From positions 186,001 through 250,000 of the forward strand of contig NZ_JANUCQ010000001.1 in the NCBI RefSeq assembly GCF_024807035.1: a stretch of DNA of 64,000 bases, read 5' to 3'. Position numbers and translations under genes: made by a program. This DNA is from Methanococcus voltae PS (GTDB lineage Archaea > AGJL01 > Methanococci > Methanococcales > Methanococcaceae). The notes under the pieces were generated by a model, which did no database searches, had not been told where the DNA came from, and worked only from the letters and a program-made list of their open reading frames with translations. Numbering within the stretch: the first letter of the stretch is position 1; each line of letters starts with the position of its first letter. Positions 1 to 64,000 of this stretch are shown here, in pieces.

Positions 1-277
1 GACATCATTCCATGGAACGCCTACTCCGTTATCCGATATAATATTATGGAGTTATAACATTGTTTACGCTTCCGAAAAAGCTTTATTTAATTCGGCATTC
101 CGTAAAAAAGAAGATAATATATTAAAGTACCAAACTACGCGATTTAAGAAATGTTTAGGTGCATTTTGTGGTATGGCTTATATCGGAACGCCATTACCAT
201 TATTAGCAGGGGTAGCTGGTAATATGTATCTTAAAAGAAAAGCAAAGGCTAAGTATAGAGAAACCTATAGAATTTAA
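1..277 (+). CDS. C-terminal part of an unrecognised membrane protein (5' end outside window)
   Basis: An open frame enters the window at its left edge (codons from base 2) and runs about 91 codons to TAA at 275-277. I do not recognise the family. The visible part begins TSFHGTPTPLSD, contains a Lys/Arg-rich middle (AFRKKEDN, TTRFKKC), one hydrophobic stretch near its end (LGAFCGMAYIGTPLPLLAGV) and a very basic tail (LKRKAKAKYRETYRI). That pattern, a late membrane helix followed by a positive tail, suggests a membrane protein with a cytoplasmic C-terminus. A T-rich stretch at about 296-350 follows it and may terminate transcription. Codon use matches the neighbouring genes. Only the reading frame is well supported. 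Confidence 0.6.
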   Translation, partial: TSFHGTPTPLSDIILWSYNIVYASEKALFNSAFRKKEDNILKYQTTRFKKCLGAFCGMAYIGTPLPLLAGVAGNMYLKRKAKAKYRETYRI

Positions 278-378
278 CTAAAAAAGTAAATAATTAATTA
301 TTTTTATTATTTTAATATTATTTATCAATCTTTTTATTTTTTCAATTTATTTATATTGTAATTTAAAGAAAATTCGAA

Positions 379-1353
379 CTAGTTATGGACACATCCAATA
401 ATGTCACTCATTTTTAATTCTTTTTTAAGTAAATATTCGCTGATTTCATCGTTTATTTTGTTGAATATTTCGTATCCTCGGTAATAAACGCCTGTACCAA
501 CTTGAACAGCTGAAGCACCCGCCATCATAAATTCGATTGCGTCAGAACCTGTCGTAATACCTCCAACACCAATTATTGGAATTTCAACAGCCGAATATAT
601 ATCATATACATTCTTAATTGCAATAGGTTTGACAGCTTTTCCAGACATTCCGCCGTAAATATTTCCCAATATTGGCTTTTTGGATTCTATATCTATAACC
701 ATACCTGGACCAAGTGTATTAATAGCGGTAATACCATCAGCGCCCGCATCTTCAACGCTAGTAGCAATTTCTTTAATGTCTGTTACATTAGGTGTTAATT
801 TAGCTATTACTGGCACTTTTGTTACATTTTTAACTGTGGAAACAACTTTATGACTTAAATTACAATCTTGACCAATCGATGACCCATAACCACCACCTGC
901 ATGTGGGCAAGATATATTCAATTCAATTAAATCTACATGTTCGGCTATTGTTTCAGCAACTTTTTCAAATTCTTTTTCATTTTTGCCGTATATCGAACCT
1001 ATAACTTTTACATTTAAGTCTTTCATCTGTTTTCTAATATATTCTATTTCGTCAATATATTCGTCAATTCCAGGGTTAGGTAATCCCATGGCATTTAAGA
1101 ATCCACCCTCTACTTCAACCATAGTTGGGTTATTATGCCCAGGCTTTTTTTCAATTCCTATGGATTTTGTACATACTGCACCAGCCCCATTTTTAGCAAT
1201 TCTACGCATAGCAGAACCAGTTTCCCCCATAACACCTGCCGCTAGAAATACCGGGTTTTTGAAATCAATTCCAAATAAATTTAAATTTAAAATATCCTTT
1301 TTACCATTGGTATCGTTTATATTATTTTTATTATGCACACTAAATTTAGACAA
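379..1353 (-). CDS. pyrD: Dihydroorotate dehydrogenase, catalytic subunit (class 1B type)
   Basis: This enzyme oxidises dihydroorotate to orotate in pyrimidine synthesis, with FMN bound in a TIM barrel. The protein has 324 residues. It shows the N-terminal barrel start FKNPVFLAAGVMGETG (about 31-46), GGFLNAMGLPNPG, the catalytic loop ELNISCPH with Cys149 as the general base (Cys is typical of class 1, Ser of class 2), AKLTPNV, and the FMN-phosphate loops GGMSG and IGVGGI. Class 1B enzymes work with the electron-transfer subunit PyrK, and no pyrK lies beside this gene. It stands alone, pointing left, with the unknown partial gene convergent to it. The first 20 residues before NLNLFGIDF are polar and may be a lineage extension or a slightly early start. 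Confidence 0.93.
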   Translation of the reverse strand: MSKFSVHNKNNINDTNGKKDILNLNLFGIDFKNPVFLAAGVMGETGSAMRRIAKNGAGAVCTKSIGIEKKPGHNNPTMVEVEGGFLNAMGLPNPGIDEYIDEIEYIRKQMKDLNVKVIGSIYGKNEKEFEKVAETIAEHVDLIELNISCPHAGGGYGSSIGQDCNLSHKVVSTVKNVTKVPVIAKLTPNVTDIKEIATSVEDAGADGITAINTLGPGMVIDIESKKPILGNIYGGMSGKAVKPIAIKNVYDIYSAVEIPIIGVGGITTGSDAIEFMMAGASAVQVGTGVYYRGYEIFNKINDEISEYLLKKELKMSDIIGCVHN

Positions 1354-1687
1354 TATTTCACCTAATTAAAAAGTTTTAAACCTACAATTCTTACGATTTT
1401 ATAACTTATTTAATAAATTTAAATTTTAGTTATTATTTGTATTTATTTATATTGGAATTATTTATTTTTATAATTATTTGATAGGCCACTTCAAATATAA
1501 TAATTATTTTAATTATACGTATCTGTCCTCATAAAATATCAGTATATTTGAATAGATAATTACTTAAAGAATAATTTTTATAAATTATATTGAAACTAAC
1601 TTAACTATTTAGTAGATAATCCTATCTCAAAATTAAATATCGGTATTAATTTGTATATATTGCTAAATATTGTTAGAGAGGGGTATT

Positions 1688-1927
1688 ATGGATATGGAAG
1701 TGGAATCAAAAATGCGAAATATGGCAAATCATAAAACATGGTTGGATAAACTTGCTATCTTTTTGGTAATAATTGGGGGTTTAAACTGGGGGTTAGTGGG
1801 AGCACTAAACATAGACCTCGTACAAATTATTTCACTAGGTAACTCATTAGTAGCAAGAACTATTTATGTTCTAGTTGGTTTATCTGCCCTTTATATGATA
1901 TATTACGCATATAAAACAAGCCAATAA
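1688..1927 (+). CDS. DUF378-family small membrane protein
   Basis: A 79-residue protein with two predicted membrane helices: LAIFLVIIGGLNWGLVGA and a second hydrophobic segment around IYVLVGLSALYMIYYA. The conserved IGGLNWGLVG signature matches the DUF378 (YuzA-like) family, whose function is unknown. I place the start at ATG 1688 because GAGAGGGG lies just upstream (about 1676-1683); an upstream in-frame TTG at 1670 would add six residues and would itself overlap that ribosome-binding site. It stands alone on the plus strand, divergent from pyrD across about 330 AT-rich bases. Confidence 0.8.
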   Translation: MDMEVESKMRNMANHKTWLDKLAIFLVIIGGLNWGLVGALNIDLVQIISLGNSLVARTIYVLVGLSALYMIYYAYKTSQ

Positions 1928-2091
1928 TTTAAGAATAAATTAATATTGAAAATACTTAGAAAGTATTGATAATATTGGAATTATCGAATTATTGGAATAA
2001 ATATTGTATTTTAGATTTTTACATTTTTTTAACTTTTTTTTAGTTTTTAGCTTATGGTATTTAATTTTAGATTTAATTTTAGATTTAATTT

Positions 2092-2832
2092 TTAATCTTT
2101 AGTTTTATTTGAACCAATTACTTTATCTTTAAACACACACATAAGTGAATTAGCTTCTCTACCGCTTATAAAAGCTCTAGAAATTACTCTTTTAAATATA
2201 GTTTTACAAATTGGCTTTTTATGGTCTTGTATCAATGATTTATCTACGAAATCATTAAATATATTAAGTAATATGTCTTTATCTTCTTTTGACGCTTCTT
2301 TAACATTAGTATCGTAAGGTATGTTATCATCAATCTTTATATTGTATAATTCGTATAAAATAACAGCCACAGCATGCGATAAATTCATTATAGGATAATT
2401 AGAACAGGTAGGGATTGAAACTAACAAATCACAGAGTTCAACATCTTCATTTCTAAGTCCATCATCTTCCCTTCCAAAAACAATACCTATATTACCTTTA
2501 AGACTAATACTTTTTTCCGCTAATTTTCGAGGGGTCATTGGTATCCTTTTAATATTTTTATCCCCGCCAGAAACTGCGCCTGTTGTGGCTACAAGATAGT
2601 CTATATCAAAAGACGCTTCTTCAAGTGTTTTATAAAATTTGGCATTTTCCAGTATTTCTTTAGCATGAACAGCACGTATGAAGGCTTCATTATTCAAAAC
2701 TGTTTCCGGTTTTTCGTCATCTTTATTCTGGACTATTCTTAAGTCGTATGTATCAAAATTCATCATATTTCTTGCAATAGCCCCTAAATTTCCGCTATAT
2801 TTTGGATTTACAAGTATAACTGTAGTTTTCAT
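2092..2832 (-). CDS. trmJ: tRNA 2'-O-methyltransferase, TrmJ-like (SPOUT family)
   Basis: A SPOUT-fold RNA methyltransferase of 246 residues. The N-terminus VILVNPKYSGNLGAIARNM is motif 1 of the SpoU/TrmH group, IGIVFGREDDGLRNEDVELCD is motif 2 and SIPTCSNYPIMNLSHAVAVILYEL is motif 3, which holds the SAM-binding trefoil knot. This arrangement fits TrmJ, which methylates the 2'-OH of nucleotide 32 in tRNA using SAM. The C-terminal 90 residues are charged and helical, as in archaeal TrmJ. The start ATG follows a weak ribosome site. It is codirectional with ileS but separated by about 220 bases, so an operon is not evident. The exact target nucleotide is inferred from the family. Confidence 0.85.
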   Translation of the reverse strand: MKTTVILVNPKYSGNLGAIARNMMNFDTYDLRIVQNKDDEKPETVLNNEAFIRAVHAKEILENAKFYKTLEEASFDIDYLVATTGAVSGGDKNIKRIPMTPRKLAEKSISLKGNIGIVFGREDDGLRNEDVELCDLLVSIPTCSNYPIMNLSHAVAVILYELYNIKIDDNIPYDTNVKEASKEDKDILLNIFNDFVDKSLIQDHKKPICKTIFKRVISRAFISGREANSLMCVFKDKVIGSNKTKD

Positions 2833-3054
2833 AATTTCACGTTTTTAATTTCTAAAAATATAACTGATAATATAACACTAACATAGTATATCAATAATAT
2901 AATAACAATAATATAATAACAATAGTACTATTTGAATAAATCTATAAAATAATAAAAATGTATTTAAAATTTACAAAAAAAGTAAAAATTAAGTATTACT
3001 TGATTAAGTACCAAGTAATTAATTAAATATTAATTAATATTTAATTCAAGGGAA

Positions 3055-6000
3055 TTATTGGGAAATCCTTTTAACACTTATTTTTAAGTCGTATGTTTCT
3101 TCATTAGGCGTTTTAATGGTCCATTCCTGATTATATACTGATGAATCATTACTATCAATATCGGAATCACTTACAAAGTTTCCTCTAACTTCTTTAGCAA
3201 TTCTTGATAATAATTCTTCGTTAAATTCAATTCCTGAGTATAATACACTTATTTTTTCATTTACTTCTAAATCAAGGTCTTTTCTCATAGATTGAATTCT
3301 TCTAATTACTTCTCTTGCTAAACCTTCTTTAATCAATTCAGGTTTAATTTCATTGTGAATGTAGAAGTTTCCTTTTGAAAATTCAATACCTACGATATTT
3401 TCAGGAATTTCAACTCTAAATTCAACGTATTCAGGTTTAATTTCAAATTCACCCGTGTATGAACCGTTTTTAAGAGCGTCTTTTAATTCTTTTCCATCGA
3501 TTGAATTTATAAATTTAACTACTTTCGGAACATCACTTCTGAAAACTTTTCCAAGTTCTTTAAAGTTAGGTTTTACAATTATATTTCCTTCAAATTCTTT
3601 AAATTCAATTTCTTTGACATTACCTTGTTCTTTGATAATATAGTCATATTTTTCAACTGAATTTTTAATTTCTTCAGGTAATGTTATTTTGTAAATTGGG
3701 TACCTAAGAGTATATTTAATTTTATCCCTACCTCTTAATAAACCGTCTACAATTTCCCTAACTAATGAAATATCGTTTTCAAGTTCTTTATTAATCATTG
3801 ACTCGTCATATTCAATGTTTAACATTGAAATGCTTTCGGGCATGCCTAATTCTTCAAATTTAAGGTTTTGGTAAATCCTTTCGGAGATATGTGGAACTAC
3901 AGGCGCCATAACAGTTACTAACTTTAATAATACGTAGTATAATGTTTGGTAAACAGCTAATTTGTCCTTACTGTCTTTTTCTTGCCAGGTTCTATCTCTA
4001 ATTAATTTGATGTACCATCTACTTAAATCGTTCAATACGAAGTCTCTGATTGCCCAGGTGTATGTGTGTAAGAATGGTTGTTCAAGAGCTTCCTTGGAAG
4101 TTTTAACAAGTGAATTTACTTTACTTAATATCCATCTGTCTTCAACCCTACAGTTTTCAAGGTAATCCATATTTGGAACGAAATCATCAAGTGTCATGTA
4201 GTTTACAGAGAATGAATACGAGTTCCAGAGAGTGTTTAACATACTTCTAACTTCTTCAAGTTCGGAGTAAGCAAATCTTAAATCTTCCCAAGCTTTATTT
4301 GCACTTAAAAGGTAGAATCTAAGGATATCTGCACCGTACTTAGCAATAACATCGTCAGGGCTAACAATGTTACCAAGACTTTTACTCATCTTTTCTCCTT
4401 TTTCATCCAAGGTGAAACCGTGCATTAAACATTTTTTATATGGAATATCTCCAAATACAAGTTCGCTAAGTGCGTGTTGGGAGTAGAACCATTTTGTAAC
4501 TTGGTCGTGTCCTTCTGTAATGAAATCAGCTTTTTTAAGCTCTTTTGAACCAATACTTGCATATGGTGCAAGACCGCTATCATACCAAACGTCTAGAACA
4601 TCAGGTACTCTGCTCATAACTCCACCGCAAGAACATTTAATTTTAACCGGGTCTACGGATGGTTTATGAATATCATCGAGTTTTACCGGTTCGATTGACT
4701 TTTCTTCAAGTTCGGCAATACTTCCGATAACTTCGTATTTACCACATTCTTCACATACCCAAATAGGCAAAGGAATACCCCAGTATCTTTGTCTTGAAAT
4801 GTTCCAGTCGCCTACAAAGGTAACGCCGTTTACATATCTAGTTTCAACCCAATTAGGTGTCCACCCAACAGTTTTACCGTGTTCTATGATGCTATCTTTA
4901 ATTTTAGAGATTGATAAGAACCATTGTTCGGTTGACCTAAATAATAAAGGTGTTTTACATCTCCAGCAGTGCGGATATGAGTGTTTTGATTTACCATAGT
5001 TTACTAATAAATCTTTTTCAGATAGCAAGTCAACTATTTTTTCATCCATATCTTTAATGAATAAACCTTTCCAAATGGATTCTGTATATTTTCCATTGTC
5101 ATCTAATGGAGCGTAAGCAGGTAATCCGTATTTTGTACCAACTGCAAAGTCGTCTTCCCCAAATCCTGGAGCGGTGTGTACTAATCCAGTACCACCTTCA
5201 GTTGTCACGTGGTCGCCTTCTACAATCATGTGAGCATTTTCAAGTTCAGCGAATTCTTTCTGTCTTTCGTTTTCTTCCATAAATGGATGGATGTACTTTT
5301 TACCAACTAATTCACTACCTTTAAAGGTTTCTAATACATTGTATTCAAGTGTTTTACCTTGGTATTCTGCTGTATTGATAGCTTTTTTCATTACACTTTC
5401 AACTAGAGCTTCAGCAACAATCCAATTTTGTTTACTTGTTTCAGCAGTTTCGTTATCCGTTCTTATAACTTCTACTTTTGCATAATCGAACTCGTTTCCA
5501 ACAGCAACGAGTAAGTTTGAAGGTAAAGTCCATGGAGTAGTTGTCCAAATAACTATGTACTCATTTTCTGCATCTTTTAATTGGAATTTCACATAAGCTG
5601 AAGGGTCAACAACGTCTTTATATTCCCCCCTAACTTCGTGCTCAGCAAGTGAAGTCTCACATCTTGGGCACCAGTACCCAACTCTAAGGTCTTTTTCTAA
5701 AAGGTCTTTTTCGTGAGCTTTTTTAAGTGTCCACCAACCCATTTCCATGTATTCCTTTTTGATTGGCATGTACGCATTTTCCCAATCTAACCAAACACCC
5801 AAGTTTTTAAATTGCTTTTCCATGTTTGCTTTATGGGTAAGTGCAAATTCTTTACATTTATCAATGAATACTTGAGTTCCGATTTTTGTTTCAATATCTT
5901 TCTTTGACGAAAGTTTAAACTCGTTTTCAACTTTAACTTCGATAGGTAAACCGTGCATATCCCAGCCTGCCATATCTGAAACGTTAAAACCTTCCATTCT

Positions 6001-6216
6001 TTTAAATCTTAAAACAGTATCTTTTATAGTTTTATTCCAAGCAGTACCTAAATGTATGGCGCCGGAACAGTATGGGGGACCATCAACAAAATAATAATCC
6101 GGGTTATTAGCAGTTGCATTTAAAGCTTTAACTTTTTTATATATGTTGTTTTTTTCCCAAAATTCTTTAACGGACTTGTCCATTTCAACAAAATCTAGTC
6201 CACCTACTGATTTCAT
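3055..6216 (-). CDS. ileS: Isoleucyl-tRNA synthetase
   Basis: A class I aminoacyl-tRNA synthetase of about 1053 residues, the normal size for archaeal IleRS. It carries the HIGH-type motif PPYCSGAIHLGTAWN near the N-terminus, the editing CP1 region with WTTTPWTLPSN, the KMSKS motif in KGEKMSKSLGN, and the Ile-type anticodon-binding C-terminal region. Cys-containing pairs (CPRC, CWRC, CEEC, CSC) likely bind zinc. I start it at ATG 6216 because GGTGAT sits directly upstream; an in-frame GTG at 6225 lies inside that site. It is monocistronic as far as can be seen, with spacers on both sides. Confidence 0.97.
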   Translation of the reverse strand: MKSVGGLDFVEMDKSVKEFWEKNNIYKKVKALNATANNPDYYFVDGPPYCSGAIHLGTAWNKTIKDTVLRFKRMEGFNVSDMAGWDMHGLPIEVKVENEFKLSSKKDIETKIGTQVFIDKCKEFALTHKANMEKQFKNLGVWLDWENAYMPIKKEYMEMGWWTLKKAHEKDLLEKDLRVGYWCPRCETSLAEHEVRGEYKDVVDPSAYVKFQLKDAENEYIVIWTTTPWTLPSNLLVAVGNEFDYAKVEVIRTDNETAETSKQNWIVAEALVESVMKKAINTAEYQGKTLEYNVLETFKGSELVGKKYIHPFMEENERQKEFAELENAHMIVEGDHVTTEGGTGLVHTAPGFGEDDFAVGTKYGLPAYAPLDDNGKYTESIWKGLFIKDMDEKIVDLLSEKDLLVNYGKSKHSYPHCWRCKTPLLFRSTEQWFLSISKIKDSIIEHGKTVGWTPNWVETRYVNGVTFVGDWNISRQRYWGIPLPIWVCEECGKYEVIGSIAELEEKSIEPVKLDDIHKPSVDPVKIKCSCGGVMSRVPDVLDVWYDSGLAPYASIGSKELKKADFITEGHDQVTKWFYSQHALSELVFGDIPYKKCLMHGFTLDEKGEKMSKSLGNIVSPDDVIAKYGADILRFYLLSANKAWEDLRFAYSELEEVRSMLNTLWNSYSFSVNYMTLDDFVPNMDYLENCRVEDRWILSKVNSLVKTSKEALEQPFLHTYTWAIRDFVLNDLSRWYIKLIRDRTWQEKDSKDKLAVYQTLYYVLLKLVTVMAPVVPHISERIYQNLKFEELGMPESISMLNIEYDESMINKELENDISLVREIVDGLLRGRDKIKYTLRYPIYKITLPEEIKNSVEKYDYIIKEQGNVKEIEFKEFEGNIIVKPNFKELGKVFRSDVPKVVKFINSIDGKELKDALKNGSYTGEFEIKPEYVEFRVEIPENIVGIEFSKGNFYIHNEIKPELIKEGLAREVIRRIQSMRKDLDLEVNEKISVLYSGIEFNEELLSRIAKEVRGNFVSDSDIDSNDSSVYNQEWTIKTPNEETYDLKISVKRISQ

Positions 6217-6389
6217 TAAAATCACCTAATAATTTTTAATTATAATATATTAGTTATTTGCAATTGTAATATGTATAATAATTATAATAATTATAATAAT
6301 TATAATATTTGATTATACAAAAATATATTAATATTCTAAAAACTTATAATATTAAAAAAATAATATACTTAGTTTATTTACTATTTTTA

Positions 6390-6830
6390 TTATTTTTTGT
6401 TACCTTTATTTTTTTGTTTAGATTTTGTATTTTTTTCAGATTTTTCAGATTTTTTACCGTTTTCTTCATCTTCGTTATCAAGTATGGCTTTACTTTTATA
6501 GTATCCTTTTAACATGGGCATCTTAGGAAAATCGTCAATTAAGAAAGAATAAGGTTCGTGTCTTTCGCTAAGTATTACAATGTGTGCAGGAGGGTGTATT
6601 TTCCTAATCCTGTCGATTGAACGTGGGGCATTCTCTTCAATTTTTACAAGACAAGCTTTTTTACAAGGTTTTTTAATATTTCCAACGATGTATTCTAAAA
6701 TTTCATCAGCAGCTTCTGGTACCATGATTCTTGGTTTTCCAACAATCGTTAGTTTAGCGTGCCTATGTACATCTGCTAAGGCGTTTTTTATTTTTTCGTA
6801 GCTGTCTCCCCTTATAAGTAACAATACCAT
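6390..6830 (-). CDS. Methanogen-conserved protein, DUF356-like
   Basis: A 146-residue soluble protein beginning MVLLLIRGDSYEKIKNALADV. The sequence resembles what I remember of DUF356, a methanogen-restricted family of unknown function; that match is from memory. Visible points are a pair of Cys in IKKPCKKACLVKIEE, the motif RIRKIHPPAHIVILSERHE, and a Lys/Glu/Ser-rich low-complexity tail of about 30 residues after YYKSKAILD. I choose ATG 6830 since GGTGA lies seven bases upstream; an upstream TTG at 6872 would add 14 residues and has no ribosome site. No operon partner is visible. Confidence 0.7.
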   Translation of the reverse strand: MVLLLIRGDSYEKIKNALADVHRHAKLTIVGKPRIMVPEAADEILEYIVGNIKKPCKKACLVKIEENAPRSIDRIRKIHPPAHIVILSERHEPYSFLIDDFPKMPMLKGYYKSKAILDNEDEENGKKSEKSEKNTKSKQKNKGNKK

Positions 6831-7149
6831 TCTTTTCACCGTGTTTAGTTCGATTAAGCGAAATAAAATCAATTTTATTTCTTCTTAACCCTATATAAAA
6901 ATAAAGTAATACAATATAAAAAATAAAAATAAAAATAAAAAATATTAAATAAATCATTTCTATTTTAATCTTATACTATTTTATTTTCAATATTCAAATT
7001 TATTTAACTATATTAAGTATGTCTAAATATTTTTAACTATGTATTAGTTTATTTATCTTTGGAATTTTATATATAAAATACTTGCTATTATTCTGCTAAA
7101 TTGCATTAGTGTATTGTTAATTTATGTTTAAATTATATTAAAATTTTAC
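6831..7149. other. Intergenic spacer, no gene seen
   Basis: About 320 bases, strongly A/T-rich, with runs such as alternating AAAAATAAAAATAAAAA near 6920-6945. I see no open frame with a ribosome-binding site, no tRNA and no convincing hairpin. It should hold the promoter of the minus-strand gene at 6390-6830. Confidence 0.5.
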
Positions 7150-8298
7150 CTATTCATAGTCTAAAGAGTTTTCAAGAATTTTTACATTTCTAGGGTAGTA
7201 TTCAATATAATTGGAAATATCTTCGCTACTTATTCTTGCCTCTAATTTTGTAAGTGTTCTATCATTGCTATTTTTAGTAAATCCGTAAGGCAGTGCTTTT
7301 TTAAGCTCTTCAATACTTTCGTAATGTTCTGAACGAGAATGTATTGTATTAGCCATTTTTTCGGGAATTATATTTCGAATATCGTATTTATCATTATTAA
7401 CAGTATCTAAAATCCTATCTTCGTATCTTTTTAAAATTATTTCGTCCATACCATAATTTTTGAATAGGTTTTCAATAATCTCAATCGTAGTATCTGGAAC
7501 CATATTTTTTAAAATATCGAAATTTCCATTGTAAATTCCTTCACGTATTTTTGTACCACTAATACCTTCAATTCGTTCTAAAAATTTGAATTTTGGTTCG
7601 TAGTTATTAAGTACTTTTCTAAGTTTATGAATGGTGTATGACATAGAAGCTATTACGTAGTTGTCTATTTCTAATTTTTCCCCTAAAACTTCACCTGTTT
7701 CTATGCAGGATATTTTATAGGGCTTTATTTTTATATGGTGCCCATCTATAATGCAGGATATTACTTTATTCATTGTTTGCTCTTCTATATATCCTCTAGG
7801 TATCACTTCGCCCCCTAATTTATAAAACATCCTAATTAAACACTGTACGTACTGACCTGAGCCCATAATTCCCATTGGTGGACCTTCTACAACTAAGTCT
7901 GCACCTGCTTTAATTGCCATTTTAGCACGTATTTCACGATTTAATAAATAAGGAACCCCCCTACCGCTTCTTTCAAGAGGTCCAGGAACAACACAGATAA
8001 ATATTCCAAATTTCTTTGCAAAATCCATGCAATATTTATGTCCGTTATGTAATGGGTTATATTCGGTAAAATCAACAACAATAGAATCGCCTTTATATCC
8101 GTTACCTGCACCCAATGCATCGTTTTTTTCATTTTTAAAAGCTTTAAGTTCTTCAATAATTTCGTTTAGTTTGGAGTCTGATTTTAAATTTATTTTTGAT
8201 TCCTTTTTTAAATTTTTAGCACAACTGGCATCATCAATGATATTATTTCTATCTTTCTCATAATTTTCAAAATTTTTCAAATTAAAGTCCATATCCAT
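7150..8298 (-). CDS. HIGH-superfamily nucleotidyltransferase, TmcAL/UPF0348-like
   Basis: A 382-residue protein of the HIGH nucleotidyltransferase superfamily. After a polar, probably disordered N-terminal extension of about 70 residues comes [23 protein letters not shown], which resembles the EYNPFHNGH start of bacterial TmcAL (YlbM). [21 protein letters not shown] matches the TmcAL KxxMAxxxGADLVIELP segment, and [10 protein letters not shown] is the second nucleotide-binding motif. TmcAL uses ATP and acetate to make N4-acetylcytidine in the tRNA-Met wobble position. Archaeal UPF0348 members are placed in the same family, but their activity is not known to me, so the substrate is inferred. 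ATG 8298 follows GGAG at nine bases; a TTG at 8313 overlaps that site. Confidence 0.65.
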
Positions 8299-8422
8299 AA
8301 TATCTAACTCCAAACTTTATATATTTTTATTTAATCCGACTATGTATTGTTTATTTTATTTTTAATCATAATATGTCTAAATATCTCGGTTATACATTGA
8401 ATAGCTATTTATATAGACAAAA

Positions 8423-8438
8423 CCGAAACATTTATATA
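8423..8438 (+). promoter_or_regulatory. Archaeal promoter (BRE plus TATA box) for the tRNA-Val pair
   Basis: CCGAAA (8423-8428) is a good B-recognition element and TTTATATA (8431-8438) a textbook Methanococcus box A. A TTGCAATT initiator-like sequence lies about 25 bases downstream (around 8459), leaving roughly 25 bases of leader before the first tRNA-Val. Confidence 0.8.
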
Positions 8439-8484
8439 CTATAATTGCCTTTGTTATTTTGCAATTAATTTGATGAAATAAATG

Positions 8485-8561
8485 GGACCTATGGTCTAGT
8501 TGGCTATGACATCGCCCTTACAAGGCGAGGGTCGCCGGTTCGAATCCGGCTAGGTCCACCA
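8485..8561 (+). tRNA. tRNA-Val (anticodon UAC), copy 1
   Basis: A full cloverleaf is visible: acceptor stem GGACCTA paired with TAGGTCC, discriminator A and an encoded CCA end. The anticodon stem TCGCC/GGCGA encloses loop CTTACAA, giving anticodon TAC (valine, reading GUA and other GUN codons). The T arm is GCCGG-TTCGAAT-CCGGC. No intron is present. Confidence 0.97.
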
Positions 8562-8611
8562 TTTTATAAATAGAATATTCACATAATTGCAAACAATAAA
8601 TAAGCAAAAGA

Positions 8612-8688
8612 GGACCTATGGTCTAGTTGGCTATGACATCGCCCTTACAAGGCGAGGGTCGCCGGTTCGAATCCGGCTAGGTCCACCA
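8612..8688 (+). tRNA. tRNA-Val (anticodon UAC), copy 2
   Basis: This repeats the first copy base for base over the mature tRNA, including the encoded CCA, after a 50-base AT-rich spacer that carries no obvious TATA box. The two are therefore probably transcribed together from the promoter upstream of copy 1 and cut apart by tRNA processing. Confidence 0.97.
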
Positions 8689-8814
8689 TTTTTATTTTAG
8701 GCGAATATATTTATTAATTTAAATATATAAATTAATTATTTTTTAAAACTAAATTTTAAACTATAAACTAAAATGATTAAAAAATTAAAAATAGTATGCT
8801 AGTTTAGCAACTAA

Positions 8815-9483
8815 TTAGTTTCTTTTTTCGTTGATATTAGTTCTTATATAGTTAGCAACTTCATCAAATCCAATATCTTTCTTAACGGCAGTTAATAAAA
8901 CATCCATTTCAGGATTTATTATTTTTGCATCAGCTTCCATCTTTTTAGGGTCTGCTTCAACTGCTTCAGCAAGGTCTATTTTGTTAATAATTGTTAAATT
9001 AGCTGTTTTAAATATTTCAGGGTGTTTTTCAACAGTATCGTCACCTTCGGTGGCACTAACTACAACTATTCTTTTATGAGTTCCCAAATCAAAATCTGTA
9101 GGGCATATTAAATTACCCACATTTTCAATAAATACGATATCTATGTCTTTTAAATCTAAGTCTCCTAGGCTATGACCGATTTGGTGTGCATCTAAGTGGC
9201 ATTCTTTGCCTGTATTTAATGGAATTACTTTAGCGCCATGCTTTTCCATTCTACCAGCATCGAATTTTGCAATTACATCTCCTGCAATGCAAGCGACATT
9301 ATAGTCTCCTTTTAGATTTTCAATTAATTTTTCAATTAATAATGTTTTACCACTACCAATTGCCCCCATAAAGTCAAAAGCCACGACATTGTTTTCTTTT
9401 AATAAATTTCTGTTCTTATCGGCATTTTTTTTGTTCGCTTTTAATAAATCTTTCCCAACTGTCAAAACATCAACAAAGTGCAA
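8815..9483 (-). CDS. hypB: Hydrogenase/urease nickel incorporation GTPase HypB
   Basis: HypB is the GTPase that helps insert nickel into the active site of NiFe hydrogenases. The 222-residue protein has Walker A GAIGSGKT (40-47), the metal-binding pair Cys95-His96 in GKECHLDAH, Cys127 in NLICPTDF, and INKIDLAE for guanine recognition. It lacks the His-rich N-terminal nickel store of some bacterial HypB. The start is TTG at 9483, with GGTGAT closely upstream; no ATG is better placed. Its usual partner hypA is not adjacent here. It is divergent from wtpB across about 390 bases. Confidence 0.95.
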   Translation of the reverse strand: MHFVDVLTVGKDLLKANKKNADKNRNLLKENNVVAFDFMGAIGSGKTLLIEKLIENLKGDYNVACIAGDVIAKFDAGRMEKHGAKVIPLNTGKECHLDAHQIGHSLGDLDLKDIDIVFIENVGNLICPTDFDLGTHKRIVVVSATEGDDTVEKHPEIFKTANLTIINKIDLAEAVEADPKKMEADAKIINPEMDVLLTAVKKDIGFDEVANYIRTNINEKRN

Positions 9484-9874
9484 TATATCACCAAATTTAA
9501 ATTTAGTAATCCAATTAATTTATTTATTCTTAATTTGTTAAATATTTGTTAAAGTAATTATTTAGTTATTTGTTATAGCAATATTTCAATTATTTATTAA
9601 ATTAGTTATTAGACTATTTAATATTTAATTTAGCCAGTTAATTATCTTAGTTTTTATTTTATATATAATCAATGTATTTAATAATATTATTAATTATATC
9701 CTGTTAAAATACCACTAAAATTAATTATAAATACTAAACTTTCATATAGTTTAAAAATTATATTATTAAAAATAGTTACGCAAATATATTTCGATTTATT
9801 TATATTATATTCCTAACAAAATTTACATTAAGCATTATTTACAGTACTAATTTATTCCCTTTATTTGTGATAAT
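9484..9874. other. Divergent intergenic region between hypB and wtpB
   Basis: About 390 A/T-rich bases that must carry promoters for both flanking genes. TATA-like stretches include ATTTATTTATATTATATT near 9793-9810 for the plus strand. A self-complementary AAATATATTT lies at about 9782-9791 and could be an operator, but it is too A/T-rich to be convincing. No small gene with a ribosome-binding site was seen. Confidence 0.45.
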
Positions 9875-10648
9875 ATGAAGATAGATAAAAGTTTTTACAT
9901 GGTATTCCTGTCCGCATCGATATTTATTTTATTGTTTGTTTCATTGCCTTTGATAACTATGTTATTAAATCCTGGAGACGTTTCAGGGGCTATAATGGAT
10001 AAAGAAGTTATTAAATCACTTGAAATAAGTTTAAAAGCAGCAGGAATGAGTACGTTATTGGCTTTAGTATTTGGTGTGCCTCTAGCGTATATTTTTGCAA
10101 GAAATGACTTTAAAGGTAAAAGTTTAATTGAAAGTATAATTGACATTCCTATGGCAATACCTCACTCCGTAGTGGGTATTATGATACTTTCATTCTTTTA
10201 TGGGAGCACTATCGGCGAATTTTTAACTAACGCTGGTTTAAAAATAGTGGATAATTTTTGGGGGATTGTAGCAGTAATGCTATACGTAGGAATCCCATTT
10301 ATGATAAACAGTGCAAGAGATGGTTTTGAAATGGTGGACGAGGAATTAGAACACGTTTCAAGAACATTGGGCGCATCCAGATTTAAAACGTTTTTTAACG
10401 TCTCTTTACCGATTATAAAGAATAACTTAGTTTCTGGAAGTATTTTGACATATGCAAGAGGCTTAAGTGAGGTAGGTGCAATATTAATAGTTGCTTATTT
10501 CCCTAAAACAACACCTGTACTCATTATGGATAGATTCAACCAATTCGGTTTATCCGCTTCAAAACCAATTTCTGTGTTGATGATTATTGTAAGCATATTG
10601 TTATTTACAATATTTAGGCTTGTAAGACATAAAAAAGTTAAAAATTAA
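9875..10648 (+). CDS. wtpB: Tungstate/molybdate ABC transporter permease
   Basis: The inner-membrane channel subunit of an oxyanion ABC importer, 257 residues with about six membrane helices. The binding-protein-dependent permease signature is seen in VSRTLGASRFKTFFNVSLPII (EAA loop), the coupling helix to the ATPase. IPMAIPHSVVGI and GLSEVGAILIVAYFPKTTPVL match ModB/WtpB proteins. Tungstate or molybdate feeds the formylmethanofuran and formate dehydrogenases of methanogens. The ATPase gene follows after 147 bases. The periplasmic binding protein gene (wtpA/modA) that normally precedes it is not in this window. Substrate choice between W and Mo cannot be read from this subunit. Confidence 0.85.
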   Translation: MKIDKSFYMVFLSASIFILLFVSLPLITMLLNPGDVSGAIMDKEVIKSLEISLKAAGMSTLLALVFGVPLAYIFARNDFKGKSLIESIIDIPMAIPHSVVGIMILSFFYGSTIGEFLTNAGLKIVDNFWGIVAVMLYVGIPFMINSARDGFEMVDEELEHVSRTLGASRFKTFFNVSLPIIKNNLVSGSILTYARGLSEVGAILIVAYFPKTTPVLIMDRFNQFGLSASKPISVLMIIVSILLFTIFRLVRHKKVKN

Positions 10649-10795
10649 AAGGAAATAAAAAATAAGAACTAAATAAGAACTAAATAATAATAAGGATAAT
10701 ACATAAAATTAAAATTAGAAAATAATAGCGATATGGCATGTGTTTGTATAATGTATTGCATTAATTAAATTTATAATGGTTAATTTGGTGTAAGG

Positions 10796-11755
10796 ATGTT
10801 AAAATTAGAAAATGTATCCAAGTCATGGAAAGAATTTCAATTAAAAAATGTTTCGTTTGAATTGCGTGACAAATATTGTGTAATTTTGGGTCCAAGTGGT
10901 GCTGGAAAGTCCGTAATTATTCAGTGTATCGCAGGAATTTTGGATGTAGATAACGGTAAAATTTATTATGATGATGAAGATATAACTGATTTAAAACCAG
11001 AACTCAGAAATTTTGGATATGTACCTCAAAATTACGCATTATTCCCAAATATGAACGTTTATAAGAATATAAAATATGGAATGACTATTCGGAACATTGG
11101 TAAGCTAACTGCCGATAAAAAAATAAAGGATATTGCAGAATTTTTAAATATATCCCATATATTAGAAAGAACGCCAAAAACACTCAGTGGTGGGGAACAA
11201 CAGAGGACTGCATTAGCAAGAGCTTTGGTGTTAAATCCTAAACTTTTATTACTCGATGAACCTACTTCAGCATTGGATATACACATTAAAGATACTGTAA
11301 TGGACGAATTGAAGAAAATAAGTGAATTAACCCCTGTAATTCATATTACGCATGATTTTGTAGAGGCAAGGACTTTGGGGGAAAATATCGCCATAGTAAT
11401 TGACGGAGAATTGAATGATTTTGGAACAAAAGAGATATTTAAAAAGCCAAAAAATGAAAAGATTGCTAAATTTTTAGGTTATAATATAGTATCTGAAAAT
11501 AATACAAAATTGGCAATTTCTCCTGAAAATGTTAAAATTAAAGCTGTTGAAAATACCAATGCTCCTAAAAGTACTAGTACTAATTTAAACAACCAAAAAT
11601 ATGGAATTGTAAATGGTTTTATTGATTTTGGATACTATAAAACAGTAAGTGTCTCATACAACAATAAAAATTTAAAATGTATTTGTGATGAGGATTTTGA
11701 TATTAAATCGGGCGATAGTGTATCCATTGATTTTGAAAATATGATTCGCATCTAA
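10796..11755 (+). CDS. wtpC: Tungstate/molybdate ABC transporter ATP-binding protein
   Basis: The ATPase of the importer whose permease is just upstream. Residues 1-220 form the nucleotide-binding domain with Walker A GPSGAGKS (32-39), signature LSGGEQ (130-135), Walker B LLLLDEP (150-156) and the switch His in HITHDF. Residues from about 235 to 319 form a C-terminal TOBE-like region interrupted by a Thr/Asn-rich linker (NAPKSTSTNLNNQK); in the ModC/WtpC group this part senses the oxyanion or regulates transport. ATG 10796 follows GGTGTAAGG. A T-rich tract after the stop probably ends the transcript. Confidence 0.88.
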   Translation: MLKLENVSKSWKEFQLKNVSFELRDKYCVILGPSGAGKSVIIQCIAGILDVDNGKIYYDDEDITDLKPELRNFGYVPQNYALFPNMNVYKNIKYGMTIRNIGKLTADKKIKDIAEFLNISHILERTPKTLSGGEQQRTALARALVLNPKLLLLDEPTSALDIHIKDTVMDELKKISELTPVIHITHDFVEARTLGENIAIVIDGELNDFGTKEIFKKPKNEKIAKFLGYNIVSENNTKLAISPENVKIKAVENTNAPKSTSTNLNNQKYGIVNGFIDFGYYKTVSVSYNNKNLKCICDEDFDIKSGDSVSIDFENMIRI

Positions 11756-11760
11756 AATAT

Positions 11761-11836
11761 TATTTTTAATTTTATTTTTATTTTATTATCCATTTTTTAT
11801 TATCCATTTTTATTTTAGATTTTTTTATTTTTAGTT
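11761..11836 (+). terminator. T-rich probable transcription end after wtpC
   Basis: A dense series of T runs (TTTTTAATTTTATTTTTATTTT and similar) begins right after the wtpC stop. Archaeal RNA polymerase terminates at oligo-T tracts without needing a hairpin, so this is a plausible terminator; placement is approximate. Confidence 0.5.
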
Positions 11837-11970
11837 AAATTTTTATTATTCACCATACTTCAATAAATATTAATAAATATTAACAAATATTAACATATAC
11901 TATAAGGAAATATGAAAATATAAAATTTAAAATTAATCTAAATAAATTTACACATTTACACGGTGAAATA

Positions 11971-12591
11971 ATGAATTATTTTGATTTTAGCGCAGAAGAG
12001 ATTAAAGAAATATTAATTTCAACATTTGCAATAGCAATTATATTCGCATGGCCATTAAATTTAAGCCAAGCAGGATTGATAAACTTATTAATAGCTTTAA
12101 TAGCTGTAGGTACTGGGTTTATATTTCACGAACTAGGCCATAGGACTGTAGCAAAACATTACGGCGCTTGGAGTGAATACAGGGCTTGGTATGAAGGTTT
12201 AGCAATAGCCTTAATATTGAAAATATTAATTGGAATAACGTTCATAGCTCCTGGTGCAGTTTATATAAGTAAGGATTACCTTACCCACGAGGAAAATGGC
12301 AAAATTTCAATAATTGGGCCTTTGATAAACTTTGGATTGGCATTTATATTCTTAATCCCGTTAATTTTGGGCGTAAAAATACAAAATATATACTTATGGA
12401 ATTTAGGAATCATGGGCTTTTTAGTAAATATAACACTAGCATGGTTTAATATGCTTCCTATTCCACCATTTGACGGTTCAAAAGTATTAAGCTGGAATAA
12501 AGGTATATGGATAGGAGTTTTCGGAGTATTCACTATCTTCTGGTTATTCAATAGTACAATTGTAAATACTATACTCGGTGCGTTTTTATAA
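11971..12591 (+). CDS. Site-2 protease (M50) family membrane metalloprotease
   Basis: A polytopic membrane protein of 206 residues. HELGH at 53-57 inside a hydrophobic stretch is the zinc-binding, catalytic motif of M50 peptidases, and FNMLPIPPFDGSKVL supplies the third zinc ligand Asp168. These enzymes cut within the membrane, often to release regulators, but no PDZ domain is present and the substrate is unknown. It starts at ATG 11971 after a GGTGAAATA site. The next gene, scpA, follows in the same direction after about 86 bases, which may be coincidence. Confidence 0.88.
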   Translation: MNYFDFSAEEIKEILISTFAIAIIFAWPLNLSQAGLINLLIALIAVGTGFIFHELGHRTVAKHYGAWSEYRAWYEGLAIALILKILIGITFIAPGAVYISKDYLTHEENGKISIIGPLINFGLAFIFLIPLILGVKIQNIYLWNLGIMGFLVNITLAWFNMLPIPPFDGSKVLSWNKGIWIGVFGVFTIFWLFNSTIVNTILGAFL

Positions 12592-12677
12592 TGCTATAAT
12601 GCTATAATCTATAGCTGAACACGATTTAAACCTATTTAAGGATAATGGGTAAACAAATATGGAAATTAGGGGATTTT

Positions 12678-13382
12678 ATGGAATTTGAGTTATGGGTACG
12701 GATTATTAAAGAAAACATTTCTAAAAAGCAAGTAGACCCTTGGAATATCAATATTTCAGATATTGCAAATGAATATTTGGAAACGATTAAAGAGTTACGA
12801 AAATTTGATATAAGGCTCTCCGCAGATGTCGTTTTAGTGGCTAGTATTTTGCTAAGGATGAAATCTGAAATTTTATACGGGGAGTGCGAGAATGCTTTTG
12901 ATGACGAAGAAGAGGACGAAGTAGTCAACGAAGATGATAGAATGGATGAAGATTACAATGATTTGGAAACTCAACCTATCCCTATACTAACAGACCCAAA
13001 AACAAATGAAAACTCTACAAAACAAACTACTGTAACTTTAGACGGGCTTATAACTACGTTACAATCCGAACTTAATAAAATAAAATCCAAAAAACCGAGA
13101 AAAAAAAGAACTCAATCTCCGAGTACCATTGCAACCAATTTAAATAACTTAATCGAAGAAATGGTTGAAGAAGACGATATTTCAGATATTATGGATTATA
13201 TAATTGAAGAATTAGGGAATTCAAAGGATGGAAATTTTATATTCCAAGAAAAATTTGATACTCGGGAAAAAGTTATAAAAAACTTTCTACCATCTTTATA
13301 TTTGGCAAATGATGGTAAAATAGATTTGTTACAAGAAGAGTTATTTGAAGAATTATACGTTCAATTAAAATCAAAACAATGA
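12678..13382 (+). CDS. scpA: Segregation and condensation protein ScpA (kleisin)
   Basis: A kleisin that bridges SMC heads and, with ScpB, condenses chromosomes. The protein has 234 residues. The start MEFELWVRIIKENISKKQVDPWNINISDI matches the family's N-terminal helical domain (FELLLxLIxxxxxDPWDIDI); ASILLRMKSEIL is also characteristic. A long acidic linker (around 77-110, rich in Glu/Asp) and a basic patch (KSKKPRKKR) separate it from the C-terminal winged helix (LPSLYLANDGKIDLLQEELFEELYV). ATG 12678 is preceded by AGGGG; an ATG at 12645 lacks such a site. ScpB and SMC are not in this window. Confidence 0.85.
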   Translation: MEFELWVRIIKENISKKQVDPWNINISDIANEYLETIKELRKFDIRLSADVVLVASILLRMKSEILYGECENAFDDEEEDEVVNEDDRMDEDYNDLETQPIPILTDPKTNENSTKQTTVTLDGLITTLQSELNKIKSKKPRKKRTQSPSTIATNLNNLIEEMVEEDDISDIMDYIIEELGNSKDGNFIFQEKFDTREKVIKNFLPSLYLANDGKIDLLQEELFEELYVQLKSKQ

Positions 13383-13386
13383 TTAA

Positions 13387-13431
13387 AATAAACTAATAAA
13401 AAATAAACTAATAAAAAATAAACTAATAAAA
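13387..13431. repeat. 15-bp tandem repeat, three copies
   Basis: Three exact head-to-tail copies of AATAAACTAATAAAA lie between the convergent ends of scpA and tyrA, followed by a degenerate fourth. No open frame crosses it; it may act as a bidirectional end region or be simple slippage. Confidence 0.85.
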
Positions 13432-13446
13432 AATAAAATAGTGAAG

Positions 13447-14535
13447 TTATAGTAAATTAAATTCATAAATATTTAATTCATATTCTTTTTTATCATTAAG
13501 GTCTTTAAGAATTAATTTATCATCAATAATATTATTTAGGATTCCATTATACATTTTACCCGTATAAATATGCTTTAAAGTAATTTCTTTACCAATAGAT
13601 TCTTTGAGCGCCATATTCTCATTAACTATCGCATTAACGGCTTTATTCGAATAATATAAGCCTTTTTTAGTTTCTTCACCAAAGTAAGCAGAGGTTAGTT
13701 CCATATCCTCAATAAATGCTTTTTTATCCTTATTATGAACTGTATCACGTAATTTAATACATTCATTTATAAAAGTATCATGAACAGTGGTAACTCTATC
13801 GTTGTTCATTTGAATATCAGCGTATAAATTTGCATTTTGTCCCACGATTCTACCGACCATATTAATCATCATTTCATAAATCGGGGATGCAAAATTCCGA
13901 GAGTCCTTTATACTTACGCCAAGCTCTCTAAGTGTAGAGCCTAATGAAATATGGACAAAGTGAGTTAAACCTTGAATTACGCTTATAATTTCGTCATGCT
14001 GTTGCGGGGTAACGACGATTACTTTCGCCCCAGCATTTTCTAAGAACTCTTTAACTTTCTCAAAGTGCTTATTATCGCACCTCTCAACAGGTGTGAGAAT
14101 TACAACTTGTTCAGCAATTGAAGGCACTGAAGGTCCAAACATTGGGTGAGTCGGAATAATAGAAACACCAGTTTTTGTAAATTCCATCATTTTTAAAGAC
14201 GGTTTTTCCTTAACTGAAGTCATATCCATTAATATGCTACCTTTTTGTACATGTGGGGCTACTTCTTCTATAACTGATAGAGTATGACTAATAGGAACAG
14301 CTATTATCACAATATCAGCGTTTTTTGTAGCTTCAACATTGTCAGAGCAATAATTTAAGTCAAGTTCTTGGCTTACGGCCGTACCTTTTTCCTTATTTCT
14401 GCCAGTAACTGTTATTTCAAAATTAAAATTGTCATTTTTTTTAATACTATCCTTTAAAAATTTGGCAAACCATTTTCCAAGACCGTCGGTTCCACCAATT
14501 ATAGAAACTGAAATTTTTGAAGCATTTAAATTCAT
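13447..14535 (-). CDS. tyrA: Prephenate dehydrogenase
   Basis: This converts prephenate to 4-hydroxyphenylpyruvate with NAD(P)+ for tyrosine synthesis. The N-terminus has the Rossmann motif SIIGGTDGLGKWFAK, then ADIVIIAVPISHTLSVIEEV, the substrate loop MDMTSVKEKPS, HPMFGPSVPS and the helical dimer domain with QGLTHFVHI, where His is the usual hydride-transfer partner. About 50 residues at the C-terminus (after KESIGKEITL) look beta-rich and are not part of the standard fold I know; ACT or chorismate mutase signatures are not evident. ATG 14535 follows GTGATATT. It converges on scpA and is codirectional with the thermosome gene. Confidence 0.9.
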   Translation of the reverse strand: MNLNASKISVSIIGGTDGLGKWFAKFLKDSIKKNDNFNFEITVTGRNKEKGTAVSQELDLNYCSDNVEATKNADIVIIAVPISHTLSVIEEVAPHVQKGSILMDMTSVKEKPSLKMMEFTKTGVSIIPTHPMFGPSVPSIAEQVVILTPVERCDNKHFEKVKEFLENAGAKVIVVTPQQHDEIISVIQGLTHFVHISLGSTLRELGVSIKDSRNFASPIYEMMINMVGRIVGQNANLYADIQMNNDRVTTVHDTFINECIKLRDTVHNKDKKAFIEDMELTSAYFGEETKKGLYYSNKAVNAIVNENMALKESIGKEITLKHIYTGKMYNGILNNIIDDKLILKDLNDKKEYELNIYEFNLL

Positions 14536-14728
14536 AATATCACAAATAAAATTGATTAAGTTGTAAATTCTATAAAATTTTATAAAAAAGTATATTGTCT
14601 TTGCTATTATATTATAATATCACAAATAAAATCGGTTAATGGTACTATGTATCGAAAAATAATAAAAAAAAAGAGAATGGAATTAAAAATATAATTGATA
14701 TTTAATTAAATAAATCATATTAAATCAA

Positions 14729-16354
14729 TTACATCATTGGAGGCATTCCGCCCATTCCGCCCATTCCTCCCATATCCATATCAGGAGCTCCTCTTAATTT
14801 TTCAGCAGCAATTACATCGTCAATTCTTAATAACATTTCTGTTGATTCAGCAGCTGACTGAATAGCTTGTGTTTTAACTCTTAATGGTTCAACAACGCCG
14901 TTTTCACACATATCTTCAACTTCGCCAGTGAATACGTTTAAACCAGCGCATTTGTTGTTACTTGCGTGAGCAGCTCTAACTTTAACTAAGATTTCAATAG
15001 CGTCTAAACCAGCGTTTTCAGCTAATGTTCTTGGAATTACTTCTAAAGCATCAGCGAAAGCTCTAACAGCTAATTGTTCTCTTCCGTCAATTCCTTCAGC
15101 GAATTCTCTTAATCTCATAGATAATTCAACTTCTGTTGAACCTCCACCTGAAACAATTTTACCGTCTTCGATTGTACATGCTACAACACCGATAGCATCG
15201 TCAACAGCTCTAGCTACTTCTTCGATAACGTGGTCTGTTGTACCTCTGATTAACATGGTAACCGCTTTAGGAAGTTTGCATTCTTTAACAAAAATCATTT
15301 TGTCTCCGGAAATTACTTCTTCTTCTACAATTCCAGCATCACCTAAGTCTTCAGCTGATAAATCTTTGATGTTTGTAATGATGTTAGCGCCTGTAGCTTT
15401 TGCTAATTTTTCCATGTCTGACTTTTTAACTCTTCTTGCAGCCATGATTCCTTCTTTAGCTAAGTAGTGTTGTGCTAAGTCATCGATACCTTTTTGACAG
15501 AATAATACTGTAGCTCCTGCGTTTTTGATTTCAACAACCATGTCTTTTAACATTTTTTCTTCTTGTTCGATGAATTCCATTAATTTTGCAGGGTCTGTGA
15601 TTCTGATTTCAGCATCTGTTTCAGTTTCTTTTACTTCAATTGCACAGTTTAATAATGCAATTTTAGCACCTTCAACTTTTTTAGGCATTTGTGCGCTTAC
15701 TCTTTCTTTGTCGATTAAAACACCTTTAACTAATTCGGTTTCATCGATTGAAGCACCAGATTTTTTCTCAATTTTGATTAAGTCTTTTTCAACTTCTCCG
15801 TTTTCACTTACTGCAGATACAGCATCAACAATGATGTCAGCTAATTTAGCTTTAGCTTTTTCAGCACCTTTACCAGTGATTGAGGTCATTGCGATTTTTG
15901 TTAAGATTTCCTTGTCTTCTGAGCTTACTTCGCAAGCAATTTCTTTTAAAACTTCTTGACATTTTTGAGCAGCCATTTGGTATCCTTTAACAACAATTGT
16001 TGGGTGTACGTTTTGGTCTAATAATTCTTCAGCTTTTCTTAATAATTCACCAGCTGTAACAACAGCAGTTGTTGTACCGTCTCCAACTTCTTTTTCTTGT
16101 GTTTTTGCTACTTCGATTAACATTTTAGCAGCAGGGTGTTCAACACTCATTTCTCTTAAGATTGTTACACCGTCATTTGTTACAACAACGTCTCCCATGT
16201 CGTCAACTAACATTTTATCCATTCCTTTTGGACCTAATGTTGATCTAACTGTTTCAGCGATTATTCTACCAGCTAAGATGTTCATTCTTTGAGCATCTCT
16301 ACCCATGTATCTTTTCATATTTTCAGGTAATACACCTTGGTTTGGACTTGCCAT
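14729..16354 (-). CDS. ths: Thermosome subunit (group II chaperonin)
   Basis: A 541-residue subunit of the archaeal double-ring chaperonin that folds proteins with ATP. Seen in the sequence: [28 protein letters not shown] (apical/equatorial nucleotide loop), [16 protein letters not shown] with the catalytic Asp, [17 protein letters not shown], and the Gly/Met-rich tail ending [10 protein letters not shown] that points into the cavity. ATG 16354 is chosen because GAGAGGTG precedes it; a TTG at 16369 falls in that site. Codon use here is more biased than in neighbours, as expected for an abundant protein. It has its own promoter region and stands alone. Confidence 0.97.
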
Positions 16355-16476
16355 AATAGCACCTCTCAATATTTCAGCTTTTTTACTTAGTAAGTTTTAT
16401 TAAGTTAGTAATAAGTAATATTTTAAAAAAATTTAGATGGTCAATTGTAACCACTTCGGTATATATATGACTAATA

Positions 16477-16490
16477 GGAAATATATAAAG
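16477..16490 (-). promoter_or_regulatory. Candidate TATA box for the thermosome gene
   Basis: Read on the minus strand, CTTTATATATTTCC lies about 125 bases before the start codon and would give a leader of roughly 100 bases. A second TATA-like sequence (ATATATATACC, about 16459-16469) is an alternative. Which one is used cannot be told from sequence. Confidence 0.4.
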
Positions 16491-16620
16491 ATTTTTACTT
16501 CGTATAATTAAATATTTCGATATTATAAATATTTAAAAAACTATGTTTAAAACTTTTTGAATTATTATTTTGTTAAATTTATTAAAAAATAAAAAAGAAT
16601 GTGATGAATGAGAAAACTAA

Positions 16621-16786
16621 ATGATATTCTTTTCCCCCAAAAAGATTATCATTTATAGTACAACCCCTTATAACACCGTGTTTCCCATCCCCGTTAAAAC
16701 AGTCTAACTTAAAACAGCATAGATTTGATAGTTATGGCTATGATGTAGTGCCCGCCTCCCTCCCAAATTAGACTTTCCAACTATGT
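16621..16786. ncRNA. Candidate structured non-coding RNA in a long spacer (strand unknown)
   Basis: Inside the 775-base spacer between the thermosome and MFS genes this stretch is clearly richer in G+C than its surroundings. It holds clustered C tracts on the plus strand (CCCCC, CCCC, CCCATCCCC, GCCCGCCTCCCTCCC). Complementary arms are visible. ATGATA-T-TCTTTT pairs with AAAAGA-T-TATCAT around a CCCCCA loop (16621-16652). AGTCTAA (16701-16707) pairs with TTAGACT (16768-16774), and CATAG/CTATG (16718-16722 and 16738-16742) nests inside that pair. No open frame with a ribosome site covers it. GC-rich islands in AT-rich archaeal genomes are typical of stable RNAs. It does not look like tRNA, 5S, RNase P or SRP RNA. 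Family and strand are open. Confidence 0.45.
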
Positions 16787-17129
16787 TATTAATTAGGTAT
16801 TAAATTATTCGATTATTCTAGTTAATTTACTTATTTTAATTACGTCCCTATTATATTATAAGTTATTATATCTTTATATATTTTATCATTTAATTTAAGA
16901 ATGTTTATAAGAATATTAGGCGTCTAATTATCCTTATGGTTAGATATATGCTAAAATTTAACTGATTAGCCTTTAATTTAAAAATATATCTTTTTTTTAA
17001 ACGATATTACAAAATATAATAGCTTTGAATCTTCAAAATAATGAATTATGATACTAATTTAGCGTCATATTATAATTTAAAAAAAATAAAATATAATAAA
17101 AATATAATAAAAAAGAATTAATAAATATT
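16787..17129. other. Intergenic AT-rich remainder of the spacer
   Basis: About 340 bases with no open frame carrying a ribosome site. TATATCTTTATATATTTTATC near 16867-16888 is TATA-like on both strands. I see nothing else. Confidence 0.4.
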
Positions 17130-18272
17130 TTATTTAGCGTATTTTATTTTTTGTACGAATAATAATGAAATACAAGAAATTACTGCACCGATAACAAATG
17201 GTATTTTCCAGTTTACAAGCCATAATGCACCACCAATTAAGGGCATTAAAACTGCTAAAATGTGATTTATTGTAAATCCTGTCGCCACAGAAGGCGCAAT
17301 GTCTTCCGGTTCAGCTGTTTTTTGGAAATATGTATTTATACCTATTGCAAAGTTAAAGAAAAAGTTGTCCACGATATACATAAGAGCGGCAACTAATGGA
17401 TTCTCTACAAAGGCATATATAAGAAATACAAATATTAACATAGTGTATTCAATAGATAACATCTTTTTTTCGCCATATACGTTAATATATTTGGCAATTT
17501 TCGGGTAAACCAAAAATGAAATTATATTATTCATTATAAACAATGTAGTTACTTGTATTACGCTAAAATGGTATTTTTCAACCAATAAGAACAATACAAA
17601 AACCATAAATATTTGTCTTCTTGCACCACTAAGGAAATTAAGCACATAGTAAAGCCAATATTTGCTCTTTATCATCATTTTTTTCTTTTGAGGGGGAGTT
17701 TCTGGAACATTTGGAGAATTCAATAATAGATATAGCCCTCCAAGTGTTATAATTGACCCTAGTACCAAATAATTATATTTCAGTGACCAATATGATGCGG
17801 TAAACCAAATTATAATTCCAATTATTATATTACCCAACGCAGAAAGACTTTTTATTTTTCCAAACATTAAAGGGGCTTGACGTTTTGTAAAATGTTGTAA
17901 AGTTAAAGATTGATTCGTGGTTTCGAAAAAGTGGAATCCTAATGACATCATAAATGTTGTAAACATTAAACCTTCTACAGATGGGAAATAACCTGTCAAT
18001 GCAACTCCAATTCCTGAAATAACTATAGATAACGCAGCTAGTCTATGTTCTTTTATTACCATTAACACATAAACTACTAAAAATGTTAGAAATCCTGGTA
18101 TCTCCCTAATAGATTGAATCATACCAACCTGCAAACCATTGATACCTACGATATCCACCCCAAAGTTGTTAAATAATGTATTCCATATTTGCAAACCTAT
18201 TGTAGCCAGGATGGATAACGGTATTAAATAATAATACATAGGATTATTTTTTAATTCTTTAAATTCTTTCAT
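17130..18272 (-). CDS. Major facilitator superfamily transporter
   Basis: A membrane protein of about 381 residues with some 11-12 hydrophobic segments in the arrangement of an MFS transporter: an N-half ending around LTGYFPSVEGLMFTTFMMSLGFHFFETTNQS, a basic central loop (PETPPQKKKMMIKSKYW) and a C-half. No substrate-specific motif is recognised. The start could be ATG 18272, ATG 18281 or TTG 18284; I prefer 18272 because TTTGATGGT lies upstream at ribosome-site distance, but this is uncertain by three to four residues. The gene is flanked by long non-coding spacers on both sides. Confidence 0.8.
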   Translation of the reverse strand: MKEFKELKNNPMYYYLIPLSILATIGLQIWNTLFNNFGVDIVGINGLQVGMIQSIREIPGFLTFLVVYVLMVIKEHRLAALSIVISGIGVALTGYFPSVEGLMFTTFMMSLGFHFFETTNQSLTLQHFTKRQAPLMFGKIKSLSALGNIIIGIIIWFTASYWSLKYNYLVLGSIITLGGLYLLLNSPNVPETPPQKKKMMIKSKYWLYYVLNFLSGARRQIFMVFVLFLLVEKYHFSVIQVTTLFIMNNIISFLVYPKIAKYINVYGEKKMLSIEYTMLIFVFLIYAFVENPLVAALMYIVDNFFFNFAIGINTYFQKTAEPEDIAPSVATGFTINHILAVLMPLIGGALWLVNWKIPFVIGAVISCISLLFVQKIKYAK

Positions 18273-18450
18273 ATATACCATCAAATACGTAAGTGTTACT
18301 AATTTAATCTTTTTTTAAGTTTTACTAATTTATTTTTTTATTTTTTTATTTTTGAGTATTAATTGATTAATATTTACAAGTTTTGATATATAGTCTTATT
18401 CCTGAATAATAATATATCTTTAATTGTACTTAATAAATTTAAGTGTAGTT

Positions 18451-18462
18451 AAATATATATAC
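18451..18462 (+). promoter_or_regulatory. TATA box upstream of the tandem minigenes
   Basis: AAATATATATAC at 18451-18462 is a good box A. A start site about 25 bases downstream would fall near 18480-18485, right at the beginning of the repeated unit and leaving a leader of some 25 bases before the first 14-codon frame. Confidence 0.5.
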
Positions 18463-18507
18463 TAGAAACACTAATCTATTATTACAAGAGATTGGAGGTG
18501 TAAAAAA

Positions 18508-18552
18508 ATGTTTTCCAGAACGGGACTCAAAGGTATTAAAGCTAACAATTAA
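18508..18552 (+). CDS. 14-residue minigene A (tandem copy 1)
   Basis: A tiny frame encoding MFSRTGLKGIKANN, ending in the double stop TAA-TGA. GGAGGTG (18494-18500), a perfect match to the archaeal anti-Shine-Dalgarno sequence, lies eight bases upstream. Together with the promoter just before it, this makes translation likely despite the size. The second copy 98 bases downstream encodes a peptide with the same pattern (M-F-x-R-x-G-x-x-G-I-K), and substitutions between copies keep the frame. I know no family for it. No signal peptide or membrane segment is present; the peptide is basic. It could be a secreted signal, a regulatory leader peptide or a small RNA-binding peptide. Confidence 0.55.
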   Translation: MFSRTGLKGIKANN

Positions 18553-18605
18553 TGAAGTATAATACGTTATACTATAAAAATTACAAGAGATTGGAGGTGT
18601 ACGAA

Positions 18606-18650
18606 ATGTTTAATAGAGTAGGACCTAATGGTATTAAAATTACTCCGTAA
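18606..18650 (+). CDS. 14-residue minigene B (tandem copy 2)
   Basis: Second copy of the minigene, encoding MFNRVGPNGIKITP and ending in TAA-TGA. The upstream block TTACAAGAGATTGGAGGTGTA (18581-18601) is identical to that of copy 1, including the GGAGGTG ribosome site. GGTATTAAA inside the frame and TAATGAAGTATA at the end are also shared. Seven of 14 residues are identical. Compared with copy 1 there are many base changes in the codons for variable residues and none in the flanking motifs, a pattern of selection on translation and on a peptide core. Nothing similar follows downstream. Confidence 0.55.
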   Translation: MFNRVGPNGIKITP

Positions 18651-18763
18651 TGAAGTATATCATTTAATAATAGAAAATGACTTTTAATAATTAAAATTTA
18701 TTAATAATTAATATCTAATTAATTGTTCCAATTAAAAATGCTGTTTTATAATTATATATTTAC

Positions 18764-18777
18764 GTGAATTGTTTCAC
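18764..18777. promoter_or_regulatory. Inverted repeat, possible operator
   Basis: GTGAA-ATTG/TTCAC type dyad, read as GTGAATTGTTTCAC, lies immediately downstream of a TATA-like ATTATATATTT. A dyad at this distance would cover the transcription start, the usual place for an archaeal repressor site. Confidence 0.35.
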
Positions 18778-19045
18778 ATGTTTTGTCGTTATTTTTACAA
18801 ATACAACTATAATTTTTATAAAAGATTTTATCTATTCGCTAATGATTTTATTGTAGTTTATCGTAGTTTATTTTAATTTTATTTTAGTTTATTTTATTTA
18901 TATAGTATATTTTTTTATTTTTTACGTTTATTTGTCATTATCGAATATTACCTAATTAATTTTATATATTATGTGCATATATTATTATTGTCCAAATTTT
19001 GGATTTAATTTAACATAAAATTTAATTTTAAACTATTAAAATACG

Positions 19046-19070
19046 ATATATCATTAATTATGTGATATAT
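19046..19070. promoter_or_regulatory. Inverted repeat ahead of the ABC ATPase gene
   Basis: ATATATC (19046-19052) and GATATAT (19064-19070) are perfect inverted copies separated by 11 bases, about 55 bases before the ATPase start codon. They could be an operator or a weak leader hairpin; the A/T content makes chance possible. Confidence 0.3.
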
Positions 19071-19124
19071 AATTTATACAAAATTTACATAAACTTTAAT
19101 TTACAACCGCTATTTGGGGATAAA

Positions 19125-19952
19125 ATGGAAAATAACGAAAAAACCATTGAAACCGTAAGTAGTACTGAAAATACTATTCAAACTAATATTCAAAATACTG
19201 TACAAGCTGATATTAAAGAAGATTCTGAAGTTATAATCTCTTTAAGGAACATATGGAAAATATATCCCATGGGGGATTATAAAGTTACGGCACTTAAAGA
19301 TATTAACTTAGATATCCGAAAAGGAGATTTTGTAGCAATTATTGGTTCATCAGGTAGTGGTAAATCAACCATGATGAATATGATAGGTTGTTTGGATATA
19401 CCTACCGAAGGAGACGTTTATTTATACGATAAAAATATATCCAAGCTTTCAGAATCTAACTTGTCTGAATTAAGGGGTCGTTCAATTGGTTTCATATTTC
19501 AGCAGTATAATTTAATACCAAGTATGAGTGCACTCGAAAATGTTATGTTGCCCTTACAGTTCCAAGACGTAAACGATAAAGACGCAAAAAAAAGGACAAT
19601 ACGCGTTTTAGAGATGGTTGGTTTAGGGGACCGTATAAAAAATTTACCGACCCAACTTTCAGGAGGTCAACAACAAAGAGTCTCCATTGCGAGAGCTTTG
19701 GCTTGTAATCCTGATATATTACTTGCAGATGAGCCAACCGGTGCTTTAGATAGTAAAACAGGTACTCAGGTTTTAAAAATATTACAAAAATTGTGGAAAT
19801 CTGGTAAAACAATAATCATGATTACGCACGATTTAAATCTTGCAAAATATGCAAATACGCAAGTTGAATTAAAAGACGGACAAATCATTCGAAATGAATT
19901 AAATAAAAATCGAAAAGATTTTGAAGGTTTAGACGATTTAAATTTAGAATAG
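19125..19952 (+). CDS. ABC transporter ATP-binding protein, MacB/LolD type
   Basis: The ATPase of an export or extraction-type ABC system, 275 residues. A polar Thr/Asn-rich N-terminal stretch of about 33 residues precedes the domain, in which LRNIWKIYPMGDYKVTALKDINLDI starts the fold. Walker A is GSSGSGKS (74-81), signature LSGGQ (178-182), Walker B ILLADEP (198-204), and GALDSKTG is typical of the LolD/MacB/FtsE branch. ATG 19125 is preceded by GGGGA; an upstream TTG at 19062 has no site. The partner permease (FtsX type) lies two genes downstream, with a small membrane protein and a surface protein between them, all in one direction. Confidence 0.9.
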   Translation: MENNEKTIETVSSTENTIQTNIQNTVQADIKEDSEVIISLRNIWKIYPMGDYKVTALKDINLDIRKGDFVAIIGSSGSGKSTMMNMIGCLDIPTEGDVYLYDKNISKLSESNLSELRGRSIGFIFQQYNLIPSMSALENVMLPLQFQDVNDKDAKKRTIRVLEMVGLGDRIKNLPTQLSGGQQQRVSIARALACNPDILLADEPTGALDSKTGTQVLKILQKLWKSGKTIIMITHDLNLAKYANTQVELKDGQIIRNELNKNRKDFEGLDDLNLE

Positions 19953-19978
19953 AATAGCTAACAGATAATATGATAATA

Positions 19979-20022
19979 ATTTAATAATCATTTAATAATC
20001 ATTTAATAATCATTTAATAATT
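19979..20022. repeat. 11-bp tandem repeat, four copies
   Basis: ATTTAATAATC is repeated head to tail (last copy ATTTAATAATT) just before the ribosome site of the next gene. It sits in the 85-base gap between the ATPase and the small membrane protein. Confidence 0.8.
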
Positions 20023-20037
20023 TTGAAGAGGGTAATT

Positions 20038-20532
20038 ATGTTAGAGAATTTTAAGGAAATGAAATTAGGAATGAAATTTGTATTTATGTACTACGTATTA
20101 GCATCAGTTTTTGCATTAATGGGCACTGCTACTGCCATGGCATACCTTGAACCTAGATTATTAACCGGATTTGTTCAAGGAATGCCTGCAATTGCAATAA
20201 ATATATTAGTGTTTGGTATTTGGACAATACTTGCATATGGAATCTATTCTGCAAAGAAATGGGCTGAAAAAGGAGTGCTTGCATGGAATGCTTATGGAAT
20301 CTTGTTTTCTCTAATAAATTTAGTTATGGTTATCGCAATACCTGATTCATTATTGAACACAGTACCTGCAGATATGAAAGCTGAATTATTGGCGGGAGCA
20401 ACTGCAGCTGAAAGTGCAATGATTTTAGAATTTATGAAATACAGTGTAATTGCATCAGATATCATAATAATATTGATATCAGGGAGTATATTGTATTACA
20501 TATTAAAAAATAAGTATTATTTCAGGAATTAA
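20038..20532 (+). CDS. Small four-helix membrane protein of the ABC cluster
   Basis: A 164-residue protein with about four membrane helices: FVFMYYVLASVFALMGTATA, IAINILVFGIWTILAYGIYS, WNAYGILFSLINLVMVIAI and a last one near IIIILISGSILYYIL. I do not recognise the family. It lies between the ATPase and the surface protein of the MacB-like system and is likely an accessory membrane component. ATG 20038 has AAGAGGGT upstream, so it replaces an earlier TTG at 20023. Confidence 0.75.
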   Translation: MLENFKEMKLGMKFVFMYYVLASVFALMGTATAMAYLEPRLLTGFVQGMPAIAINILVFGIWTILAYGIYSAKKWAEKGVLAWNAYGILFSLINLVMVIAIPDSLLNTVPADMKAELLAGATAAESAMILEFMKYSVIASDIIIILISGSILYYILKNKYYFRN

Positions 20533-20751
20533 TTAATATTATATTCTTAAAATGCTTTATTTTTATATTATTTTATCTTAAATGGAATTAAAATTAAAAA
20601 TAACTAAGATAGCCAAGATAATTAAAATAATTATACTAATTAACATACTAAATGGTTTATAAAATAAAGAATACAAAAAAATGACGCATAACATAATTAA
20701 TTTAAAATTTCTAAAGCATATTAATTTACAATTTACAGTAAAGGTGTAGAT

Positions 20752-22029
20752 ATGAATATTCAAAGAATTATCACGTTACTGTCGGTTCTATTAATTTTCA
20801 CAATACCGGCATACGCAGAAACTACAGACTATACATACAGTGATTTGGCAAAGTTCAATGACCCCGAAGTAATTCAATTAATAAATATGAAAATGGTTAA
20901 TCAAAACCCGGACCCTGCTATTGCGGGTGACGTATTCGAATTTAGGGTCAGTGTAGAGAATATTGGCGGTTTATCTGATGGAAATTATATTTTAGAAGTT
21001 AACCCAAAATATCCTTTTGAAGCCGTACCTGGCGAATCCTTAAAATCACAAATCGGAGTTATTGCAGATTATCAAGATGGTAAAGATGCAATCATCTCAA
21101 AATTTAAATTGAAAGTTGCAAAAGGTGTTTATGCAGGAGATTATCCTGTTGAAATAATGCTTTATAAAGTGGGCGAAAAAGACACCGGTTTAAAGAAAGA
21201 AATATACATTAACGTTGCAAATAAAGAAGCTACGGAAGTTAAAATAAGCAAAAAGGAATTCAACGCAGGAGAAACTACTAAAATGGTATTTACCATTAAG
21301 AATGTAGGTTCTGCTAATTTAAAAGATGTAACATTCTCATGGAATACTGCAGATAATGTTTTATTGCCTGTGGGTTCCGGTAATTCAAGATATATTCAAG
21401 AATTAGACGTTGGTCAATCTACAGATATCGAATATGACGTTTCTTCAAGTACTGACGCAGACCCTGGTTTATATCAGTTAAATATCAATATGACATTTAA
21501 TGATTACAAAAATGGTAGCAAACAGTCAATTCTTACAACAGCGGGAGTTATAATAACTGGTAATACTGACTTCGAAGTAGTATATTCAGAAAATCAAGAT
21601 AATTCTTATTCATTTTCTGTTTCAAATACTGGGAAAATTCAAGCAAACTCTGTATCGGTAAGTGTACCTAGGCAAGATGGCTGGACAATATCGGGACCTG
21701 ATACGGTAATCATAGGTAATTTATTACAAGGAGACTATACTTACGCAAGTTTTAGCTTAAGTCCTGAGGGTAATAATCAAAATATTACTCTAAATGTAAA
21801 GTATACTGATGATAAGGGTGTTAGACAGACTCTTAAAAAAGTGGTAAATTTACCAAATAATACAGACCCTACGTCAGAATTTAGTGGATTAAAAGGAGCT
21901 AATGATAAATCAGACGGTTTAGATTATAGCTTTGTACCATATGTAATAGTTGGCTTACTATTGGTAGGTGGCGTAGCTTATTACATCATAAGAAGAAGAA
22001 AAAATTCAAAAAAGAAATTAGATATTTAA
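20752..22029 (+). CDS. Membrane-anchored surface protein with CARDB/NEW3-like repeats (COG1361 type)
   Basis: A 425-residue protein with a signal peptide (IITLLSVLLIFTIPAYAET, cleavage probably after AYA), an extracellular part of beta-sandwich repeats and a C-terminal anchor (YVIVGLLLVGGVAYYII followed by RRRKNSKKK). The repeats show the pattern of CARDB/NEW3 domains: DVFEFRVSVENIGGLSDGNY, GETTKMVFTIKNVGSANLKDV and SYSFSVSNTGKIQANSV. Such S-layer-like proteins are often encoded between or beside MacB-type ATPase and permease genes in archaea, where they may act outside the membrane like the MacA adaptor. That role is inference from position. Confidence 0.8.
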   Translation: MNIQRIITLLSVLLIFTIPAYAETTDYTYSDLAKFNDPEVIQLINMKMVNQNPDPAIAGDVFEFRVSVENIGGLSDGNYILEVNPKYPFEAVPGESLKSQIGVIADYQDGKDAIISKFKLKVAKGVYAGDYPVEIMLYKVGEKDTGLKKEIYINVANKEATEVKISKKEFNAGETTKMVFTIKNVGSANLKDVTFSWNTADNVLLPVGSGNSRYIQELDVGQSTDIEYDVSSSTDADPGLYQLNINMTFNDYKNGSKQSILTTAGVIITGNTDFEVVYSENQDNSYSFSVSNTGKIQANSVSVSVPRQDGWTISGPDTVIIGNLLQGDYTYASFSLSPEGNNQNITLNVKYTDDKGVRQTLKKVVNLPNNTDPTSEFSGLKGANDKSDGLDYSFVPYVIVGLLLVGGVAYYIIRRRKNSKKKLDI

Positions 22030-22188
22030 TCTATTTAATTTACTTAAATTATCTAATTTATTTAATTATTTAATTACTTAATTATTTATTTTAGGTATTT
22101 TATTTGAAAATATCGCATATTTTTACTTTAATTTATTAAAAATTTAAAATAATCGCTTAATTTAAACAAATACCCAAAGGGTGTAACT

Positions 22189-23418
22189 GTGAATAAATTA
22201 AAACTATTTAACATGTCAATAAAAATGGTTAAAAATAGTAAATTAAGAAGCTGGTTAACCATAATTGGAATTATAGTTGGCGTGGCTTCAGTTATTACCA
22301 TAATTTCCACGGGTGAATTATTCCAAGATAAAGTTTCTGAAACTATTTCTGGTTTTGGAGGTAGCACGATATCGATACACGCACAAAACAATGGCGAAAG
22401 TTCTATTCATGATAAGGACCCTGAACTTACCCGTACCGATGTAATGGTGCTACAAGGTCTACCCGTTGTGAAATACGTTAATCCGAAAGTGTCGGTTTTT
22501 GCAGAAGCTACGTATGGTACTAAAAAGACTAATTTTTATGTAGAAGGTGTTGACCCAGGGGTTTGGCCTCAAATATCCGACCAAAAATTGCTAGAAGGTA
22601 GGATGTTTTCACCATCTGATAGAAATGTAATTTTAATTACAAAAGATGTTGCAGAGAATTCATTTGATAGAAAAGTTGGTTTGAACCAAATGATAAATTT
22701 AAATGGAAAGTCTTTCCGAGTAATCGGTATTTTAGATGACGATAGAGGAATTAGTAGCTTTTTCGCATCAGGAGTTTATATTCCATACAAAATGGCTTAT
22801 GAAATACCTGAAAAGGAAGGTTTATCTAGGACTAAAAAAAGAGACGTTTATGATTCCATAGAAATTAAATTAGCTGACGATGTAGATTATAATTATTCAA
22901 TGAATTCAATTAAAAAAGCTCTTAGGACTTCAAGGCACGTAACAGAATCTACCGAAGATTTTACCATATTTTCTTCAAAAGATATATTGGAAGGTACAAA
23001 AGATATATTAAACTATATAACTCTATTCCTTGCATTTATTGCAGGAATTGCATTACTAGTGGGTTCTTTAGGTATCGCAAACACTATGTTTACCTCAGTT
23101 TTAGAGAAAACAAAAGAAATAGGTATTATGAAATCGATAGGTGCTAAAAATAGGGATATATTGATGTTATTCTTATTTAACTCAGCTTTAATCGGTTTAA
23201 TCGGTGGTATATTGGGGGCAATAATCGGAATTGCAATTACTCAAGTCATAGCTTATGCAATAGCAATGCAAATGCAAACACCATATACGTTTGTAATCAG
23301 TATGAACGGTATTATAATTTCATTATCTGTATCAATACTCGCAGGGCTTATTTCTGGAGTGATACCTGCTTATAATGCTTCAAAATTAAAACCGGTAGAT
23401 GCTCTAAGACATGATTAG
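22189..23418 (+). CDS. ABC transporter permease, MacB/FtsX type
   Basis: The permease partner of the ATPase at 19125, 409 residues. It has one N-terminal helix (LRSWLTIIGIIVGVASVITIIS), a large extracytoplasmic MacB-like periplasmic-core domain (about 45-270) and three C-terminal helices starting near YITLFLAFIAGIALLVGSLGIANTMFTSV, with KTKEIGIMKSIGAKNRDI, the FtsX-domain coupling segment, and GLISGVIPAYNASKLKPVDALR at the end. This fold moves or extracts substrates at the outer face of the membrane rather than importing them. The start is GTG 22189, preceded by GGGTGTAACT. A run of T tracts follows the stop. Confidence 0.9.
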   Translation: MNKLKLFNMSIKMVKNSKLRSWLTIIGIIVGVASVITIISTGELFQDKVSETISGFGGSTISIHAQNNGESSIHDKDPELTRTDVMVLQGLPVVKYVNPKVSVFAEATYGTKKTNFYVEGVDPGVWPQISDQKLLEGRMFSPSDRNVILITKDVAENSFDRKVGLNQMINLNGKSFRVIGILDDDRGISSFFASGVYIPYKMAYEIPEKEGLSRTKKRDVYDSIEIKLADDVDYNYSMNSIKKALRTSRHVTESTEDFTIFSSKDILEGTKDILNYITLFLAFIAGIALLVGSLGIANTMFTSVLEKTKEIGIMKSIGAKNRDILMLFLFNSALIGLIGGILGAIIGIAITQVIAYAIAMQMQTPYTFVISMNGIIISLSVSILAGLISGVIPAYNASKLKPVDALRHD

Positions 23419-23463
23419 TAATACAATTAATAAAACAATTAATAACATAATTAATATAAATAA

Positions 23464-23512
23464 ATATTTTACTTTTTTATTTCTTTTTATTTTTTATTTT
23501 TTATTTTTATCT
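23464..23512 (+). terminator. T-rich probable transcription end of the ABC operon
   Basis: Six T runs in a row (TTTTACTTTTTTATTTCTTTTT and on) begin about 45 bases after the permease stop. This is the strongest oligo-T cluster in the neighbourhood and separates the operon from carA. Confidence 0.55.
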
Positions 23513-23612
23513 CCATATAATTTATAGGGTAAATTAATTTGAATCTATAGATATATCCATAAAAATAAATAGTATAAAAACAAAACCTCTATAAAAATTA
23601 GGTTGATATAAC

Positions 23613-24737
23613 ATGTACGCAGTTTTGATATTAGAAGATGGAACAGTTATACGAGGAAAAGGATTCGGGGCAGAATCCGAAGTTTTAGGTGAATTAGTTT
23701 TTAATACAAGTATGACTGGTTATGTGGAAGTTTTAACCGACCCATCCTACAAAGGACAGATAGTTACTATGACCTACCCATTAGAAGGAAATTACGGCGT
23801 AGAAAAAGAATGGTACGAGTCTGAAGCAATCCATTCAGAAGGTTTTGTCATAAAAGACCTTACAAGCAATGAATTAGACGATTTTTTAAAAGAGCATTCA
23901 ATCCCTGGAATTTATGGCGTAGATACTAGATATATCACCAAAAAAATAAGGTCAAAGGGTGTTTTAAAATCACTTTTAAAATCTTCAAAACATGAAATAA
24001 AAGAAGAAGAAATAGCAAATCTTGTGAAAAAAATAAGTGAATACCAAGATATTTCAGAAATAGAATTGGTTTCAAAAGTTTCAACAACTAAGAAAATAGT
24101 TCACAATCCTAAAAATGAAAATAACACTAACAATAATAACAAGGACGCAATAAAATGTGTTTTAATTGATTGTGGTGTTAAATCAAGTATTATAGACTGT
24201 TTAACCGAAAGAAATTGCGAAGTTATTCAAGTACCTTACAATACAACTGCAAAAGAGATATTGGATGAAAAACCAGACTTTGTTTTAATCTCAAATGGTC
24301 CAGGGGACCCTGAATTAGTAACTGAAACAATTGCTACAATAAAACAATTAATCGGCAAACTTCCAGTCACTGGAATTTGTATGGGTAACCAATTGTTAAC
24401 TTTGGCATTGGGTGGTAAAACTTACAAGCTTAAATTTGGTCACAGGGGTGGAAACCAACCTGTTAAAGATTTGGAAACCGGAAAGGTTTACATGACCTCA
24501 CAAAACCACGGTTTTGCAACCGATTATGAAAGCATACCTGAAGGTTATGAAATAGCAAATATTAATTTAAACGACGACACGGTAGAAGGAATCCATAAAT
24601 TGGTTGTAGAAAATGAAAATAGTACAAAAATGCCAGTTTGGAGTGTACAATACCACCCAGAAGCAGGACCTGGCCCACATGATGCAAGATTTTTATTTGA
24701 TAAAATGATAGAAATGGCATTAAAATACAAAAACTAA
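23613..24737 (+). CDS. carA: Carbamoyl-phosphate synthase, small (glutaminase) subunit
   Basis: This subunit hydrolyses glutamine and passes ammonia to CarB to make carbamoyl phosphate for arginine and pyrimidine synthesis. The 374-residue protein has the N-terminal CPSase domain ([27 protein letters not shown]) and a class I amidotransferase domain with the nucleophile Cys256 in GICMGNQ, the oxyanion loop ISNGPGDP and the catalytic His in [13 protein letters not shown] short Asn-rich insert ([11 protein letters not shown], near 170) links the two domains. The large subunit is not in this window. Confidence 0.96.
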
Positions 24738-24909
24738 CAATTAATTAACTTAATAAATTAACTAAATAACTCTCATTTTTATTTATTTTTTAAAACAACT
24801 TTTTTAAATTTACTTGTATTTTTATATGATGATATGGTAGATTATACAGATATTCTAATTATTTAGATTACACAGTAGATTATTTAATTTAAAAATATTT
24901 TGTGATATT

Positions 24910-25704
24910 ATGGATTTAGAACTTAGAATAAGAGCTTTAGAATCTTCAAAAGATGCTCTAAGTTTATTAGATAATAGAAAGCTTATTTCAAAGATAGATT
25001 TTGATAATTTAAATAAATTGCATACCGATTTTTGGACAGATTCTTTAAAACTAATCAATACTGTCAGTACTACTCATAAAAACAAAAATAATGCATCTAA
25101 TATCTCAAACTCAAAAGCTCTCGTAGCTTTTAGTGGTGGTGTAGATAGCACTATTTCGGCATTACTTGCAAAAAAATTGTTTAAAACTGATTTAATAACA
25201 GTTTATTCCCCTATAATTATAAATAATGAAAGAAAACAAGAAATAAGCAATTTGGCTGAAAAATTAGGGCTCCCTCATACATTTGTAGATGTTGATTTAT
25301 CAGAAATTAAGGAAAACACTATTAAAAAGAAATACCATCCTTGTGGCAAGTGCCACACGGCAATAGAGAACATAGCATTAACTTATGCTTTAAATAATGG
25401 TTATGATTACGTAATTTATGGCGATATGTTATCTACCGGCTCTTTATCTATTCATTATTTAAAAAATGGCATTATTAGGCTAAATATGCCCTCATTTTTA
25501 GCTTTGGAAAAAAATGATAGTAGAAAATTATTAAAGCACGAAAAAATAAATATTGTGCAATCATATGGCTGTAATTTATTAAAAATAGCCAATAAAAACA
25601 AAAATATGCAGAAATTTACAATTCAGCGTATATTGAGGGAAGTAAGGGCGCAAGTAATAACAAAAGAAGAAGGTTTAAAAAATATAAAAGATATATTAAG
25701 TTAA
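24910..25704 (+). CDS. PP-loop ATP pyrophosphatase family protein
   Basis: A 264-residue member of the adenine nucleotide alpha-hydrolase superfamily. After about 60 residues of helical N-terminus comes the PP-loop ALVAFSGGVDSTISALLAKK. Two Cys in KKYHPCGKCHTAIENIAL form a CxxC that might bind a metal or carry sulfur, and a further Cys is in QSYGCNLLKIANKNK. This resembles the ExsB/LarE-like group that activates a substrate as adenylate, often for sulfur transfer, but no subgroup signature is certain. ATG 24910 follows GTGATATT. It may be cotranscribed with carA but the gap is about 170 bases. Confidence 0.75.
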   Translation: MDLELRIRALESSKDALSLLDNRKLISKIDFDNLNKLHTDFWTDSLKLINTVSTTHKNKNNASNISNSKALVAFSGGVDSTISALLAKKLFKTDLITVYSPIIINNERKQEISNLAEKLGLPHTFVDVDLSEIKENTIKKKYHPCGKCHTAIENIALTYALNNGYDYVIYGDMLSTGSLSIHYLKNGIIRLNMPSFLALEKNDSRKLLKHEKINIVQSYGCNLLKIANKNKNMQKFTIQRILREVRAQVITKEEGLKNIKDILS

Positions 25705-25722
25705 TAGAAAATTAATAGAAAA

Positions 25723-26817
25723 TTAAATTGTAGAACAAATTGATACTGTTACGCCATCATTTTTTAATTTAGGTAATATTAAATCAATAGATTCTAAAAC
25801 ATCTTTTTTATTTTCCACTAATAAATTATTTTTATTTTTATTATCTATTTCATTATCTATTTCATAATCAATATGTTCAAGTACATCTAAGATTGCACAA
25901 GGCTCAGAAACCCCATAAGTTCCAATATTTTTGTGTACGAACTCAGAACGTTCCAAAGTACCTTTTTTATCAAAATTATCATAAATATTATTTAATTCTT
26001 CGATAGAGTATATATTCAATGATTTTTTAAACTTTGAAGCAGTATCGATAATTCCTTTCTCGTTTTTTTTCACTTCAACTGTAGAAAAGCTATTAATACG
26101 CCACGCGGGTATATTTCTAAGGTAGCAAGCTTTTTTAATAGTCCAATATACCTTATGACTAGGAATATCTTTTCTTGCACCAATACCAAAACAAATTGGT
26201 TTTGCTTTTAACACTATGGTGTCTTCAAATATCCAACTATCATTTTTATTTCCTAACTTATCATCTTTTGAATCATGATACGTTAATTCGTAACTTTCGT
26301 TTAATTTTTCAGTTTCTGAATTTTTCCAAGATATAGGAATACTTAATTTTGGTTTATATTCTAAAACAGCTTTGTTTATTTGTAGTATATCTTTTTTAGA
26401 AGGAGTTTCTAAAAAATATTTTTCAGAAAGTACATCAATACCAATTTTATTGTTCACATCTGAAGCAGTGGTTTTTGAAACATTAATTTGCAATTCATCG
26501 CCCAATAATTTAGAGAAATACATGCCATGCCCTAAATGACTTGATAACAAAGGTATTATATTATTTCCCATCTCATCAACTGCAATAACAAAAGGGTCTT
26601 TGGTTTTATCTTTTATATATTCCTTTAATTCTCCTAGTATATACTTTCTTAGGGTTATTCCAGTAGCCATTATAAATATAAAACCTTTTTCATCCCCTTG
26701 GGGCTTAAATTCTTTTGAATACTCTAGTAAACAGTCATATTTGTAAAATTCTAATACTTTTTTTATTTTTTCGCCAATTACTTTGCCATTTTTCGTAATA
26801 TATAAAATTTTTATCAT
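25723..26817 (-). CDS. cbiG: Cobalt-precorrin 5A hydrolase
   Basis: CbiG opens the delta-lactone of cobalt-precorrin 5A, releasing acetaldehyde, in anaerobic cobamide synthesis; methanogens need cobamide for Mtr. The 364-residue protein has FIFIMATGITLRKYI and DPFVIAVDEMGNNIIPLLSSHLGHG in the N-terminal and middle domains, both typical of CbiG, and the C-terminal domain with CFGIGARKDIPSHKVYW and GTYGVSEPCAIL. A variable, charged stretch (WKNSETEKLNES... to GNKND) separates the parts, and the segment IDNEIDNKNKNN near the end is low-complexity. ATG 26817 is used; an upstream TTG would add seven residues. It converges on the PP-loop gene. Confidence 0.9.
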   Translation of the reverse strand: MIKILYITKNGKVIGEKIKKVLEFYKYDCLLEYSKEFKPQGDEKGFIFIMATGITLRKYILGELKEYIKDKTKDPFVIAVDEMGNNIIPLLSSHLGHGMYFSKLLGDELQINVSKTTASDVNNKIGIDVLSEKYFLETPSKKDILQINKAVLEYKPKLSIPISWKNSETEKLNESYELTYHDSKDDKLGNKNDSWIFEDTIVLKAKPICFGIGARKDIPSHKVYWTIKKACYLRNIPAWRINSFSTVEVKKNEKGIIDTASKFKKSLNIYSIEELNNIYDNFDKKGTLERSEFVHKNIGTYGVSEPCAILDVLEHIDYEIDNEIDNKNKNNLLVENKKDVLESIDLILPKLKNDGVTVSICSTI

Positions 26818-26955
26818 ATTTTTACCATTTTTAGTCAATCAATTTACTTTTAGTATATTTTTAAAATATATTAAACTTACTATTAATTTAATTAAAGTAA
26901 TCTTTAAAATAATAAAAAAGAATATATTAATTTAGTTATATGGTATTTTAGTTAC

Positions 26956-27540
26956 TTATACAATCGATTTTGCAATTGAAAATGTAACAGTGCCTTCAAT
27001 TATCCCTGCAACTATTATTAATATTACCGAAACAACAAATATCCTTAACGCATCCTGTAAATAAATTTTGTGGAATTTAGAATCTTTTATCCATCTTAAA
27101 ATACCTATAAATACAATAATTCCTGCACTACTAGATAGTATAAATCCAGGTATCTCAAATATTCCATGAGGGACTACTAACAACAAGAAGGTTGGTAAAT
27201 CGCTAATTGAAGCAACGTAAGCTAATACAAACGAATTAAATACTAATATAATCAATGAAAATATTGTTAGTACCAGGTTTAAAAATATCACAAATAGATT
27301 GTTTATAATTATTGCAATGGTTAAATCTATGAATCCCATATTCCTAAACTGTTCAAATTGGGGTGCTAAACTCTGAAATATCGTATTTCCAAAGTCTTCA
27401 AAGCCCATTATGTTATATCGTATCATATAATATGACAAAATAAAAGAAATTAAAAATATCGCTGTCGTTGCATATATGATGTATTTTTGCCTTTTAAATG
27501 CGTAAAATGTTTCCAATACCGCATAAACCTTTTTGCTCAT
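26956..27540 (-). CDS. SpoIIM-like (stage II sporulation M, DUF95) membrane protein
   Basis: A 194-residue membrane protein with about five hydrophobic segments. The central GxxxEIP-type signature VVPHGIFEIPGFILSSSAGI is the hallmark of the SpoIIM/DUF95 family. In sporulating bacteria SpoIIM joins a peptidoglycan-degrading complex; archaea have no such wall, so the function here is unknown. It starts at ATG 27540 and is codirectional with cbiG at a gap of about 140 bases, which does not by itself imply a link to cobamide synthesis. Confidence 0.85.
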   Translation of the reverse strand: MSKKVYAVLETFYAFKRQKYIIYATTAIFLISFILSYYMIRYNIMGFEDFGNTIFQSLAPQFEQFRNMGFIDLTIAIIINNLFVIFLNLVLTIFSLIILVFNSFVLAYVASISDLPTFLLLVVPHGIFEIPGFILSSSAGIIVFIGILRWIKDSKFHKIYLQDALRIFVVSVILIIVAGIIEGTVTFSIAKSIV

Positions 27541-27788
27541 CCTATCCCCTTATATTTTGATTGCCAAACCATAAATTATTTATTTAAATCTTATAAAATT
27601 AAAGCTAACATTGTTAAATAACTACTTATAAAATTACAATAATAATTATATTCCAAATAGTATATATTATCTTTATATTTAATAAAATTATAACTTTTAG
27701 CTTATTACTTATTAATTTACAAAAGTATATGCGATAAATTATAAACGATAAAATAGAACATATAAAAAATTAGTAATTAGGTTTTCAA

Positions 27789-28268
27789 ATGGATAATAAA
27801 AATATTACGAATTTAATAGACAATCAATATATAATGAAAAAATTGGCCAAATACGCAGTAAACTCAGAATTATTATTGGATTCAGGGATGAAAATGTGTA
27901 TTTGTGCAGACGATGAACAAGAAAAAATAAAGAATGAATTTTATAAAATTTTACACATATCTGTACAAAATCCTAACGTCTACACATTATTAATTTGTGC
28001 AATATTGATGGATGAAGAGGGAAAGGCCGGAAATATGCCTTTTGATTATGAGAGCGACCCTACGTATATATATTCTGATGAAGTAATTGGAATGAGTATT
28101 GCAAATGAAATAGCAGGTACTAAAGGAACCTTTAATTTTAAGTGGTATGATGCTAAAAAACCAGGTATAATTGGTAAATTGGATAAAGAAGGATATATGT
28201 ATTTGGACGATGCCGTAGCTGGATTGGTGGCAGGTTGTATGTCTAAATTATTTGAAAACATAAATTAA
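27789..28268 (+). CDS. cobZ: Alpha-ribazole phosphatase, CobZ/PgpA family
   Basis: A 159-residue protein whose C-terminal half matches the PgpA-like family to which archaeal CobZ belongs: IYSDEVIGMSIANEIAGT (acidic metal-binding DE), FNFKWYDAKKPGIIGKL and YLDDAVAGLVAGCMSKL with the conserved DDxxAG. CobZ removes the 5'-phosphate from alpha-ribazole phosphate or adenosylcobalamin phosphate in nucleotide-loop assembly. A Cys-containing N-terminal half (GMKMCICADDEQE) is shared with methanogen homologues as I recall. Proximity to cbiG on the other strand fits a cobamide role. An alternative is a phosphatidylglycerophosphatase, which the same fold also supports. Confidence 0.7.
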   Translation: MDNKNITNLIDNQYIMKKLAKYAVNSELLLDSGMKMCICADDEQEKIKNEFYKILHISVQNPNVYTLLICAILMDEEGKAGNMPFDYESDPTYIYSDEVIGMSIANEIAGTKGTFNFKWYDAKKPGIIGKLDKEGYMYLDDAVAGLVAGCMSKLFENIN

Positions 28269-28391
28269 TCTAATAATGGATAGATTAAAATGTAGTAACA
28301 TTATAACTTATTAAATAAATTAAAAATTATTAAATTAATGTCTTATTAAAATTAGGAATTAATCTTTTAAAATAGTTAAAAAAGGGATATT

Positions 28392-29021
28392 GTGGATATA
28401 AAATATTTATATGAAAAAATAACAAATATTGAAAGCCTTGAGGACGAATTTCCCATTTTAAAAAGCCATATTACAAGAATGGATCCATTTTTATTGGAAG
28501 AAGTAATTGGAAGGCTAAGAAAACAGATTTACATCGTTGATAAATATAATCCAGTAGTTAGGCCGGCGATAGACCCTTTTGTTTCTTCAGAATTGGGTAT
28601 ATACCGACGTTTAGACGATATAGAATTGGGAAAATTGTTAAATTACCCAAAATGTTGTGTAAATTCATTTTCCGAACAATGCAGGTTTGGTATTGATTCA
28701 GAACATTTAAAAGATGTAGATAATTTAATAAAATTGCTAAAAACTGAAGATGATAAAGTTATAGATTCTGAAGATTATAAATTTTTTAAAAAATATATTC
28801 CAAATATAAACGATGTATACGCTATAGTTTTACCGTCAGGATTTATACCTTGTAATATCATGTGTAAAGAAGCTTGGAAAAATAGATTAATAGGTACAGT
28901 TGACCAAGGAGAGTTTAAACAGTTAGAAGAGTTAGAAAAATTACTTTATTGTGAATTACCTCATTTACACGGGGCTTATGAAGAATATTTTGAAAAAATA
29001 ATATTGGATGGTAAATTATAG
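28392..29021 (+). CDS. Methanogen-conserved protein, DUF483-like
   Basis: A 209-residue soluble protein. The segment LGKLLNYPKCCVNSFSEQCRFGID, with three Cys, and LPSGFIPCNIMCKEAWKNRLIG, with two more, look like metal- or cluster-binding or redox sites. LLNYPKCCV matches the hallmark I associate with the DUF483 family; the match is from memory. No function is known to me. It begins with GTG 28392 after AAAGGGATATT. It lies between cobZ and trkA, each separated by over 100 bases. Confidence 0.65.
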   Translation: MDIKYLYEKITNIESLEDEFPILKSHITRMDPFLLEEVIGRLRKQIYIVDKYNPVVRPAIDPFVSSELGIYRRLDDIELGKLLNYPKCCVNSFSEQCRFGIDSEHLKDVDNLIKLLKTEDDKVIDSEDYKFFKKYIPNINDVYAIVLPSGFIPCNIMCKEAWKNRLIGTVDQGEFKQLEELEKLLYCELPHLHGAYEEYFEKIILDGKL

Positions 29022-29162
29022 CTATAAATATATTACTTAAGATATTTTAAAGGTATAATAAAATAATTTTAATCAATAATTGGTAGTCAATTCAATGAAT
29101 TAAGGATTATGAATTACAAATTAACGAATATTTCTATTTAAATTTATATTTTGGTGATATTT

Positions 29163-29822
29163 ATGTATATTATTGTAGCAGGCATGGGTAGAGTTGGAAG
29201 TACGCTTGCTAAATCATTATCAGAGAAAAATTATGATTTAGTAGTCATTGATAGTAGAAAAGAAGTTTGTGACGAAGTTGCTGGAGAGTTGGACGCTTTA
29301 GTATTGAATGGGGATTGTACCAAAGTTAAAACTTTAGAAAATGCAGGAATTGAGGAAGCAGACGTGTTTATTGCAGTAACAGGTAATCAGGAGTTAAATT
29401 TAATAAGTGGTTTGATTGCAAAAAAACATGGTGTGGCAAAAACAATTGCAAGAGTTAGCGAACCAAGTTATAAGGAAGTTTTCGAGAGTTTAGGAATTGA
29501 TGTAATTATAAGTCCTGAATTAGTAGCTGCAAAATACTTGGAAAAGCTAATTGACAGACCTGGTGTAGTAGATTTAGCAATAATTGGTAGGGGGGACGCA
29601 GAAATTTTGGAATTAATCATACCGCCTAATTCCGAAGTTTCAGATAAACAAATTAAAGAATTAGGTGCAAAGGATTACGTTATAATTGCAATTTATGAAG
29701 GCAGTGAATTAAAAATACCTGATGGAAACACTGAATTAAAGCCATATGATAGAATATTATTGCTAGCCAAGTCAGAGTCTTTGGATACCGTTAGAAAAAC
29801 GTTTTCAAGCGGAGAATTGTAA
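29163..29822 (+). CDS. trkA: Trk potassium uptake regulator TrkA (TrkA-N and TrkA-C)
   Basis: A 219-residue cytoplasmic regulator of a Trk/Ktr potassium channel. Residues 1-120 form a Rossmann RCK domain with IIVAGMGRVGSTLAKSL, VVIDSRKEVCDEV (acidic end that binds NAD ribose) and NGDCTKVKTLENAGI. The C-terminal TrkA-C domain begins near LIDRPGVVDLAIIGRG and ends with the typical PYDRILLLAKSE. The membrane partner trkH is not adjacent. ATG 29163 follows GGTGATATTT; the upstream TTG is part of that site. Confidence 0.93.
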   Translation: MYIIVAGMGRVGSTLAKSLSEKNYDLVVIDSRKEVCDEVAGELDALVLNGDCTKVKTLENAGIEEADVFIAVTGNQELNLISGLIAKKHGVAKTIARVSEPSYKEVFESLGIDVIISPELVAAKYLEKLIDRPGVVDLAIIGRGDAEILELIIPPNSEVSDKQIKELGAKDYVIIAIYEGSELKIPDGNTELKPYDRILLLAKSESLDTVRKTFSSGEL

Positions 29823-29938
29823 GTTAATAATTAAAAAAAGTAAATAATTAATATTTTTTATTTTTTATTTTTTATCCTATATTAATGTTGTATTGTATTA
29901 TATTTTAATCTATTGTACTTTATATTTTTACTTTCCAA

Positions 29939-30844
29939 TTATTTATTATCCTTTTTTGATAAATTTAGACAATATTCTATTATTTTTTTCGGAACATCTA
30001 CAAAATGTATCATTCCACTAAATTGGGGTGTAATATTCATTTCTAGAATTTTAAAGTCTTTTTCCGTTACTAAAACGTCAACCCCCACTAATTCTGCTTC
30101 TAATTTCCTAGTGGCATTTAATACGCATTTTTTAATATCTTCACTAATTTCAAATTCTTTGATTGTAGCACCAAGTGAATAGTTCGCTTTCCAATTTTCA
30201 TGAGGTATTCTTTCCATACAACCGATAACTTCCTTTCCAAGGACAAAAACCCTTAAATCGTGCTTATATGGGACATATTCTTGTAAAAATATCTCTTTAT
30301 TCGAAGAATTAATTAAATCACATATATTGTTTAATTCTTTTGAATCTCTCGCCATAAGTACATTATTTCCATAACCGCCGTAAACAGGCTTTACAACTAT
30401 GGGATATTCAATATTTTTTTCTACTAATTCTTCAATATCCTTAAATTCTTTTGAATATGTCAAATAAGATTTTGGCATAAATTCATTTAACTTTACGTAA
30501 GTTAAATATTTATTTTGGCAAGTTTCAACAGCTTTAGAATTATTAATAATTTTTACAGTCTTTAATCCTTTTTTTAAATTCTTTTCGTTGATACTTTCAA
30601 TATATTTTAAAACATACAATCCCCGAGTTAAAAAATCTCTTTCAACTCTCGATATAATTATATCATATTTTAATATCTCTTCTTCATTTCTAAAATTGAT
30701 AAATTGGTTTGTATCTATAAATTCTATAGAATTAATATTTCCTTTATTTTCTTTATTTTCTTTATTTTCAAAGTAATACTTAAATTCTTCAAATATCCTT
30801 AAATTTTCACGGGTTTTTTTACCACATAATATTCCGATTTTAAT
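29939..30844 (-). CDS. ATP-grasp alpha-L-glutamate ligase, RimK/MptN/CofF type, apparent AUU start
   Basis: An ATP-grasp ligase of about 301 residues. Archaeal relatives add glutamate to tetrahydromethanopterin (MptN) or coenzyme F420 (CofF); I cannot tell which. The ATP-grasp core shows YPIVVKPVYGGYGNNVLMA, IFLQEYVPYKHDLRVFVLG and the metal-binding end DFKILEMNITPQFSGM. The frame continues without a stop upstream through a full N-terminal domain (IGILCGKKTRENLRIFEEF, then a Lys/Glu/Asn repeat and RVERDFLTRGLYVLKYIES). At 30853-30842 the bases read GGTGATATTATT, exactly the local ribosome-site pattern but with ATT where ATG is expected. A start at the internal TTG 30619 would delete about 75 conserved residues. 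Confidence 0.75.
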   Translation of the reverse strand: MKIGILCGKKTRENLRIFEEFKYYFENKENKENKGNINSIEFIDTNQFINFRNEEEILKYDIIISRVERDFLTRGLYVLKYIESINEKNLKKGLKTVKIINNSKAVETCQNKYLTYVKLNEFMPKSYLTYSKEFKDIEELVEKNIEYPIVVKPVYGGYGNNVLMARDSKELNNICDLINSSNKEIFLQEYVPYKHDLRVFVLGKEVIGCMERIPHENWKANYSLGATIKEFEISEDIKKCVLNATRKLEAELVGVDVLVTEKDFKILEMNITPQFSGMIHFVDVPKKIIEYCLNLSKKDNK

Positions 30845-31070
30845 AATATCACCATATTTGACATTTTTAATAACTTATTTTTTACTATTTTAATTTACTT
30901 AATATTTGTATATATATTATGAGTATCAAATATATTATTGTAAATAGATTATATACAGAGTGGCAGAATACTAACTAAAAAATAGATATATGCGAATTTG
31001 GGGGTGAATTTAATCATATTATTTGAGGTTAGTATAATAATAAAATGCTTAAGTTAAGCGGAGGTATATT

Positions 31071-31955
31071 ATGGGATTTGGAGATGATTATGTTATAAAT
31101 CCTTTGAAGTATACGATAAGTAATATTAAAGCACTTTTAATATATACGGTATTAGGATTTATACCCCTGGCTTTATTGTTAGTAGTAGTGTTAACAACTG
31201 GAATATCACTTATTTCCCAATATGGTTCTAGTTTGGACAATATGACGCCGGAAACAATAATAATGTTGTTAACAACTGCAGGAATTGGATTTCTAATATG
31301 GTTGGTCGTATCTATATTGATTTCCCTAGCTACAAATGGTTATATTGTAAAATTGGTAAAAACTACCGTGGAAGGGGAACAACAGCTACCAGAATGGGAA
31401 GAATGGGGCGATTTATTAACTAAAGGTCTTATATTTGTAATTGGTAGTTTTTTAGTGGCTGTAGCATTCTCGATAATAAGTGCAATACTTGGATTTCCAT
31501 TTGATTATTTAAGAATACCTGCAATTGCAGGGCTTATATCTATTATTGTATCCATATTCCAAATGCTTTATACGCCATTAGCAGCTTCGAACTATGCTTA
31601 TACAGAGCAGTTTGCGGCTTTCTTTAGAGTTAAAGAAATAACTGAAATGATGAGTTTAAAGTGGCTTGCAGTACTCATTGTAGTAGTTATTGTATCTATC
31701 ATAATGATGATACCTACATTTGCATTAGTTGCAGGCTTTGTAATATCCTTAATCGGTGGTAGCTATGAAATGAGTGCTATTGTAGGTATGTTAGCAGCAA
31801 TAATGGCAGCATTTACATCTTCGATAGTTTCCTTCTATGGGTACAGATGTTATGCTACTTACTATAAGTCGGTAATAGGTAATCCTATAGGTAGAATGGT
31901 CTTTAATAAAGTAGGACACACAGATATGGATGAATCTACAAAAGATATGGATTAA
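31071..31955 (+). CDS. DUF4013-like membrane protein, paralogue 1
   Basis: A 294-residue integral membrane protein with about six hydrophobic segments. The conserved opening GFGDDYVINPLKYTISNIKALLI, the LPEWEEWGDLLTKGLIF segment (LPxW motif) and LYTPLAASNYAYTEQFAAFF match the DUF4013 family. Function is unknown; the family is widespread in methanogens. It starts at ATG 31071 with GCGGAGGTATATT just before it, a strong ribosome site. A paralogue of the same size follows downstream. Confidence 0.8.
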   Translation: MGFGDDYVINPLKYTISNIKALLIYTVLGFIPLALLLVVVLTTGISLISQYGSSLDNMTPETIIMLLTTAGIGFLIWLVVSILISLATNGYIVKLVKTTVEGEQQLPEWEEWGDLLTKGLIFVIGSFLVAVAFSIISAILGFPFDYLRIPAIAGLISIIVSIFQMLYTPLAASNYAYTEQFAAFFRVKEITEMMSLKWLAVLIVVVIVSIIMMIPTFALVAGFVISLIGGSYEMSAIVGMLAAIMAAFTSSIVSFYGYRCYATYYKSVIGNPIGRMVFNKVGHTDMDESTKDMD

Positions 31956-32160
31956 ATAGTTAAATATTTTATTTCTTTTTTTTTAATTTTAATATTATTT
32001 TTATTATCTTTATTATTTTTAATCACTGTAATTTTTAAATAGTCAAAACTATATATAAAATATAATATAATATTGTATTATTTGGGTTATTATTAATTCG
32101 TAATTTAATAAACTAATAATTAATTTTAATTTTAATTTTAATTTTTATGGAGGAGAGAAA

Positions 32161-33054
32161 TTGGGATTTGGAGACGATTATATTATAAATCCTTTGAAAT
32201 ATGCCTTAAGTAATATTAAAGCACTTTTAATATTCGCAATACTAGAATTTATACCACTTGCAATGTTTTTAATAATGTTGGTGGCCATAGTGACCCCATT
32301 TTCCCAATCTGCATTTGATATGGGTCAAATGTCACCGGAATCTCTCATAATGTTGATGTTTTCATTAGGTGTCGGTTTTGTTATTTTCCTTTTTATAGGA
32401 ATTATAATCGATTTGATAGTGTCTATATTTTTAAATGGATATATTATGAAAATATTGAGCACGACAATCAATGGAGAACAGAAATTACCAGAATGGGAAA
32501 ATTGGAAAGAATTATTTTATAAGGGCTTCGTATTTTTCATAGGTACTGTAATTTTAAATCTGGTATTTTTCTTCATTAACATGGGTTTTGGAATTATAGA
32601 CTATATGAGCGTATTTTTCTTCTCATATTCTGATATGGGAATATTTGCGTTATTCGTTTCAATAATAGTCTTTTTCTTCAAACTTGTACTTTCAATAATC
32701 CAGGCAATATATACGCCTCTAGCTCTTTCCAACTACGCGTATACTGAGGAATTCAAAGGATTTTTTGAAGTTAAAAAAATATTTAAAATGATGAGTTTGA
32801 ATTGGCTCGCCGTGTTAATTGTAGCAGTCATAGTGGTTTTAATAATCGAGTTACCTTTATATGCCTTGATAGTTTTTGCAATAATTTTCGGAATTATAAC
32901 AGAAAGTGTTACATTGGCAGTTGTTTTGGGTATAGTGGGCATACTTTATGCTTCAATAACTTTGCCATTAGTTTCAATATATATGTACCGGTGTTATGGA
33001 ACTTATTATAAAAAAACAAATGAAGAATTAGAATATTGTGATTTGAAAGAATAA
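32161..33054 (+). CDS. DUF4013-like membrane protein, paralogue 2
   Basis: A 297-residue tandem duplicate of the preceding gene. The first 25 residues are nearly the same (GFGDDYIINPLKYALSNIKALLI), LPEWENWKELFYKGFVF and IYTPLALSNYAYTEEFKGFF are kept, and the membrane segments are more diverged and Phe-rich. The start is TTG 32161 after GGAGGAGAGAAA, whereas the first copy uses ATG, suggesting a different expression level. The gap to paralogue 1 is about 205 bases with T-rich tracts, so each may have its own transcript. Confidence 0.8.
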   Translation: MGFGDDYIINPLKYALSNIKALLIFAILEFIPLAMFLIMLVAIVTPFSQSAFDMGQMSPESLIMLMFSLGVGFVIFLFIGIIIDLIVSIFLNGYIMKILSTTINGEQKLPEWENWKELFYKGFVFFIGTVILNLVFFFINMGFGIIDYMSVFFFSYSDMGIFALFVSIIVFFFKLVLSIIQAIYTPLALSNYAYTEEFKGFFEVKKIFKMMSLNWLAVLIVAVIVVLIIELPLYALIVFAIIFGIITESVTLAVVLGIVGILYASITLPLVSIYMYRCYGTYYKKTNEELEYCDLKE

Positions 33055-33141
33055 GTTTTAACTCTCGTATATTATCCAAAAATATTTAAAATATTTAAAA
33101 TATATAAAATATATAAAATAACTATGGAATGTCAAATAATT

Positions 33142-34326
33142 TTATAATTTAAATTCTCCTTTTTCAATTCTTTTTTTAAGCTCTTTTGAAAGTGCTAACG
33201 CTCTAACCCTATCAGATTGACGACAAGTAATTGGAATACCTCCAATAGTATTCATATTCATGCTATAAACACCTTCATGACATACTGTGGCACAAACACC
33301 ACAACCAAAGCAATCTTTTGAAGGAATGCCATTTTCAAGAGCTTTAGTTGGACACAAAGCTACAGCTTCACAAAACTTACTTAGTGGTATTATTCCATCA
33401 CGATGCTTATTTTCAGTACATTTGGTCAAGTCGACTTTTGGTCTTAAATCAGTATTATTCCAGGCTTCGCCATAGCTAGCTTTTTTGATTAGTTCACGAC
33501 CTAATACGTTTGTAAGTGGTAGTACTATATCATCGTCAATAGTCATGAGGTATTCTTTATTTTTATCGTTCATTTCAATCGGTACTGCAACCGTATCGTA
33601 AATTTCAGCTCCTGCAGAAGTATGGAATCCGCCAATATAGTAATCATCCATATTGTGCATATCTGCACTAATCATCAAATTCGGCTTTTCTGCTGAATAT
33701 CTAGTACCATATCCTAATATAAGACCCTCAGAACCATTTAGCAGGATTTTTTTTCCGAATAAGTTTGAATATTCTGTTTCCATATTCTGAAGAGGATTGT
33801 ACTCCCCACAGCCTGAAAATGAAGCTTCTCCTTTTTTCAAAGCAACTCTGTGGAATATTGTATTAACTGGTTCACCTAGGTTTGTTAAAGCAACGTAGTT
33901 TTTAAAAGCCATCCTAGTACCTATAAGCTCCGCAGTAGGTATATCTGACAATGTCAATGTTTTTTCATAAACTACATTATCGCAGTAAGCTTTAGCCACT
34001 ACTTCTTTTCCAGCTATTAAATCTTTAAATAAAAATCCGCCACCATAATCTTCAGTATGGGTTGTTCCATTCACGGTAATATCCACGCTACCTAAATATT
34101 CGTTAGGGCAAGGGCCAACATTACAGTTAATACCGTTCAATGTGAATTTCTCCGCTTTTCTAAATTTTTGACCCATAGGAATGTGCATTATTGCCATTGT
34201 ACCGGACATTATACCGCAAGTACCACAAGTAACGACATCTACTTCGTTAATTTTGTCCTCTTCATTATTTTTTACCATTTTTTTTAATTCTTCGACTGTT
34301 ACAATAATTTTTTCACAATTTTCCAT
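33142..34326 (-). CDS. Methanogenesis marker 16 metalloprotein (DUF39 plus ferredoxin domain)
   Basis: A 394-residue protein. Residues 1-300 form a DUF39/HcyS-type domain with clustered Cys (TCGTCGIMSGTM, NVGPCPNEYLG, ASFSGCGEYNPLQNME), GYGTRYSAEKPNL and GGFHTSAGAEIYDT. Residues from about 330 onward carry Cys arranged as in a 4Fe-4S ferredoxin (DCFGCGVCATVC). Related proteins take part in the sulfide-dependent conversion of aspartate semialdehyde to homocysteine in methanogens lacking the standard route; assigning this copy to that reaction rather than another marker-16 role is inference. ATG 34326 follows the AAGATGATAAA region. It is divergent from arcS. Confidence 0.8.
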   Translation of the reverse strand: MENCEKIIVTVEELKKMVKNNEEDKINEVDVVTCGTCGIMSGTMAIMHIPMGQKFRKAEKFTLNGINCNVGPCPNEYLGSVDITVNGTTHTEDYGGGFLFKDLIAGKEVVAKAYCDNVVYEKTLTLSDIPTAELIGTRMAFKNYVALTNLGEPVNTIFHRVALKKGEASFSGCGEYNPLQNMETEYSNLFGKKILLNGSEGLILGYGTRYSAEKPNLMISADMHNMDDYYIGGFHTSAGAEIYDTVAVPIEMNDKNKEYLMTIDDDIVLPLTNVLGRELIKKASYGEAWNNTDLRPKVDLTKCTENKHRDGIIPLSKFCEAVALCPTKALENGIPSKDCFGCGVCATVCHEGVYSMNMNTIGGIPITCRQSDRVRALALSKELKKRIEKGEFKL

Positions 34327-34479
34327 TTTATCATCTTTTCTGTTGTAATAATATCGTAAAATTATATTATTATTTGTATATTATCCAAAGTTATAATTAT
34401 TAAATTATTATTTATAGTATTGAATTTATATGATAGTATAAATTATGAGTATTTTTATTAATATAATAATGGTGTAATA

Positions 34480-36297
34480 ATGTTAGAGCCACTAATGTAT
34501 GATATAGGAAGAATTTGCAAAGAAACAATTGAAATTGAAGGCGAAAAAATAGGTGTAACTCCTAAAATAATTGATAAAAATTATTTAAAAAATGGATATA
34601 ATGGCAGTAACGATAATGGTGCTATTTTAAAAGTTCCTTTCGATTGTCCAGAGCCTTTAAAAAATACAATTTTATCAATAAATACTGAAAATAACAGTAA
34701 AATACAAATAATAGATTTTGGGAAGACCATATCTAGTTTGGAAGATATTGACCCAAATAAAGAATTATACGTTATAACCGATATCGTACAAATGATATCT
34801 AGGAAAGAATTAATAAACATAATTCCTAAAATAAGGGAAAAGATTTCCCCAAATGCCGGAATATACGTACCAAATGTTTTACCTTCTCAAGTACCGTTAC
34901 TCGTTTATATGGGTGTAGATTACTTTGATTACGGGGCTGTGGATTATTATTCAGTAATGGGTTACCAATTATCAAAAAATAGGCAATACACTACTTCAGC
35001 TACCAAAAAGGAGTTAACAAAAAATAATGAAGATAAAGATAGTATTGGCTTAAAAATCCACAATAGGCAAGTAATGGATTCAATAATTGAAGAAACACTC
35101 TATTGTATTGAAAATAAAAAATTAAGGAATTTGGTCGAAGAAACTACAATTTCTGACCCTTATTTAAGAGCTAATTATAGAAGGTATGTACCAGACCTTA
35201 GAAATATACCTCTTTCCACGGAAAATAAGTTAATTGTAACAATGGATGAAGTTAAAATACCTGAGGTAAAGAAATACATTGAAAGGGCTGTTAATTACAC
35301 CCCATTTAGTAATTTAATAGTTTTATTACCTTGCTCTTCAAAAAAACCCTATTCAATGTCTAAATCACACCAAAAGTTTATTGGAGCTATTAATTCTATA
35401 AAAACACCTGTAGATGAGTTAATTTTAACATCGCCTTATGGTATAGTGCCAAGAGCTTTGGAATTATGTGTAAAATATGATATTCCAGTAACTGGCGAAT
35501 GGAGTGCAGATGAAATCGACTTTATAAATGAAAATCTTTTAAAATATTTGAAAAATGCAAAAGATAAATTTTCCAATGACGAAACCAATAAAAAAGGATT
35601 AAAAATAGTTGCACACTTGCCAGAACATTATTTAGAAATATTAGACATGGAAAAAATAAATTTAGTATTGGATGATATGGATGAATTTATAATTTCATCA
35701 ATAGATGGAAATCCTACTACAAACGATTCAATTTCAAATTTAAAAGCAATTTTAAAAGATTTAGAAATAAAAAATCGTGAAGAAAGAAAATTAAGTGCAA
35801 TGGCTAGAAAAGAAGACGAAAAAACAAATGAAAATGTAGATAATGATAAAAACGAAGTTGAAAAGCCTTTAAGATTTACAAGAAGGGGACAAGTTATTCA
35901 TAACTATCAAGAGCTTGCAAAATTCCAATTTGGTAAGAATTTCATACCAAATGACGTAGTAGTCAAAGGAAAGCATAAAAAATTCTTTATAAAGCAAAAT
36001 GGTAAGGAAGTTCAAATATGTACTCTAAATGACAGAAAAGGGCTTTTTGTACTAACTGTTAACGGCGGGGAATTGCTAGGTAAAGAAAACTGGGTAGAAT
36101 TAAATTTCAAAGCTAAAAAAGGTTCTTTATTTGCTCCAGGGTTTAAAGATGCACAGAATATTATTTCGGTAAATGATGAAGTTGTAATTTACTATGACGA
36201 TAAGTATATTGGCGTTGGTAGGGCGTTAATGAATGCTTCGGAGATGAAAAAAGCAACAAGTGGCATACTTTTAAACATAAGACACGTATTTAAGTAA
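34480..36297 (+). CDS. arcS: Archaeosine synthase, ArcS (TgtA2)
   Basis: ArcS completes archaeosine (G+) at position 15 of tRNA by converting preQ0 in the tRNA, using a lysine-linked intermediate. The 605-residue protein has a degenerate TGT-like N-half (VYMGVDYFDYGAVDYYSVMG), the ArcS-specific motif PCSSKKPYSMSKSH at 284-297, and a C-terminal PUA domain (KGSLFAPGFKDAQNIISVND near residue 545). A charged, low-complexity linker (RKEDEKTNENVDNDKNEVE) precedes the PUA part. The TGT-like half lacks the Asp nucleophiles of tRNA-guanine transglycosylase as far as I can see, in line with ArcS. It starts at ATG 34480 after GGTGTAATA. Confidence 0.92.
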   Translation: MLEPLMYDIGRICKETIEIEGEKIGVTPKIIDKNYLKNGYNGSNDNGAILKVPFDCPEPLKNTILSINTENNSKIQIIDFGKTISSLEDIDPNKELYVITDIVQMISRKELINIIPKIREKISPNAGIYVPNVLPSQVPLLVYMGVDYFDYGAVDYYSVMGYQLSKNRQYTTSATKKELTKNNEDKDSIGLKIHNRQVMDSIIEETLYCIENKKLRNLVEETTISDPYLRANYRRYVPDLRNIPLSTENKLIVTMDEVKIPEVKKYIERAVNYTPFSNLIVLLPCSSKKPYSMSKSHQKFIGAINSIKTPVDELILTSPYGIVPRALELCVKYDIPVTGEWSADEIDFINENLLKYLKNAKDKFSNDETNKKGLKIVAHLPEHYLEILDMEKINLVLDDMDEFIISSIDGNPTTNDSISNLKAILKDLEIKNREERKLSAMARKEDEKTNENVDNDKNEVEKPLRFTRRGQVIHNYQELAKFQFGKNFIPNDVVVKGKHKKFFIKQNGKEVQICTLNDRKGLFVLTVNGGELLGKENWVELNFKAKKGSLFAPGFKDAQNIISVNDEVVIYYDDKYIGVGRALMNASEMKKATSGILLNIRHVFK

Positions 36298-36627
36298 GTA
36301 ATGGATTATTGTTTCTTAATACCAATATTTATTTACTAATAATTTTATTTTTTAGCTAAACGCCGAATTAAATGCAAACTAATAAGAATGGTAATACAAA
36401 TAATAAGAATATTAATAAAATTTAACCATCGATATAATTATAATACTTTAAGTCATAAACTAAAAGTCAATAATTGTAAAATTTATAATGTATGAGCCAA
36501 AATATTAGAAATTTTAACCTACTTTTAAAAAACAAGTATTAATTAATATATTTATAAACATATAATAATTAATAAATTAAATTTGTAATTTTAATCAATT
36601 TATAATTCAATTTAAAAATGTGACACT
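36298..36627. other. Intergenic spacer, no gene seen
   Basis: About 330 A/T-rich bases between arcS and the coiled-coil gene. I find no ribosome site with an open frame and no paired arms worth listing. TATATTTATAAACATATAATA near 36546-36566 may hold the next promoter. Confidence 0.4.
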
Positions 36628-37173
36628 ATGGTTCAATTTAATTCAGAATTAAAGAAACTAGCTGAGCTTATTTTATTAAAAGACCCACAATATGAGAATT
36701 CAGAAAATTTGAAGACTATTTTTAAAAAGTATATAAATTTGTACAATGAAATAGAAATATTGGAGGAAACTTTAAATGATTTGGACATATGTTCAATAAA
36801 TATGTCACAAATCCAGGTTTTTAACGAAGAATTAAGAATTTATGCAAAAATGGTTGACGAATTAAAAGAATATTTAAGAAAAATAAATAGGGACCATAAA
36901 CTTTATAATTATGCAGAAATAATGGAAACTATTAATAAATTAAAAGATTTAAAAGTAAATACGAATGATGAAGTTAGATGGGACTTATACAATAGATTAA
37001 GGGGCTTAGAAGAAAACTTTCATAAGGTAGAAAGAGATTTAGAACTAAATGTTTTAAATTACGCACTTTGTAATACAGACCTTGATTTAAAAATATTGGA
37101 ATATCCTACTAAAGACATATTTGAACTATTAAAACAAGAAATAACTTCTTATTTAACCCAGAATATAGAATAA
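36628..37173 (+). CDS. Unrecognised helical, probably coiled-coil protein
   Basis: A 181-residue charged protein rich in Leu, Glu, Lys and Asn, with no membrane segment. Heptad-like spacing of Leu/Ile is seen in IEILEETLNDLDI, MVDELKEYLRKINRD and LRGLEENFHKVERDLEL, so coiled-coil helices are likely. I do not recognise the family. The start ATG 36628 has GTGACACT upstream, a moderate ribosome site. It stands alone between spacers of over 300 bases on both sides. Confidence 0.65.
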   Translation: MVQFNSELKKLAELILLKDPQYENSENLKTIFKKYINLYNEIEILEETLNDLDICSINMSQIQVFNEELRIYAKMVDELKEYLRKINRDHKLYNYAEIMETINKLKDLKVNTNDEVRWDLYNRLRGLEENFHKVERDLELNVLNYALCNTDLDLKILEYPTKDIFELLKQEITSYLTQNIE

Positions 37174-37511
37174 TTAAAAATTAATTTTACACAGGATTAA
37201 CTTATACTTATTTAATTATTTTTCTATTCTATAGAATCAAATTATATTAAATTTTAAGTATGATGCTTCTAAAATTTTTATGGTCAAATATTCTATTTTT
37301 AATTTATAGTTTTAGTTTAAAAGAATAGTAATATTATTTATACGTTTAGTAATATTATATAAAAATTAATCCTATAAAAATTAAATTAATATAGTATGAC
37401 AAATTAATGAATACCATTAAATATATTAGATAAAACCTATTGTAACATTAATAGCGTTAATAGTTCAAACAATGGTCTTAATTATTTAAAATTAATTATA
37501 TCGGTGATATT
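37174..37511. other. Intergenic spacer, no gene seen
   Basis: About 340 A/T-rich bases without an open frame carrying a ribosome site. No hairpin or repeat stands out. Confidence 0.4.
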
Positions 37512-38420
37512 ATGAATGTTTCATACAAGAAAATAATTGCAATGGTCGACGAACAACTTGATTTAGTGGAATTAGTGGAAGAACATCCATGTCCAAGTGG
37601 TTCTGAATGGATGATATATCAATATAGCCGTACATCTCCAAATATACTATCTGCTTGGAGAGATGGTAACAAACATCACTACGTTTTTAAATTGGGAAAA
37701 GGAGATTTAGAGTTGGTTCCTTCATTATCTGCAGCAGGTATTGAAAGCATCTCCCTAAAAGATGAAGATGTAGAAATAACATATGCTGGATTAGCAGGTG
37801 CGGGTGTAGGTGTAGGTTTAAGGAAAGAAGCTGAAAATGTAACCTCTACAAAAATACTCGAAAAAGGTGGGGGCTCCAAATTAGGAAAAGGAGTTTTAAT
37901 CACCCCTAAAATGGAAAAAATAACTGTAGGTATTGACGATACAGATACAAAGGAAGAGGGAGCAACCTGGGTATTGGCAAATGAAGTTGGTCAATTAATT
38001 CAGCAAAAAGGTATGGGTTACTACTTAGACCACACAATAACCCAACTATTCCCTGGAAATCCAAATAAAACACAAAATTGCGTATCTATTGCTTTAACAT
38101 TTGCAGTTTATCCAAAATACAAATACGAAATCGGAAAAGAAATTAAGAAAATCTTAAAGGAAAAAACTCTTTCAAATAAAACCTCAATAGCAATTTACTT
38201 TGGCATAACACCATCTAAAAGTATGAGACTATATACTTTAAATGCAAAAAGAGAAATGGTTTCAATTGAAGATGCTAAAATGGTAGCAATGAGAAATAAT
38301 ATTGATATAATCGAAGTTACTGGCGATGGTGGAATTATTGGCGCTGTAGCAGCTTTGGGTTTATCCGAAAATCATGATATGGCAGCTAAATTACCAGAAG
38401 ACATTGTTTATAAGCATTAA
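37512..38420 (+). CDS. Methanogenesis marker protein 11 (TiaS-related domain)
   Basis: A 302-residue protein. The segment KITVGIDDTDTKEEGATWVLANEVG (near residue 140) is the metal-binding DDTDT motif also seen at the start of TiaS, the tRNA-Ile2 agmatinylcytidine synthetase, and FPGNPNKTQNCVSIALTF matches its N-terminal domain too. The N-terminal 130 residues (HPCPSGSEWMIYQYSRTSPNI, then a Gly-rich AGLAGAGVGVGLRKEAE) are characteristic of methanogenesis marker 11, a methanogen-restricted family of unknown role. The similarity suggests phosphate or nucleotide chemistry, not shown. It starts at ATG 37512 after GGTGATATT. Confidence 0.85.
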   Translation: MNVSYKKIIAMVDEQLDLVELVEEHPCPSGSEWMIYQYSRTSPNILSAWRDGNKHHYVFKLGKGDLELVPSLSAAGIESISLKDEDVEITYAGLAGAGVGVGLRKEAENVTSTKILEKGGGSKLGKGVLITPKMEKITVGIDDTDTKEEGATWVLANEVGQLIQQKGMGYYLDHTITQLFPGNPNKTQNCVSIALTFAVYPKYKYEIGKEIKKILKEKTLSNKTSIAIYFGITPSKSMRLYTLNAKREMVSIEDAKMVAMRNNIDIIEVTGDGGIIGAVAALGLSENHDMAAKLPEDIVYKH

Positions 38421-38697
38421 TAGATATTGCCAAATATTTTAACATATTACATATTACTAATTATATTCATTTTTATAATCAATTTTTAAAACCAATTTTT
38501 AACTTAAAATCTTATTTTTTTATATTTCACTTTTTTTACTTTTTAATTTCAATATTCTTAAATATAAGTTATTAGAAATTGTTTAGAAATATTATATTTA
38601 AAATCGATTAAATATTGGTAAACTTAGAATTTATTTAGTATCTACTTAGTATTTAACTAACATTAACTAACATTTAACTAATAATTATGGTGAAATT

Positions 38698-39807
38698 ATG
38701 ATAACCCCTTGGGAAGTTACGGATGATGTAAATTACAAAAATATAATGGAAAATTTTGGAATAAAGGGTATTGAGGAAGCAGTGGCTAAATTAGAGGAAC
38801 CTCATCAATTTATGAATCGAGGAATCATTTTTGGTCACAGGGATTTTGATAAGATAGCAGACACCATAAACGAAGAAAAGAAGTTTGCAGTAGTTAGTGG
38901 TATGATGCCATCTGGAAAAATGCACATGGGTCATAAAATGGTCGTAGACCAGCTAATATACTACCAAAACTTAGGTGCTGAAATTTACATCCCTATCGCA
39001 GATTTAGAAGCGTACTGGGCAAGAGATTTAAGCTTTGAAACAACAAAAAAACTTGCAATAGAGGAATACATTGCAAATTATATTGCATTAGGTTTAAATC
39101 CTGAAAAAATAAACGTATATTTACAATCTAAAAATGAGGGCGTAAAAGATTTAGCACTTAGATTGGCAAAAAGAGTAAATTTCACCGAAATGAAGTCAAT
39201 ATATGGTTTTAAAAATGAAACAAATATTGGGCACATATATGCACCATTAGTTCAAGTTGCAGACATTCTTCACCCACAAATGGTAGAAAATGAGAAATTG
39301 GGCATAACTGGTAACAAATCAAAAGTACCTGTGTTAGTACCCGTAGGAATTGACCAAGACCCACATATAAGGCTTACAAGAGATATTGCCAACAGATACA
39401 AAGACTTTAAGTTTATACCTCCTGCATCAACCTACCATAGATTTATGACTGGTTTACTGGGCGGTAAGATGAGCTCTTCAAAGCCTGAAACAGCTATCTA
39501 TTTAACTGACGAGACTACAAAATCCTTTAAAAAGAAAGTAATGTCTTGTAAGACTGGCGGTAGAGAAACTTTAGAAGAACAAAAGGAAAAAGGCGGAATG
39601 CCTGAGGAATGCGTCATTTACGAAATCTGTGCATATCACTTTATGAATGATAAAGAATTAAAAGAACTGTACGAAGATTGTAAATCTGGAAAATTAACTT
39701 GTGGAACTTGTAAAAAACAGTGTTACGAGAAAGTTTCTGAGTTTTTAACAGATTTAAAGGAAAAAAGAGATAATGCAATGGAAGTCGCTCAAAAAATATT
39801 AGAATAA
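38698..39807 (+). CDS. trpS: Tryptophanyl-tRNA synthetase
   Basis: A class Ic aminoacyl-tRNA synthetase, 369 residues. HIGH-type motif PSGKMHMGHKMVVDQ, the Trp/Tyr-family segment GIDQDPHIRLTRDIA, and the KMSKS motif GGKMSSSKPETAI are all present. KKKVMSCKTGGRET and a Cys-rich end (CKSGKLTCGTCKKQC) are typical of archaeal/eukaryotic TrpRS. ATG 38698 follows GGTGAAATT. No operon neighbour is close. Confidence 0.96.
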   Translation: MITPWEVTDDVNYKNIMENFGIKGIEEAVAKLEEPHQFMNRGIIFGHRDFDKIADTINEEKKFAVVSGMMPSGKMHMGHKMVVDQLIYYQNLGAEIYIPIADLEAYWARDLSFETTKKLAIEEYIANYIALGLNPEKINVYLQSKNEGVKDLALRLAKRVNFTEMKSIYGFKNETNIGHIYAPLVQVADILHPQMVENEKLGITGNKSKVPVLVPVGIDQDPHIRLTRDIANRYKDFKFIPPASTYHRFMTGLLGGKMSSSKPETAIYLTDETTKSFKKKVMSCKTGGRETLEEQKEKGGMPEECVIYEICAYHFMNDKELKELYEDCKSGKLTCGTCKKQCYEKVSEFLTDLKEKRDNAMEVAQKILE

Positions 39808-40006
39808 TATTTTTTAATAGATATTATAAAAAGAAAAAAGTAATCTATAAAATGTAATATGTAAAAATATAAAAAATAAAAAAATAAAAATATACCTTTT
39901 TTTATATATTTATTAATATAAATTTATTGACAATGATATTTTATTTTGATAATCTTGTAATCATAATTTTAATTTTAAAATTATATAAATTAGTGTAGGG
40001 GTAAAA

Positions 40007-40822
40007 ATGGAATCTGAAAAAAACCTTAAATTAAAAATGGAGTCACCACAATGGCATTATAGTATGTTAGTAGATGAAGAGCGAGTTTCTGTATTTCACG
40101 AAGCGATTATTGATACTGTAAAAAAAGATGATTTAGTGTTTGATTTGGGCACTGGAAGTGGCGTTTTGGCAATGTTTGCAGCAAAGAGTGCTAAAAAAGT
40201 TTATGCAATAGAATTAGACCCTATCACTGCTTATTACACTGATAAAAATATCAAGGGAAACGGTTTTGAAAACATAAAACTTGTAGAGGCAGACGCAAGT
40301 GAATATTCTTTTAAAGACAAAAACGGAAATCCTGAAAAAGCAGACGTTATAATCGCTGAAATGTTAGACACTGCATTAATAACCGAACCACAAGTCCCAG
40401 TTTTAAATGAAATACATAAAAAAGGACTTTTAAAAGATGAGGGTACTTTAATCCCTGAATCGGTTTATAATACGGCTCAGGTTGTTGATTGTAGGACTAA
40501 TCATATTTACTATGACGAGGAAGTTATTTCAAAACCGGTCTCTGACGAAAAATTATATAGTCGGATTAACTTCTATAAAATAAATGACCCTAAGGTTTCA
40601 TATAATATCGAATTTACATTATTAAACGACTGTAATAACGCAGGTTTACGATTAAATACATATACTAAATTAAAAGATGGTCTTATTGCAGGTGCAACTC
40701 CAATGTTAAACCCACCTTTGATAGTTCCTTTAAATAAACCACTTAAAAAGGGTACTTACACATTCAAAATCTCATATATTATGGGCGGAGATTTCGAAAA
40801 CGTGAAACTAAGTTTGGAGTAA
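40007..40822 (+). CDS. Class I SAM-dependent methyltransferase, PRMT-like
   Basis: A 271-residue methyltransferase. Motif I is DLGTGSGVLAMFAAK (46-60), followed by VYAIELDP (motif post-I acidic residue), VEADASEY and AEMLDTALITEPQVPVLNE, whose paired acidic residues resemble the double-E loop of protein arginine methyltransferases. The C-terminal half is beta-rich, as in that group (TLIPESVYNTAQVV and so on). Substrate unknown. ATG 40007 is preceded by AGGGGTAAAA. A T-rich tract follows the stop. Confidence 0.8.
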   Translation: MESEKNLKLKMESPQWHYSMLVDEERVSVFHEAIIDTVKKDDLVFDLGTGSGVLAMFAAKSAKKVYAIELDPITAYYTDKNIKGNGFENIKLVEADASEYSFKDKNGNPEKADVIIAEMLDTALITEPQVPVLNEIHKKGLLKDEGTLIPESVYNTAQVVDCRTNHIYYDEEVISKPVSDEKLYSRINFYKINDPKVSYNIEFTLLNDCNNAGLRLNTYTKLKDGLIAGATPMLNPPLIVPLNKPLKKGTYTFKISYIMGGDFENVKLSLE

Positions 40823-40829
40823 AAATTTA

Positions 40830-40944
40830 TAGATTTTATTTATTTTTTATTAAATTTTATTCTTTATTTTATTCTTTATTTTTTATTTTTATTTAATCCT
40901 ACTACATTTTAATTTAAGTTTATTTTTATTTTTAATTTTTATCC
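40830..40944 (+). terminator. T-rich probable transcription end after the PRMT-like gene
   Basis: Repeated T runs (TTTATTTATTTTTTATT and similar) begin immediately after the stop codon and continue for about 115 bases. The position fits an oligo-T archaeal terminator. The rest of the gap to coaBC (40945-41135) holds nothing that I can identify. Confidence 0.45.
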
Positions 40945-41135
40945 TGTGGAGTACCTAATATTATAAATAGTTTTAATAAATATTGTAATATACTTAATAA
41001 TTAATTATTTCATTTATGACTTAGAATTAGGTTTATTCATTACTACTCAATTATTTTAAAAATTGATTAAAAATTTCAATATAACTCTTAGTATGTATTA
41101 ATCATATTACGTTACTTAAAAAGGAGTACGATATT

Positions 41136-42461
41136 ATGTACAGTAATTTAATGCACCCGACAAAGTCTATAAAATACGAAAAGTCAAGATTACTAGATGG
41201 TAAAACTATATTGGTGGCAGTTACCTCATCTATAGCAGCTATAGAAGCACCAAGATTAATGAGGGAATTAATGAGGCATGGTGCCGATGTAGAGTGTATA
41301 TATACGCCCGAAACTGAAAAAATAGTCGGAAAAGCTGCACTAATGTTTGGTTGTGGTAATCAAATATATAGTGAAATAACAGGAAATATTGAACACGTAG
41401 GACTCTATCACCATTGTGACGCAATGGTAGTTTATCCAGCTACTGCAAACGCAATAAGTAAAATAAACTTAAGAATGGCGGACAATATTGTTACAACTAC
41501 CGCAACAGTATTTTTTAATAAAAAGCCATTAATATTAGTTCCAGCAATGCACGAAAATATGGTTGACACAATATGGAAACATGTAAAACAATTAAGTGCT
41601 GAGGAAAAAGTTTACGTGACAAATTCTAAGATGGAAGAAGAAAAAGCTAAAGTTTTATCAATCTATGAAGTTTCCAAATATATAATTGATATATTTAATA
41701 ATAAGGAAAATAGCGAAATTATATCGGAAAATTCGGATGAATTGGAAACTTTAGATAATTTAGATGAAAATAAAATAGAATTAAATTCAAACATTGCTTT
41801 AAAAGTTAAAAATAAAGTAACGCCTAAAAAGGATATTTTAATTTTAGGTGGCAGTACTGTAGAATTTATTGATAAAGTAAGGGTAATTTCAAACTTATCG
41901 TCGGGTAAGACTGCTAAATCCTTGGCAGAGGCTTTTTGTAAAGCAGGACACAATGTAAAAGTTATAATGGGTAATGGTATTGATATGCCTTATTATGTGG
42001 ATACTATTAAAGTTACATCTGCTAAAAATATGCTTGAAAAGGCTTTAGAACATGGAAAACATTCAGATATCATAATTTCATGTGCAGCTATTTCAGATTA
42101 TACTCCTTATGAAGAAATTGAGGGTAAAATAAATTCTGATATGGAAGAAAAAACCATAAAACTTGTAAAAACGCCAAAAGTTATACACGAATTAAAAAAG
42201 AATTATCCTGATAAGATAATCATTGGTTACAAGGCAGAATATAATTTAAAAAAGTCTGAATTAATGGAAAAAGCATTAGATAGGCTCTATAAATATGGAA
42301 TAGATGTAATTATTGCAAATGACCTTTCAAAACATTATTTTGGTGATGATTATAACGACGTGTTAGTAATTGACACTTATAATACAAATGGAGTTAATTT
42401 AAAAGGTTCTAAAGATGAAATTGCTTCAAAAATTGTAAAATATATTTCTAAATTTTTATAA
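41136..42461 (+). CDS. coaBC: Bifunctional phosphopantothenoylcysteine decarboxylase / phosphopantothenate-cysteine ligase
   Basis: CoaBC turns 4'-phosphopantothenate and cysteine into 4'-phosphopantetheine on the way to coenzyme A. In this 441-residue protein, residues 20-190 are the flavin-binding CoaC domain (ILVAVTSSIAAIEAPRLMREL, YPATANAISKINLRMADN with the catalytic Asn, PLILVPAMHENM). A charged linker of about 45 residues follows (EISENSDELETLDNLDENK). CoaB starts near ILILGGSTVEFIDKVRVISNLSSGKTAKSLAEA, with the ligase segment ISCAAISDYTP and IIGYKAE. The catalytic His usual in CoaC lies in EHVGLYHHCDAMVVYPAT. It is not in an operon here. Confidence 0.94.
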   Translation: MYSNLMHPTKSIKYEKSRLLDGKTILVAVTSSIAAIEAPRLMRELMRHGADVECIYTPETEKIVGKAALMFGCGNQIYSEITGNIEHVGLYHHCDAMVVYPATANAISKINLRMADNIVTTTATVFFNKKPLILVPAMHENMVDTIWKHVKQLSAEEKVYVTNSKMEEEKAKVLSIYEVSKYIIDIFNNKENSEIISENSDELETLDNLDENKIELNSNIALKVKNKVTPKKDILILGGSTVEFIDKVRVISNLSSGKTAKSLAEAFCKAGHNVKVIMGNGIDMPYYVDTIKVTSAKNMLEKALEHGKHSDIIISCAAISDYTPYEEIEGKINSDMEEKTIKLVKTPKVIHELKKNYPDKIIIGYKAEYNLKKSELMEKALDRLYKYGIDVIIANDLSKHYFGDDYNDVLVIDTYNTNGVNLKGSKDEIASKIVKYISKFL

Positions 42462-42679
42462 TAAAAGTTAAAAATAACTAAAAATAAATAAAAATAACTA
42501 AATTAAATATCTATATTTAAATTTTAATCTATTCGTATTATAAATTACTTTTAAATATGAGTACAAATTAGTATAATATGGATAAAAATAATAAAATAAA
42601 GATAATTATTTAACTTTATTCGATTAATCATTAATCATTAATTAAATAATAAATAATATATTATAATACTGGTGATGAT

Positions 42680-44251
42680 ATGTCAAAAATCCTCATTACT
42701 GACGCTTTACACGAAAACGCAGTTGACATTTTAAAAGCAGCTGGTGACGTGGAAGTGGCAACCGGATTATCTGTAGAAGAATTAAAGGAAAAAATTAAAG
42801 ACGCAGACGTTTTGGTTATTAGAAGTGGTACAAAAGCCACAAAAGAAATCATTGACGCAAGCGAGAATTTAAAAGTTATTGCAAGAGCGGGAGTAGGTGT
42901 AGATAACGTTGATATCAACGCAGCAACTGAAAAAGGTATCATTGTTTTAAATGCACCTGACGCATCTTCAATATCTGTAGCAGAGTTATTATTTGGTATG
43001 ATGTTATCTGCTGTAAGAAACATTCCACAAGCTACTGCATCATTAAAAAGAGGCGAATGGGACAGAAAATCCTTTAAAGGTCTCGAAGTTTATGGAAAAA
43101 CTTTAGGTATTGTAGGACTTGGTAGAATAGGTCAACAAGTTGCAAAAAGAGCACAAGCTTTCGGTATGCAGGTAGTAGCCTACGACCCATACATTCCTGA
43201 AGATGTAGCCAATTCATTAGGCATCGATTTAATGAGTGTAAATGATTTGTGCGAAGCAAGTGATTTTATAACCTTACACGTTCCTTTAACCCCTAAAACA
43301 AAACATATGATTGGCAAAGAACAGTTAGAACTTATGAAACCTAACACAATCATTATGAATTGTGCAAGAGGCGGTTTAATTGACGAAGAAGCATTATACG
43401 TCGCTTTAAAGGACAATAAAATTAGAGGCGCTGCTTTAGATGTATTTGAACAAGAACCACCTAAAGGAAACCCACTTTTGGAATTGGATAACGTTATTGG
43501 TACACCTCACCAAGGAGCTTCCACAGAAGAAGCACAGATAAGTGCAGGTACCATCGTAGCAAGACAGGCCATAAAAATCTTAAAAGGCGAATCTGCTGAA
43601 AACGTTGTAAATTTACCAATGTTACCATCTGAAAAAATGAATAAAATTAAACCATATATGATTTTAGCTGAAAAGATGGGTTTAATGGCTATTCAATTAT
43701 TGGACCATACAATAGATAACATTGAAATTACTTATTTGGGCGATTTAGCAACAGAAAAAACTGAAATGATTAAAAGGTCATTTTTAAGAGGTATTTTATC
43801 ACCTATCTTATTGGCAGGCGTAAACTTAGTAAATGCTCCTGTAGTTGCTAAAAACAGAAATATAAAGATTTCTGAAGGCACAATGAAGGAAAATCAATAC
43901 GGAAACGCTTTAAAAATTGTTGCAAAAGGTAACAACGATGAAATTTCAATCATTGGTAACATCGTAGATGGTGAAGTTGTATTCAGAAAAATAAACGGAT
44001 ACGACATTGATGTTAAACCAGAAGGCGATTTATGTGTTATAAGACACATCGATAGACCAGGAATGGTTGGAAAAGTTGGTGTTTTACTCGGGGAATACGG
44101 AATTAACATTGCAAAGATGCAAGTTGGTAGAAAAGAACCGGGAGGTCACAGTATAATGATATTAGATGTTGACCACACAATCTCTGAAGACGTAATGTCT
44201 AAATTAAAAAGCATGGATAATGTAAGAACCGCAAAAATGGTTACATTATAA
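42680..44251 (+). CDS. serA: D-3-phosphoglycerate dehydrogenase
   Basis: SerA oxidises 3-phosphoglycerate for serine synthesis. The 523-residue protein is the long form: a catalytic and NAD-binding part (GVGVDNVDINAATEKGI, GKTLGIVGLGRIGQQVAKRA, MNCARGGLIDEEAL, EPPKGNPLLELDNVIGTPHQGASTEEAQ with the catalytic His), an intervening regulatory (ASB) domain (about 320-445) and a C-terminal ACT domain (LCVIRHIDRPGMVGKVGVLLG) that can bind serine for feedback. ATG 42680 follows GGTGATGAT, a perfect ribosome site. Confidence 0.96.
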   Translation: MSKILITDALHENAVDILKAAGDVEVATGLSVEELKEKIKDADVLVIRSGTKATKEIIDASENLKVIARAGVGVDNVDINAATEKGIIVLNAPDASSISVAELLFGMMLSAVRNIPQATASLKRGEWDRKSFKGLEVYGKTLGIVGLGRIGQQVAKRAQAFGMQVVAYDPYIPEDVANSLGIDLMSVNDLCEASDFITLHVPLTPKTKHMIGKEQLELMKPNTIIMNCARGGLIDEEALYVALKDNKIRGAALDVFEQEPPKGNPLLELDNVIGTPHQGASTEEAQISAGTIVARQAIKILKGESAENVVNLPMLPSEKMNKIKPYMILAEKMGLMAIQLLDHTIDNIEITYLGDLATEKTEMIKRSFLRGILSPILLAGVNLVNAPVVAKNRNIKISEGTMKENQYGNALKIVAKGNNDEISIIGNIVDGEVVFRKINGYDIDVKPEGDLCVIRHIDRPGMVGKVGVLLGEYGINIAKMQVGRKEPGGHSIMILDVDHTISEDVMSKLKSMDNVRTAKMVTL

Positions 44252-44468
44252 GAATATATTATAAATGAAATATCCCAAGTGAAATGATTATTTCTAAAAA
44301 ATAATTTTTTTTATTTTTAATTTTTATATTATTTTTATTTTCTTCTAAAATAGCTAAAATTTATAAAAAATAGGTTTTAATTGTATTTATATAAAATATA
44401 ATAGATACAATAAATATGTTATAAATGATTATGAATTATTTTTAATAATATTTAATATGCCCATTAAT

Positions 44469-44714
44469 TTAAATTCCTAAGAATTTTTTAGCTCCTTGTG
44501 AACCGATTTGTAATTTTATAACGTTTAATAACTTTTTAACGTCTTCAACATTTTCAGCATCTTCTAATGCCCTTTTAAATGTTTCTTTTTTAGTTTCGTC
44601 TACTACCATGTTAACCATGTATTCAACAGTGGTTACCAATTCGATATACCTACTATCATTTTGTATTTGATTTTCTATATCGTCAATAGTTTTTTTAACA
44701 GTTTCTGATGCCAA
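44469..44714 (-). CDS. Unrecognised small helical protein
   Basis: An 81-residue, highly charged protein predicted to be almost entirely helical (TVKKTIDDIENQI, YMVNMVVDETKKETFKRAL). Its end IGSQGAKKFLGI is short and hydrophobic. I do not recognise the family. The start is TTG 44714, seven to nine bases after GGTGATAG, which makes translation credible despite the size. It converges with serA. The 360-base spacer to the left (44715 is its start; 44252-44468 on the other side) adds no clue. Confidence 0.65.
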   Translation of the reverse strand: MASETVKKTIDDIENQIQNDSRYIELVTTVEYMVNMVVDETKKETFKRALEDAENVEDVKKLLNVIKLQIGSQGAKKFLGI

Positions 44715-45076
44715 TCTATCACCAAGTTATTACATAATGTTATGACTTATCTAATTTTAACTATATATAATTTAATATTTGCTTTTAAACTTTAAAACCT
44801 TTTTTATTTAATTTTGGAATACTGAAGGATGATATATTAAACTAACTTAAAAAATATGCAAAATTTATAAAATATATGGATAAATTAATGAGTATCCCTA
44901 AAATAAATAAAGATAAATAAAGATAATTGGGAATAAAACATAAATAAGTAACAAAAGAATAATAATCTGATAAAAAATAAAATAATAGTAAAAAGTAAAA
45001 AACTAAAAATAAAAAGTAAATAAGTAATAATAATATAAAACTAAGAAATCTAAATAAAGATAAAGAACTAAGAAAC
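44715..45076. other. Intergenic spacer, no gene seen
   Basis: About 360 bases, unusually purine-rich on the plus strand (runs of AATAAAAAGTAAA between 44960 and 45060; on the minus strand these are T-rich and follow the speB stop, so they may be its terminator). No open frame with a ribosome site was found. Confidence 0.45.
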
Positions 45077-45955
45077 CTAATTTACCTCGGTTTTATTTTT
45101 CTTTTCATTTTTCATTAGTATCATTTCACGCAATATCTTTGAAGCAGCAATTGAAGTAATCCCGCTCATATCATAAGGTGGGGACACTTCAACTACGTCA
45201 AAACCAACAACTTTGTCAAATATATCCCTAAATAAGTAAAGTGAATTTATTAACTCCTTAGTTGAAAATCCGCAAGGTTCTGGGGTTCCCGTACCTGGAG
45301 CAAATGCAGGGTCTAAAACATCGATATCAACGGTGATATAAATCGGTTTGTTGAATTCTGCAATTTTTTTAACATCTTCCACAGTTGGTAATTCTTGAGA
45401 TATATTTATTCGTTCGTCGGTTCTTGCAAATTCCCATTCATCAGAATCTCCGCTTCTTATACCAAATTGGAACACATTTGAAACATGGTTTAAACTCTGT
45501 TTTATTACACAAGCATGAGATTGAGGATTATTATGATATTCATCTCTTAAATCACAATGTGCATCAAAGTGCACTACAATAATATCATTATATTCTTCAG
45601 CAACTGCTTTAATAACTGGATAACTTACAGAATGTTCTCCACCAATCATTACTGGTATTTTTTTATGTTCAAGCAAGTATTTGGCGGATTTGTACGTTCT
45701 TTTTATTAATTCGGATTGGCAACCGTCAATATCAACGTTTTTTGCGTCATGAACTTTTGCATATATTAAATCTAAATCTAACGTGGGACTGTACGTTTCA
45801 AGACCCCAAGATGATTTTCTAACTTCATCAGGTCCAAATCTAGCACCTGGTTTATATGATGTAGTAGAATCATATGGAATTCCAAATATTACGAAATCAG
45901 CTGTTTCAAATTCTTCATATGCACAAATAAATTGAGATAAATCTTCAAAATACAA
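45077..45955 (-). CDS. speB: Agmatinase
   Basis: A ureohydrolase that splits agmatine into putrescine and urea. The 292-residue protein has the binuclear Mn motifs: GGEHSVSYP (His), VHFDAHCDLRDEY, and TVDIDVLDPAFAPGTGTPEPCG. The start is TTG 45955 with GGTGATATAG before it. It is the last gene of a minus-strand group (pdaD, speD, speE, speB) that together supplies spermidine from arginine. The gaps between these genes are about 180-340 bases, so they may have separate promoters. A C-terminal EKKNKTEVN tail is variable. Confidence 0.95.
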   Translation of the reverse strand: MYFEDLSQFICAYEEFETADFVIFGIPYDSTTSYKPGARFGPDEVRKSSWGLETYSPTLDLDLIYAKVHDAKNVDIDGCQSELIKRTYKSAKYLLEHKKIPVMIGGEHSVSYPVIKAVAEEYNDIIVVHFDAHCDLRDEYHNNPQSHACVIKQSLNHVSNVFQFGIRSGDSDEWEFARTDERINISQELPTVEDVKKIAEFNKPIYITVDIDVLDPAFAPGTGTPEPCGFSTKELINSLYLFRDIFDKVVGFDVVEVSPPYDMSGITSIAASKILREMILMKNEKKNKTEVN

Positions 45956-46167
45956 CTATATCACCGGAAATTTAATATTTTTGTATATTACATCTTATAT
46001 ATCATATTATATATTACATACCATATTATATTTTGTTAAAAATAGGTTATTTTCTTTGGCAATTAAAATTAAAAATAATATTTTATTATAAGTTAAATAA
46101 TTCAAATAACTTATAATTTAGGTATTGTATGTATTTTAATACTTAGTTTATTATTTATTTTTATTTT

Positions 46168-47022
46168 TTACTTTAAATATTTTGGTGTAGCCAAAAATAC
46201 TCCTTTATGAACTTCTTCATCATAGTATTTAGTTTCCATACCGTATTTTTCCATTTTAGCAACAATTTCATCGGAATTTGTTTCTAAAGGACTGTTTTGT
46301 TTCGATGCTAATGTAAAACTCCAAAATCCACTCGGGTATGTAGGGATTGAACACACCATCGGTCTTATAAATCCAAATCCTGCGTCTTTTAAGTGTCCTT
46401 TGATTTTAGAAATAAGAGTTTCATGTAATAATGGACTTTCGGTCTGTTGAACCATAACTCCGTCATCAGTTAAGCATTTATATAAGTTATTGTAAAATTC
46501 CATCTCAAATAAACCTGCTGCTGGTCCAACTGGGTCAGGACAGTCTACAATAATTACATCATATCTTTTTGCTGTTTTAGCAACGTCTGCAACGTATTTT
46601 ATACCGTCTGTTACGATAACGTTTACTTTTTCATCGTCAATTTTACAACTTAAGGTAGGCATGTATTTTTTACAAGCTTCAATTACCATACCATCTAATT
46701 CTACAAAATCAACAGATTCAACGGTTTCGTGTTTTAAAACTTCACGAACTGTTCCTCCGTCTCCACCGCCAATTACAAGCACATTTTTAGGGTTTCCATG
46801 TGTAAATAATGCAGGGTGGGATATTAATTCGTGGTATATAAACTCGTCTCTTTCAGTTGTTTGATAAGTATTTTCTAATATCAAGGTTTTTCCGTATTCA
46901 TATGTGTCTATAACTTGAATTTCTTGATATTCTGATTTTCCAACATATAATATATCCTTAATTTTTGTAGATAAGCTTAAATTTTCGGTTTGTGGTTCTG
47001 TGTACCATGCGTCGAACTTCAT
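46168..47022 (-). CDS. speE: Spermidine synthase
   Basis: SpeE transfers the aminopropyl group from decarboxylated SAM to putrescine. The 284-residue protein contains the N-terminal beta domain (FDAWYTEPQTENLSLSTKI), the nucleotide fold VLVIGGGDGGTVREVLKH, VDFVELDGMVIEACKKY, and the acidic catalytic loop IIVDCPDPVGPAAGLFEMEFY followed by MVQQTESP. This is a true synthase pattern (DSPDP/DCPDP with the Asp base), although some archaeal relatives accept agmatine or cadaverine. ATG 47022 follows GGTGATATT. Its partner speD is directly upstream. Confidence 0.95.
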   Translation of the reverse strand: MKFDAWYTEPQTENLSLSTKIKDILYVGKSEYQEIQVIDTYEYGKTLILENTYQTTERDEFIYHELISHPALFTHGNPKNVLVIGGGDGGTVREVLKHETVESVDFVELDGMVIEACKKYMPTLSCKIDDEKVNVIVTDGIKYVADVAKTAKRYDVIIVDCPDPVGPAAGLFEMEFYNNLYKCLTDDGVMVQQTESPLLHETLISKIKGHLKDAGFGFIRPMVCSIPTYPSGFWSFTLASKQNSPLETNSDEIVAKMEKYGMETKYYDEEVHKGVFLATPKYLK

Positions 47023-47201
47023 AATATCACCATATTATTGATTGTTAGTGTTCCATATTTTACTAATTTATATGTATATCAATTTAATTAATTTAAATTC
47101 AATGAAATCTGTTTATTAATATAAACAATGCTAAAATGGATAATAACTATAGAATAATTATAAATTAATTTAAGAATTAATGAATAACCGTATTCAAAGA
47201 A

Positions 47202-47555
47202 TTATTCTACAATATTTCCTCTTTTAATATCCATAATATCAATATGGCTAGGTTTTAAGAATTCTTTTAATGTGGTGATAGTATCTTCAGGTTCAACGTG
47301 TGCGCCACAAGTAAATACATCCATAGCTGCATAGCCTAATTCTGGCCATGTGTGTATACTAATATGGCTTTCTGCAAGTACTGCAACACCGGTAACACCT
47401 TGTGGTGAAAATTTATGGGTTTTTACACATATTAATGTAGCCCCACAAGCTTTAACTGCGTCAATTAACATTTTTTCAATACCTGGTTGGTCATCCAGAG
47501 CTTCCTTCTCGCATCCCCAAAGTTCGAGGATGATGTGTTTTCCTAACTGTTTCAA
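47202..47555 (-). CDS. speD: S-adenosylmethionine decarboxylase proenzyme
   Basis: SpeD makes decarboxylated SAM, the aminopropyl donor for SpeE. The protein is 117 residues, the prokaryotic class 1B size. Self-cleavage should occur at Glu62-Ser63 in [12 protein letters not shown], giving a pyruvoyl-Ser63 cofactor. His68 and Cys in FTCG match the processing and catalytic residues. The start is TTG 47555 with GAGGCGAGATAG upstream. A 69-codon frame (47491-47700) overlaps the start and is listed in the findings. Confidence 0.95.
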
Positions 47556-47894
47556 CTATCTCGCCTCTTTTAATTTTTAAAAGGTTAATATTGTTAGTAT
47601 TGGATTTATTGATATTTGTTTTTTTATTGTGAATATCACTTAATTTCAAAAATTTGAATTTTCCGCCTGAATTAACTGATTTCGGTTGATTAAACAACAT
47701 AGTTTCGAGTTCCTTTTAATTGGATTATTCATTTTTTGGATTTTTAACAGTAATTTAATTAAATTATAGTTAAAATTATATTATGTAGTTTTATGAATTT
47801 ATTTAATCCTTATACAATTATAAAATATTTTTATTAAGTTATTTAGGCTTTATTGTTTTAATTTTTATTAAAGTTAAATAACTTAATTTTTTTA
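47556..47894. other. Spacer between pdaD and speD, with a possible upstream frame
   Basis: About 340 bases. The right part (47740-47894) is AT-rich with no features. The left part is covered by a minus-strand frame from ATG 47700 with AAAGGAAC eight bases upstream. That frame runs into speD and ends at 47491. Confidence 0.4.
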
Positions 47895-48389
47895 TTATTT
47901 GTACCATAAAGCAGCAGCGGCGAATGCGCATCCTACTTTTTCAACGGTATGTTCAGCAGCAATTGATATGATTTCGTCAATTTCCCAGCCTCTCATTTCG
48001 AAGCCATCTTTTGCCATTTCTCTAACTGTGTCTTCTGCTTCTTTTTTGCCTCCAACACATTCGTATTCCATGATTAAACCGCATAATTCTTTATCTTTTG
48101 GTATAGCAACGCCAATGGATGCAGCAACTGTTTCTCCTTTAACGTCACTCATTTGGTATCCGTATGCTGTAGGTACTAAAGAACCCATAGGGAGTTCAGG
48201 TAATGGGATTACCTCAGCTTTTGGGGGCATAATACTGCTAATTCTTATTAAGTTAACGTTTGCGATACCTGACTCTAAAAGGCACATATCGAAAGCATTT
48301 AAAGCTATTTCAGCGTCTCCTTCACCAGCTACTAATGATATAGTATTTGGCGCGTTGAATGGGGAGTGTATTGCACTTGATTGCATCAT
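47895..48389 (-). CDS. pdaD: Pyruvoyl-dependent arginine decarboxylase
   Basis: PdaD converts arginine to agmatine, the first polyamine step. The 164-residue proenzyme shows the autocleavage site [16 protein letters not shown], with cleavage expected between the two Ser at about 51-52, then [13 protein letters not shown] and the C-terminal [18 protein letters not shown]. Two starts, ATG 48389 and 48386, follow a GAGGTGTTTGTTAT ribosome region; the first is used here. It begins the minus-strand polyamine group. A 164-codon antisense frame over the same bases is a shadow. Confidence 0.95.
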
Positions 48390-48641
48390 ATAACAAACAC
48401 CTCATATTTTTTCATATTTTTGGCTATTTTTGTTTAGTTTTTTTTAAAATGTTAGTTAAAAAATAGATTATAAATTATATGTTATAATTTTAAATTAATT
48501 ATCCCATTATATTATATAAATAATTCGGTCAAACACATAAATACAAATATAAACGGTTTATTTAACCAAAAAACCCGTAGAACTAAATAAAATTAAAAAA
48601 TAACCACATATATTTAAAAAAACAAATAATGATATAGATGA

Positions 48642-50831
48642 TTATCTTATGTTAATTATATCTGCGTTCTTTTCTACCATATACTCGTATAATTCTAGAT
48701 AAGTACTATTGGACGTCAAAAAATTGAAATTACCAATAAGTATAAGCTTACGTTTTGCACGGGTTAATGCAACATTTAATCTTCTTAAATCGGACAAAAA
48801 CCCTATTTTTTCACTTCTCACAAAAGATACGACTATAATTTCATCTTCCCTACCTTGGTATCCATCAATAGATTTTACTTTGATTTTTGGAATATTCTTC
48901 TGTTCAATAGATTCATTTTCACTAGTTTCATGCTCGGAAACTATTTCTTTTATTTTTTTCACTTGTGAATCGTAAGGGCTTATTATACTAATTGGTATAC
49001 TATTTTCTAGGTATTTATTTATTATTTTATCAATAATTTTTAATTCAGACTTATTATAATATGATTTGAAATCGTCACGCTTTTCATTTCCTTCTGTATT
49101 AATTAATACAAGAGGGTTGTCGTTAAATAGGCTAGAATATAGTTCAGTATTGATATCCTTTTTATTCAAATTATTCAAATTTTTATTTTTTAATTCATCA
49201 CCTGGGTTATAATTTAAATTATAATCTAAATCACTTAATGCTCTATTTTTAACCGATTCATCACTAATAAGTTGATTTTCGTAGAATAATTTATTCGAAA
49301 AGCCCATAATTTTATCATTCATACGATATTGTATCTTTAAAATTTGGGAAAAATCTTTATTTTCTTTAATCATTCTCTCAAATAATGTATTCTTTAATTC
49401 AATTTCATCGGATAATACCGTAGGAGGTAACTGTTTATGGTCTCCTGCCATAACAATTTTATCACATTTTAAAGCCGTAATTAATGTAGAAGGCTCCATG
49501 GACTGACTGCACTCATCAATAACACCCACATTAAAGTTAAAGTCCTCTAAATATTCACTACCTGCCATAGAATTGGTAGCAAGGACTACATCGGAGTTTT
49601 CAATAATATCTACAATAATTTGTTTTTCAGTTTTTGCAATTTTATCTTTAATTTTTGCAATTTTTTCATTACATCTAACCCATAAAGCCATTTCTTCAAG
49701 TTTTTTAGGCGGTATTCCCCTTATACGCTGTTTTAACTTATCATATAGTATTATATCGTCATTGGTAAGTCCACGTCTATATTTTGGGTCAGGAATTGGA
49801 ATTTCTTTTCTTTTTAAATATTCTCGTTCTAATAGTTCTCGTAATTTTATAATTTTAATATGTAATTCGTGTTTCGTTATTTTAGAATGCAAAGAGTAGT
49901 CAATTAATTCTTTTGAAATTCTAGAAGGGTGCCCAATTCTAACAATTTTTAATTTTTCGAGTTTTCCAAGTTGCCCTGATTTTTCATATTTTAAGTTTAA
50001 TTTTGGTTTCGATTTTTTGGCAATTTTTGGGGCTTTCGATAGATTTTCTAATATATTGTCTACCGCAGTATTGGAGTCAGCAGTCGCAATAACACTATTT
50101 CCACGCTTAGTCTCTTGAATGATTAATTCCGTAATTGTACGGGTTTTACCGGTTCCTGGGGGTCCATGAACCATATACAAGTCATTAGCTAGTAAAGCAC
50201 GAATCACTGCCTCTTTTTGATAAAAATTTAAATTATTGTCACAATAATCAAAATTTTCAATAATTTCATCGATTACTTTATCATTTAATATGTCCGATAA
50301 ATTAATTATTGATTCCAAATCTAAATATTTTAAGGTTTTTTCATTAATTGCGCAATATTTGGGTTTTTCAATACCAATGATTATGTTGGCAATTTTGTTC
50401 CTCGTTACTTCAAACTTTTCAAGTGCTTTAGTCATTCTTTTAAAAGTTACATCATTAACGTATAAATCAATCCTAACATCTTTTAAAGCCCATTTTGGAA
50501 CGCTTTCAACGCTAACATCAATATGATTACTACCCATTGCTATTACATTACCATAAAAATCACTTAAAAGTGGATTGCCTTTACTTATAAGTACTACATC
50601 CCCGACGGAGATGTCCATTTTTTCAAATTTATTTTTCCTTCCATATCGAACAATTTTTTCATTAAAAATCTGTTTTATAACTTTTCCATTTAAATCTAAT
50701 ATTGCACGACCTGTATTTTCTCTTTTTTCACCCATTCTTTTAATTTCGTTTCTATGAAAATTTATTTCATAATCTCGCTCTTTTTTAATTAATTTTTTAA
50801 AATTTCCCGAATAACAACTTTTTAAATCCAT
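48642..50831 (-). CDS. SF1 DNA/RNA helicase, UPF1/Dna2-like
   Basis: A superfamily 1B helicase of 729 residues. It has an N-terminal OB/beta-barrel-like region (VGDVVLISKGNPLLSDFYGNVI), Walker A HGPPGTGKTRTI (223-230), motif II VIDECSQSMEPS, motif III AGDHKQLPPT, motif IV QYRMND, motif V KVKSIDGYQGREDEIIVVSFVRS and motif VI RRLNVALTRAKRKLILIG. This set is typical of the Dna2/UPF1/IGHMBP2 branch; archaeal members are uncharacterised in my memory, and I see no Fe-S nuclease domain, so it is not Dna2 itself. Long charged inserts lie between motifs I and II. ATG 50831 follows TAGGTGCG. Confidence 0.88.
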   Translation of the reverse strand: MDLKSCYSGNFKKLIKKERDYEINFHRNEIKRMGEKRENTGRAILDLNGKVIKQIFNEKIVRYGRKNKFEKMDISVGDVVLISKGNPLLSDFYGNVIAMGSNHIDVSVESVPKWALKDVRIDLYVNDVTFKRMTKALEKFEVTRNKIANIIIGIEKPKYCAINEKTLKYLDLESIINLSDILNDKVIDEIIENFDYCDNNLNFYQKEAVIRALLANDLYMVHGPPGTGKTRTITELIIQETKRGNSVIATADSNTAVDNILENLSKAPKIAKKSKPKLNLKYEKSGQLGKLEKLKIVRIGHPSRISKELIDYSLHSKITKHELHIKIIKLRELLEREYLKRKEIPIPDPKYRRGLTNDDIILYDKLKQRIRGIPPKKLEEMALWVRCNEKIAKIKDKIAKTEKQIIVDIIENSDVVLATNSMAGSEYLEDFNFNVGVIDECSQSMEPSTLITALKCDKIVMAGDHKQLPPTVLSDEIELKNTLFERMIKENKDFSQILKIQYRMNDKIMGFSNKLFYENQLISDESVKNRALSDLDYNLNYNPGDELKNKNLNNLNKKDINTELYSSLFNDNPLVLINTEGNEKRDDFKSYYNKSELKIIDKIINKYLENSIPISIISPYDSQVKKIKEIVSEHETSENESIEQKNIPKIKVKSIDGYQGREDEIIVVSFVRSEKIGFLSDLRRLNVALTRAKRKLILIGNFNFLTSNSTYLELYEYMVEKNADIINIR

Positions 50832-51004
50832 AACGCACCTAATAAATTTATACCTAAATTATAAAATATATATTATATAATTAAAACGCTATATAATACT
50901 ATCATTTTATTAGTAATTCAGATAATGGTGTAATTCAGATTATTCATTACACACAAATACAAAATATACGCATACACAACAATAGTTATTTAGCCGGTGA
51001 ATTC

Positions 51005-52795
51005 ATGAAAGAAACCTCTAAAATATTAATAATCACAGGAAAACAAGCTTATGAAAGAGTAAATAAGGCAGTCTTAAATTACAAAAACATAGATGTATAT
51101 CAAACAAATATTTCTATAGCTGCTTTTTTAACTCCTAATTTAATATTAAAAGCAATATCTGATTATTCAACAGAATTAAATATCTCCGAAAAAAAATTGA
51201 GCACAATTTATGATTTTATATTGGTAACAGGGTTAATTAGACACGATTTAAAAATAATAGAAGATAATATCGGCATAAAATGTTATAAATCGACTCGTGA
51301 AGCTTCTGATATACCCCTATTAATTAAAAATTTGGAAAATATATCTTTATCAACCATTGATTATGCAGATGACCAAATTGCACAATATATCATCAAAGAA
51401 GCAGAAAAAGAATTACAAAAAGCCGAAGAATTGCCATTATATGACATCTACGATAATGAAAATCACGAGTATGCCCACGAAATGGCTACAAACTGTAGTC
51501 TTAATTCAAAGAATAACTTAAGCAATATAAAAATCGGAAACCTAAAAATCGGCGATAAATACCCCATGAGGGTATTGGGAGAAATAGTTCATACTCCTTG
51601 GTTATCGGATAAAGAATTAGAAAATAAAATCAATTATTACATTGATTCAGGGGCGGACATGATTGATTTGGGAATGGTGAGTAATGAAGATAATTCTAAG
51701 GATTTAAAAAGAATAATATCGATTGCAAGAGATTTAACCGATAAACCTATTAGTGTTGATACCTTAAACACGAAAGAATTAATTGAAGCCATAAAATTGG
51801 ACGTAGATATGATTTTAAGCGTAGATGCAGGTAATTCTGACGATTTAATACCTTATTTATCTAATTCTAATACTGCATCGGTTGTTTTACCTACTAATTA
51901 TAAAACAAACGAGGTACCTCACAAAGTGGCTGATAAAGTAACTAAATTAAAGGAAAATGTGGAAAAATTATTAAGCAATGATTTAAAAGTAGTTGCAGAC
52001 CCAATTTTGGAGCCAATTAATAATTTGGGATGCAATTTTACCGATAGTATCGTTGCCTGTAAATTATTCAAGGAAAAATATAAATTACCAATGTTTTTTG
52101 GCATTGGTAATGTAACAGAACTTTTTGACGTGGATAGTAACGGAGTAAATGCTACTTTATGCGCAATAGGTCAAGAAGTAGGTGGTAATATATTATTTAC
52201 CCCCGAAGCGTCGGATAAATGTAAATATTCCATAAAAGAATTGAAAATAGCTTCAAAAATAACATTTTTGGCAAAGCTTAAGAATAGTCTTCCAAAAGAT
52301 TTGGGCTATACTTTGATAAATTACAAGGATAAAAAGAACGACGAAGAAATTTATAATAAATCCGAAGAAGTTAAATTATTAAATAAAATCAATAAATGTG
52401 ATGATAAACTTAATAACAAAATTAATAACAAAATTAATGGTAAAATCAATAATAAATTAGAATATAATTTATCAGAAAACGACATAATAATTGCAAAAGA
52501 GAATGAAAAGCAAGTTTTAGACAAAGGAAGTTTTAAAATAAAATTGGATAGGGAAAATTCAAACATAATTGCAATATATTATGTATATGGGCAACCTATG
52601 AAAATTTTAAAAGGTAAAAATCCAAAGGAAATTTACGAAACAGCCTTTAGATTAAATATGGTTACAAAAATGGACCACGCCGCTTATTTCGGTAAGGAAT
52701 TAGAAAAAGCAGAAATTGCCTTAAAAATCGGAAAGAAATATAATCAAGACTTTGATTTATATTACAATGATTTTTGGAATTTAAATTTGAAATAA
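51005..52795 (+). CDS. Dihydropteroate synthase-like protein (TIGR00284 type)
   Basis: A 596-residue protein. The centre carries a pterin-binding TIM barrel related to dihydropteroate synthase: MRVLGEIVHTPWLSDKE, GADMIDLGMVSNED, KPISVDTLNTKELIEAI, DMILSVDAGN, KVVADPILEPINNLG and LPMFFGIGNVTELFDVDSNGVNA. The N-terminal 170 residues and the C-terminal domain (MKILKGKNPKEIYETAFRLNMVTKMDHAAYFGKE) are shared only by archaeal relatives as I recall. It may act in tetrahydromethanopterin biosynthesis, but which reaction is not established to me. A low-complexity Asn/Lys insert (CDDKLNNKINNKINGKINNK) sits around residue 465. ATG 51005 follows GGTGAATTC. Confidence 0.8.
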   Translation: MKETSKILIITGKQAYERVNKAVLNYKNIDVYQTNISIAAFLTPNLILKAISDYSTELNISEKKLSTIYDFILVTGLIRHDLKIIEDNIGIKCYKSTREASDIPLLIKNLENISLSTIDYADDQIAQYIIKEAEKELQKAEELPLYDIYDNENHEYAHEMATNCSLNSKNNLSNIKIGNLKIGDKYPMRVLGEIVHTPWLSDKELENKINYYIDSGADMIDLGMVSNEDNSKDLKRIISIARDLTDKPISVDTLNTKELIEAIKLDVDMILSVDAGNSDDLIPYLSNSNTASVVLPTNYKTNEVPHKVADKVTKLKENVEKLLSNDLKVVADPILEPINNLGCNFTDSIVACKLFKEKYKLPMFFGIGNVTELFDVDSNGVNATLCAIGQEVGGNILFTPEASDKCKYSIKELKIASKITFLAKLKNSLPKDLGYTLINYKDKKNDEEIYNKSEEVKLLNKINKCDDKLNNKINNKINGKINNKLEYNLSENDIIIAKENEKQVLDKGSFKIKLDRENSNIIAIYYVYGQPMKILKGKNPKEIYETAFRLNMVTKMDHAAYFGKELEKAEIALKIGKKYNQDFDLYYNDFWNLNLK

Positions 52796-52920
52796 TCTTA
52801 TAATTTTTATAAATTATAATTTCAATATTATAACTTTTTTAAATTATACAACTAATTATATTGAACATAATAAATTAAAAAGAAAAAAGTATGATAAAGG
52901 TATGAAACGCAAGTTTTCAG

Positions 52921-53376
52921 TTATTCTACTAATAATCTTGCAGTTTCAGGTGAGTATCTCCATGTAGCAGGTAATACTTTTGTACCTTTGTAGTATTTAA
53001 CTAACCTTCTGATTTTTGACTCAATTAAGTGTAAACCTGTTTTTGAGTGTGTGTCTCTTGGGTTGTTTTCTAAATGGTTTCTTAAGTTGATAGCTTTTTT
53101 CATCAAGTTTAATAAATCTTCTGGAACTTCAGGGTAGAATCCAGCTTCTTTCATGATTGTTGAAACACTTTTTCCGGTCATTAACTTAACGTTAGGTACA
53201 CCGTACATGTCTCTCATTATGTTACCGATTAAAGCTGATTGCTTTCCTTCTTTTGCCATTTCGATAATTCTTGCTTCTACTTCCTCAGCATTCAAAATAA
53301 CCCATGCAGGAACTTCTGTTCTCAAAGGTCTTGTTGAACTGGAGGAACCTCTTTTACCAGAGTGTAATCTTGCCAT
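52921..53376 (-). CDS. rpsO: 30S ribosomal protein S15 (S13e family)
   Basis: The small-subunit protein that binds the central domain of 16S rRNA. The 151-residue length and start [18 protein letters not shown] are typical of the archaeal/eukaryotic long form with an N-terminal extension. The S15 core is seen in [42 protein letters not shown]. The start ATG 53376 follows AGAGGTTACAACT. Codon use is strongly biased, as for other ribosomal proteins. It converges with the preceding gene and stands apart from other ribosomal genes. Confidence 0.97.
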
Positions 53377-53541
53377 AGTTGTAACCTCTTACATTCATTG
53401 ATGATTCCCAGTTCGAGCAAATGAATTATAAATTAATCATATGTTTTATAATTACATTACTTCTCGAATAAAATCTAATAGTTAAATCTTCTATATATAC
53501 ATAACGAACGTAAAAACAAATATTAAAATTATTAATAAATT

Positions 53542-54063
<522 letters not shown>

Positions 54064-54157
54064 TTACCTTTTATTGATTAATCCAATTTTATAAAATATC
54101 TATTCTTATTTATACCTCTATATGCTCTATTTTATAAATTTATTGTATAATTTAATT

Positions 54158-54808
54158 TTAAATTAACAATTTATCCATATTCAATTTAACGTCATCTTTT
54201 TCAATAATTCCAATGATTTTAAATCCCGAATATTCTTCAATAGTTTTAAAAGTCTCTTCATAATAAGGAACTTCTTTTAAATCGCAAGTACTATTGATTA
54301 TAATTCCTAATACTTCAATACCCCTATTTTTTAAGAATTCTGTCGTTAAGACGGTATGATTTATAGTTCCTAAATTAGGTCTCGCAACTACTACGCAAGG
54401 TATATTTAACATTTTGGCAATATCTGCTACGTAATAACCCTTTTTTAAAGGTACGCAAGCACCTCCTGCCCCTTCTACAACGATATATTCGTAAATAGTT
54501 TTTAAATATTCGTAAGATTCTTTAATTTTTTCAAAGTCCATTTTATACTCTGAATTTTCTACAATTGCAGATATATTGGGCGACAATGGATTTTTAAAAT
54601 TAATGGGATTTACAATGTCTATATCAATACATTTCCCATCTAAATCTTTCATATCCAATAATTTCATAATTTTATTAGTATCCGGTCTACCGCCAGTTTC
54701 AACAGGTTTCATATAGCCTGTTTTTTTTAATTTACTTACTTCTGAAGCAATAATACCTGAAACGTGCGTTTTTCCTATATCTGTATCCGTACCTGTAATG
54801 AATATCAT
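54158..54808 (-). CDS. bioD: Dethiobiotin synthetase
   Basis: BioD closes the ureido ring of dethiobiotin from diaminopelargonate, CO2 and ATP. The 216-residue protein has the P-loop FITGTDTDIGKTHVSG, the substrate-lysine segment GYMKPVETGG, the VVEGAGGACVPL loop and VVVARPNLGTINHTVLT. It is third in the order bioW, bioF, bioD on the minus strand, with 158 bases between bioF and bioD. ATG 54808 follows GGTGAAATT. Confidence 0.95.
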   Translation of the reverse strand: MIFITGTDTDIGKTHVSGIIASEVSKLKKTGYMKPVETGGRPDTNKIMKLLDMKDLDGKCIDIDIVNPINFKNPLSPNISAIVENSEYKMDFEKIKESYEYLKTIYEYIVVEGAGGACVPLKKGYYVADIAKMLNIPCVVVARPNLGTINHTVLTTEFLKNRGIEVLGIIINSTCDLKEVPYYEETFKTIEEYSGFKIIGIIEKDDVKLNMDKLLI

Positions 54809-54966
54809 AATTTCACCAAATTTGAAAATTAAATAACTATTAAATAACTATTAAATTTCATATTATAAATTTTGATAAAAATATCTATTATAATATTATA
54901 TAATAAAATCGATGTTTAATTAAAAATAAAATAATATAAAATAAGATAAAATAATATCGAATAATA

Positions 54967-56139
54967 CTAGTTTTCAATATATTTACTAATTTTATCTTTT
55001 AAATTAATAATATCCTCTTTTTCATGGCAAGAAGTAATTGAAACCCTTATTCTCTCGCTACCTTTAGCAACTGTGGGATATCTAATTCCTATACATTGAT
55101 AACCAGCGTTATATAAATAATTGGACATATCCATAGTATTTTTACCAAATAAGAGAGGATATATTGGAGTTTTATGGTTATTATCAAAATTAATATTTTT
55201 TATATCACTAAAAATTTTATTCGAGACCAATATATTCTTTTGCAATTTAGAAACATAATTCCTATTTTCAATTAATTCAAAAGATTTAGTAGCTCCAGCA
55301 ATTACGTAAGGCGGTAAGGATGTAGAATATATAAAACTACGTGATTTATTTATCAAATAATCTATTAATTCAGAATATCCTGTAACATAGCCACCTACTA
55401 ATCCATTAGCTTTTGATAACGTACCAATTTGTATAATATTTTCATTAGCTTTAATTTTAAAGTGTTCCAAGCTTCCTTTACCTTTTTTACCTAAAACACC
55501 AGTGCCATGTGCATCATCAATAATTAAAGTACAATTATAGTTTTTACATAGCTTAAATAATTCATCAATAGGGGCAATATCTCCATCCATGCTAAAAACC
55601 CCGTCCGTTATTATAAAAATATTCTCAAATTGATTTCCTTTCAAGAATTTTTCATCTTCAAGGATTTTTTTAATGAATTCAACATCACAATGAGGATATA
55701 CAATTTTTTTAGCATTCGATAGTTTGCAACCATCAATTATAGACGCATGATTAAGGCTATCACTTAAAATTAAATCTTTTTTGGAGCATAATGCACTTAT
55801 AACCCCTAAATTTGTTGCATATCCTGAAGAGTATACGAGGGACGAATCAGTACCTTTAAATTCTGAGATTGTATTTTCAAGCTTTTCATGATTTATATTT
55901 CCGGACGTTAAACGTGACCCTGTGGAACCTGAACCATATTTTAAAGCGTCCTTTATGGCATTTAGTATCTCTTCATTCGATGATAAACATAGATAGTCAT
56001 TGGATGAAAAGTTTTTACTAATATTTTTACTAATTTTAAACTTACGTTCGCAATTAGGCTTATAAAAATTCTTAAAGGAACGATATAGATTATTTCTTTT
56101 AATTTCCTCTAACTCTAAATTAATTCTATTTTTCAGCAT
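54967..56139 (-). CDS. bioF: 8-amino-7-oxononanoate synthase
   Basis: A PLP-dependent alpha-oxoamine synthase that condenses pimeloyl-CoA with alanine. In this 390-residue protein, FSSNDYLCLSSNEEI, GSGSTGSRLTSGN, the PLP-ring Asp/His motif IIDDAHGTGVLG and the Schiff-base lysine segment IIQIGTLSKANGLVGGYV (Lys near residue 233) are all present, as is the C-terminal RIRVSITSCHEKEDI. The gene product of bioW just upstream supplies its substrate. The gap to bioW is 73 bases, so the two are probably cotranscribed. Confidence 0.96.
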   Translation of the reverse strand: MLKNRINLELEEIKRNNLYRSFKNFYKPNCERKFKISKNISKNFSSNDYLCLSSNEEILNAIKDALKYGSGSTGSRLTSGNINHEKLENTISEFKGTDSSLVYSSGYATNLGVISALCSKKDLILSDSLNHASIIDGCKLSNAKKIVYPHCDVEFIKKILEDEKFLKGNQFENIFIITDGVFSMDGDIAPIDELFKLCKNYNCTLIIDDAHGTGVLGKKGKGSLEHFKIKANENIIQIGTLSKANGLVGGYVTGYSELIDYLINKSRSFIYSTSLPPYVIAGATKSFELIENRNYVSKLQKNILVSNKIFSDIKNINFDNNHKTPIYPLLFGKNTMDMSNYLYNAGYQCIGIRYPTVAKGSERIRVSITSCHEKEDIINLKDKISKYIEN

Positions 56140-56212
56140 AGTATCCCAATAATTATTTGCATATCAATATATTACATATCATTAATTATTTTATCTAGCA
56201 CCATATAGTTAT

Positions 56213-57025
56213 TTAATATATCAAATAGGGCTTATTTTCTAAATTATCGATTAATTCTTTAAGGGATTGTTCATTTAAATTGGTTACATAGAATACTCTA
56301 CCACCAGTTTCCCCTAATTCTTTTAAATTTTTAATTCTAAAGTATCCATCTTCTGTAGCAACATAGCCTGTTGTATATGATGGATTATCAGAGGTGCATA
56401 ATTCCGCAACTATTCCTAAATCTATAACTTTTGAGGCAATAGCTATTGCATCGATAGTTCTTTCAGTATACAAGTCGTTTTTTCTTATTTTTTCCTTTAA
56501 ATTATCGTCAGTATCTATGTTTTTTACTCGAACTCCTTTGTCAACGTCGTCATTAAATGCAATATCTAATCGAGAGCCATCTAGGGAAATTATTGCAGCT
56601 CCTCGCATTCCGCCTTCATCAATAATCTCAAACCCTAATTTAATTAGGAATTCGCATAATACATCATTGACTCCAAATTCTTTAAACTTATTTTTTAATA
56701 ATTCCCGACAATAATTCCTTGAATTTGTTTTGTTGCTCATTTCATAATTTTTTTCACATATGATGCCAATATTATCTTTATTATATACGATAGGGATATG
56801 AGGGATTTTTTTAATTTTTTGGTTTATTTTTTCAACTTTTAAACTTATAAAGTCTGGTATCCCATTTTCATGATTCAACGCGCGAGATACAAGTTCTGAA
56901 GCTACTTCTTCAATATTTTCTACTTTTTCAACCTTTAAAAGCCTTTCTGCACCTGAAATATGTTTTTTTTCATTTGAAGCTCTCATTTTTAGACTGTAAT
57001 ACTCTTGTTCATCTTCTTCTTTCAT
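56213..57025 (-). CDS. bioW: 6-carboxyhexanoate-CoA ligase (pimeloyl-CoA synthetase)
   Basis: BioW activates pimelate to pimeloyl-CoA. The 270-residue protein begins with the family segment [22 protein letters not shown], then [39 protein letters not shown] and the C-terminal [31 protein letters not shown] use ATG 57025 because GTGGATAAT precedes it; GTG 57034 is possible and adds three residues. It leads the bioW-bioF-bioD group. The group lacks bioA and bioB, so those must lie elsewhere. Confidence 0.93.
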
Positions 57026-57535
<510 letters not shown>

Positions 57536-57667
57536 ATGGTAAATTCAAGAACAATGGGATTTAAAAATTTTAAAAATGATATGGCAAGACCTTTCAGAGG
57601 TAATGTTGCAGTCAAGGTAGTAGCATATTTAGTTGGAATTCTAGCAGTTTCATCTATTGTCATTTAA
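57536..57667 (+). CDS. 43-residue basic membrane peptide
   Basis: A small frame starting with ATG 57536 and ending at TAA 57665-57667. GGTGATTTG directly precedes it, the same site used by well-known genes in this window. The peptide starts MVNSRTMGFKNFKNDMARPF, is basic through residue 27, and ends in one hydrophobic helix (VVAYLVGILAVSSIVI) that would anchor it with the positive part inside. I know no family for it. It stands alone in a 1.1-kb region between bioW and elp3, so its expression would be from its own promoter. A minus-strand frame over the same bases has no ribosome site. Confidence 0.6.
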   Translation: MVNSRTMGFKNFKNDMARPFRGNVAVKVVAYLVGILAVSSIVI

Positions 57668-57939
57668 TTATTGAACATATATAAATCAATATAAATAGAA
57701 ATTATTAGCATATCCCTTGTATTGAATGAATCAATCACATAAGAGTTAAAAACCTGTAAGTTAGATTCATAAATTTCATTTATATTAATTTGGTTGGTTG
57801 TATTATTGTAAATGATAAGTTGAATTTTCTTAAATAATTCTATTAGATAATTTTACTAAATTATACATTAAAATTTCTAAAATTTCTAAAATTTTTATTA
57901 TTTGGTTAATGTAATTATATATGCCCGTACAATACCAAA

Positions 57940-58040
57940 TAGAATAGATATGGAGTTTTTAAAACTCTAAATTACTATTAATGCTGTTATTATAATCTGG
58001 ATAAACACGAGCAATATTTCTGTAAAATATTGCAAACTTA
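57940..58040 (+). ncRNA. Candidate small RNA with two hairpins
   Basis: Behind a TATA-like box at 57913-57923, a start near 57945 would give an RNA with GAGTTTT-T-AAAACTC (57953-57967) and GCAATATTT-CTGTA-AAATATTGC (58011-58033), the latter a perfect nine-pair stem. It is weaker evidence than a conserved family match would be. Strand is inferred from the TATA box. Confidence 0.3.
58011..58033. repeat. Perfect inverted repeat, 9-bp arms
   Basis: GCAATATTT (58011-58019) and AAATATTGC (58025-58033) form a stem with loop CTGTA. It could be an RNA hairpin or a protein-binding dyad. Confidence 0.7.
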
Positions 58041-58078
58041 AAATAAATATGATAAATACAATACTATAGAAAATAAAT

Positions 58079-58111
58079 AAAAATAGAATAAAAATAGAAT
58101 AAAAATAGAAC
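58079..58111. repeat. 11-bp tandem repeat, three copies
   Basis: AAAAATAGAAT occurs three times head to tail (last base differs in the third). It lies about 60 bases beyond the elp3 stop codon and reads as T-rich on the elp3 strand, so it may also help termination. Confidence 0.7.
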
Positions 58112-58172
58112 ATAGAATAAATAGTATATGAAATTAATAAACCGATTATTCAATATTATTTAATAATTTCTT

Positions 58173-59834
58173 TTAATTCAATTTTTTGCCCATATAGGCA
58201 CCTATTAAGTTGTAACCTTGTTTTTTATAGTATTCTCTAACTCCAATACCACTGGTTATCAATATTTTTGATTTTTCGTGACTTTTTGCGATTTTTTCAG
58301 CTTCTTCGAGCATTAATTTTCCATAACCTTTGTGTTGCCAGTTTTTGGTATCTTCTATTTTAGAACCCAATTCCTCCTGCTGACCACATACGTGAACTTG
58401 TCTTATTAAAGCAGTATCCTTATCTATTTCGGGTCTAAATACTGCTTCCATATCTGGAATTCTAAGTCTCAAGTAGCCAATTAATAAATCATTTTTAACA
58501 TCTTCATAGGATATAAAAAATTCTTTACCCCCGCTAGCCTCATATTCTTCAACAAGTAGTTTTATACTTGATAAGTCTGGTTTTATACCTTTTTTATAAC
58601 AAACGTGACCTACTTCCCTACATCTGATACATTTACACTTTATACCTTTTTCTTCGAGATTTTTATACACCAATTCTCCAAGGTTACTTTTTTTAACGCC
58701 TTCATCAATAACTGTTGCCGGAATATCTCGCTGTATACGGGACGTTCTAATCCATTTTGGCATAATTGATTTAGCATAAGTCACTAATTCAACGGCTTCT
58801 TCATCAGAAATTGGTTTATATTCTCCTTTTTTCCATAGGTCATAAAGTTCTGTTCCTTCAATAACCAAACAAGGGTAGAATTTTATTAAATCTGGCTTAA
58901 AACCTGGATTATCGAATACTCTTTTAATATTTTCTCTATCCATTTCTTCAGTGGTATGTGGCAATCCTGGAATAAGGTGGTAAGAGACCTTTAAACCGCT
59001 GTTTTTAAGACGTGAAGTAGCATTAATTGACTCAGAAACTGAGTGACCTCTTTTTACAAAGTCTAGTACTTCATCATATGTGCTTTGTATACCTAATTCG
59101 ATACGAGTGGCTCCTAACTTCAACATTTCGTCGATATGCTCTTCTTTACAGTAATCAGGACGTGTTTCAATTGTAAGAGCAACACATCTATGAGGAGCAG
59201 TTTCATTTATTTTTTGAGCTTCTTCAAGTGATTCAGATACTACGCCGTTCATAGCATCTAAACAGCCTTTTATAAAGTTTTCTTGGTATTCTATGTCTCG
59301 CCCTGGGAAAGTACCGCCCATAATGATAAGTTCAACTTTATCGGTTGGATGACCTACTTTTTCAAGTTGTGCTAATCTTTCAGAAGTCTGTATATAAGGG
59401 TCAAATTTATACATAATACCTCGCATAGTCGCAGGTTCTTTTCCCGTATAACTTTGAGGAACATCCCCAAATACACTTTCCTTACCGCCCGGGCAAAAGG
59501 AACATTTACCATGTGGACAAGGTTCGGGTGAAGTCATAACTGCTACCACAGCAACACCTGAAAGTGTTCTAATAGGTTTTTTTCTTAAAATTAAAGATAA
59601 TTGTTTTTTTTCTAAATCTGTAGCAAGAGCGAGAATATCTGAATTAGGGGGAAATCCAATATTTAAATCGAATTTTCGAAGGCTTTTTGCTTTGATATCT
59701 TCTACTTTCTGTTTTTTTCTTTTTGCGTCCAATTCTTCAATTTTTTCTTTATTGGACAATAATTCTTCAATTAAATATCTTATAAATTTTTTATATTCTT
59801 CCGTTTTCTTAATCTTTGAGAGTTCCGAAGTCAT
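58173..59834 (-). CDS. elp3: Archaeal Elp3, tRNA uridine-34 acetyltransferase/radical SAM enzyme
   Basis: Elp3 starts 5-carboxymethyl-type modification of wobble uridine. The 553-residue protein has an N-terminal tRNA-binding helical part, the radical-SAM cluster motif CPHGKCSFCPGG (Cys106, Cys111, Cys114), IIMGGTFPGRDIEYQ, ALTIETRPDYCKEEHIDEML and LGIQSTYDEVL, a zinc-binding CKCIRCREVGH, and a C-terminal GNAT domain with the acetyl-CoA loop WQHKGYGKLMLEEAEKIA. ATG 59834 follows GGTGATATT. It is monocistronic on the minus strand. Confidence 0.96.
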   Translation of the reverse strand: MTSELSKIKKTEEYKKFIRYLIEELLSNKEKIEELDAKRKKQKVEDIKAKSLRKFDLNIGFPPNSDILALATDLEKKQLSLILRKKPIRTLSGVAVVAVMTSPEPCPHGKCSFCPGGKESVFGDVPQSYTGKEPATMRGIMYKFDPYIQTSERLAQLEKVGHPTDKVELIIMGGTFPGRDIEYQENFIKGCLDAMNGVVSESLEEAQKINETAPHRCVALTIETRPDYCKEEHIDEMLKLGATRIELGIQSTYDEVLDFVKRGHSVSESINATSRLKNSGLKVSYHLIPGLPHTTEEMDRENIKRVFDNPGFKPDLIKFYPCLVIEGTELYDLWKKGEYKPISDEEAVELVTYAKSIMPKWIRTSRIQRDIPATVIDEGVKKSNLGELVYKNLEEKGIKCKCIRCREVGHVCYKKGIKPDLSSIKLLVEEYEASGGKEFFISYEDVKNDLLIGYLRLRIPDMEAVFRPEIDKDTALIRQVHVCGQQEELGSKIEDTKNWQHKGYGKLMLEEAEKIAKSHEKSKILITSGIGVREYYKKQGYNLIGAYMGKKLN

Positions 59835-60051
59835 AATATCACCATAATTGTAATTGCAATACCTTTGTGTTTAGTAATTTAGTAAATTTAATAATCTTAT
59901 ATTTTAATAGTTAATGAACTTAATATATACAAAGAAAATATTTAAAATAATCTATAATACAACACCATTATATAATTATTATGTATTTATGTATTTTTTA
60001 GAATTTTAGAATTTTAGAATATATGGTAAAAATTTGAAGATGGCTGATAAT

Positions 60052-60993
60052 ATGAATATAAGATATATCGACGCACATTGCCACATGGAATATAGGAGAT
60101 TAAAAAATAGAGAAGAATTGATAAATCGTGCAATCGATAATAATGTAGAAATGATTACCAGTGGGGAAAGTTTAGGTGGATGTAAAAGGGCACTCGATTT
60201 AAAAACCAAATATCCCAAAGATATCAATGTCACAATGGGGTATCACCCTTCTAGGGTAAAATCTGATTGGAAAGTAATTGAAGACACCTATAAGTTTATC
60301 GAGAAAAATCAAGATTCAATAGTTGCAGTTGGCGAAATTGGTCTTGATAGTGGCATAACAAGTCAAGCAGATTTGGATAAACAGGAAAAAATATTTAGAA
60401 AATACTTAACTTTGGCAAAAGAATTGGATATGCCAGTTGTCATTCATGCAAGAGGTTTTGAAGATAAAGCGTACAAAATAATACGGGAAATTACCAAAAA
60501 CGATATAAAAATCGTATATCATTGTTTTAGTGGAAGTAATCAACTAGCAAGAGAATTAATAGATAATGGTAATTATATATCAATTTCTACACAATTATGT
60601 TTTTCGGAATATCATAAAAATTTGATAAAAGAATTATTGGGTATTTATGATATGGATTTATTTAATAATACTCTTTCAGAAACAGACAGTCCTTTTGTAT
60701 CGCCTATAAGGGGAGAACAAAATGAGTCTTCAAATGTGCGATTAGTGGTAAATGAATTTGGAAAAATTTATAATTTAGTATCTGACGAAAAAGATAATTG
60801 CAACGGTATTAATAATATAAATAATAAATTAGATAATAAGAATAATAAGAATAATAATAAAAATAATTATAATGACAATAATAAGAATATTTCATGTAAT
60901 GGTATGGGCAATCAAATAATTAATCAAGATAATAACTTAATTAATATAGCTAAACTTATATATTCTCAAACTAAAAGATTATTCAACATATAG
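60052..60993 (+). CDS. TatD-like metal-dependent hydrolase
   Basis: A 313-residue amidohydrolase-fold protein of the TatD group. YIDAHCHMEY holds the HxH metal site, GYHPSRVKSDWK, AVGEIGLDSGI (catalytic Glu), VIHARGF (His) and YHCFSGS (His), and SETDSPFVSPIRGEQNESSNV is the final Asp motif. TatD enzymes are nucleases in other organisms; this one's substrate is unknown. The C-terminal region carries an Asn/Lys-rich insert (about 253-290, e.g. DNKNNKNNNKNNYNDNNK). ATG 60052 has GGCTGATAAT before it, so it is preferred over ATG 60040 and TTG 60034. Confidence 0.85.
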   Translation: MNIRYIDAHCHMEYRRLKNREELINRAIDNNVEMITSGESLGGCKRALDLKTKYPKDINVTMGYHPSRVKSDWKVIEDTYKFIEKNQDSIVAVGEIGLDSGITSQADLDKQEKIFRKYLTLAKELDMPVVIHARGFEDKAYKIIREITKNDIKIVYHCFSGSNQLARELIDNGNYISISTQLCFSEYHKNLIKELLGIYDMDLFNNTLSETDSPFVSPIRGEQNESSNVRLVVNEFGKIYNLVSDEKDNCNGINNINNKLDNKNNKNNNKNNYNDNNKNISCNGMGNQIINQDNNLINIAKLIYSQTKRLFNI

Positions 60994-61021
60994 TTTAAGT
61001 TTAGAGTAAGCAGGTGAAAAT

Positions 61022-61354
61022 ATGGAAAGTTGCAAATGTGGAAATTTCATAGCTAAACTACTTACAATAATAGACTCTAATGAAGTTTTAGATTCTCCTG
61101 AAGTCTCAGGAACTATGCGAGCTAAGGCTAACAGGGAGAATATAGACTTGTATTCTAAAAATCATACTGTTGCCATATTAAATATCCAAGGTACTGACAG
61201 CTACCAAATTTATTTTTTGAAGAAAAATATGGATGTTAATCATATTGAAGAAGACTTGAAGAAATTTGGAGCGGTTTTAAATCATGATTCTAAATTAATA
61301 CTAAAAAATTACATTGAGATGATGAGCGATGAAGGATGCAAAAGGGATAGATAA
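61022..61354 (+). CDS. Methanogen hypothetical protein (possibly DUF749)
   Basis: A 110-residue soluble protein with CKCGNFIAKLLTIIDSNEVL at the start and HTVAILNIQGTDSYQIYFL in the middle. This resembles what I recall of DUF749, an archaeal family, but I hold the match loosely. It begins with ATG 61022 after CAGGTGAAAAT, 28 bases past the tatD-like stop, and its last 26 bases overlap the next gene, whose start is ATG 61329. These three genes are therefore likely cotranscribed and the last two translationally coupled. Confidence 0.6.
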   Translation: MESCKCGNFIAKLLTIIDSNEVLDSPEVSGTMRAKANRENIDLYSKNHTVAILNIQGTDSYQIYFLKKNMDVNHIEEDLKKFGAVLNHDSKLILKNYIEMMSDEGCKRDR

Positions 61355-61865
61355 GAAATGGGTGGTTTTAAACAACTTAACTTTAGAACTTTCAAAGAAG
61401 AGGCCTATTCCAAAAGAATATTTTGATAGATTAAGAATTGCAAATAATATTATAACCTATTACATTTTAGATGAGCACGCAGATTTTAATGTATTAATGG
61501 GTGCTGAAAAAGAGATTTCGGTGTTACAAGGTGCACTATTTGGTATGTGTGATGAAAAAATGGCCAAAGATTTTTTGGATAAACTCGGAAAAGCTTCAAG
61601 AGGGGAGTTAGATGTTCAATTTCCATTAAAGCAAACTCCTTATAATCCAGAAGTTAAAAAAAGAAAGGCGACTGAAGTTATTCGTGTAAAAATGCCTGTT
61701 GAATTGCATCCTGAAATTTTGGGGGAACTTAGTGAAGATAATGGATTAATATTTTCGCAAAGTGAAGAAGAAGACCTTAAAATACTTATCGAAGGGGAAA
61801 AATCCAAAATAATGACTGCTTTAAAAGATTTAGCAGTAATCTGGAAATTTAATAGTTTAAATTAA
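61329..61865 (+). CDS. Methanogen hypothetical protein, DUF2096-like
   Basis: A 178-residue soluble protein. The start KKWVVLNNLTLELSKKRPIPKEYFDRLRIANN and the segment KMPVELHPEILGELSEDNG resemble DUF2096, an uncharacterised archaeal family; that match is from memory. It overlaps the previous gene by 26 bases in a different frame, which points to coupled translation. The C-terminal end (KIMTALKDLAVIWKF) is helical. No catalytic motif is visible. Confidence 0.65.
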   Translation: MKDAKGIDKKWVVLNNLTLELSKKRPIPKEYFDRLRIANNIITYYILDEHADFNVLMGAEKEISVLQGALFGMCDEKMAKDFLDKLGKASRGELDVQFPLKQTPYNPEVKKRKATEVIRVKMPVELHPEILGELSEDNGLIFSQSEEEDLKILIEGEKSKIMTALKDLAVIWKFNSLN

Positions 61866-62054
61866 TATAGTAATATAATAACATAATAATTATAAAAATA
61901 ATAACATAATAATGACAATAACAATAACTCAAAATAGCTTTTTTTTATTTTTATTTTATTTTTAAATTTTTTAGTTTTATTATATAATAGATTTTTAAAT
62001 TTTTTTAATTATTCAAAAAAGTAATATAAAATATTAAACAAATTAATATTTTAA

Positions 62055-63014
62055 TTAAATTAATTTGTTTAATGGGTGTTTCTCATCAGGTGTTGTACCT
62101 AAATCTTTAGCGGTTTCAGCAATAATCATGTCTGTCATTGCAACAGCAGGGAATGCTAATTCTGAATTGTCGATTGGACCGTAGAGAACAAAGTCTCCTG
62201 AAGCCATTGTTTGCACAATGTTAGCACCAATGTCACATACGTGGTGTACGTCTTTTGATAACTGTGCTTTGTCGTTTTCTCTTAATCCTTTTCTGAATTC
62301 TCTTAACCAGTCCCATGCTGATGGAATGTTGTGGATACCACTACCTACTGGTAAACCTAATTTTGCTTTAACAGCAAATGAAGCTCTTACAGCTTGACCT
62401 GCACCGTTACCCATAGGGGTTACAGCAACGTCAATTAATGGATGTTTGATACCTGCTTTTTCAGCGAGTTCTAACATACCTGTTTCAGCTGTTTTACCAC
62501 CGTTGTTTAAAACGTTCAATTTACCTTCTACTGAAGGGTCCATTGGGTCGAAACATAAAACGATTGAAGCTTCAAGGTCACTTTCAACTAAGTTTTGGAA
62601 CTCTTCTTCGTCCATTGAAACGTTGATTGAGTTGTAAACACATTGTCCAGCAAATCCAGCTTCTGTAGCTCTTGTAGCTGCAGCCATTCTTGCTTTACCG
62701 GATGTTGAGTCCAATAACATAGGTCCGTCCCATACATCAGCTACGAAGTCAATGTAGTTAACGAGTGCTTCTTCTGAACCACCGAATACTTGCACTAATG
62801 CTGAGTTACCTGTGATATCTTGCATTTCAGCTTGCTTGTTGATTAATTCTTCAGCAGCAGCTTTATCGAAGATACCTTTTTTAGGATCTTCTACAATTTT
62901 GTGTCTTGCATAAAATATGGTGCCTGATAATGCAGTAGGACATTCTCCTGGTTGTCCTCCAAATCTTGCACCAGCTAATTCAATAATTTCCTGTTCTTTG
63001 TCGAATTTGAACAT
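62055..63014 (-). CDS. mtrH: Tetrahydromethanopterin S-methyltransferase subunit H
   Basis: MtrH passes the methyl group from methyl-H4MPT to the cobamide on MtrA in the sodium-pumping Mtr complex. The 319-residue TIM-barrel protein opens FKFDKEQEIIELAGARFGGQPGE and includes YARHKIVEDPKKGIFDKAAAEELIN, GPMLLDSTSGKARMAAATRATEAG, IVLCFDPMDPSVEGK and GLPVGSGIHNIPSAWDWL, all typical. ATG 63014 has CAGAGGTGGAAT upstream. It is the last gene of the order mtrA, mtrG, mtrH, 21 bases from mtrG, and is soluble on the cytoplasmic side. Confidence 0.97.
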   Translation of the reverse strand: MFKFDKEQEIIELAGARFGGQPGECPTALSGTIFYARHKIVEDPKKGIFDKAAAEELINKQAEMQDITGNSALVQVFGGSEEALVNYIDFVADVWDGPMLLDSTSGKARMAAATRATEAGFAGQCVYNSINVSMDEEEFQNLVESDLEASIVLCFDPMDPSVEGKLNVLNNGGKTAETGMLELAEKAGIKHPLIDVAVTPMGNGAGQAVRASFAVKAKLGLPVGSGIHNIPSAWDWLREFRKGLRENDKAQLSKDVHHVCDIGANIVQTMASGDFVLYGPIDNSELAFPAVAMTDMIIAETAKDLGTTPDEKHPLNKLI

Positions 63015-63035
63015 TATTCCACCTCTGTAACAATG

Positions 63036-63260
63036 TTATTTTATAAGATTGAAGAACTGCAAAGCTCCTGCTAATGAGTATAATAAAACGGTTCCAACTG
63101 CGAAACCAAGTACAATACCTACATCTCTTCCTGTTTTTTGACCTGTTCTTTGGAAGATTTCAGCATTTGTTCTTTCAACTCTATCTTCAACTTCGTCAAG
63201 TTTTTTCTGTAATTCTTTGAATTCCTTGTTTGGTGTTATTACTGTAGGAATTTCAGCCAT
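63036..63260 (-). CDS. mtrG: Tetrahydromethanopterin S-methyltransferase subunit G
   Basis: A 74-residue subunit of the Mtr membrane complex: a soluble coiled-coil helix (ELQKKLDEVEDRVERTNAEIFQ), then IGVAVGT-like DVGIVLGFAVGTVLLYSLAGA as a C-terminal membrane helix. It starts at ATG 63260 after AAGGTGATTAG. The gap to mtrA is 47 bases, too small for mtrF, which lies between mtrA and mtrG in other Methanococcus as I remember. Confidence 0.93.
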   Translation of the reverse strand: MAEIPTVITPNKEFKELQKKLDEVEDRVERTNAEIFQRTGQKTGRDVGIVLGFAVGTVLLYSLAGALQFFNLIK

Positions 63261-63307
63261 CTAATCACCTTATAAATTTAATGATGGAATTATTAGTCTC
63301 TTAATAT

Positions 63308-64000
63308 TTAAAATCCAATTTTTAATATTAATGGTATTGCAACGAATACTAATGCAAACATCATACCATATAATAAACCGGTGAGGCTTTCAGACTGAAC
63401 TCCTGAAGCAAGACCCAAATCTCTTGTAGTTAGGCCTACTTTATAGTCTAGACTTTCGTTTAATTTCCTTATGTATTCAAGGTCTGGTTCTGATACAGTA
63501 GGAATACCTTCGATAGCGAAACCATCGCCTGAATCTTCTCCTGCTTCACCAGCTTTACCCTCAAGGTCTATAACCATAGCTTCTTCGTCTGTTGCACCAG
63601 GGTCTTTGGAGATACAGTCTTTAACTGTTTGTTGAATTTTTCCTTTATCTTCTGAATCAATCATGTCAATTAATTCAACGATTTGATTTTGGAATCTTGC
63701 AACTGGTTCTTTTCCAACGTTTTCCATGAAAGGAATAGCTCCTTTAGCGCCGATAATACCACCATCGTCACCAATTCCGTTTTCATAGAGAGCTTTGAAA
63801 CATTGTCCTGTAATGTGTCCTTGAACTTCTGAACCTGTCACAACCATAAATCTGATGTTAGGATTTGAAATGTAGTTAACAATAACTTTTTCAATACCCA
63901 AGTTTTCTGTGTGGCAAGGTCCTGAGATAGCTGCACCTGCTTCGATAGCTGCTTCATCTAATCCGTGTGAACCCAATGTAACAACAGCTACACAGCTTTC
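63308..64000 (-). CDS. mtrA: Tetrahydromethanopterin S-methyltransferase subunit A (5' end beyond window)
   Basis: The cobamide-carrying subunit of Mtr. The frame is open to the right edge: upstream of the internal TTG 63976 it continues as ESCVAVVT, the usual MtrA sequence, so the true start lies outside and roughly 20 residues are missing. [20 protein letters not shown] holds the His that ligates cobalt, and [23 protein letters not shown] and [12 protein letters not shown] are typical. The C-terminal segment [17 protein letters not shown], then [18 protein letters not shown], is the membrane anchor and looks similar to an MtrF subunit. The rest of the mtr operon must lie to the right. Confidence 0.95.

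Follow-up and report, generated by a model that had tools for sequence, protein, structure and literature searches.

The locus and its neighbours

Two frames of 14 codons lie side by side, without annotation, in the genome of a methane-making archaeon (1.78 Mb, Methanococcales). They occupy positions 18508-18552 and 18606-18650 of the window, by which we mean the whole 64 kb stretch of DNA analysed here. The genome was compared with six congeneric genomes, and orthologues of the frames were found in two of these species (G005 and G006). The features of the region are as follows.

17130..18284, minus strand: divergent neighbouring gene for an MFS-type membrane transporter (Pfam MFS_1, E 9.8e-18)
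18405..18480, plus strand: probable archaeal promoter, AGTTAAATATATATACTA, with its TATA-like core at 18451-18461
18481..18507, plus strand: leader 1, Shine-Dalgarno (SD) GGAGGTG; 26/27 identical in G005, GGAGGTG also in G006
18508..18552, plus strand: minigene 1, MFSRTGLKGIKANN, stop TAA then TGA; peptide identical in the G005 orthologue, with four silent changes
18580..18605, plus strand: leader 2, SD GGAGGTG; its first 22 nt equal leader 1 in the window genome only, G005 having diverged (GGGGGTG, with altered flanks)
18606..18650, plus strand: minigene 2, MFNRVGPNGIKITP, stop TAA then TGA; the G005 orthologue is MFTRVGPNGIKITP, with 0, 1 and 4 changes at the first, second and third codon positions
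19125..23418, plus strand: neighbouring operon for an ABC ATPase, a small membrane protein, a membrane protein with CARDB/NPCBM-associated domains and a MacB/FtsX permease (Pfam, NCBIfam)

The layout described in a sequence-only reading was borne out: the two frames each follow GGAGGTG, their starts are 98 nt apart, both close with TAA-TGA-AGTAT and a single TATA-like box (AAATATATATA, 18451-18461) precedes the pair. The part of the promoter region running from AATTTAAG to TAGTTAAATATATATACTA is common to all three species, and, given the general spacing between TATA box and start in archaea, transcription of the unit would begin near 18480. The SD matches 7 nt, CACCUCC, of the 3′ end of methanogen 16S rRNA. 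The same reading held that the codons for F, R, G and GIK are shared by the two copies, which is correct (the M codon is also identical), and that the flanking signals are kept exactly. The latter is true within the window genome, where the 22 nt leader ATTACAAGAGATTGGAGGTGTA occurs in identical copies at 18481-18502 and 18580-18601, but not in G005, where leader 2 reads ...AATTCAAGGGGGTGTACGAAAATG.

The intergenic region has a G+C content of 18%. In 3000 dinucleotide shuffles of it, two frames of 8-40 codons behind GG[AG]GGT never arose and one such frame arose 11 times; in the 64 kb window, short frames with a strong SD of this form comprise both minigenes and a few unrelated ones. Across the three species the peptides follow the consensus M-F-[STN]-R-[TVI]-G-[LPI]-[KN]-G-I-K-[AIV]-[NT]-[NP]. 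They have 14 residues, a GRAVY of -0.49 to +0.24, a charge of +1.5 to +2.5 and a pI of about 11, and carry neither a signal or leader sequence nor a hydrophobic membrane-spanning stretch like that of type I toxins. An inverted repeat, ACTTAA-TAAAT-TTAAGT (18428-18444), lies just upstream of the TATA box; sequence with partial similarity to it occurs ahead of a putative lipoprotein gene (L002, 1501-1536), which may reflect chance in AT-rich DNA.

The next gene starts more than about 400 nt downstream of the minigenes, which are separated from the ABC operon by about 475 nt of AT-rich DNA that is in part poorly conserved. Identity over 18761-18930 is 52% with G005 and 29% with G006; the region immediately upstream of the operon (18931-19124) is 94% and 75% conserved and probably constitutes a separate promoter region, judging from this comparison. 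It includes a near-perfect palindrome, TCCAAATTTTGGA (18991-19003), which is kept in G005 and is one base shorter in G006, and which is possibly an operator. The ABC ATPase gives scores against exporter models for darobactin, bacteriocin-972 and MacB, each of them below the cut-off of the model. Within the operon, 20023-20532 encodes a probable membrane protein of 169 amino acids with no match in Pfam or NCBIfam. The genes near the minigenes include MFS, ABC, CARDB, MacB and prephenate dehydrogenase genes; the scan of the nearest genes revealed none for processing or modification.

Distribution and substitution pattern

G005 has both copies of the minigene and G006 a single copy (MFSRIGIKGIKVNP), so that the tandem arrangement proposed earlier extends to the window genome and G005 but not to G006. 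In all three the location is alike, between the divergent MFS gene and the MacB-type ABC operon. The single G006 frame keeps its SD and its 14 codons; start, SD and stop of an open frame are therefore maintained across three species. The motif MFxRxGxxGIK, which had been suggested as a probe for the order, is matched in G005 and G006 and has no match in the other 33 of 36 Methanococcales genomes searched; the search at phylum level covered the same 36 genomes. The genomes compared are species representatives, three of which carry the minigenes. The other four genomes of the genus have relatives of the MFS gene and the ABC ATPase and lack the peptides: the MFS gene is present in seven of seven genomes, these four included, and the ATPase likewise occurs in the other genomes of the genus. 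A scan of the MFS and ABC loci retrieved from these relatives revealed no similar minigenes upstream of the transporter genes, the sequence upstream of the MFS gene being read directly for two of them. In one congeneric genome (G003, C1:158860-159974, L034 and L035) the MFS gene appears to be split by frame changes into two pieces, with stops inside the first.

Wider searches gave no further candidates. A scan of GTDB r220, which may omit records close to the window genome, for the motif with GGTG before the start returned five matches, none convincing and all chance-like. Most pattern matches in GTDB r220 and IMG/VR fell in long proteins, in GC-rich sites or in short frames that lacked a convincing SD, and the weaker DNA matches that were inspected lay inside or beside other genes. 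No description of the locus was found in the literature.

Between the window genome and G005, copy 1 differs by four bases, all silent third-position changes with no replacement (p = 0.004), and copy 2 by five, four of them silent third-position changes and one a replacement, N3T (p = 0.022), where p is the frequency with which simulated random changes yield so few replacements. Combined by hand with Fisher's method, the two give about 0.001 on the assumption that the copies are independent, which they may not fully be, since ATT has changed to ATC at the same codon in both. The corresponding pN and pS values, from few sites, are 0 and 0.44 for copy 1 and 0.03 and 0.41 for copy 2, the protein-level constraint that a translated small ORF would show. 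Comparison of window copy 1 with G006 gave p = 0.011, whereas G005 copy 1 against G006 was not significant (p = 0.13). Over the same distance from window to G005, identity is 89-91% in the ORFs, 56% in the spacer and 48% in leader 2. Silent-biased change in the ORFs beside fast-diverging flanks is the pattern of protein-level selection.

Within the window genome the two copies differ from each other with pS 0.47 and pN 0.36, and no clear constraint is visible. The proposal that the short peptides are under selection is accordingly upheld by the silent changes between species and by the frame in a third species, and not by the comparison of copies on which it had been based; the dN/dS contrast that had been called for appears between orthologues and not between copies. 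The argument from copies within one genome is weak given these values and given that the identity of the leaders may be owed to gene conversion. Because pN is 0.36 between paralogues and 0 and 0.03 between orthologues, the copies diverged first and each was then held; the duplication would be older than the divergence between the window species and G005, the two peptides having since been kept as distinct sequences. At 18532-18540 and 18630-18638 the window has GGTATTAAA in both copies, where G005 (locus L007) has GGTATCAAA. The matching silent ATT/ATC change hints at gene conversion between the copies, perhaps in one event, and conversion is a simple account of both this change and the identical leaders.

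Possible roles of the minigenes

We consider it probable (about 0.72) that the minigenes encode translated, selected peptides that act as peptides and are expressed from a small stand-alone transcription unit restricted to one clade. One small mRNA, begun at the TATA box just upstream, would yield two paralogous cationic peptides of 14 residues, each translated from its own strong ribosome site, and the peptide itself would be the selected product, acting in trans on a partner, either protein or membrane, to which it binds. Points against this reading are the small number of substitutions (only nine between the closest orthologues, those of the window and G005), a motif confined to three species and the possible single gene-conversion event; in addition, free peptides of 14 residues often have a short lifetime inside cells.

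A branch of the same explanation, possible but doubtful, has the peptides exported by the adjacent MFS or MacB-type transporter as signalling or growth-inhibiting peptides. On one side of the minigenes lies the MFS gene and on the other the ABC operon, with an ATPase whose exporter-like scores fall below the cut-offs; the peptides are cationic, with their pI of about 11, and the paralogues have diverged and yet are each conserved. However, the absence of a signal or leader sequence and of a processing or modification gene among the scanned neighbours counts against export, which is further weakened by the presence of both transporters in related species that lack the peptides. That two co-transcribed, diverged and near-fixed 14-residue peptides should work together extracellularly, as signal or antagonist, in a single clade of Methanococcus we regard as unlikely. 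As the site of action a cytosolic binding partner, of the sort known for methanogen small proteins, seems likelier than export, since a signal sequence is lacking and the two adjacent transporters are not confined to the peptide-bearing species.

The sequence-only reading had also raised leader-peptide and antisense roles, and neither gained support. Leader peptides that sense translation would act through attenuation on the ABC operon that lies downstream; the minigenes are on the same strand as the operon, and their strong SD and shortness resemble those of regulatory leader ORFs. This is very unlikely because no gene follows at short distance and the ABC operon, about 475 nt away, is preceded by a conserved region of its own, probably a promoter; moreover, the minigenes were not seen beside the ABC gene in other species, folding of the RNA does not exceed chance (z of +0.92 and +0.85 against shuffles), and a regulated gene directly downstream combined with alternative hairpins, as in a regulatory leader or attenuator, was not observed. 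That the RNA itself, as a small RNA or antisense decoy, is the functional product and the frames are incidental appears quite improbable. A short independent transcript is plausible and dual-function small RNAs are known in Methanosarcina mazei (PMC11456600), but the changes fall at third codon positions, the spacer has diverged, folding does not improve on that of the shuffles and the locus has no Rfam match at E up to 1. To a recently duplicated, non-functional stretch, its frames intact because little time has elapsed, we give very little credence. Although the leaders are identical in the window genome and divergence is limited, about half of leader 2 and the spacer differs between the window and G005, against almost exclusively silent differences in the ORFs, and G006 retains the frame and SD. 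The reading in which the peptide is the product remains, given the lack of a fold beyond chance, of an Rfam match and of a close downstream gene, and given that the stretch ahead of the ABC operon is conserved separately.

Comparison with known systems

The small proteins of methanogens are the nearest kind to these minigenes and staphylococcal PSM-alpha the nearest layout. We know of no sequence resemblance between the minigene peptides and the small proteins of M. mazei. Three of the latter, sP26, sP36 and sORF_154, were found by Ribo-seq and peptidomics; sP26 binds glutamine synthetase, sP36 is linked to the ammonium transporter, and some of the M. mazei small proteins bind metabolic proteins or regulate transporters (PMC11456600). 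Like the minigenes, they derive from short archaeal ORFs that had no annotation and are conserved in close relatives only, but they are longer (sORF_154 has 20 amino acids; PMC11456600), whereas the minigenes are tandem paralogues with predicted translation. Such short genes lie under the length limits of annotation, and few of them in archaea are backed by evolutionary evidence. The present locus, with two diverged paralogues and a single-copy relative at one syntenic place, provides a compact test case; if made, the peptides would be among the shortest stand-alone gene products of archaea, and their role could be put to the test with the genetics of Methanococcus.

In PSM-alpha a number of very short paralogous ORFs follow one another, every one with an SD of its own and none with a signal sequence, an arrangement shared by the minigenes. 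The PSMs are amphipathic helices of 20-25 amino acids with a dedicated exporter; the 14-mers, unlike them, contain two Gly, to which copy 2 and the G006 peptide add a Pro, and lack an exporter exclusive to them. The microcin C system includes an MFS exporter, and here an MFS gene lies next door and copy 1 ends in Asn. Its precursor gene mccA is likewise of minigene scale (PMC6495379), but has seven codons as opposed to 14, and copy 2 and the G006 peptide end in Pro, not Asn. A microcin C-like precursor was rejected, the C-terminal Asn not being general and no MccB-like adenylating enzyme occurring among the nearest genes. The C-terminus of PII (GlnB/GlnK) in other Methanococcus, RIRTGESGIKAI, contains R-T-G-x-x-G-I-K-A and so resembles copy 1. 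We regard this as coincidence: copy 2 and the G006 peptide are without RTG, the location differs and the PII of the window genome itself ends in RTGENGNTAIK.
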